IMG/VR virus record: IMGVR_UViG_3300032057_000003
Coordinates: 1 to 30,997 of that record
DNA from: a virus
Strand: one strand, 5' to 3'
Length of the DNA: 30,997 nucleotides
In this document: piece by piece, positions 1 to 30,997 of the stretch
How positions within the stretch are numbered: position 1 is the first letter of the stretch
How the letters are laid out: every line of letters begins with the position of its first letter
The notes under the pieces: model-generated
Databases searched by the model: none
Told to the model about the DNA's origin: nothing
The model's input: only the letters and a program-made list of their open reading frames with translations
Translations under genes and position numbers: made by a program

Positions 1-50
1 CTGTCCTGGAGGCAGGCACGGATAACGTCAAGGGAAAGCGCGTCGTTCAT
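1..50 (-). CDS. Start of a leftward gene, cut by the window edge
   Basis: An ATG reads leftward from position 50 and stays open to the edge, giving only 16 complete codons (MNDALSLDVIRACLQD). A GGAG-type Shine-Dalgarno lies a few bases upstream on the minus strand, and a good minus-strand promoter lies at 109-137. The fragment is too short to assign a family. Its divergent position opposite the recombination operon is where temperate phages often keep a regulator, but nothing in the visible residues shows that. Confidence 0.5.
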   Translation of the reverse strand, partial: MNDALSLDVIRACLQD

Positions 51-84
51 TTCCACTCCACTGTAACTTTTCTGCGATTAGGTG

Positions 85-113
85 TTGACACCATACGATT
101 GTGTGACTATAGT
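85..113 (+). promoter_or_regulatory. Sigma70-type promoter of the recombination operon
   Basis: TTGACA at 85-90 is followed by exactly 17 bp and TATAGT at 108-113, a near-consensus promoter reading right into the gene at 177. The -35 sits inside a near-palindrome, GGTGTTGACACC (81-92). The -10 sits inside the palindrome ACTATAGT (106-113), which is flanked by GTGT and ACAC. These symmetric sites could be operators. No other strong promoter is evident before the terminator at 4560, so this one probably drives all six genes to 4548. Confidence 0.75.
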
Positions 114-137
114 ACACGCGCGCATTGAGCTTGACAA
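109..137 (-). promoter_or_regulatory. Opposed promoter overlapping the operon promoter
   Basis: On the minus strand TTGTCA (137 to 132), a 17-bp spacer and TACTAT (114 to 109) make a good promoter for the leftward gene that starts at 50. Its -10 overlaps the -10 of the rightward promoter, so polymerase cannot occupy both at once. This is read directly from the spacing and hexamers; activity is inferred. Confidence 0.6.
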
Positions 138-176
138 GCCGACAGCGCAAAAACAATCAGGAAAGGAGAGACCACA

Positions 177-857
177 ATGGTCACAATCAAGAGCACGCGC
201 TCTCTTTCGCAGGAGAGCGGAGTAAAGGTACTTGTTTATGGGCAGGCTGGCGCGGGGAAAACGTCGCTGATTCCGACGTTACCCGCGCCGATTGTTTTAT
301 CGGCGGAAGGCGGCCTGCTTTCAATCAGAGAGCATGATCTGCCTTATATCGAAATCGCCACGATGGAAGACCTGCGGGAAGCGTACCGCTTTCTCAGAGA
401 CAGCCACGACGCGCGGGAATACAAGAGCGTGGCGATTGACTCGCTCAGCGAGGTTGCCGAAGTCGTTCTTGCCGCCGAGAAGCGCAACACTAAAGATGCG
501 CGCCAAGCCTATATGGCGATGCAGGACGCTATGTATGACCTGATCAGAGCCTTCAGGGACTTGCCGGGGCGTCACGTCTATGCTTCGGCGAAACTCGAAA
601 AGGCGCAAGACGAAATGGGGCGGATACTATACTCCCCATCAATGCCGGGGCAGAAGACCGGGCAATCATTGCCCTACTTTTTTGACGAGGTGCTGGCACT
701 GCGAGTTGAGAGAGACGCCGAAGGCACGCCGCACCGCGCGCTGCTTTGCCAGCCCGACGGGTTATGGGTTGCTAAGGACCGATCGGGAAAGTTGGACTTT
801 TGGGAAGCCCCAGACTTGGGGGTAATCATCAATAAGATCACGGGAGGAAGCAAATGA
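177..857 (+). CDS. Sak4-like RecA-fold phage recombination ATPase
   Basis: A 226-residue P-loop ATPase. Walker A is GQAGAGKT at residues 22-29, and a Walker B-like strand with conserved acid lies in YKSVAIDSLSEV near residues 81-92. The size and layout fit the phage nucleotide-binding family (AAA_24, Sak4-like), short RecA-like ATPases that act in single-strand annealing and recombination-dependent replication with a phage ssDNA-binding protein. That partner is probably the DUF669-type protein two genes downstream. The start is set by AGGAAAGGAG before ATG 177, and the stop overlaps the next start (ATGA). The RecA-like fold is clear; the Sak4 role is inferred from context. Confidence 0.85.
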   Translation: MVTIKSTRSLSQESGVKVLVYGQAGAGKTSLIPTLPAPIVLSAEGGLLSIREHDLPYIEIATMEDLREAYRFLRDSHDAREYKSVAIDSLSEVAEVVLAAEKRNTKDARQAYMAMQDAMYDLIRAFRDLPGRHVYASAKLEKAQDEMGRILYSPSMPGQKTGQSLPYFFDEVLALRVERDAEGTPHRALLCQPDGLWVAKDRSGKLDFWEAPDLGVIINKITGGSK

Positions 858-1276
858 ACACAAAACCCTATGACTCTCTTCTAGAAACTATGCTGGTCGA
901 ATGGCGCGTTGCTAAGCAACTCGAACAAGAAGCCACGCGCCGCCGGCGAGGCATTGAAGACGGAATCAAGGCTCTTATCAACTTTGACGAGAGCCGAGAA
1001 GGAAACATAGCGCTACCGTTTGACGGTGGGCGCGTGGTTATCACGGCACGTCTTGATCACAAGGTTGACGGAACGCTAGCGCGTCAACTTGCTACCAAGA
1101 ATCACCTAGAAGACTGGCTTGAGCGCATTTTTCGCTGGAAGCCAGAGCTTGAAGTCCGGGCGTGGAAAAAAGCGCCCGAATACGTGACACAAGTATTTGC
1201 CCCGGCAATCACCACCAAGCCAGGGCGGGCAACATTTTCCCTTGAACTTGAACTTGAGAAAGGAGACGGACAATGA
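854..1276 (+). CDS. DUF7173-like phage protein of unknown function
   Basis: A 140-residue protein with an N-terminal charged helix (about residues 8-35, LLETMLVEWRVAKQLEQEAT onward). It is followed by a beta-rich middle (GGRVVITARLDHKVD) and a C-terminal segment ending in KPGRATFSLELELE. This helix-then-strand layout resembles the small DUF7173-like proteins found next to phage recombination ATPases; the match is from memory of the pattern and is tentative. The gene overlaps both neighbours by 4 bp, so it is translationally coupled to the ATPase and the ssDNA-binding protein, which suggests an accessory role in the same complex. Confidence 0.65.
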   Translation: MNTKPYDSLLETMLVEWRVAKQLEQEATRRRRGIEDGIKALINFDESREGNIALPFDGGRVVITARLDHKVDGTLARQLATKNHLEDWLERIFRWKPELEVRAWKKAPEYVTQVFAPAITTKPGRATFSLELELEKGDGQ

Positions 1277-1788
1277 AACTCGACGAAATCATTCGTTTTG
1301 ACGAACTACCTGACAACGAGCTTGCCGTCGTGCCAGCAGGCTGGTACACGGCCACCATTGCGGAAGCCGAAGTCAAAACCAGCAAGCGTGGCGACGGACA
1401 GTATCTTTCGATTCGATACACCATACTAGGGCCAACGCACCAGGGGCGTAGCGTGTACGGCAACGTCACGCTGCGCAACGCCAGCGAGACGGCTACGAGA
1501 ATCGGCCGTGCGCAACTGAAAGAGCTGATGGGCGCGGCTGGACTTACGCAGCTTTCGGACACCGACCAGCTTGTGGGCGCGACGCTTCAGGTGCGAGTCG
1601 CGGTTAGAGACGACTCGCAATACGGGCAAAGTAATGACGTGAGAGGATGGAAGCCAGCGAGCGCACAGTCTCAAGCGTTACCGCCCACCGTCTTTTCCCC
1701 CCAACCGCCAGTATCCCAGCCGCCAGCATCAGCGCAAATAGCAGCTCAACCGCAGCCACGCCCGTTCGCACGTCCGCCATGGGCGTGA
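1273..1788 (+). CDS. DUF669-type single-stranded DNA-binding protein
   Basis: A 171-residue protein whose first 130 residues match the DUF669 pattern: PAGWYTATIAEAEVKTSKRGDG, then LSIRYTILGPTHQGRSVYGNVTL, and an AQLKELMGAAGL helix. DUF669 proteins are phage OB-fold-like proteins regarded as ssDNA-binding proteins and are typically encoded beside Sak/Sak4 ATPases, as here. The last 40 residues are Pro/Gln/Ala-rich and look disordered, like the flexible tail of SSB proteins, but the end is PFARPPWA rather than the acidic tip of SSB. The start overlaps the previous stop (ATGA). Confidence 0.8.
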   Translation: MKLDEIIRFDELPDNELAVVPAGWYTATIAEAEVKTSKRGDGQYLSIRYTILGPTHQGRSVYGNVTLRNASETATRIGRAQLKELMGAAGLTQLSDTDQLVGATLQVRVAVRDDSQYGQSNDVRGWKPASAQSQALPPTVFSPQPPVSQPPASAQIAAQPQPRPFARPPWA

Positions 1789-1818
1789 AGTCGTGACAAT
1801 CTTCTCTCTTTTTCTAAT

Positions 1819-1853
1819 AAACGGCTTCGAGAAAATCAATCTCGAAGCCGTTT
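1819..1853 (+). terminator. Intercistronic hairpin, weak terminator or processing site
   Basis: A perfect 13-bp inverted repeat, AAACGGCTTCGAG (1819-1831) and CTCGAAGCCGTTT (1841-1853), with a 9-base loop. It lies between the DUF669 gene and the nuclease gene. Only three T residues follow, so it is not a strong intrinsic terminator. It may lower read-through, be an RNA processing site, or protect the upstream message. Confidence 0.55.
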
Positions 1854-1882
1854 CTATCAAGCATTGAAGGAGATATGACGCA

Positions 1883-2731
1883 ATGTCCAACTTAGAGCAA
1901 CTAATAGACCAGTATCACGAAAAACACAACGCCAGTGAGCAGTCACGTCCATATTTAGGCTGTTCATCTGCCGGATACCGTTGCGAACGTCGCATCTGGC
2001 TAATGTTTCGTTGGGCTGTTCAAGACCGCCCGTCGGGACGCACGCTTAGAATGTTCCGCCGGGGGCGTGAAGAGGAGCGTTTAGTCTTGGAAGATCTGCG
2101 AGCCATCGGTTGCGTCATTACAGACTGCCAAAAAGAAGTCGTATTGACGCCGCATATCAGAGGACATGTGGACGGAATTATCACCAGCGGCTTGCCCGAC
2201 CACGAAGACGAACAATTCGTGCTGGAAATCAAAACGTTCAGTTCCAACGCCTTTACGCAATTGACGCGAAAAGGCGTCAAAGAAGCTCGCTACGACCACT
2301 GGGTACAGATACAGCTCTATATGCTTGGGCTGCAAATCCCACAAGCCTTGTATTTTGCGGTCTGCAAAGACGACGACCGCCTTTACACCGAAATCGTGCA
2401 GTTTGACGCCGAACGCGCTCAGTCCATTCTCAATAAGCTTGATCGATTGACGATGGAAACCCGGCTTCCACCGCCGATTTCACGTGACCCAACGTGGTGG
2501 GAATGCAAGGGGTGTCCGGCGTATTCCTTCTGTCACGAGCAGTCCGTCGTGACGGCGCGAAACTGTCGGACATGCGCTTACGGCGCGCCAAAGCCCGCAG
2601 GCCTGAATGCTACTCCGTGGGAATGCCAATACGAACCAGTCGCCCCGCAAGAACTTTCTGTACAGCAACAACACCAAGGATGCGAATGCCACGTGCCTTT
2701 GCGCGAATTCACTGATCAGACTTGGAGGTAA
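1883..2731 (+). CDS. Cas4/AddB-like Fe-S PD-(D/E)XK nuclease
   Basis: A 282-residue RecB-family nuclease. The catalytic motifs are visible as D97 in HVDGII, E115-x-K117 in LEIKT, and the QxxY-type motif at Q144 (QLYML). One N-terminal cysteine (C34, YRCERR) and a C-terminal C208-x2-C211-x5-C217 cluster match the four-cysteine [4Fe-4S] arrangement of Cas4 and AddB nucleases. About 60 further residues follow with four more Cys (CRTC, CECH), possibly a zinc site. Start ATG 1883 follows AAGGAG; an earlier ATG at 1875 is out of frame. In this operon it most likely processes DNA ends for recombination. No cas1 or cas2 is nearby. Confidence 0.82.
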   Translation: MSNLEQLIDQYHEKHNASEQSRPYLGCSSAGYRCERRIWLMFRWAVQDRPSGRTLRMFRRGREEERLVLEDLRAIGCVITDCQKEVVLTPHIRGHVDGIITSGLPDHEDEQFVLEIKTFSSNAFTQLTRKGVKEARYDHWVQIQLYMLGLQIPQALYFAVCKDDDRLYTEIVQFDAERAQSILNKLDRLTMETRLPPPISRDPTWWECKGCPAYSFCHEQSVVTARNCRTCAYGAPKPAGLNATPWECQYEPVAPQELSVQQQHQGCECHVPLREFTDQTWR

Positions 2732-2737
2732 AACGCA

Positions 2738-4339
2738 ATGCAGCTTCGAGATTACCAACAAAGAGCACTTGATCAGCTTTACGACTGGTTTACACGCTAC
2801 GAAGGCAACCCTTGCATCGTCCTGCCGACGGGCGCAGGCAAAAGCCACGTCGTTGCCGCATTGTGCAAAGACGCCCTGACACAATGGCCTGAGACCAGAA
2901 TCCTGATGCTCACCCACGCCAAAGAGTTGATAGAGCAGAACTTAGAGAAGCTTCTGCTTCACTGGCCAAACGCGCCAGTCGGCGTGTACAGCGCCAGCGT
3001 AGGGCGAAAACAACTCGGTTACCCCATCACCTATGCCGGAATCCAGTCAATCTGGCGACGCGCCGAAGACGTGGGACACGTTGATCTCGTTATCATTGAC
3101 GAGGCGCACCTGGTGTCGCACAAAGATACCGGAATGTACAGGACGTTCCTTGACGCATTGACGCGAATCAACCCCCGCCTTCGCGTCGTCGGACTGACCG
3201 CCACGCCGTTCCGGTTGGGGCACGGGATGATTACCGATCCACCGGCAATCTTTTCCAAGCCCCTTATCAAGCCAGCGTCTCTGACAGAGCTTATCGCCAA
3301 AGGGTATCTTGCGCCATTACAAAGTAAGGCCACGGACACAACTTACGACGTGTCTAACGTCGCCAAACGCAATGGCGATTACGTTGAAAGCGAACTCCAG
3401 GCGGCGGTTGACAAAGACGAGTTGAACCGGTCGGTTGTGGACGAAATTATCGCCCGCGCCGGCAACCGCCGCTCGTGGCTTGTGTTCTGCGCTGGCGTCG
3501 AACACGCCGAACATATCGCTGAAGAACTCCGACAGCGCGGCATTGAAGCCGCGTGCATCACCGGCGAGACCCCAAAAACAGAGCGCGAACGACTGATTGG
3601 CGCGTTCAAGGCAGGCAGAATTCGAGCACTGACCAACGCCAACGTACTGACAACCGGGTTCGACCACCCGGACGTTGACCTGATAGCAATGCTTCGCCCG
3701 ACCGAATCGCCAGGGCTGTACGTCCAGATGGCAGGACGCGGATTGCGCCCGAAATCCCACACCGACCACTGTCTAGTGCTGGATTTTGCCGGCGTCGTTG
3801 AGCGGCATGGTCCAATCACAGCCGTCGAGCCGCCAGAAAAGAACGGCAACGGAAGCGGACGCGCGCCAGTCAAGAAGTGCCCACAGTGCCGGGAAATCGT
3901 CCACGCCAAAGTCAAGGAATGCCCAGCGTGCGGCTACGAATTTCCACCAGCCGAGCGCACGGTCAACCTATGGTTACGTGACGCCGATATTATGGGCGGC
4001 GCCGTAGAAACTCACGCCATCACGCGCTGGCATTGGATGCCGCACTACAGTCCCTACAGCGGGCGCTGGCTGCTACTGTGCGAGTATCACACTACGTCTC
4101 CAAGACTGGTTATCACTCAGTATCTCACGCTCTTTTATCCGGGCTTCCCCGGACGCCGTGCCCAAGCCGACCTCGAAGCCCTGCTGGGTGAACCACTTCC
4201 CCAGCTTCAGGGAGACGAACAGGAAAAGCTCCAAAAGCTTACAAACATTCTCAATCAAAAGCCTGCACCGTCTGAAATTTCTTTCATTAGAGACGGCAAA
4301 TTCTTTCGGATTATTTCCGCTAAATGGAGGCTGTTATGA
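2738..4339 (+). CDS. SF2 DEAH-box helicase with zinc ribbon
   Basis: A 533-residue DEAD/DEAH helicase. Motifs in order: Q-motif-like LRDYQQRA at residue 3, Walker A LPTGAGKS near 28-36, DEAH near residue 121 (VIIDEAH), motif III-like GLTATPFR, and motif VI QMAGRGLR near 331. A zinc ribbon, CPQC and CPACG, follows at about 381-400. The C-terminal 130 residues include a Trp/Tyr-rich stretch and are unassigned. This resembles the RecQ/UvsW/RadD-like helicases phages use for branch migration or replication restart. It begins 7 bp after the nuclease, so the two probably act together as a helicase-nuclease pair. The exact substrate is unknown. Confidence 0.88.
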   Translation: MQLRDYQQRALDQLYDWFTRYEGNPCIVLPTGAGKSHVVAALCKDALTQWPETRILMLTHAKELIEQNLEKLLLHWPNAPVGVYSASVGRKQLGYPITYAGIQSIWRRAEDVGHVDLVIIDEAHLVSHKDTGMYRTFLDALTRINPRLRVVGLTATPFRLGHGMITDPPAIFSKPLIKPASLTELIAKGYLAPLQSKATDTTYDVSNVAKRNGDYVESELQAAVDKDELNRSVVDEIIARAGNRRSWLVFCAGVEHAEHIAEELRQRGIEAACITGETPKTERERLIGAFKAGRIRALTNANVLTTGFDHPDVDLIAMLRPTESPGLYVQMAGRGLRPKSHTDHCLVLDFAGVVERHGPITAVEPPEKNGNGSGRAPVKKCPQCREIVHAKVKECPACGYEFPPAERTVNLWLRDADIMGGAVETHAITRWHWMPHYSPYSGRWLLLCEYHTTSPRLVITQYLTLFYPGFPGRRAQADLEALLGEPLPQLQGDEQEKLQKLTNILNQKPAPSEISFIRDGKFFRIISAKWRLL

Positions 4340-4548
4340 GACCGCCAGAACCCGATTTCGTTCGCGAATGGCGCGAGATTATCCGCGCCCCACATACAGG
4401 TCAAAACCCGCCGATACCCAAGTGCTGTCACACCTGCTGGTGCTACGACCAAAACGGCTTTTGCCAACACTATCAGGACTACCCGCCGCCGGATTTCGCC
4501 GCCCGCCAAGACGCTTGCGAGTGGTGGGTTGACGAGCTACCGTTCTAG
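4324..4548 (+). CDS. Small Cys-rich putative zinc-binding protein
   Basis: A 74-residue protein overlapping the helicase 3' end by 16 bp, with the Shine-Dalgarno AATGGAGG inside the helicase gene. The middle holds CCHTCWCYDQNGFCQHY, then DACEWWVDELPF at the end, so five Cys and two His could bind a metal ion. Small C-x2-C...C-x-H proteins with a terminal CxWW pattern occur in phage replication regions, but the function is not known. It is the last gene of the left operon and is followed at once by a terminator. Confidence 0.65.
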   Translation: MEAVMRPPEPDFVREWREIIRAPHTGQNPPIPKCCHTCWCYDQNGFCQHYQDYPPPDFAARQDACEWWVDELPF

Positions 4549-4559
4549 CCCACACGCCG

Positions 4560-4589
4560 CGCCGGGACACCCTCCCGGCGTTTGTTTTT
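4560..4589 (+). terminator. Rho-independent terminator of the left operon
   Basis: CGCCGGGA (4560-4567) pairs perfectly with TCCCGGCG (4573-4580) across a 5-base loop, followed by TTTGTTTTT. It starts 12 bp after the stop of the last gene in the left operon. Confidence 0.9.
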
Positions 4590-4700
4590 CCAGCCACGCC
4601 AGCCGGCACCCCGCCAGGACGACAGAACTACCCCGCGAACCGCCCTCAGAACGGCTTTTCAGCCCCAAAACGCCAAATTCGCGAAACCCGCATGGATATT

Positions 4701-4743
4701 GGGCGAACTGGGCGAACTGGCGCGAACTCAATTGTCAGTTCGC
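4701..4743. repeat. GCGAACT iterons, three direct and one inverted
   Basis: GGGCGAACT occurs back to back at 4701-4709 and 4710-4718, then GGCGCGAACT at 4719-4728, and the inverted copy AGTTCGC at 4737-4743. The same heptamer returns as an inverted pair inside the large hairpin (4962-4968 and 5004-5010). The arrangement suggests binding sites for a replication or partition protein. Confidence 0.6.
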
Positions 4744-4934
4744 TCACTGGCAATTCCCAGCTAAACCCAGTCAGGTCAATAGGTTACGCGCAAAAATCCG
4801 CACCGGCGCGAAAAACCGCTCCCGGGACGCCAGCCGGAAAGCTGGAAAAATACGCCAGGTAGCTAGAAAAACCACCCATTTTTCACGTTATCAGACTGGA
4901 AAAACATCAAAAATCAATGAAAAAATCTTTACCG

Positions 4935-5060
4935 AACCGGCAGGGGGGCAAGGCGCGCGACGCGAACTCAGCGGGGGGTATAGCCCCTTAAGGGCTACCC
5001 CGCCAGTTCGCTAGCGAGCCGGGCGAGTTCGGTTCGCCCGCCCTTGCCCCCCTGCCGGTT
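4935..5060. repeat. 126-bp nested inverted repeat (cruciform)
   Basis: A perfect 19-bp outer stem pairs 4935-4953 (starting AACCGGCAGGGGGG) with 5042-5060. Inside are two separate hairpins. One has nested stems GCGAACT/AGTTCGC (4962-4968/5004-5010), GCGGGG/CCCCGC (4971-4976/4998-5003) and a TAGCCC/GGGCTA tip. The other is GGGCGA/TCGCCC (5021-5026/5034-5039). The word ACTGGAAAAAC flanks the block on both sides, near 4891 and 5064. The shape is a three-way junction, unlike a simple terminator. Confidence 0.75.
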
Positions 5061-5102
5061 TTTACTGGAAAAACAAAAAACCAAAACTGAGTTCAAAATT
5101 TT

Positions 5103-5122
5103 CCAGCCGGTTCGTCGGCTGG
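5103..5122. repeat. Short hairpin CCAGCCG/CGGCTGG
   Basis: A 7-bp perfect stem with a GTTCGT loop, lying 43 bp after the large cruciform. The downstream GTAGACTTTTACC has only a short T run, so a terminator role is doubtful. Confidence 0.5.
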
Positions 5123-5170
5123 GTAGACTTTTACCCCCTTGGTGTCCACCTAAGATGCCCGCCAATGCCC

Positions 5171-5256
5171 CTAAAACCGCTTATAGCGCATTTTGAGAGA
5201 AGCGCTCGTAGGGATATACGTGCCACGGGGTTCCGGCGGCTTATAAGCGGTTTTAG
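5171..5256. repeat. 15-bp inverted repeat in the non-coding region
   Basis: CTAAAACCGCTTATA (5171-5185) pairs perfectly with its reverse complement at 5242-5256, 56 bp apart. It could form a second cruciform or be a pair of protein-binding sites in the putative origin. Confidence 0.65.
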
Positions 5257-5856
5257 CGGTTTCTCTGGGGAACCGGTTCGCCCTGGCGGACGCCGGTTCG
5301 CGGTTCGGTCGAACGAGACTGGAAAGACTCCCCGGCGGCGCAAAAACTTCTCTCCTAGCGCTTTCAGGATTGTGGGACTGTGCAGTTGTGCCCCTGGCGT
5401 TTTCTGAGTGCTTTGATAGTTAAAACTCCCCGCTGTAGGCGACTGCTAGAAGCCGTAATAACTTTGGATTTTTCTCGAGACTAAACCTGTTTTTCTTTTG
5501 CTTTTTTTGCGCAATAAAACTTTTTTTTCTTTGGCTTTCTTTTGGATTTATGTCTCAAATTCTTTTAGGCAAAAGCTTGATAAGTGCGTGGGTCTAAAAA
5601 ATAACCCGGCACAGCGGAAAACTGTAACCGGGCGTGAAGACGCGAGCTTCTCGGTGCCTGACATGCTGCGGCCCGCCCAACGTCCCGTCCGGTGTTGGGA
5701 TGTTGGGGGGTGCATTGCTTCGTATTCTGCAATAAGCTTGACCCGAAAAGCGAGCCGAAACTCCGTGCCGCCGCCGGGAAAGCTGGAAAACTCGAAGGCT
5801 TTTTGCGGTCGAGTGTTCCACGGCTGTTCCACGGCGCGAAAGGTTCGTACATATAA

Positions 5857-5904
5857 ACTCGCACTCTGCTTCCCTTCGATACTCGCACTCTGCTTCCGTT
5901 CGAT
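5857..5904. repeat. Two tandem 24-bp repeats upstream of the mini-array promoter
   Basis: The 24-bp unit beginning ACTCGCACTCTGCTTCC occurs at 5857-5880 and again, abutting, at 5881-5904 with a single C/G difference. The second copy ends 2 bp before the -35 hexamer at 5907. This placement suggests operator or activator sites for the array promoter. Confidence 0.7.
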
Positions 5905-5906
5905 AA

Positions 5907-5935
5907 TTGCGAACAAGCGTGAACTGAGGTATGAT
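5907..5935 (+). promoter_or_regulatory. Promoter of the CRISPR-like mini-array
   Basis: TTGCGA (5907-5912), 17 bp, then TATGAT (5930-5935). The first repeat begins 5 bp later at 5941, so transcription would start at or within the first few bases of repeat 1. There is therefore no room for a conventional leader RNA. Confidence 0.65.
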
Positions 5936-5940
5936 GTCCG

Positions 5941-6136
5941 GCAATAAAATCTTTGATGCCGAAAGGCGTTGATCACGGTGGAAGCCCCGTGGGTGTCGTA
6001 GCCCAACTTATGGGTGCAAAAATCTTTGATGCCGAAAGGCGTTGATCACCGCTCCATCCGTTGCAGGTTCAGCACTGTCTCGCGTGCAAAAATCTTTGAT
6101 GCCGAAAGGCGTTGATCACTCAAAGGCGTTGATTAC
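5941..6136 (+). CRISPR. Mini-CRISPR array: 3 repeats, 2 spacers, no cas genes
   Basis: A 36-bp repeat occurs at 5941-5976, 6014-6049 and 6084-6119. Copies 2 and 3 are identical; copy 1 differs only in its first five bases. The spacers are unrelated to each other: 37 bp (5977-6013) and 34 bp (6050-6083). A truncated copy of the repeat's last 16 bases, with two changes, follows at 6121-6136. In + strand RNA each repeat folds as GAUGCC-GAAA-GGCGUU, a stem with a GNRA loop whose G-U pairs exist only in this orientation. This agrees with the upstream promoter. No cas gene is in the window, so host Cas proteins would be needed. Confidence 0.8.
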
Positions 6137-6209
6137 ATTACGAAACCGCTTCTGATTCAGGGTTGTGCCTCCTAAGGGCTCACGCACCCAGCATTGCCAA
6201 GAACCCTTC

Positions 6210-6235
6210 TTGACAGCTCGCTTTGACAACTCGCT
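6210..6235 (+). repeat. Tandem 13-bp repeat starting with TTGACA
   Basis: TTGACAGCTCGCT (6210-6222) is followed directly by TTGACAACTCGCT (6223-6235). Each copy begins with a perfect -35-like hexamer, but no good -10 is found at 16-18 bp from either. It may be a regulator site rather than a promoter. Confidence 0.5.
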
Positions 6236-6274
6236 GGCGTTTCTAGCCTAGACGAAAAGACGCCGGGACGCTCT

Positions 6275-6309
6275 TTCCGACGTTGCTAAAAAAAAAGTCG
6301 GAACTTTTT
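6275..6309 (+). terminator. Possible terminator, overlapping the next promoter's upstream element
   Basis: TTCCGAC (6275-6281) pairs with GTCGGAA (6297-6303), then CTTTTT. It could end the mini-array transcript. The right arm and A-tract are also the conserved upstream part of the promoter cassette for the gene at 6387, so the function is ambiguous. Confidence 0.4.
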
Positions 6310-6378
6310 GCTTGACACGCCGTTTAGGAAGGTGTAAGTTTGAACCAAATCACGGGCGGCGGCCCTAAAACGCAGGAG
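6288..6378 (+). promoter_or_regulatory. Cassette promoter and hairpin leader, copy a
   Basis: An A-tract and GTCGGAACTTT lead into TTGACA (6312-6317), 17 bp, and TAAGTT (6335-6340). The leader then carries the hairpin GGGC-GGCG-GCCC (6354-6365) and TAAAACGCAGGAG, the Shine-Dalgarno for ATG 6387. Three further copies of this cassette precede leftward genes at 29933, 30301 and 30676. Confidence 0.85.
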
Positions 6379-6386
6379 CAGTCGCA

Positions 6387-6926
6387 ATGAGCGAAATCTT
6401 TTTCCGAGGTACCCAAGCTTTCACTTTTACCCCTTATGCCGAAGAAGACGTGCACGCTTTTGAGGCGTATCGTACATTTTGGCATCTGAACGAGCTCCAG
6501 GATGCTGGCGAGCCGGCGTTTACCTATGCGCAGGCCGTTGTCGTCTCAAGAGTAGCGCGTTGGGTGTTCCAAGGTGCGTCCTACGCTTCTGTTATTGTTC
6601 ACCCGGACGACATAGAGTGGATTCTTTGTTTTCCTGTGGTTCGGACCTGTGGTTCGGAGTACTACTCTCTGCAAACAGAGGAAATTCACCCCGATGGAGA
6701 GGATGTGTTCTTCTTCTTCTCTGGCTCCACCCCAACTGGGACGCCCATTCGGGCTGTCCCTTACTTAGACGACTTGAAATTCCTGTCTCCGCGCGACGGC
6801 GTTAAGTTAGTGCTTGTCCGCGCCAAAGATTGGGAATGGGATGAGGGGCGGAACACCGTCCTGATTCAGCCACAGGACGTGGCTGAAATAGAAATCGTGC
6901 TTGACTCAGAGGTGCGCGTGTTCTAA
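6387..6926 (+). CDS. Orphan protein of unknown function with its own promoter
   Basis: A 179-residue acidic protein, not recognised. It is rich in aromatic residues (EAYRTFWHLNELQ; DVFFFFSGS) and seems soluble, with no signal peptide or membrane segment. The start is fixed by GCAGGAG eight bases before the ATG. It has its own promoter cassette and terminator, unlike the operons on each side, so it behaves as an independent transcription unit. The shared cassette suggests co-expression with the small leftward genes at the right end of the window, perhaps early host-takeover or defence functions; this is inference only. Confidence 0.75.
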   Translation: MSEIFFRGTQAFTFTPYAEEDVHAFEAYRTFWHLNELQDAGEPAFTYAQAVVVSRVARWVFQGASYASVIVHPDDIEWILCFPVVRTCGSEYYSLQTEEIHPDGEDVFFFFSGSTPTGTPIRAVPYLDDLKFLSPRDGVKLVLVRAKDWEWDEGRNTVLIQPQDVAEIEIVLDSEVRVF

Positions 6927-6947
6927 CGCGCGTCTTCACCAACCCGC

Positions 6948-6981
6948 GCGCCGTTCCCTTCATTGGGGCGGCGCTTTTTTT
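6948..6981 (+). terminator. Terminator of the orphan gene
   Basis: GCGCCG (6948-6953) pairs with CGGCGC (6969-6974), extended inside by CCC/GGG, followed by seven T residues. It lies 21 bp after the stop codon at 6926. Confidence 0.85.
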
Positions 6982-6991
6982 GTGTCTTGTC

Positions 6992-7020
6992 TTGTTTGGC
7001 ACGGTACCTGGTGGTATCCT
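6992..7020 (+). promoter_or_regulatory. Weak candidate promoter for the late operon
   Basis: TTGTTT (6992-6997), 17 bp, TATCCT (7015-7020). Both hexamers are poor matches, as expected for a promoter needing an activator, but the site may be chance. It is the only candidate between the terminator and the small terminase gene. Confidence 0.3.
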
Positions 7021-7047
7021 CTCTGACAGTTCGACAGGAGGGTGTCA

Positions 7048-7569
7048 ATGGGTGTACCGAAGCTAACCCCTGAACAGTGGGCCAACATTAGAATCGAGCG
7101 CGAAGCTGGCGCGTCATTGGGCTACCTCTCCGCTAAGTACGGCGTCAGCAAAACGACTATTGCGCAACGCGCCGAGCGCGAAGGCTGGAGCGACGGGTCG
7201 GACGCCGCTGAAACCGTCCGCCGCAAGGCGCAGGAAAAGCTCTACGAGTTGCCCGATGCCGCCCAAAAGCGTGCCGCCGCAATTGAAGCCGCCGCTGACC
7301 GCGCTGCCGAAATCTTACGCCGCCACCAAGAAGAAACTAACGCCGTCCGTGAACGTCTCTACGCCGGACTCAAAGCGCATCGCGAAGCTAAAACAAGAGA
7401 GCAAAAGCTGCTGGCGTTTGAAGACTTGAAGGCGGCAAAAATTGCCAGCGAGACGCTGATGAACCTGCAAAAAATCGAGCGCATTAACTGGGGGCTCGAT
7501 ACCTATGGCAGTGCCAAGACCGAAATTGTTATCGAGCGGAGCTACGGCGTTTATGGCGCTGCGAATTGA
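7048..7569 (+). CDS. Terminase small subunit-like protein
   Basis: A 173-residue protein with an N-terminal helix-turn-helix (LTPEQWANIRIEREAG, then LSAKYGVSKTTIAQRAEREGW). It continues into a long Ala/Glu/Arg-rich coiled coil (about residues 60-150). DNA-binding plus oligomerisation helices match phage small terminases, which recognise the packaging site and load the large subunit encoded downstream. AGGAGG at 7036-7041 sets ATG 7048 as the start; an in-frame GTG at 7042 abuts the Shine-Dalgarno and is unlikely. The two genes between it and the large terminase are unusual but seen in some phages. Confidence 0.75.
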   Translation: MGVPKLTPEQWANIRIEREAGASLGYLSAKYGVSKTTIAQRAEREGWSDGSDAAETVRRKAQEKLYELPDAAQKRAAAIEAAADRAAEILRRHQEETNAVRERLYAGLKAHREAKTREQKLLAFEDLKAAKIASETLMNLQKIERINWGLDTYGSAKTEIVIERSYGVYGAAN

Positions 7570-8104
7570 GTACCTGCCCGTCGAAAAACTCCGCCCCTAC
7601 GAACGTAACGCGCGCACGCACAGTGACGCGCAAATTGACGCAATCGCCGAAAGTATCCGCCAGTTTGGCTTCAATAGCCCAATCCTAATTGACGATAACA
7701 ACGGCGTTATCGCCGGTCACGCGCGCCTCGCCGCCGCGCGCAAACTTGAACTCGATACCGTCCCGTGTGTCCGCCTGTCGCACCTGTCTGACGCGCAACG
7801 CCGCGCCTATATCCTTGCCGACAACCGCTTGGCGGAAATGGCTTCGTGGGACGAGGAGCTTCTCAAGTCCGAGCTACTCGAATTATCGGCTCTGGAGACC
7901 GAGCTAGACCTGTCTTTTCTCGACTTCGATCTCGACAAGCTGCTTCACGAAGACGAAGATGGTCACGAACGTCAAAAAACAAAAGAAGCCAAGCTGCTTC
8001 ATTTTTTCGAGGTCAGTGTCATCTGCAAGGATGAACAGGAACAGAAAGCCGTCTACGACCACCTGACAGAGTTGGGATACCAATGCCGCGTTTTGTCCAT
8101 ATAG
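7553..8104 (+). CDS. ParB/Srx N-terminal domain protein
   Basis: A 183-residue protein starting with the ParB N-terminal domain: VEKLRPYERNARTHSDAQIDAIAESIRQFGFNSPILID, then the GVIAGHARLAAARKL motif that in ParB proteins forms the nucleotide-binding pocket. There is no DNA methylase domain, to which phage copies are often fused. The C-terminal 80 residues are acidic (LDFDLDKLLHEDEDGHE). ATG 7553 is chosen because the domain begins directly after it; an upstream in-frame start at 7505 would overlap the terminase gene further. Phage ParB-like proteins near terminases have no settled role; DNA segregation, regulation or nuclease activity are possible. Confidence 0.8.
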   Translation: MALRIEYLPVEKLRPYERNARTHSDAQIDAIAESIRQFGFNSPILIDDNNGVIAGHARLAAARKLELDTVPCVRLSHLSDAQRRAYILADNRLAEMASWDEELLKSELLELSALETELDLSFLDFDLDKLLHEDEDGHERQKTKEAKLLHFFEVSVICKDEQEQKAVYDHLTELGYQCRVLSI

Positions 8105-9171
8105 TCGAGCGCGATTACACTCCGACGTTTCGTGCCGAAAAAATCGTCGGAATGTTCGATGTGCCGCCAGCACGAAAACTAACCCGCCGGTGGGAAGTCA
8201 ACCTGCCGATTGAGGAGATTGACTGGCAGATCGGGCTGATAGTTGGCCCGTCCGGCTCTGGCAAGACAACGATTGCCCGCCGCGCGTTTGCTGATTCCGG
8301 CGCGACTTTTTTCGAGGGGCACCACTGGACAGACCGCCCGGTTGTTGACGATTTCAGCGAAACCCTGTCCGTCCAGCAAATTGTCGAAGCCCTCAGCCAC
8401 GTCGGGTTTTCAAGTCCGCCTGCCTGGTTACTGCCTTATCACTGCCTTAGCAACGGGCAGCGTTTTCGCGCTGATCTGGCGCGCGCAATTCTCGAAACCG
8501 CACACACACTGGTGTTCGACGAGTTTACTTCCGTCGTTGACCGCACGGTTGCAAAAATTAGCGCCGCCGCCGTTCAGAAGTTTGTCCGGCGTACCAATAA
8601 GAAATTCGTTGCTGTCACGTGCCATTACGACGTGGCGGAATGGCTTGAACCGGATTGGGTATATGACACTGCCGACGGCTCGTTCCGTCGGCAGCGTCTT
8701 CGACGCCCCGAAATCCAACTTGATGTCTTTGAAGCCGGAGCGGAAATATGGCCAGTATTTCGGCCGCATCACTATCTGAGTGCGGAAATCAATAAAAGCG
8801 CCAAATTCTTTGTTGCAGTTTTTGAAGACCACATGGTGGCAATGACCGCGATACTTATTTTCCCACACCCTACGGTGAAAAATTGCTACCGCGAACATCG
8901 AACAGTCGTTTTGCCGGACTTTCAAGGCGTAGGAATAGGAAATCGTCTTTCGGAATTCGTCGGGGACTGGCTTTTAAGTCGAGGGAAGCGGTTTATCAGC
9001 ACAACCAGTCATCCGGCAATGATCGCTCACCGGTCACGTTCCTCTAAGTGGATTTTGAAAAGAATTGGGCGTGCATCTCCTCTTGGGAGAGGCTCTACTT
9101 ATGGCGGTTATTCCGCCTGCAATCGTCTCACCGCTTCCTTTGAATACCTTGGATGCCCAAAGTCACCCTGA
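8083..9171 (+). CDS. ABC-type ATPase fused to GNAT acetyltransferase (COG2401-like)
   Basis: A 362-residue two-domain protein. The ATPase half has Walker A GPSGSGKTT at 55-63, an ABC signature variant LSNGQ near 122-126, Walker B TLVFDEFTSVVD near 142-153, and a switch His in AVTCHYDV. Residues from about 225 to 330 fit a GNAT acetyltransferase, including the acetyl-CoA motif VVLPDFQGVGIGNRLSEF. There are no membrane segments, so it is not a transporter. The fusion matches COG2401, known from prophages and phages, of unknown function. It overlaps the ParB gene by 22 bp and the terminase by 19 bp, implying coordinated translation with packaging genes. Confidence 0.85.
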   Translation: MPRFVHIVERDYTPTFRAEKIVGMFDVPPARKLTRRWEVNLPIEEIDWQIGLIVGPSGSGKTTIARRAFADSGATFFEGHHWTDRPVVDDFSETLSVQQIVEALSHVGFSSPPAWLLPYHCLSNGQRFRADLARAILETAHTLVFDEFTSVVDRTVAKISAAAVQKFVRRTNKKFVAVTCHYDVAEWLEPDWVYDTADGSFRRQRLRRPEIQLDVFEAGAEIWPVFRPHHYLSAEINKSAKFFVAVFEDHMVAMTAILIFPHPTVKNCYREHRTVVLPDFQGVGIGNRLSEFVGDWLLSRGKRFISTTSHPAMIAHRSRSSKWILKRIGRASPLGRGSTYGGYSACNRLTASFEYLGCPKSP

Positions 9172-10418
9172 AATGCTCTAAGCTGCTTCTGCACAAGGCG
9201 CAGTTCGCTATCCTGTCTGACCGGCACCGGTTCAAGGTGATTGCGGCTGGACGACGCTTTGGCAAGACGTTGCTCGCGATGGAGTGGCTTACTCTCGCGC
9301 CTGGCGGCGCGGCCGAAGGCAGGCCGGTCGCTATCTTTGCCCCAACGTACAAACTTTTACTCGAAGTTTGGGCCGATATTGAGCGCACCCTACGCCCTCT
9401 GACGCGCCGCATTAACCGTGCCGAAATGCGTATTGAACTGATTAACGGTGGCTCGATTGACGGCTGGACACTTGAGCGCCCGGACGCCGGACGCGGGAGA
9501 AAATACGCCCGCGTGGTTTTAGACGAAGCTGCCTACGCGCGCCACCTCAAAGAAGCTTGGGAACACGCCATCGCGCCGACGCTCACCGATATGCGCGGCG
9601 AAGCGTGGTTTATTTCCACTCCCGCCGGACTCAACTACTTTTGGGAACTTTACCGGCGCGGTGAAGACCCGGACTACCCCGACTGGGCTTCCTTCACCGC
9701 CCCAACCACCGCTAACCCGTTTATCCCCGCCGAAGAAATCGCCGAGCGTCAGCGCGAGCTTCCCGAAAACGTTTTCCGGCAGGAATATCTCGCGGAATTC
9801 GTTGACTGGAACAGCGACGAAAATGCCTTCTTTGACGCAACGACGCTGTCCGGTGACGCGCGTCAGCCTGACACGCTTGTTTCGATAGGTGTTGACGTTG
9901 CCCGCTTTGGCAACGACGAAACCGTAATCGCTGGCGTCGCACGCAACGGCGCGGTCTCAATCCTGCACACAATCCGCAAGGCGCCTATCACGACAGTCGC
10001 CGATCTCGTCCTGTCCCACTACCGCCAGCAACGGATTGTGGTTGACGACGCCGGGCTTGGCGGCGGGCTGACGGATATTCTGCGCAAGGAAAAACTCAAC
10101 GTTGAAGCCTTCAACGGGGCAGAAGCTGCAATCCGTGACGGGCAGTTTGCCAACCTGCGGGCGGAGTCCTACTGGGTTCTGGCTGAACACCTGCGTTATC
10201 GTGACGTGGCGCTTCCTGACGACCGAAAGCTGAAGGACGAGCTTGCAGCGTTGCGCTATTCCTACCAGCGCGGTAGGATACTGCTGGAGCCGAAGGAAGC
10301 CGTGCGGCAACGCTTAGGACGCTCTCCCGACCGCGCTGATGCCGTGTGCTATGCTGTGTGGGGCTGGCGACCTCGAAAACCTCAATACCGAACAGAATTC
10401 AGTTACCTGCCGAGGTGA
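9153..10418 (+). CDS. Terminase large subunit
   Basis: A 421-residue packaging motor. The ATPase domain has Walker A AGRRFGKT at 32-39 and Walker B ARVVLDEAAYA near residues 118-128. The C-terminal RNase H-like nuclease shows its acidic residues in SIGVDVARFGND, IVVDDAGLG and SPDRADAVCYAVW. It cuts concatemeric DNA and pumps it through the portal. The length is typical of Terminase_6-type enzymes. It begins inside the end of the COG2401 gene, with no clear Shine-Dalgarno of its own, so translation is probably coupled. Confidence 0.93.
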   Translation: MPKVTLKCSKLLLHKAQFAILSDRHRFKVIAAGRRFGKTLLAMEWLTLAPGGAAEGRPVAIFAPTYKLLLEVWADIERTLRPLTRRINRAEMRIELINGGSIDGWTLERPDAGRGRKYARVVLDEAAYARHLKEAWEHAIAPTLTDMRGEAWFISTPAGLNYFWELYRRGEDPDYPDWASFTAPTTANPFIPAEEIAERQRELPENVFRQEYLAEFVDWNSDENAFFDATTLSGDARQPDTLVSIGVDVARFGNDETVIAGVARNGAVSILHTIRKAPITTVADLVLSHYRQQRIVVDDAGLGGGLTDILRKEKLNVEAFNGAEAAIRDGQFANLRAESYWVLAEHLRYRDVALPDDRKLKDELAALRYSYQRGRILLEPKEAVRQRLGRSPDRADAVCYAVWGWRPRKPQYRTEFSYLPR

Positions 10419-10421
10419 GCC

Positions 10422-10673
10422 GTGAAAACACCAAACCGCTTTGTCACAGTCTTGGCACTTGCTGCTACTATCGGCTCGCTGATTGCCGCAACGTTCCCGC
10501 AATATCAGACGCTGGCGCTGATCGCCGGAACCGTTGCTGCAGTCGCTACGGCGTTAGGACGCTCGCTTTTCCCGGAACACTTCCCGCCGGAAAACGCAAA
10601 GCCGACAACTCCAGGACAAACCGCCGAGCGCGTTATTGACCAAGTGATTTGGCGTCATCGTAAAAGGGATTAG
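10422..10673 (+). CDS. Small two-helix membrane protein, possible holin
   Basis: An 83-residue protein starting at GTG 10422. Two hydrophobic segments (about residues 8-23 and 30-45) are joined by a short turn (PQYQT) and followed by a polar, basic C-terminus ending in RHRKRD. This is class II holin architecture, but the endolysin is 16.6 kb away, so the role is uncertain. It lies 3 bp after the terminase stop. The protein at 16784 is the alternative holin candidate. Confidence 0.55.
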   Translation: MKTPNRFVTVLALAATIGSLIAATFPQYQTLALIAGTVAAVATALGRSLFPEHFPPENAKPTTPGQTAERVIDQVIWRHRKRD

Positions 10674-10675
10674 CC

Positions 10676-12397
10676 GTGCGCACTGTTAATCTTTCGTTAG
10701 CCGAAATTCCAAACCAACCAATAACAAACGCGCGCGTTACCTTCCGTCCCCTCAAAAAGGGTCAGTCTACGCCAGCGGACGTGTATCCCTCGCGCGTTTA
10801 TACAGTTACGACTGACGCGAATGGTGACGCAACGCTCCAGTTACCGACGAATATTGAGATTGAAGTCACGTTGCCGGACGGCTGGCGTGGGACAATTATC
10901 GTTCCGCCGGGCGCGACGCCAATCACGCTGCAAGCGTTGCTGCTCTCCAACGCAACGCCGCCGAACAACTGGCAAATACTGCTGGACGCACATGAGCAGA
11001 AGATTGCCGGTGTTGGCTCGTCTGGCGTCCTGGGGCACGTGCGAGTGGACGGCACGACGGTCACGATTGATCCCCTGACTGGAGTTATCAGCTCTACCAG
11101 CGGTGGTGGCGGCGCGCCGGTTGATGCACAATATCTTGTGGCGACTGCTGACCCGACGTTGACCGCCGAACGCGTTGTTGCCGATAGCGCAACTATCGAG
11201 TGGGACTTTACCACGCCCGGTCAGGCGCAAGCGTCTGTTGTAGAAAACTCGATTGACACGACGCACCTTGCCAACGGAGCGGTGACTGGTCCAAAAATCG
11301 CATCAAACGCCGTCACCGCGTCAAAAATCGCAGCAAACGCCGTCACGACGCCAAAGATTCAGGACGGCGCGGTGCTGTACGACAAAATCCAAGACGTGAC
11401 GCCGAACCGTCTGCTTGGACGCGGCGCAACCGCCGGGCCGCCGGAAGAAATCCAGATTGGCGCGAATCTTTCCCTGTCCGGTGGCGTTCTGTCAGCGTCC
11501 GGCGGCGCGACTGACTTAGACTATGTTCCTGCGCCTGACAGCGGGCAGGTCACAAGCAGCACGGGCACGCCAGCAACGATTCCGCAAGCCGATACCACAA
11601 ACGCCGGGCTGCTGAACCCAACAGACAAGAACAAGCTGAACCACTACCAGCTTGACACGACAACCAACCGGATTGCATTGGGACGGACAACGTTACCGTC
11701 GGGAAACGAAAACACTTCGCTGGGCGTCGGGCAGACGATCGCAGCCACAAACTCACAGACAGCAGTGGGGGCTATTGCGCAAACGTTGGGTTTCGGCGCG
11801 ACAGCGATAGGACGCACCGCCCGGGCCGGACCGTTATCTACCGCCGTAGGGGCGTCTGTTTCCGCCGGATACAACGACGGACGAGAGTGCGTTGTCGTGG
11901 GGTTTGCTTCTGGTTCTGGCAGCGGGAATAAAGAAGTTACGGTTCTTGGTGTGTCCGCCGGTGCTGGAAACTTCCTCGGCGGCGGCGCAACTGCTATTGG
12001 CGCGCGGGCGGTTGCTGTCGCTCCCCGGCACTTTGTCCTCTCCAGCGAATTTGGCCCGCCGCGTCCTGCTGGGACAAAGTTCTATCTGCTGCACCAGATA
12101 ACGACTTCGGATGGACAAAATGAACGCTACGCCGGGGGCATGGTTTTTCGCTGGCTGGACAACGTTCCGGCTACGCGCCGTGGACGTACCGACGTGGTAG
12201 CGTGTGACGCTGCGTCAAACGAGCGTGTGGGCTTCACTGTGGATTCCGACGGAACGCAACCGCGCGTGTCCGTCCTTGGCGCGACGCCAATACCACGCAC
12301 AACCGCGCCACCGGTAGCGACTGACCTAGCGACAGCGATTACACTCGTCAACGCATTGCGTCAACTGATGATTGACTTTGGACTGTGGGAGGCTTGA
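10676..12397 (+). CDS. Tail fibre or adhesin-like structural protein
   Basis: A 573-residue protein starting at GTG 10676. The N-terminal 90 residues look like a beta-sandwich (ITNARVTFRPLKKG; VTLPDGWRGTIIVPPG). Residues about 195-245 carry repeats of the NAVTxxKI type common in phage fibres. Residues about 345-455 resemble YadA-like head repeats (TAVGAIAQTLGFGATAIGRTA, then TAIGARAVAV), which form trimeric beta-roll adhesins. It probably binds host receptors. Its location between terminase and portal is unusual, since fibre genes normally follow the tail tip genes. Confidence 0.7.
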   Translation: MRTVNLSLAEIPNQPITNARVTFRPLKKGQSTPADVYPSRVYTVTTDANGDATLQLPTNIEIEVTLPDGWRGTIIVPPGATPITLQALLLSNATPPNNWQILLDAHEQKIAGVGSSGVLGHVRVDGTTVTIDPLTGVISSTSGGGGAPVDAQYLVATADPTLTAERVVADSATIEWDFTTPGQAQASVVENSIDTTHLANGAVTGPKIASNAVTASKIAANAVTTPKIQDGAVLYDKIQDVTPNRLLGRGATAGPPEEIQIGANLSLSGGVLSASGGATDLDYVPAPDSGQVTSSTGTPATIPQADTTNAGLLNPTDKNKLNHYQLDTTTNRIALGRTTLPSGNENTSLGVGQTIAATNSQTAVGAIAQTLGFGATAIGRTARAGPLSTAVGASVSAGYNDGRECVVVGFASGSGSGNKEVTVLGVSAGAGNFLGGGATAIGARAVAVAPRHFVLSSEFGPPRPAGTKFYLLHQITTSDGQNERYAGGMVFRWLDNVPATRRGRTDVVACDAASNERVGFTVDSDGTQPRVSVLGATPIPRTTAPPVATDLATAITLVNALRQLMIDFGLWEA

Positions 12398-12398
12398 T

Positions 12399-12677
12399 AT
12401 GCTCACGCAAGCGCAAAAAGCGCACATCTACGAAATCCAGCGTGTAGCCGGGCTTTGTGTTGACGTTTACGCACGTGCACAGGCCGTTTTGCTTGCTGAG
12501 CGCGCGCTGGGGCTGCTTGACAAAATTACCCAAAAAGACCTGAACGAAGCTGGGCTTGAAGTAAAACTTGAAGACCTGGTTGTGGCAATCCGGGAGTTGT
12601 CTGACAAGCAGGACGAGTTGCAAGAACTGATGGCCGCCTGCGTTCGCGTCAGGACGGCGGAAGTCAATAGGCTGTGA
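12399..12677 (+). CDS. Small helical protein of unknown function
   Basis: A 92-residue, mostly helical protein (MLTQAQKAHIYEIQRVAG; DLVVAIRELSDKQDELQEL) with no recognised domain. GGGAGG at 12387-12392 sets ATG 12399 as the start, one base after the fibre gene's stop. Its stop overlaps the portal GTG (GTGA), so it is coupled to portal translation. It may be a chaperone for the fibre protein or a small head protein. Confidence 0.6.
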   Translation: MLTQAQKAHIYEIQRVAGLCVDVYARAQAVLLAERALGLLDKITQKDLNEAGLEVKLEDLVVAIRELSDKQDELQELMAACVRVRTAEVNRL

Positions 12678-14065
12678 CAAACAAAGACACTCCAGCAGCA
12701 GTATCACCGTTACTCGCGCCCTACCTTGACGAGCTGCGCACTTGCGCTGCCTTGTGGGGCGGGACGCGCGCGGCGCGTGCTGAAGGCGAGTTCCTGCTTC
12801 CACGCTTCCCTCTCGAAGCACAGGACACGTGGCGCGCTCGGTTGACAACCGCCGTCCTGCCTGGCGTTTTTGCCCGTACAATCCAGCAAACCGTAGGGCT
12901 GATCGTGCGTGACGGCGTGCAATTTGCCGAACAGGTGCCGCCAGTGTTTTTGACGCACTGGGAGGATATTGATCTTGCCGGGACGCATGGCGACCGGTTT
13001 ATTGCACAGGCTCTTGCAGCAGCGTTGCGTGACGGCGTGGCGTTTATTCTGATTGACGCGCCGGCGGAAGGTGGGCGACCGTACTGGGTACTGCGCCATC
13101 GCGCCGACGTCATCAACTGGCGGCACGAGCGCGTCAATGGTGAACTCGTTTTGGTGCGTGCTGTTGTCCGTGAAACAGCAATCGAACCGGACGGGCAATT
13201 CACGCAACGGGTTGTGACGCGGTATCGCGTTTTCACGCTGGAATCGCAAGGCGTGGTGGTGACTGTTTACCGCGAGGTGCAGGAACCGCACGAGCGCGAG
13301 CCGCGTTACGTGGTGGACTTTCAAACCACGCTGCCGCTGCCGTCAATCCCGATTGTGCCGCTGTACGCTGCTCCGCCGGACGCGCCTTTCGTGGCGCACT
13401 CGCCGTTTTTGCCATTGGCGTATCGCGAGGCGGAGTACTATCAGACGTACAGCGATTACAAGTACAATCTTCACCTGGCATGCGTGGCAATTCTGACGGC
13501 GAAGGGAATCCCTGAGGGCGAGACGCTACGCATTGCGCCGTCCGCCGTAGCATTACTCCAGCCGGAGCAGTCGCTGGAGTACGTTGAGATTTCCGGCGCT
13601 GGGATTGGGTCTGCCGCCAGCGCGCTAGACAGAATTGAGCGCGAAATGCAAGCGTTATCGCTAGCTATTGGCGATACGAAAAACCGCACAGCAACGGAAG
13701 CAATCCACCTGCACACGATGCGCACGGCATTGCTCCGTGACGCCGCGCAGTCGTGCCGTGACACGCTGGAGAATTGCTTGTGGTGGCATTTAACGATGCT
13801 TGGACTCCCAACCGACGGCATTGCCGACAGTGTGCAGATTGGAACGGAGCTAGACGCCACGACAGACTGGACGCAAGCTTTGCCGCTACTGGAATCCGCA
13901 CGCCGTGCTGGAGACCTTGATCTTGAGACCTACCTTGAAGCCCTAGAGCAGTCCGGCGCGCTTCCAGCAGGAGTCACGCCGGCTATCGTACTCGAACGTC
14001 TTGCCAATCAATGGGGAGGGAGTAGTGAAGAAAATCAAGCCGAAGAAGAAACCGAAGAAGCCTAA
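12674..14065 (+). CDS. Portal protein (DUF4055-like)
   Basis: A 463-residue portal-type protein. The N-terminus (APYLDELRTCAALWGGTRAARA), a wing-like region (DGVAFILIDAPAEGGRPYWVLRHRADVINWRHE) and the segment LAYREAEYYQTYSDYKYNLHLACVAILTAKG fit DUF4055 phage portals. The portal forms the dodecameric ring at one capsid vertex through which DNA is packaged. It starts with GTG 12674, overlapping the previous stop. The last 15 residues are very acidic (EENQAEEETEEA). Size and position after the terminase support the call. Confidence 0.85.
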   Translation: MTNKDTPAAVSPLLAPYLDELRTCAALWGGTRAARAEGEFLLPRFPLEAQDTWRARLTTAVLPGVFARTIQQTVGLIVRDGVQFAEQVPPVFLTHWEDIDLAGTHGDRFIAQALAAALRDGVAFILIDAPAEGGRPYWVLRHRADVINWRHERVNGELVLVRAVVRETAIEPDGQFTQRVVTRYRVFTLESQGVVVTVYREVQEPHEREPRYVVDFQTTLPLPSIPIVPLYAAPPDAPFVAHSPFLPLAYREAEYYQTYSDYKYNLHLACVAILTAKGIPEGETLRIAPSAVALLQPEQSLEYVEISGAGIGSAASALDRIEREMQALSLAIGDTKNRTATEAIHLHTMRTALLRDAAQSCRDTLENCLWWHLTMLGLPTDGIADSVQIGTELDATTDWTQALPLLESARRAGDLDLETYLEALEQSGALPAGVTPAIVLERLANQWGGSSEENQAEEETEEA

Positions 14066-14192
14066 GAGGTGGACGTATAGCCAAACGGAGCTGGAAGGCG
14101 AGATAGCGTTTGAAGCGCAAGACTTCACTTATGCGCGAGCCCTTGCGAGAAGATATTCTGTTCTGATTCCAAGGTTACTCGATGCCGAATAA
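14025..14192 (+). CDS. Small lysine-rich protein
   Basis: A 55-residue protein whose first 17 residues are almost all Lys/Pro (VKKIKPKKKPKKPKRW), then a helical, more acidic part. GGGAGG before GTG 14025 favours this start over an in-frame ATG at 14001. It lies inside the end of the portal gene in another frame, and its stop overlaps the next start. The basic tail could bind DNA. No family is recognised. Confidence 0.5.
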   Translation: MKKIKPKKKPKKPKRWTYSQTELEGEIAFEAQDFTYARALARRYSVLIPRLLDAE

Positions 14193-14784
14193 GACTGCAG
14201 TCAAGCTAACGTTTCGTTGGAGCGAAAAGGCACAGCGCTATATCGCGCCCAACGGTCGTTTTGTGGCGCGCGCGAAGGTGCTGGCAGAGCTTGACCGTGT
14301 GCGCCGTGGTGTGGGACAAGAAATGCGCGAGTTGGCGCGTCAATTACGCGACGGCGAAATTTCGCGCGTCGAGTGGCTAATTGCGATGAAGGCGCGCGTC
14401 AAAGCTGTTCACCTACTTCACGCTGCCGTTGCCGCTGGCGGAATGGATAAGCTAACACCAGCGGACTTGGGGCGCGTTGGTGCGGCCGTGCGACGCCAGT
14501 ACGAATTCCTGCGCCGATGGGAAACTGAAGGGTTGCCCGTGGATGGGCGTTTTATCGCACGGGCAGAACTCTACGCTGGAGCTGCCTACGGAACGTTTTC
14601 CGACTTGGAGCGAATCAAACACAAAGCAGCAGGCTATACCGAAGCCAAGCGCGTCTTAGGGGTTGCTGAACACTGCCCGGACTGCTTAGAGTGGGCAGGC
14701 AAATGGCTGCCCATTGACGTGATACCGCCGATTGGCGCATCTGTTTGCCGGACGCGCTGCAAGTGCACGATTATTTATCGCTAG
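14182..14784 (+). CDS. Minor head morphogenesis-like protein with terminal Cys cluster
   Basis: A 200-residue protein encoded between portal and scaffold, where SPP1 gp7/Mu gpF-like minor head proteins lie. The C-terminus has HCPDCLEWAGKW followed by SVCRTRCKCTIIYR. This resembles the Cys-x2-Cys plus Cys-rich ending of Mu F-like head morphogenesis proteins, likely a metal site. The N-terminal part is helical and basic. It is shorter than the usual Mu F family. The assignment rests mainly on the C-terminal motif and gene order. Confidence 0.65.
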   Translation: MPNKTAVKLTFRWSEKAQRYIAPNGRFVARAKVLAELDRVRRGVGQEMRELARQLRDGEISRVEWLIAMKARVKAVHLLHAAVAAGGMDKLTPADLGRVGAAVRRQYEFLRRWETEGLPVDGRFIARAELYAGAAYGTFSDLERIKHKAAGYTEAKRVLGVAEHCPDCLEWAGKWLPIDVIPPIGASVCRTRCKCTIIYR

Positions 14785-14793
14785 AGGTTGTTT

Positions 14794-15456
14794 ATGCCGG
14801 AACCACTGCCTGTTGAGGTTGATTCGTTAGACGCTGTACCCGAACCGTTGCGTCCGTTTTACGAAGAACGTGACGGCAAGTTTGTTTTGCCCGTGCAGGT
14901 TGACGACCCAACGCCACTGAAGGAGGCGTTACGCAAGGAACGCGAAGCGCACCGCGAAGCCCGGCGCAAGCTTGAAGCGCTGGAGCGAAAACTTCGCCCA
15001 ATGACTGAAGCCGAAGTGGAAGACCCGCGCATCGTAGCGCTGCGCAAGGAACTGGAAGAGCTACGTCGGGAACGTGACGAAATCGAAGCTGCCCGGCAAC
15101 GCGAGCGCGTGCAGTATTCGCTGAAGGAGTGGGCGCTGGCGGCTGGTGTTGCGCCAGCGCACGTGAACAACTTGTTGAAGCTGCTGGACGGACGCTACGA
15201 GTTGCGAGGTGCGGATATTGTCTTTCTCGATGCGGACGGGACGCCGGTGGCGGACGACCCGGCTACCTTCTTTGGTAAACGCCTGCAAAAAGAATTCCCA
15301 TTCTTCTACGGGCGTCCCGTTACAGGCTCTGGAACGCCACAAGGGGCTTTGGTGTCCGGCGGAAAGCTAACGCGCGAGGCGCTAGAGAAAATGACGCCTG
15401 ATGAAATCCGCGCGCGACTTGACGAGGTACGAGAGGTATTGCGTCAAAAAGTGTAA
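14794..15456 (+). CDS. Capsid scaffold protein
   Basis: A 220-residue, highly charged protein. After a short N-terminal domain (VDSLDAVPEPLRPFYEERDGKFVLPV) comes a long coiled coil of Lys/Arg/Glu/Ala (about residues 48-110), then a C-terminal region ending in helices (ALEKMTPDEIRARLDEVREVLRQKV). The same layout of SLDAVPEPLRxFY start plus coiled coil is typical of phage scaffolds directly upstream of the coat gene. AGAGG precedes ATG 14794; an in-frame TTG six bases earlier is less likely. Confidence 0.8.
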   Translation: MPEPLPVEVDSLDAVPEPLRPFYEERDGKFVLPVQVDDPTPLKEALRKEREAHREARRKLEALERKLRPMTEAEVEDPRIVALRKELEELRRERDEIEAARQRERVQYSLKEWALAAGVAPAHVNNLLKLLDGRYELRGADIVFLDADGTPVADDPATFFGKRLQKEFPFFYGRPVTGSGTPQGALVSGGKLTREALEKMTPDEIRARLDEVREVLRQKV

Positions 15457-15490
15457 TCGGCTAATCTGAAATCAAACCGGAAGGCGCTGA

Positions 15491-15551
15491 ACGGGCGAGA
15501 TGCCCTGCGAGACGCTTGAGCGCAAGAATCTCGTGGAGGTATCTCGCCCGT
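15491..15551 (+). promoter_or_regulatory. Structured leader over the coat-protein start codon
   Basis: ACGGGCGAGAT (15491-15501) pairs perfectly with ATCTCGCCCGT (15541-15551); the right arm includes the first two bases of the GTG start codon (15550). Nested inside are CGAGA/TCTCG (15508-15512/15529-15533) and a small hairpin CGC-TTGA-GCG near 15514. The Shine-Dalgarno GGAGG (15535-15539) is left single-stranded between stems. The fold could hold back or tune coat translation, or present the ribosome site. Confidence 0.6.
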
Positions 15552-16410
15552 GGCGTTTTCACACGTTATCGGCACAGTCTGGGCGGCAACGCTAGAGGAA
15601 GAGCTGGAAAAAGCTCTCGTTTACGCCAGCCCGCGTTGCGTCAATAGGAAGTACGAAGGGCAACTCCGTGGCGTCGGGGACACCGTGCGTATCCCGATGC
15701 TCTCGAGTCCCACTGTCATTGACTATACTCGAAATACTGATCTCGCCGCGCCGGAAGCGCTGAACGACGCCAGCACTACGCTCGTCGTCGATCAGGCAAA
15801 GGCGGTCCACTTCGCAATTGACGACATTGATAGAGCAACGTCGCCGTACGACCTAATTGAGGTCTCTAGCCGTAGCGCGGCATACAAACTCGCCGATACA
15901 GCTGACCAGTACGTAGCGAGCAAGATGGCTGCGGATGTGGCGGCAGCCAACCGTATTGGCTCGCAATCGTCTCCAATCAACATCAACACCAGCCCAACAA
16001 ACGACAGCTATTTGACGCTGGTGCGCCTTGCCGGTGAACTAGACGAGGCAAACGTACCACGTAGCGGTCGCTGGGTGGTGGTGTCTCCGCTATTTCTGAC
16101 GCGGCTGTTGGTTCACCAGAACTGCGTATTCACAGCGGCGCAGCAGTCGCAGGCGGCGTTGGCAAACGGGCTTGTTGGCCCGATTGCCGGGTTTGACGTG
16201 ATTGTCTCGAATAACGTGCCGATTCAATCGAACGTCCACCGCATCATCGCTGGCGTCAGTGACGCAACTTCGTTCGTGGCGCTGATTCAGGCGACGGAAG
16301 TGTATCGCCCTGAGCGCCGATTCGGGCAAGCCATCAAGTCGCTGTACCTGTACGGCTGCAAGGTTGTTCGACCTGAAATGCTTGCGATGGCGTTTGTCAG
16401 CTTCAGCTAA
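15550..16410 (+). CDS. Major capsid (coat) protein
   Basis: A 286-residue protein directly after the scaffold. Features fit a HK97-fold coat of the P22/coat-5-like kind: an N-terminal helix (TLEEELEKALVYASPRCVNRKY), VGDTVRIPMLSSPTV, a strand-rich middle with VDQAKAVHFAIDDID, a spine-like helix (DTADQYVASKMAADVAAAN), and near the end RRFGQAIKSLYLYGCKVVRPEMLAMAFVS. It starts at GTG 15550 with GGAGG eleven bases upstream; the start lies in a leader hairpin. Abundant expression is expected. Confidence 0.88.
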   Translation: MAFSHVIGTVWAATLEEELEKALVYASPRCVNRKYEGQLRGVGDTVRIPMLSSPTVIDYTRNTDLAAPEALNDASTTLVVDQAKAVHFAIDDIDRATSPYDLIEVSSRSAAYKLADTADQYVASKMAADVAAANRIGSQSSPININTSPTNDSYLTLVRLAGELDEANVPRSGRWVVVSPLFLTRLLVHQNCVFTAAQQSQAALANGLVGPIAGFDVIVSNNVPIQSNVHRIIAGVSDATSFVALIQATEVYRPERRFGQAIKSLYLYGCKVVRPEMLAMAFVSFS

Positions 16411-16424
16411 GGGGGTGTGAGACG

Positions 16425-16781
16425 ATGGCAAATCTCGATCCTGTTTTGGTTGGCGCGACTCCTGTAACGCTCCCCGCGGGGCTGACGTATGCCGCGTCAC
16501 AGTCGCACACGATCTCGTTGTCGAACGCGATCAAAAAGGGGCACCGGCTGCTTTTGCAGATTACCGCAACGGCTGCTGGAGACATCACCTTTATCGAAGG
16601 CGTCAATCCGCCGTCGTTCCGCCCGCTGGGGAATTTCATTTTGTCAACCGCAGCCAATACCACCTACTTCGTGGTGCTGGAGTCGGCGCGATTCATCAAC
16701 GCTAACGGGCAGATCGCGTTTTCTACCGGAACGGGCGCGACCGGAACTATCCGGGCGTACGTTCTCGAAGAGGTGTCCTGA
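16425..16781 (+). CDS. Putative capsid decoration protein
   Basis: A 118-residue, beta-rich protein with few charges (PAGLTYAASQSHTISLSNAIKKGHRLLLQITATAAGDITFIEG). It is encoded right after the coat, where head decoration or stabilisation proteins are common. A GGGGGTGTGAG Shine-Dalgarno precedes ATG 16425. No specific family was recognised, so the role is from position only. Confidence 0.55.
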   Translation: MANLDPVLVGATPVTLPAGLTYAASQSHTISLSNAIKKGHRLLLQITATAAGDITFIEGVNPPSFRPLGNFILSTAANTTYFVVLESARFINANGQIAFSTGTGATGTIRAYVLEEVS

Positions 16782-16783
16782 TT

Positions 16784-17008
16784 ATGCAGATTGCGTTAGA
16801 GCACAAACACTACGCCGTCAAGTTTTTCTTGGCTTGGGTAGCGTTTGCTGCTGCTGACGCGCTCTGGCTGGACGAGATGAACGGCTGGCTGAAGCTCGTG
16901 ACGCACGCGCTGCTTCTGCTAGCCGCCTTCTTGTCCGTGATTTTCTGGGCTTACCGAATTTGGCGGCTGCATCATGGCCACGCTAGAAGCAATCGAAAGC
17001 AAGAGTAG
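16784..17008 (+). CDS. Small two-helix membrane protein, possible holin
   Basis: A 74-residue protein with two hydrophobic segments (about 12-25, FFLAWVAFAAADAL, and 36-57, LVTHALLLLAAFLSVIFWAYRI) and a basic tail (RLHHGHARSNRKQE). It begins 2 bp after the previous stop. The architecture fits a class II holin or a small virion membrane protein. Location in the head genes is unusual for a holin. The end overlaps the following connector gene by 35 bp. Confidence 0.55.
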   Translation: MQIALEHKHYAVKFFLAWVAFAAADALWLDEMNGWLKLVTHALLLLAAFLSVIFWAYRIWRLHHGHARSNRKQE

Positions 17009-17324
17009 CGCGCCGTTGACACAACTCGAACTCGAAAAGGTGCGGGAAATCGTCACTGGCGGACGGCTTTTCATCTCGATTGACTCGATTGCTAACGCGG
17101 TGAACGACTTGACGCCGGTGCAGCGCCAAGCAACGCGCGCCGACATTGAGGAATGGGACGCGCTGGGCTTTGGCACAGAGAAAATTCGCCCGACCGGAGG
17201 TGACGGGCTGGATTACGACGTGGAGCGTGATCGCGCCGTGGTGCGGCGTCGGCTGATTATCCGCTTAGGCTACAACCCGGCGGCACTGATGGGCGGCTCG
17301 TGGGGGGAAGCGCGCCGTGGCTAA
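16974..17324 (+). CDS. Head-tail connector (adaptor-like) protein
   Basis: A 116-residue protein in the position of the adaptor that binds under the portal. An N-terminal helix (LEKVREIVTGGRLFISIDSIANAVNDLTPVQRQ) precedes a second helix-rich part (DYDVERDRAVVRRRLIIRLGYNP). No family name is certain. It overlaps the membrane-protein gene before it and the next connector gene (8 bp). Confidence 0.5.
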   Translation: MATLEAIESKSSAPLTQLELEKVREIVTGGRLFISIDSIANAVNDLTPVQRQATRADIEEWDALGFGTEKIRPTGGDGLDYDVERDRAVVRRRLIIRLGYNPAALMGGSWGEARRG

Positions 17325-17670
17325 GGCAATCGAAGTAACACGACCTTACGCCGTCGGGCTGTCTGTCCGGCGGAGACTGTTTTGGGGCGACGTGGCGCTG
17401 TCCTTGCGTCGGATTGATGACGCAAACGACACGCCGGTGGAGATTGTTCAAGTGGCTACAGGTTGGTACGCCGAGCAACTTGGTGACTTGTGGCGCGTGT
17501 TGATTGCAGAAAGCGACGAGGTGACGCGCGATCAGATCGCGCGCGCACAGCGTCTGGCGTGGGGCGAAATCGAGATCGAAGTAACGCAGCGCCAGGAACC
17601 GCAAAGCCAGTCAAAGCGGATTTGGGCTTTGACGGGCACGGTTGTGCGTAGGACTGGAGAGCAGCCGTGA
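17317..17670 (+). CDS. Head-tail connector (stopper-like) protein
   Basis: A 117-residue beta-rich protein (LSVRRRLFWGDVALSLRRI; IEIEVTQRQEPQSQSKRIWALTGTVVRR) starting with GTG 17317. Its position between an adaptor-like gene and a gp10-like gene matches the head completion or stopper protein. The sequence alone gives no firm family. Confidence 0.45.
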   Translation: MAKAIEVTRPYAVGLSVRRRLFWGDVALSLRRIDDANDTPVEIVQVATGWYAEQLGDLWRVLIAESDEVTRDQIARAQRLAWGEIEIEVTQRQEPQSQSKRIWALTGTVVRRTGEQP

Positions 17671-18152
17671 GCAGTTCTTTGACCAAGCTGGTAGAGCGCC
17701 GGATTGCGATTCAGTTCGCGAAGCTGAAACGCGAAGCGCCTGCAATCGGGCGTAGCGCTGGCGCGATTTTGACGCGCGCCGTCAAGGACAAGGTGCGCGA
17801 GGCTGACGCAATCGCTTCGGGGCGTTTTGTCAACTCGATTCGTACGAGAGTTGAGATACGCCAGACGCGCCAGCGCTTGAGTGAAATCCGCTTGATTGTC
17901 GGCTCGGACGTTTTCTACTCGCGCTTTGTGATTAGCGGGAGGCGTCCGGGCAAGATGCCGCCGGTTGCCGCGATTCAGCGCTGGATTGTGCTGAAGGGGC
18001 TGCTTCACCTGAATGCCTTCTTGGTAGCGCGCGCGATTGGCAGACGCGGCATCCGTGCCCGGAACTTTTACGAGCGCGGCTGGCGCGCTAGCCGTAACCG
18101 AATTGAGGTCGCCGTCCGACGACGTCTGATTAACGCGCTTTTACTCCCGTGA
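17667..18152 (+). CDS. HK97 gp10-like neck/tail completion protein
   Basis: A 161-residue basic protein. Long N-terminal helices (AIQFAKLKREAPAIGRSAGA; LTRAVKDKVREADAI) lead to a beta segment with SDVFYSRFVISGRRPGKMPPVAAIQRWI. This resembles the PG-x-PP-x-x-x-I-x-x-W motif of HK97 gp10/minor tail Z-like proteins. These proteins join the tail to the head. GTG/ATG overlaps with both neighbours show tight coupling. Confidence 0.7.
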   Translation: MSSSLTKLVERRIAIQFAKLKREAPAIGRSAGAILTRAVKDKVREADAIASGRFVNSIRTRVEIRQTRQRLSEIRLIVGSDVFYSRFVISGRRPGKMPPVAAIQRWIVLKGLLHLNAFLVARAIGRRGIRARNFYERGWRASRNRIEVAVRRRLINALLLP

Positions 18153-18631
18153 TGGATGAAATCATTCGGAACGCTATCAAAGATAGGATTTTGACGGCTG
18201 TACCTACGGCACAGGTGAGCCTGTATTTACCGCTTTCGATAGACGCCGATGGCGCGCCAGTGCTTGCTCCGGTTACTGACCAGTCTGCCGTTCGGTCGGC
18301 GGTGATTGACCGGCTGCGAGTGCGTCTGACGTGCGATCACAGCGGGATGACAACCGGCGAGGCGGTTTATCGAGTTGTTTATGCGGAAAACATCAAAGGC
18401 GTGCAAGCACATTCTGAGTTTCATAGGCGGCTGGACGACGTTTTCCGTCATTTGCTTTTTCCGCCGCGCTTCGGATTGGACGACGCCGACCCGCGAACGA
18501 ACGTTTTGCGCCGGGTGGAAGCACTGGAAGCGGAAATCCAGCTTGGCGCGGCTGTTACAGGTAGCGCGCGCGTCCACTATCTGACGGCACAGATTGACCT
18601 GACGCTAAGCCTGTATTGGAGGGTGTCGTGA
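18152..18631 (+). CDS. Tail terminator-like protein
   Basis: A 159-residue protein starting at ATG 18152 (TGATG overlap with the previous stop; a GTG one codon earlier is possible). Alternating strand-helix pattern (IRNAIKDRILTAVPTAQVSLYLPL; YRVVYAENIKGVQAHSEFHRRLDDVFRHLLF; TAQIDLTLSLYW) fits the alpha/beta tail terminator class (lambda gpU-like), which ends tail tube growth. The call is based on position before the tail tube and general pattern. Confidence 0.55.
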   Translation: MDEIIRNAIKDRILTAVPTAQVSLYLPLSIDADGAPVLAPVTDQSAVRSAVIDRLRVRLTCDHSGMTTGEAVYRVVYAENIKGVQAHSEFHRRLDDVFRHLLFPPRFGLDDADPRTNVLRRVEALEAEIQLGAAVTGSARVHYLTAQIDLTLSLYWRVS

Positions 18632-18864
18632 GCGAGTTAGCCGAAGTCTTTGACCCTGAAACCAACGTCCACGCTGCGATTGACGCGCGCGCGTTACCGC
18701 AGTTTTTGGCTGCCGGCTGGCGGCAGGTTTTTACGCCGGAACCCGGCAATTTTCCTTCGGAGGTAGATGAAAATGGGCCGCTATCTACACCTACAAGGGA
18801 AGGTGTATTACGCCGTGAGGGACGCCGTAACCGGACAGCCGGGGCCGCGCCGGTATCTGGGTAA
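18628..18864 (+). CDS. Small phage protein whose end overlaps the tail tube gene
   Basis: GGAGG precedes GTG 18628. The first 40 residues (VSELAEVFDPETNVHAAIDA, ALPQFLAAGWRQV) resemble the short proteins of about 40-50 residues often found just before phage tail tube genes. The frame then runs another 30 codons into the tail tube gene in a different frame, giving a Gly/Arg-rich tail. Either the overlap is real or an expected stop near residue 47 has been lost. Function unknown. Confidence 0.55.
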   Translation: MSELAEVFDPETNVHAAIDARALPQFLAAGWRQVFTPEPGNFPSEVDENGPLSTPTREGVLRREGRRNRTAGAAPVSG

Positions 18865-19522
18865 CGCGCGTTCGTGCTCGATTGAGACCGAAACCAACAT
18901 TATCGAGCATTTGGAGTCCACGAGCGGTCTCCGCATCATGGACAACCGCTATCAGTTCGGCTTGAAAGTCAATGCCACACTCGAATTCGATGAGTATGAC
19001 AAGCGGAATTTGGCGTTGGCGATCAAGGGTAATTTTCTCGACATTGCTTCAGGCTCTGTCGCGGCTAACACCGAGCTTCTGCCTGCCGGTATAACCGCTG
19101 GGACATATTACCGGACGAGGTTCGGCAACATCAGTAACTTGGCCATTACCGGACTAACTTCTGGCACAAATTACGTGCTGGAGGATGCCAAGGCGGGGAG
19201 AATTCGCTTCCTGACGAATGTTAGCGGTACTCCAGATGTCACCTACAATTACGCCGCACAAACTCGTATCCCTGCCCTCAACGACACCGCTCCGCCGGAG
19301 TTATGGCTGGAAATTGACGGCATCAACGTCGCTGCACAATCGAAGCGCGTCAACGTGACGATTTACCGGTTTGCTTTCAATGCAACCGAGTCTTTGATGC
19401 TGTTGAATGACGATCCGACGATGTTTACGCTAAAGGGCGCGGTGTTGCGTGATCCAAACTACAGCACCGGAACGGGCTACACGAACTTCGGCGAGTACTT
19501 CAATATTCTCGAGGTCGAATAA
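18773..19522 (+). CDS. Major tail tube protein
   Basis: A 249-residue, beta-rich protein: MGRYLHLQGKVYYAVRDAVT, then RYLGNARSCSIETETNIIEH, and a Gly/Thr-rich central insert (LTSGTNYVLEDAKAGRIRFL). The N-terminal pattern and position, just before the frameshifted chaperones and tape measure, fit the tube protein of siphoviruses. It stacks as hexameric rings around the tape measure. GGAGG at 18759-18763 gives 9-base spacing to ATG 18773; the in-frame ATG at 18767 would be too close. It probably is one of the most expressed virion proteins. Confidence 0.8.
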   Translation: MGRYLHLQGKVYYAVRDAVTGQPGPRRYLGNARSCSIETETNIIEHLESTSGLRIMDNRYQFGLKVNATLEFDEYDKRNLALAIKGNFLDIASGSVAANTELLPAGITAGTYYRTRFGNISNLAITGLTSGTNYVLEDAKAGRIRFLTNVSGTPDVTYNYAAQTRIPALNDTAPPELWLEIDGINVAAQSKRVNVTIYRFAFNATESLMLLNDDPTMFTLKGAVLRDPNYSTGTGYTNFGEYFNILEVE

Positions 19523-19815
19523 TGGAAGTCCCAACCAAGACGGCAACTTTATGCGGACGCACGGTGACGCTGCGTCCCGTGCGTCTCAAAGACGCCACGC
19601 GCGTGCTGCGGGTCCAAGCTGCACTCGAAGACGACCCGTCGCAGCTCTATATCCTGCTGGCAGGTGCGTTATGGATGACGCCCGAAGAGTTCGAGCGTGA
19701 ATTTCCCGACGTAACGCTGGTGGAAGCCGCCAGACTTGCGCCGCTGATTGCCGAGTTGAACAACGGGGGTGATGGCGGTTTTTTGCCAGCAACGCCAGCG
19801 CCAAAGAGCGAATAA
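19522..19815 (+). CDS. Tail assembly chaperone, unshifted product (G-like)
   Basis: A 97-residue protein beginning at ATG 19522 in a TAATG overlap with the tail tube stop. LRPVRLKDATRVLRVQAALEDDP and WMTPEEFEREFPDVTLVEAARLAPLIAELN form a helical domain. In lambda-like tails this protein coats the tape measure during assembly and is absent from the virion. Most ribosomes are expected to stop at 19815; a fraction shift at 19779-19785 to give the longer form. Confidence 0.8.
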   Translation: MEVPTKTATLCGRTVTLRPVRLKDATRVLRVQAALEDDPSQLYILLAGALWMTPEEFEREFPDVTLVEAARLAPLIAELNNGGDGGFLPATPAPKSE

Positions 19816-20054
19816 CGCTCGACCGGCTTGTTGTCACGCTGGTGCGTAGCGGCTTTACTTACGAAGAAGTAGGCAATCTGACCTTGCAGCAAGCGCAACG
19901 GTACTACGCGGAAGTTGCGCTGTTGCGCTTGCAGGAATTGCGTGACACTGCTCTGGCTGTGCAGATTGGCGCGGCGGCTGCGTTAGGCAGTAAGCCGGCG
20001 CAACGCTGGTTGAGAGAAGGCGGCGCGGCTGCTGGCGGGATTGAGAACGGCTGA
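19522..20054 (+). CDS. Tail assembly chaperone, -1 frameshift product (GT-like)
   Basis: The -1 frame is open from the slippery site to the stop at 20054. It reads ASNASAKERITLDRLVVTLV and then the helical domain SGFTYEEVGNLTLQQAQRYY onward, which has no good start of its own. Fusion gives about 177 residues: 88 from the first frame and 89 from the second. This matches the G/GT pair of lambda-type siphoviruses, where the T part binds the tail tube protein. The ratio of the two products normally matters for tail assembly. Confidence 0.85.
19779..19785 (+). promoter_or_regulatory. -1 programmed frameshift slippery heptamer
   Basis: T TTT TTG in the zero-frame codons GGT TTT TTG is a canonical X-XXY-YYZ slippery sequence. 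Both tRNAs re-pair well after slipping back one base. It lies 31 bases before the zero-frame stop and connects exactly to the open frame ending at 20054. Confidence 0.85.
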
Positions 20055-20103
20055 GGAAGCCGGAGCCGCGCTACCTTGTTGTCGGGTGTAAGGAGAGAAT
20101 ATC

Positions 20104-23100
20104 TTGGCGACCGACCGTTTGCAATTTCTGATCGCACTAAAAACCACAGGCGAGCAAGCGGCTAAGAGCGCCGTGGCGTCTGTAGAGGCGTCGCTCCGTT
20201 CGCTTCGCCAGACGGCACAAGCGCTTGGTTCAATTCGCCTCGACAATCTCTCTGGGATTCAAGGGCTTTCCAACGCGCTCCAGACCGCCAACGCAGCGGT
20301 TTCGCTTGTAACGCAGTCTCTTGGCGCGTTGTCCGGGGCGCTTCAGACTGTCGGTTCCGGCTTTGCGGCGTTTTACGGCGAAGGGTTACGCTTTGCCCGG
20401 ACACTGGAAAATACAGAACTTTCGATCCGCACGCTGATTGCGAATAACCTGCTGGCGCGTAAGTCCGTAGCAGACGTTGGCGAGGCTTTCCGACTTGCTG
20501 GCGCTATCGGTGCTGACCAGCTCCAAAAGCTCAAGCTACTGGCGATTGACACGAGTGTTTCGTTTGAAGACCTGTCCAGAGCGTTCCAAGAAGGGCTGGG
20601 TAGCGGGATTTCCGCCGGATTCAACCCCGACCAAATCCGCGAATTGACGCTTCAGATTGGGCAGCTCGGCGCGGCGTTGGGGATGCCCGGCTATCAGCTC
20701 CCGCAGGAAATCCGCGCAATCCTGACGGGACAGATTGATCGCAATGCGCGTGTCGGGCTGTCGCTTTTCAACACTGAGGAAGACCGGAAAAAGCTACAGC
20801 AGCTTTTGAAGACCGACGTTGCGCAAGCCTTCGCCTTTATTCAAGAGAAGCTACAAGCGGTTACCGTTGGAGGACAACTTGCAGCAAAGTCGTTTGACGG
20901 GTTGTTAGGCAACGCCAAGGAAGCGTTGACGCTGTTTGCTACGGCTGGCAGTGGGCGGCTATTTGACGGGCTGAAGCAGGCGTTAGCGCAAGTACAAGAT
21001 GGAATTATCTCGATAACGCGCAACACCCAGACTGGCGTTGCCGAAGCCGTCAAGCTGTCTCCGGCGTTCGAGCAAATCGCCAAGGTTGCCGACGAAATTG
21101 GCGCAGCCTTGTCACGCTCTGTTTTGAACGCGCTGAATTACGTTTTAGCCAAAGTCAATCAGTTAGGGCAGTTCTTAGCGCAGAACCCAGCGCTGGTAGA
21201 GCAAATCGGGCGCGAATTCGAGAAGATTTTTGACGCGATCACGGATATTGGACGCGCAATACTGGAAGGGCTGACTTTTGATGACACGCGCTCCGGGGCG
21301 CAGGCGGTCATTGACACCTTGCAGGCTGTGCGAGGGCTGGTTGAAATCGTTGCCGGGCTGGCGTCGGCGGTAGCTGTAACGATACGAGGTTGGTTTTTCT
21401 TGATTGACACCGCGCGTCGTGCTTTTCAGGGCGTGCTGAATATAGTCGCCAGCGTATTGGACACCGTAGCGCGAATTGCCACGGCGATTTCCGGCGTAAC
21501 TGCTTCTGTGGGGGCTTTAGCGTCGGTTTTTGCCCGGGTGGCTGTTTCGGCACAGGCAATTGCCAGCGCGTTACGCAGCGCCACAAGCGCACAGCAAGCA
21601 CAGCTTGGTGGACAGAAGCCAAGTACTGAAACTAAGACGGAACAAAAACCTGACCTGTCTGGCGTTTTTGGTACGCCGAGAGCGCCGAAGCCTGACAGCG
21701 GTAAAGGTGGCGGGCGCCAACAGGAAGACCCAGTACTAAAGCAGATCGAGACCCGGCGTGCAGAGGCGGCTCGGATTGAACGTCTGATCGCGGCTGAGGC
21801 TGAGCGGAACTATCGGCTGGAGCGCGCGCGGATTGAAGCCGCGACTGCAGCGCTTCGGGACAACTTTGAACGACGGCGGATTTCAGCAGAGCAGTACTAT
21901 CGCGATCTGACTAGACTGCAAGAAGAGCAAGCTGAAAACGAAAGACGCCGGGCAGAGCAGGAACGCGCGCGCGAATTCGCAAAGCTCCAGCAGGCGATTG
22001 TTGACCGCGAGGCGGCGGCGAAGATCAAAGACGCGAAGGCACGTGACCGTGAAATCAAGCGTCTGCTGGACGAGGAGGCGCAGGCACAGGCGCGGATTAT
22101 TGACCTGACCACACGGCTGGCAGAAATCGAAGCCGAACGCGAAACGACGCGGCTGCGCTTGGCGCGTGAAAACGAAGAGTCCTACCGGCGCGAGCAGGCG
22201 GCGATAGAAGACTTGCAGGTAGCTTTGATTGCTGCCAGTGGTGACAGATTTGCCGTTGAACGCTTGCGAGTGGAGCAGGAATACCTTGAGACGCTTCGGC
22301 GAATTAGAAGCGAGCTGACGCAGGCTAACGCTGACCGCGAAGCTATCCTGGCAACGCTGACAGACGGCGAGCGTGAACAGCTAAGACTCGCTGAAGAGTT
22401 GCGTGCGAAGCGGCTGGAGCAGATTGCTGTTGACCAAGCGATTGCCGAGTTGCAGCGCGCTATCACAGAAACCAAGCGTGAACAGGCGCAACTGGCGGAA
22501 CAGATGCGGCTGGCGGGCTACACGGAAGCCGAAATACAAAAAGCCGTCAACGCGGTGTACGAACGGCGGAAAGCCACGCTTGACGCGCTGGCGCAGAAGG
22601 CACGCGAAGCTGCACAGGCGCTGCCTACCCAAGAAAACGTTGACGCCGTGCGCGACGCGATTGACGCCGTGGAATCAGTCAAGGTGGTTTCGCGTGACGC
22701 CGGCGCGCAAATCCGGTCTGACCTTGCCGGAGCGCTGGAAAACCTGTTTGCCAGGCTGATTACGAACGCGCGTAACGCCAAAGAAGCGTTCAAGCAGTTC
22801 GCACTTTCGGTCGTGCAGTCAATCGCGCGGATTATCGCGCAGATGCTTGTCCTAAAGCTGCTGCAAGGTGCTTTGGGCGGGATTTTCGGCAAAATCGGGC
22901 TTGGCGGGGCGTTGCCCGGAGTGTCTGGCAAGGCGGCGGGCGGGCCGGTTGCGGCAAACGCGCCGTATATCGTCGGCGAAAAAGGGCCGGAATTGTTTGT
23001 GCCAAAAGTCTCTGGCACGATTATTCCGAATGACGCGCTGGCGGCAATGCCAGCGATGGCGGCAACGCAGCCTATAACCATCGTGAACCGCGTGGACACT

Positions 23101-23205
23101 GGCAGCTTTGATGAACACCTGATGGGCGCGGCTGGCGAGAGGATTGTGATCAACCATATCCGCGCCAATCGTGGGCGGATTGCGCAGATGCTGAGGACAG
23201 TATGA
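20104..23205 (+). CDS. Tape measure protein
   Basis: A 1,033-residue protein starting at TTG 20104 (GGAGAG upstream). After an N-terminal helical part come hydrophobic segments at about 400-500 (VEIVAGLASAVAVTIRGWFF, VLNIVASVLDTVARIATAIS). A very long charged coiled coil runs from about 545 to 860 (Glu/Arg/Ala/Gln). The C-terminal motif GGPVAANAPYIVGEKGPELFVP, then SGTIIPN, is typical of tape measures. It sets tail length and is ejected with the DNA. It is the longest gene and directly follows the chaperones. Confidence 0.92.
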   Translation: MATDRLQFLIALKTTGEQAAKSAVASVEASLRSLRQTAQALGSIRLDNLSGIQGLSNALQTANAAVSLVTQSLGALSGALQTVGSGFAAFYGEGLRFARTLENTELSIRTLIANNLLARKSVADVGEAFRLAGAIGADQLQKLKLLAIDTSVSFEDLSRAFQEGLGSGISAGFNPDQIRELTLQIGQLGAALGMPGYQLPQEIRAILTGQIDRNARVGLSLFNTEEDRKKLQQLLKTDVAQAFAFIQEKLQAVTVGGQLAAKSFDGLLGNAKEALTLFATAGSGRLFDGLKQALAQVQDGIISITRNTQTGVAEAVKLSPAFEQIAKVADEIGAALSRSVLNALNYVLAKVNQLGQFLAQNPALVEQIGREFEKIFDAITDIGRAILEGLTFDDTRSGAQAVIDTLQAVRGLVEIVAGLASAVAVTIRGWFFLIDTARRAFQGVLNIVASVLDTVARIATAISGVTASVGALASVFARVAVSAQAIASALRSATSAQQAQLGGQKPSTETKTEQKPDLSGVFGTPRAPKPDSGKGGGRQQEDPVLKQIETRRAEAARIERLIAAEAERNYRLERARIEAATAALRDNFERRRISAEQYYRDLTRLQEEQAENERRRAEQERAREFAKLQQAIVDREAAAKIKDAKARDREIKRLLDEEAQAQARIIDLTTRLAEIEAERETTRLRLARENEESYRREQAAIEDLQVALIAASGDRFAVERLRVEQEYLETLRRIRSELTQANADREAILATLTDGEREQLRLAEELRAKRLEQIAVDQAIAELQRAITETKREQAQLAEQMRLAGYTEAEIQKAVNAVYERRKATLDALAQKAREAAQALPTQENVDAVRDAIDAVESVKVVSRDAGAQIRSDLAGALENLFARLITNARNAKEAFKQFALSVVQSIARIIAQMLVLKLLQGALGGIFGKIGLGGALPGVSGKAAGGPVAANAPYIVGEKGPELFVPKVSGTIIPNDALAAMPAMAATQPITIVNRVDTGSFDEHLMGAAGERIVINHIRANRGRIAQMLRTV

Positions 23206-24353
23206 GCGCGCCGGTTTTCCCATTCGAGCCGAATTGGGCGAACGGGATTGACGAAATCTGGAGTTACCGCACGGAAGTCCAGGCTGCTTGGGACGGGCGT
23301 GAAATCCGGCGTTGCATCCGTGACGCGCCACAGCGTCAAATACAGTACCCACTTTTGACGCGCACGCCGGAACGTCGGAACCGCATTCACCGACGGCTAC
23401 TTGACCTGCTAGGCAAGCAGGTGCGCATTCCGGTTTGGCAGGACGCTAGTCCGGTATCGGTCAGCGCTGGGGCTACAAGTTGCCCAGTTAATACACCAGG
23501 ACGCCAGTACTACGACGGCGGTGAGGCTATCCTGTGGCAGAACGAGCAGACGTGGCACGTTTGCGATAATCTCGTGGAGTCGCCGACTTCAATAAGCTGG
23601 ACAACTCCGACGCCAAGCGCCTTACAGGGGCGCGTTGCGCCTCTCGTTCCGGCGCGGCTGCTGCCTGACGTTGACGGGCGGGTTTACACGGTTGACTTGG
23701 AAGAGCTGCGCGTCAACGCTTTCTTGGATTCAAGCGTCCTGCTTGGGCGGTTGGTTGACCACGACTACCCGACGTACTCCAGCCGCATTGTGCTGGAGCA
23801 CAAGAGTGACGAAAAAGACCGGAGTTTGGAATGGTCTCGCCGGGTCGAAACGCTGTCCTACGAGACGGGATTGACCGCAGCTTACCCGGCGTGGCTGCAA
23901 TCCGTCGTGGCGTACGATTTCCAGTGGATTTTTTCTACGCGCGAATCCTTCGGCAAGTTTCTCGATTTCCTGCACCTGCAACGCGGGCGGTGGGGTTGGT
24001 TCTGGTGGGACACTTGGGCGCGTGACCTGCGTTTGACCGCGCCAATCAGCCCGTGGGACACGGTGATTTTTGTTGATAACGCAGCTACCGGTGCTGTGCC
24101 GCCGTGTCGTTCCGCTCTGACAATCCGGCTAAAAGACGGTACACTTTTCCGACGCAACGTCATCGCACAAACGGCTATCAGCGTGACGCTTGACTCGCCA
24201 CTTGGGGTGGCAGTGGCAATCGGAGAGATAGACCGGATTACGTGGCTGCTTCCGGTGCGGTTTGATACTGACACCTTCCGCTTTCGCTGGGAAACGACTA
24301 CGCTGGTGCAGGTTGCGGCACGGCTGCGTCACGTGCTGACAATTGTATTGTAG
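23202..24353 (+). CDS. Distal tail / minor tail protein
   Basis: A 383-residue protein that overlaps the tape measure stop (ATGA). The N-terminus (FPFEPNWANGIDEIWSYRTEV; REIRRCIRDAPQRQIQYPLL) and the Trp-rich segment FLHLQRGRWGWFWWDTW resemble distal tail proteins that cap the tube. The C-terminus appears clipped. A 5-bp tandem duplication TTGTATTGTA (24343-24352) brings the stop TAG; without one copy the frame runs on for about 15 residues rich in Asp, Gly and Pro, to a TAA that overlaps the next ATG. Confidence 0.65.
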   Translation: MSAPVFPFEPNWANGIDEIWSYRTEVQAAWDGREIRRCIRDAPQRQIQYPLLTRTPERRNRIHRRLLDLLGKQVRIPVWQDASPVSVSAGATSCPVNTPGRQYYDGGEAILWQNEQTWHVCDNLVESPTSISWTTPTPSALQGRVAPLVPARLLPDVDGRVYTVDLEELRVNAFLDSSVLLGRLVDHDYPTYSSRIVLEHKSDEKDRSLEWSRRVETLSYETGLTAAYPAWLQSVVAYDFQWIFSTRESFGKFLDFLHLQRGRWGWFWWDTWARDLRLTAPISPWDTVIFVDNAATGAVPPCRSALTIRLKDGTLFRRNVIAQTAISVTLDSPLGVAVAIGEIDRITWLLPVRFDTDTFRFRWETTTLVQVAARLRHVLTIVL

Positions 24354-24399
24354 ACGACACTGACGGTGGCGGTGGTGACGATCCACCTGTGGGGTCTTA

Positions 24400-25206
24400 A
24401 TGAGCTGGGATAATCTCGACACTGGGCAAGCTACTGGGCGTCCGGCGCTGGCGTTTGAGTTTCTCGCGCACACGACCTATTACCGTTACACGTCCACTTG
24501 GGCGACGGTGTTTGTTGACGGTCAGGAATACTCGCCAGAGGTGATCTCGGTCGAGCCGTTGGAACTCAAGCCCAACCAGACAGACCAGCGGCTGACGATT
24601 CTGTGCCGCCAAGACTTGCCGGTAGTGACAATCGCGCGTCAAGCCAGACCACGGCTGCGAGTTAGAATTCGCCAGTTTCACATGAGCGATTGGAGTGCCA
24701 TCCAGACTTTTTGGGTCGGCTCAGTGATAGGCGTATCCTTTCAGGGCGTTGAGGCGCGTCTGTTGTGTGACGCGGGGATAAATCGCGTTGACGGGCTGCT
24801 TGCACCACAGCAGTTTGGCGGCTCGTGCCAGTGGACGCTGGGACACCCATGGTGTCCGGTCAATCTCGCAAACCACACTTTTACGGGCATAGTGACAGCA
24901 GTGTCTGGGCGTCAAGTGACGGCGCCAATATGGGCAGGGGGGCCAGCAGACTATTTTGTCAACGGACACTTGATAACCGCCGATGGGCGTAGCGATACGA
25001 TTGACGAATATTTGCCGAGTTCGGGAACAGTTCGTACTCGCTCCGATTTAGGCATCGCCGTAGGTGATACCGTGACGGCTGTCGCTGGGTGTGATGGCGC
25101 GCTTGCAACCTGTCAGGGGCGGTTCGGCAGCGAAACGAACAACGGGCTGGCGTGGGGCGGTTTTCGTATTCCGTCGCGCGATCCTCAACGGGGAGGAATA
25201 ATCTGA
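24400..25206 (+). CDS. Tail tip hub-like protein (phage BR0599/DUF2163 family)
   Basis: A 268-residue protein. The N-terminal part (VDGQEYSPEVISVEPLELKP; FWVGSVIGVSFQGVEARLL) and the C-terminus with GCDGALATCQGRFGSETNNGL match the DUF2163/BR0599 family. Its GTA and lambda gpL-like relatives carry a cysteine-bound iron-sulfur cluster in the tail tip. Cys in GSCQW, HPWCPVN, GCDG and ATCQG are candidate ligands. ATG 24400 overlaps a TAA in the -1 frame of the upstream gene. It bridges the distal tail and the host-contact protein. Confidence 0.75.
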   Translation: MSWDNLDTGQATGRPALAFEFLAHTTYYRYTSTWATVFVDGQEYSPEVISVEPLELKPNQTDQRLTILCRQDLPVVTIARQARPRLRVRIRQFHMSDWSAIQTFWVGSVIGVSFQGVEARLLCDAGINRVDGLLAPQQFGGSCQWTLGHPWCPVNLANHTFTGIVTAVSGRQVTAPIWAGGPADYFVNGHLITADGRSDTIDEYLPSSGTVRTRSDLGIAVGDTVTAVAGCDGALATCQGRFGSETNNGLAWGGFRIPSRDPQRGGII

Positions 25207-26654
25207 TGCCGTTTCCGTTGATCGCCGTCATTATCGCAATCGCATCGCTTGCTTTAAACGTTGTTTCGGCGCTACTGCGGCCCAAAACAAGCGACCGCCC
25301 GGAGAAAGACTGGGATATTCCAACAGCAACAGAAGGGCGCTCCATCCCGATTGTGTGGGGCACAGACCTTCAGCGCGCGCCAAACATTATCTGGTGGGGC
25401 GATCAGCGCGAAGTGCAACGAAATAACATCTGGCGTTACTTCACCGGAATCGCGTGGGCGCTGACGCACGGCGCGCCGACGTTGAAATCCATCATTGTCA
25501 ACGAAAAGGTTATCTGGACGGGCGCTCTAACGCACGGGCAGGAACTTTTTCTTAACCTGCCGAATCTGTTTGGTCAAGCTGGCGGAGGTATTATCTGGGA
25601 TTTGAAGTACTATCAAGGCAACGGGACGGTTGGGGCAGACCCTTATCTAGCGTCACGAGTATCAGGTTACCCCGATCATCGGCGCGTTGCTTATTTGGTA
25701 TCACGTGGCCCAGCAACGTGGTCAGCAGGAAGCAACTGGAAGGGGTTTATCGGCAATTCACCGAACTTGCCGAAGGTAGAATTCGAATTAGAGCGTTTTC
25801 CAGACGTGCCGTCAGGGGGCGCAATCGGCGGTGACGCTAATCCTATCTGGATGCTCTACGAGGCATTGACAAATAACGTATGGGGGTGCGGCGTTGACCC
25901 AGCAGACGCCTTTGAGGGAATTGATGAGGATTCTTTTCAGGCGGCCGCTGCTCAAGTGGCAAACGAAGGATTGGGCGCGTCATATATTCTACAGGAATCC
26001 ATGCAGTTCCCGCGTTTTGCCGATATGATCTTGCGCCACGTTGACGCGGTGTTGTATCGCGAGCCAACGAATGGCAGGTGGACAATAAAGCTGATTAGGA
26101 ACGACTACGATCCAGCAAACCTGCCAATTCTGAACGAAACAAACATCATTGAAGTCCAGGAATTTGGCACAGACATAAGCGGTGTTTTGCGCGACGTGGT
26201 GCGCATCAAATTTGCCGACCGCACCAAGCAATACAAAGAGTCTGTAGCGACTTTCCGTAATCCTGCAGTACGTGCAATTCAGGGGTACTCTTCGGCTGTC
26301 GAGTTGGACTTTCCGATGGTGCGTGATCCCGGCGTTGCGCAACGCATTGCCGAGCGTGAAGCGTTAGGATACTCGTATCCGTTGCGTCGTCTACGAGTGA
26401 CGGCAACACGGAAGGCAGCTAATTTACGTCCGGGTAGCGTGTTTCGATTCGTTTGGGCTAGGTACGACGTGGACGCAATTTTTCGCGTCACGTCAATTCG
26501 GCTTGGTTCGCCGGTTGATGGCGTGGTAATTGTCGAGGCGGTTGAGGATAAGTTTTCAATTGCCTCGACAACGATTGGCGCGCCACCGTTGCCGCCGCCA
26601 CCGCCAGAAGACCCGCCACCGCCAGAAGACCCACCAGATGATCCGCCGATTTAG
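25206..26654 (+). CDS. Tail tip / host specificity-type protein
   Basis: A 482-residue protein. A hydrophobic N-terminus (FPLIAVIIAIASLALNVVSA) is followed by WDIPTATEGRSIPIVWGT, a motif of phage tail proteins of the PF13550/central fibre kind, and by beta-rich domains (FADMILRHVDAVLYREPTNG; LRVTATRKAANLRPGSVF). The end is a Pro/Glu/Asp-rich tail (PPLPPPPPEDPPPPEDPP). GGGAGG sets ATG 25206; an in-frame start at 25152 lies within the upstream gene. It likely forms the tip that contacts the host. Confidence 0.75.
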   Translation: MPFPLIAVIIAIASLALNVVSALLRPKTSDRPEKDWDIPTATEGRSIPIVWGTDLQRAPNIIWWGDQREVQRNNIWRYFTGIAWALTHGAPTLKSIIVNEKVIWTGALTHGQELFLNLPNLFGQAGGGIIWDLKYYQGNGTVGADPYLASRVSGYPDHRRVAYLVSRGPATWSAGSNWKGFIGNSPNLPKVEFELERFPDVPSGGAIGGDANPIWMLYEALTNNVWGCGVDPADAFEGIDEDSFQAAAAQVANEGLGASYILQESMQFPRFADMILRHVDAVLYREPTNGRWTIKLIRNDYDPANLPILNETNIIEVQEFGTDISGVLRDVVRIKFADRTKQYKESVATFRNPAVRAIQGYSSAVELDFPMVRDPGVAQRIAEREALGYSYPLRRLRVTATRKAANLRPGSVFRFVWARYDVDAIFRVTSIRLGSPVDGVVIVEAVEDKFSIASTTIGAPPLPPPPPEDPPPPEDPPDDPPI

Positions 26655-26656
26655 AT

Positions 26657-26923
26657 ATGACCGAACGAGAAACACAACGTCGAATCGTTGACGCATTGCG
26701 CAAGGCTGGTTGCTTGGTGTGCGTCACCAGTAATCGGCGGCATACGGCGAACACGCCGGGGACGCCTGACCTGTTTGTGTGGCACGAGGGAAGGTGGACA
26801 GCGCTGGAAGTGAAATCGCCGGATGGGAAGCTTACGGCAAAACAATCGGCGCTTGTAGAGTCCGGCGCTGTTTACGTAGTGAGAAGCGTAGAAGAGGCTT
26901 TACGCGCCGTGCTAGGATATTGA
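26657..26923 (+). CDS. VRR-NUC family nuclease
   Basis: An 88-residue stand-alone VRR-NUC domain. Catalytic pattern: ERETQRRIVDALRKAG (E), GTPDLFVWHEGRWTALEVKSP (PD...ExK) and LTAKQ (Q), typical of PD-(D/E)XK enzymes. Small phage VRR-NUC proteins are thought to resolve branched DNA before packaging. It begins 2 bp after the tail tip gene and is the last but one gene of the late block. Confidence 0.87.
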   Translation: MTERETQRRIVDALRKAGCLVCVTSNRRHTANTPGTPDLFVWHEGRWTALEVKSPDGKLTAKQSALVESGAVYVVRSVEEALRAVLGY

Positions 26924-26954
26924 CAGACTCGGCAGTAGCAAGAGATTAACTGCC
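26920..26954 (+). promoter_or_regulatory. Possible site before the endolysin gene
   Basis: TTGACA (26920-26925) overlaps the nuclease stop, but the hexamer 17 bp away (AGATTA) is a poor -10. A hairpin GGCAGT/ACTGCC (26931-26936/26949-26954) follows, without a T run. A weak promoter or a regulatory hairpin in the 87-bp gap is possible. Confidence 0.25.
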
Positions 26955-27010
26955 TAGACCTAGAAGGGATTGCTAACTACTGCTGGGTCAACTTTTTCGA
27001 GGGGCGTGTC

Positions 27011-27508
27011 GTGCAGATAAACGAAGCCGGGCTGAAGCTAATCAAAAAATTCGAGGGCTTGCGCTTACGCGCCTACCGTTGCTCGGCTGGCGTCTGGACA
27101 ATCGGCTATGGCCACACCAAGACGGCGAAACGGGGACAGGTTATTACCGAAGCCGAAGCTGACCGATTATTACGTGAAGACCTGCGTATTTTTGAAAAAG
27201 GCGTGTTGGAAGCGCTTGGTAACGCGCCGACGACCGAAAACCAATTCAGTGCAATGGTTAGTCTAGCGTTCAATATCGGTCTCGGTGCGTTTCGTCGGTC
27301 AAAAGTCTTGGCTTTTCACAAAGCGGGCAAGACAGCGGAAGCCGCCCGTGCTTTCGCCAACTGGCGTAAGGCAGGCGGCAAGGTTTTGCCGGGGCTGGTG
27401 CGTCGGCGCGCGGCGGAAGCGAAGTTGTACCTGACGCCAGACAGTGAAAAAGCCCAGCCCGGTGGAAGCCAGGCTGGGCAACGTGCGAATAAGTTAGAGA
27501 ACGGTTAG
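27011..27508 (+). CDS. Endolysin, GH24 lysozyme (muramidase)
   Basis: A 165-residue phage lysozyme starting at GTG 27011. The catalytic motif E15-x8-C24-x5-T30 lies in KFEGLRLRAYRCSAGVWTIGYGHT (written as KFEG...CSAGVWT); Cys replaces the more common Asp, a known GH24 variant. It cleaves the glycan strands of peptidoglycan to lyse the cell. There is no signal peptide or SAR segment, so it needs a holin to leave the cytoplasm. The last 20 codons contain a terminator hairpin for the opposing gene, and the stop overlaps that gene's stop by 4 bp. Confidence 0.9.
   Translation: MQINEAGLKLIKKFEGLRLRAYRCSAGVWTIGYGHTKTAKRGQVITEAEADRLLREDLRIFEKGVLEALGNAPTTENQFSAMVSLAFNIGLGAFRRSKVLAFHKAGKTAEAARAFANWRKAGGKVLPGLVRRRAAEAKLYLTPDSEKAQPGGSQAGQRANKLENG
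27447..27479 (-). terminator. Terminator of the leftward block, inside the endolysin gene
   Basis: Read leftward, GCCCAGCC (27479-27472), a 12-base loop, GGCTGGGC (27459-27452) and five T residues (27451-27447). It stops the transcript from the clamp gene, which ends at 27505, and lies wholly within the endolysin coding sequence. Confidence 0.8.
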
Positions 27509-28290
27509 GAGTCAACCCTCGGCAGAGGTGGAATAGAGGAACGCCAGCAAGGCATTACTAGCTGGCGGATGGTAAAGGGTGATTGTACAACCGGGGACAA
27601 TTCTATGGCGTTGGAAATGAGACGCCTTTCATAAGGAGGAACAATCCGAATTTGCACATCCCCCGTCGGAAGTGCTTGGGCGGCATCAAGCAAATAATTG
27701 CAGTCAGCGATGCCGTCCATTGAGTAGTCAGAACGCGCTTCGATTCTGACCGGCGAAATGGTATTTGCATTTTCGGCTGCCACGGCTATAAAGCCGGGGC
27801 GAACCCAAAAGAAAACACTCCGGTTTTTGCGCGTGGTTTGTTTTTTGGCGCTCTGCAGCGCCTCAATGAACTGTTTTCTCTCGCAGTGCAGAGTGATCGA
27901 ACCCTCTATCGGCGGAAAAACAGCAAAATAGTTTGGATAGCGTGCCTGAATCACAGGCACAGAGAAACCTGCCTTTTCGTGCTGGATGACCGCCTCGGTA
28001 TCGTTGGCGGCAATCTTGATGACGGTGCCTAAAGCACGGGGGAGTTTCAGTTCGGAAAGCTCTCTAGCGCTTAGGATGGCAGTCATCGGCTCCCGGCAAT
28101 CGTACCCGTCGTCTGTCTCGAACAAAGCCAGGCGATAGCCGTCTGTGGCAACGACGCGAAACTTTGTTGGGGAAGCGTCCAAAAGGACGCCAGAAAACGC
28201 CGGGCGACGCGGGTCGAAGTCCCGTGACGCGGCAAATGCGGTGGATTTCAGCGCACGGTGAAAAATATCTGCTTTGACAGTTATTTGCAT
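27505..28290 (-). CDS. DnaN-like sliding clamp lacking the N-terminal domain
   Basis: A 261-residue protein that aligns by pattern with domains 2 and 3 of the DNA polymerase III beta clamp. Domain 2 shows PAFSGVLLDASPTKFRVVATDGYRLAL (written in part: FSGVLL...VATDGYRLAL). Domain 3 starts near YPNYFAVFPP and runs through QFIEALQSAKKQ, CNYLLDAAQAL and IRQLVMP. Domain 1 (about 125 residues) is absent, and GGAGGTGAG before ATG 28290 supports this as the true start. Host clamps are near 370 residues. The usual VMPMRL end is replaced by VMPCWRSS plus ten residues. It probably tethers a polymerase to phage DNA. Confidence 0.85.
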   Translation of the reverse strand: MQITVKADIFHRALKSTAFAASRDFDPRRPAFSGVLLDASPTKFRVVATDGYRLALFETDDGYDCREPMTAILSARELSELKLPRALGTVIKIAANDTEAVIQHEKAGFSVPVIQARYPNYFAVFPPIEGSITLHCERKQFIEALQSAKKQTTRKNRSVFFWVRPGFIAVAAENANTISPVRIEARSDYSMDGIADCNYLLDAAQALPTGDVQIRIVPPYERRLISNAIELSPVVQSPFTIRQLVMPCWRSSIPPLPRVDS

Positions 28291-28703
28291 GGCTCACCTC
28301 CGAAGAATACATCCAGTTGAATGCCGTCGGGGCAAAAAGTCACATCCAGCACACAGAACAGGTCGGAGCGCGGATGCCGTGTCCACTTGGCGTACTCAGA
28401 CGCAAAATTCGTGCCGGGGGGCTTAGCGTCATAAATCCACGGCTGTGACTTAGGAAAGTCGGTCGCCCATACGAAAAAGTCGGACGGTAGCTGTATCTGC
28501 CACTCGTCCGCACCGCAGGGTAAGAAGAACGCAATCGTAAACGAGACGTTCCCGTCGTACCGCCACGCAACTTCTTCGCTGTCATAGTTTTTCAGGCAAA
28601 CGTCTCGCTTGCTTGCCGCAAGCAGGGCTTCGGCAAGCGGATGAATAGGGAGCCCGAAGTGCTGTTGCCACTTGGCGATAAACTCTTGATGCGATATTTC
28701 CAT
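28281..28703 (-). CDS. Protein of unknown function upstream of the clamp
   Basis: A 140-residue protein. AAAGGAG precedes ATG 28703; an in-frame start at 28736 would lie in the terminator of the previous gene and is rejected. It is rich in aromatic and acidic residues (QEFIAKWQQHFGLPIHPLAE; YAKWTRHPRSDLFCVLDV), soluble, without a known domain. Its end overlaps the clamp start by 10 bp, so the two are co-translated. It does not resemble clamp domain 1. Confidence 0.65.
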   Translation of the reverse strand: MEISHQEFIAKWQQHFGLPIHPLAEALLAASKRDVCLKNYDSEEVAWRYDGNVSFTIAFFLPCGADEWQIQLPSDFFVWATDFPKSQPWIYDAKPPGTNFASEYAKWTRHPRSDLFCVLDVTFCPDGIQLDVFFGGEPCK

Positions 28704-28722
28704 TTTTTCTTCTCCTTTCGAC

Positions 28723-28753
28723 AAAAAAAGCGCCATACTCGAAAGTATGGCGC
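28723..28753 (-). terminator. Terminator between leftward genes
   Basis: Read leftward, a perfect 10-bp stem GCGCCATACT/AGTATGGCGC with a TTCG loop, then seven T residues. It ends the message of the gene at 28767-29186 just before the Shine-Dalgarno of the next gene, so the gene pair 28281-28703/clamp relies on read-through or an unseen promoter. Confidence 0.9.
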
Positions 28754-28766
28754 GGGGTTGTTGTGA

Positions 28767-29186
28767 CTACGGCAGCAGTAGCTCTGCCGCCGCGAAGTCA
28801 TCGGCGTGGGCATCGCGTGCCTCGCCGGGGGCAATGAACTTGACGTTGAAGCGTTGGCGCCGCTTATAGCCGACGCCAAATGAAGCCGCCGCTCCTGGGC
28901 GGACGTAACCAACCCAGATGTCGTAGTGATTGCCGGCCATTTCGTAGACGGCTTTCACGCCGTCCTGCGGGTTGACGCGGCGCAGGCAGCCTTTGATTGC
29001 CCACGCCAGCCAGCCGTCGGCTGACTGGGAGGGGTCAAAGGTAAGGATTGTCTCGCCGGCGGCTTTCACTTGCCGCCAGACCCCCAACGCCGGGAAGATA
29101 GTGTCTTCCGGCGCCCGTACGCGCGTAATCGGCGCGTAGGGCGAGTTGCTCGAAGTCCAAACGATGAAATCAATGAGTTCAGCCAT
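28767..29186 (-). CDS. Protein of unknown function
   Basis: A 139-residue protein beginning MAELIDFIVWTSSNSPYAPI, with AAAGGAG before ATG 29186. The middle (GVWRQVKAAGETILTFDPSQ) and the tail (ARDAHADDFAAAELLLP) give no recognised family. No membrane segment or signal is seen. It lies third from the left in the leftward block and is followed by a strong terminator. Confidence 0.65.
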   Translation of the reverse strand: MAELIDFIVWTSSNSPYAPITRVRAPEDTIFPALGVWRQVKAAGETILTFDPSQSADGWLAWAIKGCLRRVNPQDGVKAVYEMAGNHYDIWVGYVRPGAAASFGVGYKRRQRFNVKFIAPGEARDAHADDFAAAELLLP

Positions 29187-29209
29187 TTTCTTTTCTCCTT
29201 TCTGGGTAA

Positions 29210-29235
29210 GGCGCCACGCCCGGAGACGTAGCGCC
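29210..29235 (-). repeat. Intercistronic GGCGC hairpin, copy 1
   Basis: In minus-strand RNA, GGCGCUACG (29235-29227) pairs with CGUGGCGCC (29218-29210), then UUACCC and the next Shine-Dalgarno. It has no T run. Similar hairpins ending GCGCC-TTA occur at 29595-29622 and 30044-30074. Confidence 0.6.
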
Positions 29236-29242
29236 GGTGTTA

Positions 29243-29569
29243 TCAGACGAATCGTTGCAGTCGCGTAACTGCAACGATTTGGCCGTCTTGGCGAATGGCC
29301 GTTGGCCCCGTATCCGGGGCAACAACGTCCGGGCGGCGGACGTGCTGGGCGACCAGAGACGACACGATATAGACCTTGCCTTCTTCCGGGTCAGGCAGGC
29401 CAATCACCTGTCCGAACCGGGTAGTGACGACAGGAACGCCGGCAAAGCCGGTGTCAATCTCTTGGGCTGAATCCAGCCGGGCGATGCGCCCGGACACCGG
29501 GATGGTGATCGGCTGCGCGCCGGACGGCTGAATGGTGATGGGGTGTGGGGTAAGATTGACGAGTTCCAT
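29243..29569 (-). CDS. Conserved phage protein of the LTPHxIxI type
   Basis: A 108-residue protein beginning ELVNLTPHPITI, with VIGLPDPEEGKVYIVSSLVA and RPDVVAPDTGPTAIR. This pattern (NLTPH..., LPxPxxGxxYIVSSLVA, RxDVVAPDTGP) recurs in small proteins of many actinobacterial and other phages and prophages, from general recollection, with no known role. AAAGGAGAG precedes ATG 29569. Confidence 0.75.
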   Translation of the reverse strand: MELVNLTPHPITIQPSGAQPITIPVSGRIARLDSAQEIDTGFAGVPVVTTRFGQVIGLPDPEEGKVYIVSSLVAQHVRRPDVVAPDTGPTAIRQDGQIVAVTRLQRFV

Positions 29570-29594
29570 TTTTCTCTCCTTTCTTTTTTGGTAA

Positions 29595-29622
29595 GGCGCG
29601 CCAGACGAGTGCCTGACGCGCC
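29595..29622 (-). repeat. Intercistronic GGCGC hairpin, copy 2
   Basis: In minus-strand RNA GGCGCGUCAG (29622-29613) pairs with CUGGCGCGCC (29604-29595), including one G-U pair, then TTACC and an A-rich stretch. It follows the stop of the gene at 29634 by 12 bp. Confidence 0.65.
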
Positions 29623-29633
29623 GGGTTGGAGGT

Positions 29634-29933
29634 CTAGACCAGCTTGATTCTTACCGGCTGGCCGTCTTCGGTTACCCACACCCGCGGGCAACCGGGGATT
29701 GCCTTCACAATTGCGTCTGTCACGCCGTATTGGGCGACGAACCGGCGGACTGCGTTACGTGACGCTGCGTAGCGGTCGCCGTATTCACGGGCGCGTCCCT
29801 GCAACTCCGCGCCGGACAGAACGCCAGGAACGTGCCCACGGCACAGAACGTGAAGCTGATAGCTACCAAACCGGGCAGGAACTTCAGAGGCCGGAATTTC
29901 AATCGTTTTCAGCGTTGTCGTCATCGTCGTCAT
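29634..29933 (-). CDS. Small protein under cassette promoter b
   Basis: A 99-residue protein, Thr-rich at the start (MTTMTTTLKTIEI), then SYQLHVLCRGHVPGVLSGAEL and AVRRFVAQYGVTDAIVKAIPG. No family recognised; the C-terminal part could bind nucleic acid but this is not shown. ATG 29933 is seven bases after GCAGGAG of the cassette leader; an ATG at 29938 is out of frame. The genes to the left probably share its promoter. Confidence 0.7.
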   Translation of the reverse strand: MTTMTTTLKTIEIPASEVPARFGSYQLHVLCRGHVPGVLSGAELQGRAREYGDRYAASRNAVRRFVAQYGVTDAIVKAIPGCPRVWVTEDGQPVRIKLV

Positions 29934-29949
29934 TGCATTGCTCCTGCGT

Positions 29950-30032
29950 TTTAGGCCCGCCGGCCATTGAGTTGATTTGAACTTACACCTTCATGAACGT
30001 TTTGTCAAGGGAAAAGTTCCGGTTTTTTTCTT
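29950..30032 (-). promoter_or_regulatory. Cassette promoter and hairpin leader, copy b
   Basis: Read leftward: A-tract, CCGGAACTTTTCCC, TTGACA (30008-30003), 17 bp, TAAGTT (29985-29980), hairpin GGCC-GGCG-GGCC (29965-29954), then TAAAACGCAGGAG. It drives the gene starting at 29933. Confidence 0.87.
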
Positions 30033-30043
30033 TTTTTTTCTAA

Positions 30044-30074
30044 GGCGCGTCCGGCGGAACATACCGGACGCGCC
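30044..30074 (-). repeat. Intercistronic GGCGC hairpin, copy 3
   Basis: A perfect 11-bp inverted repeat, GGCGCGTCCGG (30044-30054) and CCGGACGCGCC (30064-30074). It lies 8 bp past the stop of the gene at 30083 and is followed leftward by TTAG and the A-tract of cassette b. With no T run it is not a standard terminator. Confidence 0.7.
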
Positions 30075-30082
30075 GTGACAGG

Positions 30083-30301
30083 TTATTCAGTGCGAGATTT
30101 CAGGTCGTCTATGAGTTCCGAGATACGTTGGCGATCCATCCCGGATAGCCAGTCCACGACCCGCCCTGACCGCTCGCGCATCTTGGCGCCGAGCGCCTTA
30201 TGTTCGGACGACATCCAGTCTGTACGAAACCCAGCCCGGCGCATCAAGGCGAGGGCATAAGAAACCTGCTTCTCGGTCGCCATCGGGATATTGTTTCTCA
30301 T
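30083..30301 (-). CDS. Small protein under cassette promoter c
   Basis: A 72-residue helical protein: MATEKQVSYALALMRRAGFRTDWMSSEHKALG (partly shown as EKQVSYALALMRRAGF), then RVVDWLSGMDRQRISELIDDLK. The pattern of a TxKQxxYAxxLxxxAGF helix followed by DWLSxM resembles small phage proteins of unknown role. ATG 30301 is eight bases after the cassette Shine-Dalgarno; an internal ATG seven codons later lacks one. Confidence 0.7.
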   Translation of the reverse strand: MRNNIPMATEKQVSYALALMRRAGFRTDWMSSEHKALGAKMRERSGRVVDWLSGMDRQRISELIDDLKSRTE

Positions 30302-30318
30302 TGCACTGTCTCCTGCGT

Positions 30319-30400
30319 TTTAGGCCCGCCGGCCGTTGTTTGTTTTGTTTCTACACTTCTCTATACGCTTTGTCAAGGGGAAAGTTCCGATTTTTTTTTT
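30319..30400 (-). promoter_or_regulatory. Cassette promoter and hairpin leader, copy c
   Basis: Read leftward: A10, TCGGAACTTTCCCC, TTGACA (30376-30371), 17 bp, TAGAAA (30353-30348), hairpin GGCC-GGCG-GGCC (30334-30323), TAAAACGCAGGAG. The -10 is the most divergent of the four copies. Confidence 0.85.
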
Positions 30401-30420
30401 TCGGAACTTTCCCCTTGACA
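30371..30420. repeat. 20-bp perfect inverted repeat containing the -35 of cassette c
   Basis: 30371-30390 (TGTCAAGGGGAAAGTTCCGA) is the exact reverse complement of 30401-30420, separated by ten T residues. One arm is the -35 and upstream element of cassette c; the other lies 4 bp after the stop of the gene at 30425. The right arm's TTGACA faces rightward but has no -10. Confidence 0.85.
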
Positions 30421-30424
30421 GGGG

Positions 30425-30676
30425 CTACGGACGGGCTGCTCGTACCTTGACAACCCGGAGGTTGTCCCGGCTGAGGAACTCCCACCCGTATTTCTCGAAG
30501 TGGCGCTGGTTGAATGGATGCTCCAAGTTTGCCTCAACCACTACTAGGTAGCGCGCTCCACGACGCCACAGAATTTCTCCGGCGCGTAGGGCACGCTCCT
30601 GGGTGGCGTAAAACTGAACGTACTCAGGAAGATACCGCGTGTACTCCCGGACTGGAACATAAGCCCGTACCTTCAT
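30425..30676 (-). CDS. Small protein under cassette promoter d
   Basis: An 83-residue basic protein: MKVRAYVPVREYTRYLPEYV, a helix (YATQERALRAGEILWRRGA), a strand (RYLVVVEANLEH) and NLRVVKVRAARP. The alternating pattern suggests a small alpha/beta fold. Not recognised. ATG 30676 follows the cassette Shine-Dalgarno by seven bases, and an inverted repeat follows the stop by 4 bp. Confidence 0.7.
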   Translation of the reverse strand: MKVRAYVPVREYTRYLPEYVQFYATQERALRAGEILWRRGARYLVVVEANLEHPFNQRHFEKYGWEFLSRDNLRVVKVRAARP

Positions 30677-30692
30677 TGCTTGTCTCCTGCGT

Positions 30693-30772
30693 TTTAGGCC
30701 CGCCGGCCATTGATTGATTCAACCTTACACCTTCATGAACGTTCTGTCAAGAAAAAAGTTTCAAGTTTTTTT
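30693..30772 (-). promoter_or_regulatory. Cassette promoter and hairpin leader, copy d
   Basis: Read leftward: A-tract, CTTGAAACTTTTTTC, TTGACA (30750-30745), 17 bp, TAAGGT (30727-30722), hairpin GGCC-GGCG-GGCC (30708-30697), TAAAACGCAGGAG. The spacer is almost identical to that of copy b (CGTTCATGAAGGTG shared). Confidence 0.87.
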
Positions 30773-30791
30773 CTAAGGCGCGTCAAGAGCT

Positions 30792-30822
30792 AAAAAAAGC
30801 GCCACACCCGAAGGCGTGACGC
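30792..30822 (-). terminator. Terminator of the right-edge gene
   Basis: Read leftward, GCGTCACGCC and GGTGTGGCGC pair over 10 positions (two G-U) around a TTCG loop, followed by seven T residues. Same design as the terminator at 28723-28753. Confidence 0.9.
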
Positions 30823-30842
30823 AAGTTAGGCAGACAACGTTT

Positions 30843-30997
30843 TCACACGCGCGGAACGTGCGGGAGAATACGAACGGGGGCTTTTACGCCGTTTCCAAAC
30901 TGAAGCGTCAGCCAGGTTCCTGGTTTCGCATAGCCAACAAACAAATTAGCATCGAACACGACTGGTTCTATTCCATCTTCTGGCAGACGCCAGAGGA
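30843..30997 (-). CDS. C-terminal end of a leftward gene, cut by the window edge
   Basis: The minus strand is open from the edge to a TGA at 30843-30845, giving the last 50 residues (ending LQFGNGVKAPVRILPHVPRV). The strong terminator 20 bp further on supports a real gene. The fragment looks beta-rich; no family can be named. Confidence 0.6.
   Translation of the reverse strand, partial: LWRLPEDGIEPVVFDANLFVGYAKPGTWLTLQFGNGVKAPVRILPHVPRV

Follow-up and report, generated by a model that had tools for sequence, protein, structure and literature searches.

The 30,997-bp virus record analysed here (the window; possibly incomplete) carries a mini-CRISPR array that, with a probability of about 0.75, serves to exclude competitors using the Cas proteins of the host. 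The original prediction had left the element as either an anti-competitor array or an RNA anti-CRISPR. This pair of readings was supported, and the evidence tips the balance to the anti-competitor branch, because the spacers turn over between sister phages and one of them nearly matches a PAM-flanked site in a phage small terminase gene (terS).

A mini-array behind a candidate promoter

The anatomy of the array proved to be as predicted, with three 36-bp repeats (start-to-start distances of 73 and 70), spacers of 37 and 34 bp and a partial fourth repeat, each where it had been placed:

5847..6200, no strand: optional insert, approximate extent, boundaries read by eye
5857..5904, + strand: 24-bp tandem duplication directly 5′ of the promoter, found in array carriers only
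5907..5935, + strand: sigma-70-like promoter, TTGCGA-17-TATGAT
5941..5976, + strand: repeat 1, 5′ end altered, last 31 nt as in the other repeats, 89% identical to them, same hairpin
5977..6013, + strand: spacer 1 (37 nt)
6014..6049, + strand: repeat 2, consensus GTGCAAAAATCTTTGATGCCGAAAGGCGTTGATCAC
6050..6083, + strand: spacer 2 (34 nt)
6084..6119, + strand: repeat 3, identical to repeat 2
6120..6136, + strand: partial fourth repeat (3′ half), within which 6122-6136 is a 15-nt partial copy matching at 14/15 positions

Comparison of the repeats confirmed that repeat 1 departs from the others at its 5′ end only and that repeats 2 and 3 are identical. Only as + strand RNA does the repeat form its hairpin, an 8-bp stem capped by a GAAA loop (−8.8 versus −4.3 kcal/mol), in agreement with the predicted strand specificity, and an Rfam search gave no match. 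The predicted promoter does end 5 bp before repeat 1, and the expected start site, about 7 nt past the −10 element, coincides with the altered 5′ end of this repeat. It is the sole sigma-70-like match in 1.1 kb, yet shuffled sequences give 0.5 such matches by chance, making the promoter plausible but statistically weak.

A promoter set directly against repeat 1, as in viral solitary repeat units (PMC10651486), together with the altered 5′ end of that repeat, would fit an RNA anti-CRISPR, whose repeat RNAs soak up host Cas6 and Cas7 and jam host immunity while the spacers are incidental. Like Racr and other solitary repeat units (PMC10651486), the array is an intergenic phage repeat right behind a promoter; unlike them, it has three full repeats inside 180 bp, separated by real, changing spacers of crRNA size, and SRUFinder leaves out arrays of such form (PMC10651486).

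The array lies in a tailed-phage genome

Proteins encoded in the window identify it as a phage and include small and large terminase subunits, portal, major head, tail tube, tape measure and tail assembly proteins, and a lysozyme. No cas operon was found among the window proteins scanned. The prediction of an array without cas genes thus held in that these proteins included no other cas-like gene, but it needs to be qualified by a Cas4-domain exonuclease:

1883-2731, + strand: Cas4-domain exonuclease (PHROG 1990, E = 2.8e-76; NCBIfam cas4 below cut-off)
177-857: Sak4-like annealase
1273-1788: SSB-like protein

This exonuclease is an ordinary phage recombination-type nuclease, and it is not specific to the array, since an array-less relative (L038/L044) also has it. 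It adjoins the Sak4-like annealase, the SSB-like protein and a RadD-like helicase in a phage recombination and replication module.

The repeat belongs to a family found beside type I-B cas genes

We observed the 22-nt core of the repeat in 16 contigs from GTDB species genomes of Desulfobacterota, cyanobacteria and planctomycetes, several of which carry arrays of 11-41 units. The recurrence of this core in bacterial arrays that reach about 40 units places the phage array far beyond chance. Cas genes within reach of the core-bearing arrays are of the I-MYXAN type, which we take to belong to subtype I-B, and the arrays read in the same direction. In one contig (L007), cas3-cas8(Cmx1)-cas7-cas5 immediately precede the array on its own strand, and in five others (L011, L013, L014, L015, L016) a MYXAN-type cas1, mostly as a cas4-cas1 fusion, lies near the array. 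The phage array has the orientation seen in L007, L011 and L015, and its repeat has the stem and 3′ handle of type I-B (MYXAN). A cellular array with a related repeat, which the original prediction had called for, was therefore found, adjoining I-B (I-MYXAN) cas genes.

The repeat of the Leptospira interrogans I-B system, CTGAATATAACTTTGATGCCGTTAGGCGTTGAGCAC (PMC9372919), offers a close comparison. These arrays share with the phage array a 36-nt repeat, the same core stem, a nearly identical 3′ end and a unit of about 71 nt, and their transcripts are cleaved by Cas6 into 71-nt crRNAs (PMC9372919). Unlike the phage array they are cellular and cas-linked, and their repeat has GAGCAC at the 3′ end where the phage repeat has GATCAC.

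Similar repeats were also present on Gloeothece and Nostoc plasmids. No cas-linked host array with the repeat in its full 36 nt turned up in repeat searches that included the GTDB species genomes. No host emerged from two genome samples, of 386 and 392, drawn from the phyla to which two genomes with repeat matches belong (a cyanobacterium and a planctomycete), and the large terminase compared with named phages was too distant in similarity to name a host. The complete 36-nt repeat recurred elsewhere only in contig L023, where two identical copies surround one spacer (2922-3036) directly behind an IscB gene and an IS200/605-like end; this contig also encodes TnpB.

Spacers turn over among sister phages

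An array occupies the same site in three further phage contigs (L020, the same as L033; L021; and L022, the same as L025). All repeats, including the altered repeat 1, the promoter, the 24-bp duplication and the partial fourth repeat are identical in all four carriers, and the spacers are almost the sole differences within a near-identical block. L020 shares spacer 1 with the window apart from 2 SNPs and has a different spacer 2; L021 has three spacers, all different from those of the window; and L022 has two of the L021 spacers, one with a SNP. Outside the spacers, carriers were 99-100% identical from about 5,750 to 7,300 (about 1.5 kb), compared with typically 85-98% in adjacent DNA, and the window and L025 were 100% identical over 6201-7200. 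Relative to the flanks, shared spacers were enriched in SNPs (2/37 versus 0/368; Fisher P = 0.008), as they were when pooled (3/74 versus 0/736, P = 0.0007), although the pooled contrast is slightly overstated because one downstream SNP in L021 is left out. At least three relatives (L043, L038, L026) are without the insert, their flanks being joined via a short hairpin, and L043 is 99% identical up to the insert breakpoint.

These empty sites, together with the differing spacers in a near-identical block, indicate that the array is an optional module, that the block spread recently and that change is faster in the spacers than in the DNA around them. Since spacer sequence and number differ between sister phages, the contrary case named alongside the original prediction, namely fixed spacers throughout the related phages, is contradicted.

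The same comparison bears on two other explanations. A partial fourth repeat, an altered terminal repeat and the lack of a recognised host leader would fit a passenger: a fragment of a host array that has decayed or was captured by accident and now serves no function. We find this improbable, given that repeats 2 and 3 are perfect and that none of the repeats differs among the four phages, while the spacers are replaced within a block that is otherwise near-identical; a dead array would be expected to erode evenly. A chimera that joined phage and host CRISPR DNA during assembly was also put second, and we regard it as very improbable: although every carrier is a metagenome contig and consensus noise could explain the spacer SNPs, the same junctions occur in four contigs from different metagenome records and empty alleles exist.

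Several observations concern the neighbourhood of the array. A 179-aa gene behind it (6387-6926, + strand) is 100% identical in carriers and 48-58% identical in array-less relatives, some of which (L043, L024) have it in two tandem copies; it swept together with the array. The same intergenic region of the array-less L024 contains a small helix-turn-helix-like ORF (346-767), which suggests that the region is a hot spot for optional inserts. Non-coding DNA at 5250-5600 of the window shows just about 60% similarity from one sister phage to another, although these phages are otherwise close.

Recombination through the repeats is the probable route of spacer change

When Cas1-Cas2 inserts a spacer in the ordinary way, the repeat on the leader side is copied. 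In the phage arrays, the promoter-side repeat 1 has a private 5′ end in all four phages that is absent from every downstream repeat, and phage pairs have the promoter-proximal spacer in common while spacers further in differ. Because the 5′ end of repeat 1 is never copied and the promoter-proximal spacer is shared, recombination through the 31-36-nt repeats is favoured, and spacer turnover probably proceeds by this route and not by ordinary insertion at the leader end. Recombination has been proposed as the route of spacer change in other phage mini-arrays (PMC6858448, PMC7099407). The genes for the Sak4-like annealase, the SSB-like protein and the Cas4-domain exonuclease lie about 3-6 kb from the array, and their products could favour repeat-mediated recombination. 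More tentatively, and with rather less than even confidence, we propose that the array acts as a cassette of spacers. Short-homology recombination driven by the phage and running through the repeats, in place of insertion by Cas1-Cas2, would swap these spacers, so that a phage population could trade targeting information with host or sister arrays and spread the cassette by a sweep.

Spacer 2 probably points to the small terminase gene of a rival phage

Spacer 2 matched best to the terS gene of the phage itself, in antisense orientation, at 27/34 positions:

7042..7569, + strand: terminase small subunit, terS (PHROG 1206, E = 3.5e-9)
7448-7481, − strand: spacer-2-like site in terS, mismatches at spacer positions 6, 9, 10, 11, 23, 26 and 27

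This score was reached by 1 of 3000 shuffled spacers and by 0 of 3000 unrelated 34-mers, and the terS match alone stands at about 2e-3 after allowing for seven spacers. Read in frame, spacer 2 gives ETVLNLQRME where terS gives ETLMNLQKIE. An ATG lies 5′ of the terS site and fits the PAM that has been predicted for type I-B of Leptospira (PMC9372919), although this PAM is from another genus and was compared after the terS match had been seen. The 27/34 match and the adjoining ATG therefore suggest that spacer 2 derives from, and targets, the terS of a diverged rival relative. The seven mismatches at the phage's own site are as expected under avoidance of self-targeting, and such a self-mismatch pattern has been reported for viral mini-arrays (PMC6858448).

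The spacer search proposed with the original prediction gave no exact protospacer in phage or metagenome sequences: codon-degenerate searches of IMG/VR with both window spacers and the third spacer of L021, and blastn of six spacers against a phage collection, returned only the arrays themselves or chance-level matches. The other spacers had no above-chance match in the phage family. A terS motif search recovered known relatives only, all at no more than 27/34 to spacer 2. Since the terS of a diverged relative matching spacer 2 was not among them, the target is a strong lead rather than proof.

A model of competitor exclusion

We infer transcription, processing, host identity and interference from these features, as follows. 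The array's own promoter would drive transcription of the + strand. If the host has a type I-B (I-MYXAN) system, its Cas6 would cleave this RNA at the hairpins of the repeats, yielding crRNAs of about 70-73 nt. Assuming the usual 8-nt handle, each crRNA would start with the 3′ end of the repeat, UUGAUCAC, and continue into the spacer. Host Cascade and Cas3, loaded with phage crRNAs, would then destroy co-infecting or superinfecting rival phages, with the spacer 2 crRNA most probably directing Cascade to the terS of a diverged relative.

The replacement of spacers while repeats stay identical, and the resemblance of one spacer to a phage gene beside a PAM, also argue against the RNA anti-CRISPR introduced above. 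With its three repeats and changing spacers, we put the solitary-repeat (Racr) form second and consider an RNA anti-CRISPR unlikely as the main function, while a side-effect of this kind is possible and compatible with competitor exclusion.

Comparison with known viral mini-arrays

By the features that sequence can test, the array belongs with known viral mini-arrays, and it may work as they do. Like those of the Saccharolobus portogloboviruses SPV1 and SPV2 (Medvedeva 2019, PMC6858448), it has few spacers (1-2, and three in the sister L021), no cas genes and an intergenic location, and sister viruses carry different spacers at the same place. SPV1 and SPV2 target relatives with self-mismatch (PMC6858448), to which we liken the near-match of spacer 2 to terS. 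Unlike them, the present array lies in a tailed phage, has a bacterial repeat of type I-B/MYXAN-like form, and comes with no demonstrated host-like leader and no exact reciprocal targets found. The phage mini-arrays of Faure 2019, as other papers describe them (PMC6858448, PMC7099407, PMC11656645), are likewise cas-less with a dissimilar or absent leader, have spacers against related phages and are proposed to gain spacers by recombination; relative to that description, the present array shows turnover directly, in four sister phages and empty alleles.

Phage mini-arrays have so far been known mostly as single snapshots. Four sister phages and empty sites make the spacer turnover of phage-carried arrays measurable in a natural population, and spacer gain by leaderless phage arrays becomes directly testable.

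Other features of the window

One gene of the window, which has a ParB-like gene on one side and the large terminase gene on the other, encodes a fusion of an ABC-type ATPase and a GNAT acetyltransferase domain (8083-9171, + strand; PHROG 11143, unknown function). The phage also encodes a DNA polymerase III beta-clamp-like protein (27505-28290, − strand). At 29900-30720 an intergenic motif recurs between leftward genes, appearing as SCVLGPPA or CVLGPPA in three spurious ORFs, and its copies are possibly shared regulatory sites.

Follow-up and report, generated by a model that had tools for sequence, protein, structure and literature searches.

The window, the whole 30,997-b IMG/VR virus record analysed here, has one and the same promoter and leader before four of its genes, and raises the question of what the small hairpin in that leader is for. 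Our analysis bears out the four-copy cassette that an earlier note had described: the promoter, the 12-nt hairpin and the tail TAAAACGCAGGAG are in place before each of the four genes, and shuffled sequences contain none. In particular, the 25-nt hairpin-plus-tail pattern GG[GC]CGGCGG[GC]CCTAAAACGCAGGAG occurs exactly four times in the window (0 expected from 100 shuffles), with hairpin starts at 6354 on the plus strand and at 30708, 30334 and 29965 on the minus strand; a model search of the whole window found no fifth copy. Upstream of the hairpins lie TTGACA, 17 nt ending in GTG, and a −10 box reading TAAGTT, TAAGGT, TAGAAA and TAAGTT in copies 1 to 4. These are the parts of a σ70 promoter (TTGACA, 16–18 nt, −10 hexamer), all four copies having TTGACA without mismatch at a 17-nt spacing, and poor −10 boxes; a consensus promoter scan of positions 28200–30997 listed none of the three copies located there.

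Copy 1, on the plus strand, comprises a σ70-type promoter (6312..6340; TTGACA at 6312–6317, TAAGTT at 6335–6340) with an A-tract and a GGAACTTT element directly upstream, the hairpin GGGC-GGCG-GCCC (6354..6365, supported also by covariation), the tail (6366..6378; A-rich linker, CG and Shine-Dalgarno sequence), and a 179-aa gene (6387..6926) with no PHROGs or Pfam match. The other three copies, on the minus strand, all have the hairpin GGCC-GGCG-GGCC: copy 2 has its promoter at 30722..30750, hairpin at 30697..30708, tail at 30684..30696, and an 83-aa gene at 30425..30676 (MKVRAYVP...); copy 3 has its promoter at 30348..30376, hairpin at 30323..30334, tail at 30310..30322, and a 72-aa gene at 30083..30301 (MRNNIPMATEKQ..., with a weak match to phrog_987); and copy 4 has its promoter at 29980..30008, hairpin at 29954..29965, tail at 29941..29953, and a 99-aa gene at 29634..29933. 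The A-tract and GGAACTTT element that the note had included in the module are present, with the correction that in copy 3 they belong to a perfect 20-bp inverted repeat (arms 30371–30390 and 30401–30420, separated by a 10-nt A-tract), one arm of which takes in the −35 box. A terminator-like hairpin with a seven-T (T7) tail (30799..30822, minus strand) lies directly upstream of copy 2 and separates transcription units, and an 11-bp inverted repeat, a possible terminator (30044..30074, minus strand), lies between the copy 3 gene and copy 4. Just upstream of copy 1, positions 5941–6119 hold a CRISPR mini-array in a phage: a 36-nt repeat present three times with spacers of 34–37 nt, resembling CRISPR-DR33 (RF01343) at 30–34 bits, under the gathering score of 39. 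Searches with CRISPR repeat sequences pointed to no host.

The four stems differ by a compensatory swap, as had been claimed: GGGC/GCCC in copy 1 and GGCC/GGCC in the other three, a G-C to C-G change at the third pair, with the loop GGCG the same in all. Pattern scans revealed about a dozen and a half viral contigs in which promoter, leader and gene families are those of the window. The stem of the 6387 gene family is GGGC in the window, L006, L008 and L010, and AGCC/GGCT in homologues from L016, L058, L075, L111, L114 and L147, so that two pairs differ and both are compensated; the stem of the MRNNIPMATEKQ family is GGCC in the window and L012, and GGGC in L011 and L014. The promoter and leader of L012:2980 and L014:1462 are alike except for one base, and their stems differ by a compensated swap. 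Whole leaders are shared by unrelated genes (L011:5951 and L012:1736; L005:4209 and L014:737), indicating that the cassette is exchanged between genes. The promoters of these relatives include two types with a symmetric, operator-like repeat between −35 and −10, CACCCGC...GCGGGTG or CACCCAC...GTGGGTG (L005:4209, L014:737, L012:2980 and L014:1462).

The hairpin is a selected RNA structure. Uncompensated stem breaks in related phages, the observation that the earlier note had named as speaking against such selection, were looked for in the close relatives and none was found, and the claim is strongly supported by changes on both sides at three of the four pairs. Across relatives and unrelated phage contigs the stem reads GGCC, GGGC, AGCC, AACC, GAAC, AGTC, CGCC, GATC and others, and pairing is kept. 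Among 43 distinct leaders, 95.3% of stem cells are paired, there are 43 double-sided changes, and the covariation score is 0.639 versus 0.163 when shuffled (reached in 0 of 500 shuffles; slid partners, at most 0.162), shuffle tests here being inflated by related sequences in the set. An earlier set of 25 leaders gave 97.6% paired cells, double-sided changes at three of four pairs, and a score of 0.633 versus 0.179. The patterns by which most members came to light fix the C-G closure, the loop CG and AAACG, so part of the constancy of these bases comes from the search itself; scaffold genes picked by homology, described below, provide an independent check. Folding energies of single leaders are not clearly below those of shuffles (z-scores −1.7 to 0.1); we accordingly reject energy-based folding as proof of structure, the evidence being covariation and not stability. 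For copy 1 (6354–6389) the minimum-energy fold is an alternative that covers the Shine-Dalgarno sequence; the other copies differ.

The conserved parts are NNNC-GNCG-GNNN, two bases, AAACG and then, usually, a Shine-Dalgarno sequence. All four window copies have the covarying 4-bp stem, C-G closing pair and GNCG loop by which we would define the family, an exception to the closing pair being U-A in phage TM4. They also have the two bases, AAACG, and a start codon about 31 nt from the stem start (32–33 nt in the window copies). In nearly all of 66 leaders the start codon lies 27–35 nt past the stem start, and AAACG stays even where the Shine-Dalgarno sequence moves away (L360, L362, L363). In a GACG-loop scan with three stem pairs left free, full pairing was seen at 23 of the 32 hits that precede an ORF with an ATG start, versus 2 of 35 other hits. 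Between the two functions that the note had suggested, a translational regulator's site and an mRNA stabiliser, this constant position by the ribosome-binding site leans towards a part in initiating translation.

A scan fixing only loop and tail revealed the element in an unrelated 50.7-kb contig, with stems AACC/GGTT and GAAC/GTTC, the latter preceding a RadC gene (L200). Further scans added an AGTC/GACT stem lying between genes with the promoter absent (L211, L216, L220), a CGCC/GGCG stem (L210), three-pair stems (L214, L218) and a GACG loop (L251), and a model search added further copies in the same unrelated phages. Across phages the element is accompanied by several promoter types, and unrelated phages hold the hairpin inside operons without a promoter; the promoter is thus dispensable for the element. 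The promoter part is specific to the lineage; the RNA part is found widely among phages. An all-against-all comparison revealed no protein common to all carrier phages. Pattern searches of 198 and 299 bacterial genomes, from two phyla, gave 0 and 1 matches, the one lacking the stem; 20 promoter-plus-tail matches in genome contigs, none with the hairpin, were taken as chance. Five contigs (L224, L233, L240, L243, L250) carry a different leader, with a longer hairpin (GTAGTGG...CCACTAC type) followed by approximately AAACATAATAAACGCAGGAG.

Unexpectedly, the GACG-loop form, for which a scan gave hits in 76 contigs, lies mostly upstream of head-scaffolding protein genes. Nearly all proteins downstream of GACG-loop hairpins resemble head scaffolds, and 9 of 10 sampled matched PHROGs head-scaffold families, of which several different ones are represented. 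Among annotated phages, those with the element directly before their scaffold gene are Bacillus phage phi18-2, Mycobacterium phage Phrank, Mycobacteroides phage 8UZL, Arthrobacter phage BaileyBlu, and Streptococcus phages Javan59 and Javan570 (loop GCCG). In one contig (G015), the element precedes a scaffold-like gene and also two small genes, which links its two uses. Six contigs (L289, L293, L298, L304, L325, L349) have tandem GACG hairpins before one scaffold-like gene, GGCC-GACG-GGCC and then GATC-GACG-GATC.

A motif-blind sample of 15 scaffold genes, chosen by protein homology alone (P22 by accession), revealed three classes: genes with the strict form (6 of 15: KLEB27-1, Unity, Tripp, Lietuvens, MRSA107 and Phistory; loops GACG, UACGCG or UACCG), genes with a looser GACG hairpin, assigned by eye (3 of 15: JacoRen57, ReT1v-2 and TM4), and genes without the element (6 of 15: P22, Emalyn, Yarn, Survivors, PMBT6 and ctl617). 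Control starts from the same phages had the element in 0 of 19 cases, and the shuffle rate was 4%. A hairpin listed by the scan for ctl617 was taken as chance, its loop and tail being different. The window's own scaffold gene also lacks the element, indicating that the element is not required for scaffold expression. The proposal of a phage-specific regulon of small early genes stands in one part, in that several small genes of this lineage do have one promoter-leader module in common, and is too narrow in the other: many unrelated phages have the hairpin but not this promoter, most often before a late structural gene, that of the scaffold.

The loop CG could pair with the CG of AAACG, making a small H-type pseudoknot a possible candidate. 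In the 43 leaders two loop-tail pairs are invariant, which is partly fixed by the search patterns, and a third can form in 14 of 43. A second helix of 3 bp is unsupported: position 20 is mostly G in the GACG-loop scan, where A-U pairing predicts U. Many scaffold leaders contain a second structure upstream of the GNCG hairpin, with a GNC/GNC stem, an A-rich linker TTAAAC, and a tail complementary to the loop (CGAAA/TTTCG, CGATA/TATCG, CGTT/AACG, CGTA/TACG). Its loops fit their own tails better than those of others (3.3 versus 2.3 pairs; permutation p = 0.002, uncorrected for related sequences). It is itself a candidate H-type pseudoknot (L361, L366–L370, L294, L301, L303, L331, L342, L355), and the small hairpin has its parts in this order as well, so that a minimal pseudoknot is plausible for it too.

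We infer an action on translation, a host-factor partner, and activation as the effect. The best explanation, to which we would give about an even chance, is an element that acts in cis on the initiation of translation and is recognised by the host ribosome or by some other conserved factor of the host. Each copy in the window would be a self-contained expression module, with a σ70 promoter and a short 5′ leader bearing the conserved RNA element, NNNC-GNCG-GNNN-N2-AAACG, which would act in cis from just upstream of the Shine-Dalgarno sequence. The stem, about 19–33 nt upstream of the start codon, would lie just where the 30S footprint ends on its upstream side, and may there hold the A-rich linker and Shine-Dalgarno sequence open, dock on the ribosome or on such a host factor, or do both, with a high or timed translation rate as the outcome. 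In the lineage of the window, the element would have been fused to a single type of promoter and duplicated in front of several small genes. The RNA is constant before divergent scaffolds, RadC and small genes, which argues that it is matched to a conserved partner and not to the product. Counted against this explanation are single-leader folds close to those of shuffles, the alternative fold of copy 1, and the scaffold genes that lack the element.

An effect on mRNA stability would leave the same sequence signature as an effect on translation, and we consider it unlikely, though worth weighing, that the element is a stabiliser or processing barrier, the hairpin and a ribosome at the adjacent Shine-Dalgarno sequence blocking 5′ decay or marking a boundary of cleavage, which would let the mRNA downstream (for scaffold and capsid, or for the small genes) last longer than the remainder. 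The window stem begins about 7 nt past the predicted transcript start, and the position in operons is where scaffold and capsid expression must exceed that of upstream genes, both of which fit; but a simple barrier has to be stable and has no need of a set loop, a C-G closing pair or AAACG, and stems with AU pairs, for example GAAC/GTTC, have only marginal stability (−3.7 kcal/mol).

The position beside the Shine-Dalgarno sequence would fit an operator for a trans-acting repressor, either the scaffold protein bound to its own message or a phage protein that regulates the small genes, and the P22 scaffold is known from earlier studies to limit its own synthesis post-transcriptionally. P22 itself, however, lacks the element; the downstream proteins fall into several PHROGs scaffold families, or are of other kinds, whereas the RNA is constant; and no regulator gene is common to all carriers, which together make this alternative distinctly improbable. 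A DNA-level element, the palindrome being a transcription-regulator site or a by-product of promoter duplication, is already disfavoured and very improbable, since, although promoter and leader are duplicated and swapped together between genes, the stem varies freely with pairing retained, the loop and tail are asymmetric and in one orientation relative to the gene, and the element is present without the promoter.

The finding is real and larger than first noted. Tentatively, tailed phages of several bacterial phyla may share a GNCG hairpin with an AAACG tail, perhaps a minimal pseudoknot, that gates ribosome access and sets scaffold-to-capsid stoichiometry, and that some lineages carry as a portable promoter-leader cassette for other genes. 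A covarying RNA that phages of Firmicutes, Actinobacteria and uncultured hosts have in common, mostly ahead of the scaffold gene, would amount to a general, unnamed expression device; it points to an unrecognised phage way of controlling translation, offers a handle on the open question of how phages fix the amounts of scaffold and capsid made from one operon, and provides a compact, portable translation element testable in standard reporters.

Comparison with Rfam 15 at gathering thresholds revealed no match to the hairpin leaders in the window, the relatives, the L200 leader or ten scaffold-leader loci, and the literature searched gave no report of the tail sequence, these phage leader hairpins or the scaffold leaders. 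The copy before RadC resembles radC RNA (RF01754) in being a leader upstream of a radC-type gene; membership was rejected, as RF01754 is a 149-position model of other sequence and structure, with no mutual match. In cluster K mycobacteriophages, Start-Associated Sequences (SAS; 13-bp GGGATAGGAGCCC at the start codon, described for that cluster) occur at the translation starts of several non-structural genes, about half of them preceded by inverted repeats, and a role in translation initiation has been suggested (PMC3203893). The extended form (ESAS) consists of 17-bp imperfect inverted repeats upstream of SAS, with variable spacers and arms that differ between subclusters (PMC3203893). The present element is like SAS in being a short conserved sequence at several translation starts within one phage group, and unlike both in that SAS and ESAS lack the GNCG loop and the AAACG tail. 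Membership was rejected for SAS, the window leaders being TAAAACGCAGGAG and SAS GGGATAGGAGCCC, and for ESAS, a 4-bp stem with a 4-nt loop standing against 17-bp arms.

Small structured leaders adjoining the Shine-Dalgarno sequence are represented by phage T4 gene 32 and the preQ1-I pseudoknots. The element shares with these a short stem, an A-rich linker, and a possible loop-pairing segment just before the Shine-Dalgarno sequence; it differs in having only a tetraloop, a second helix of two certain pairs without covariation support, and no Rfam sequence match. Unnamed in Rfam 15 and in the literature searched, it is an element that we would place among the structured translation-initiation leaders.
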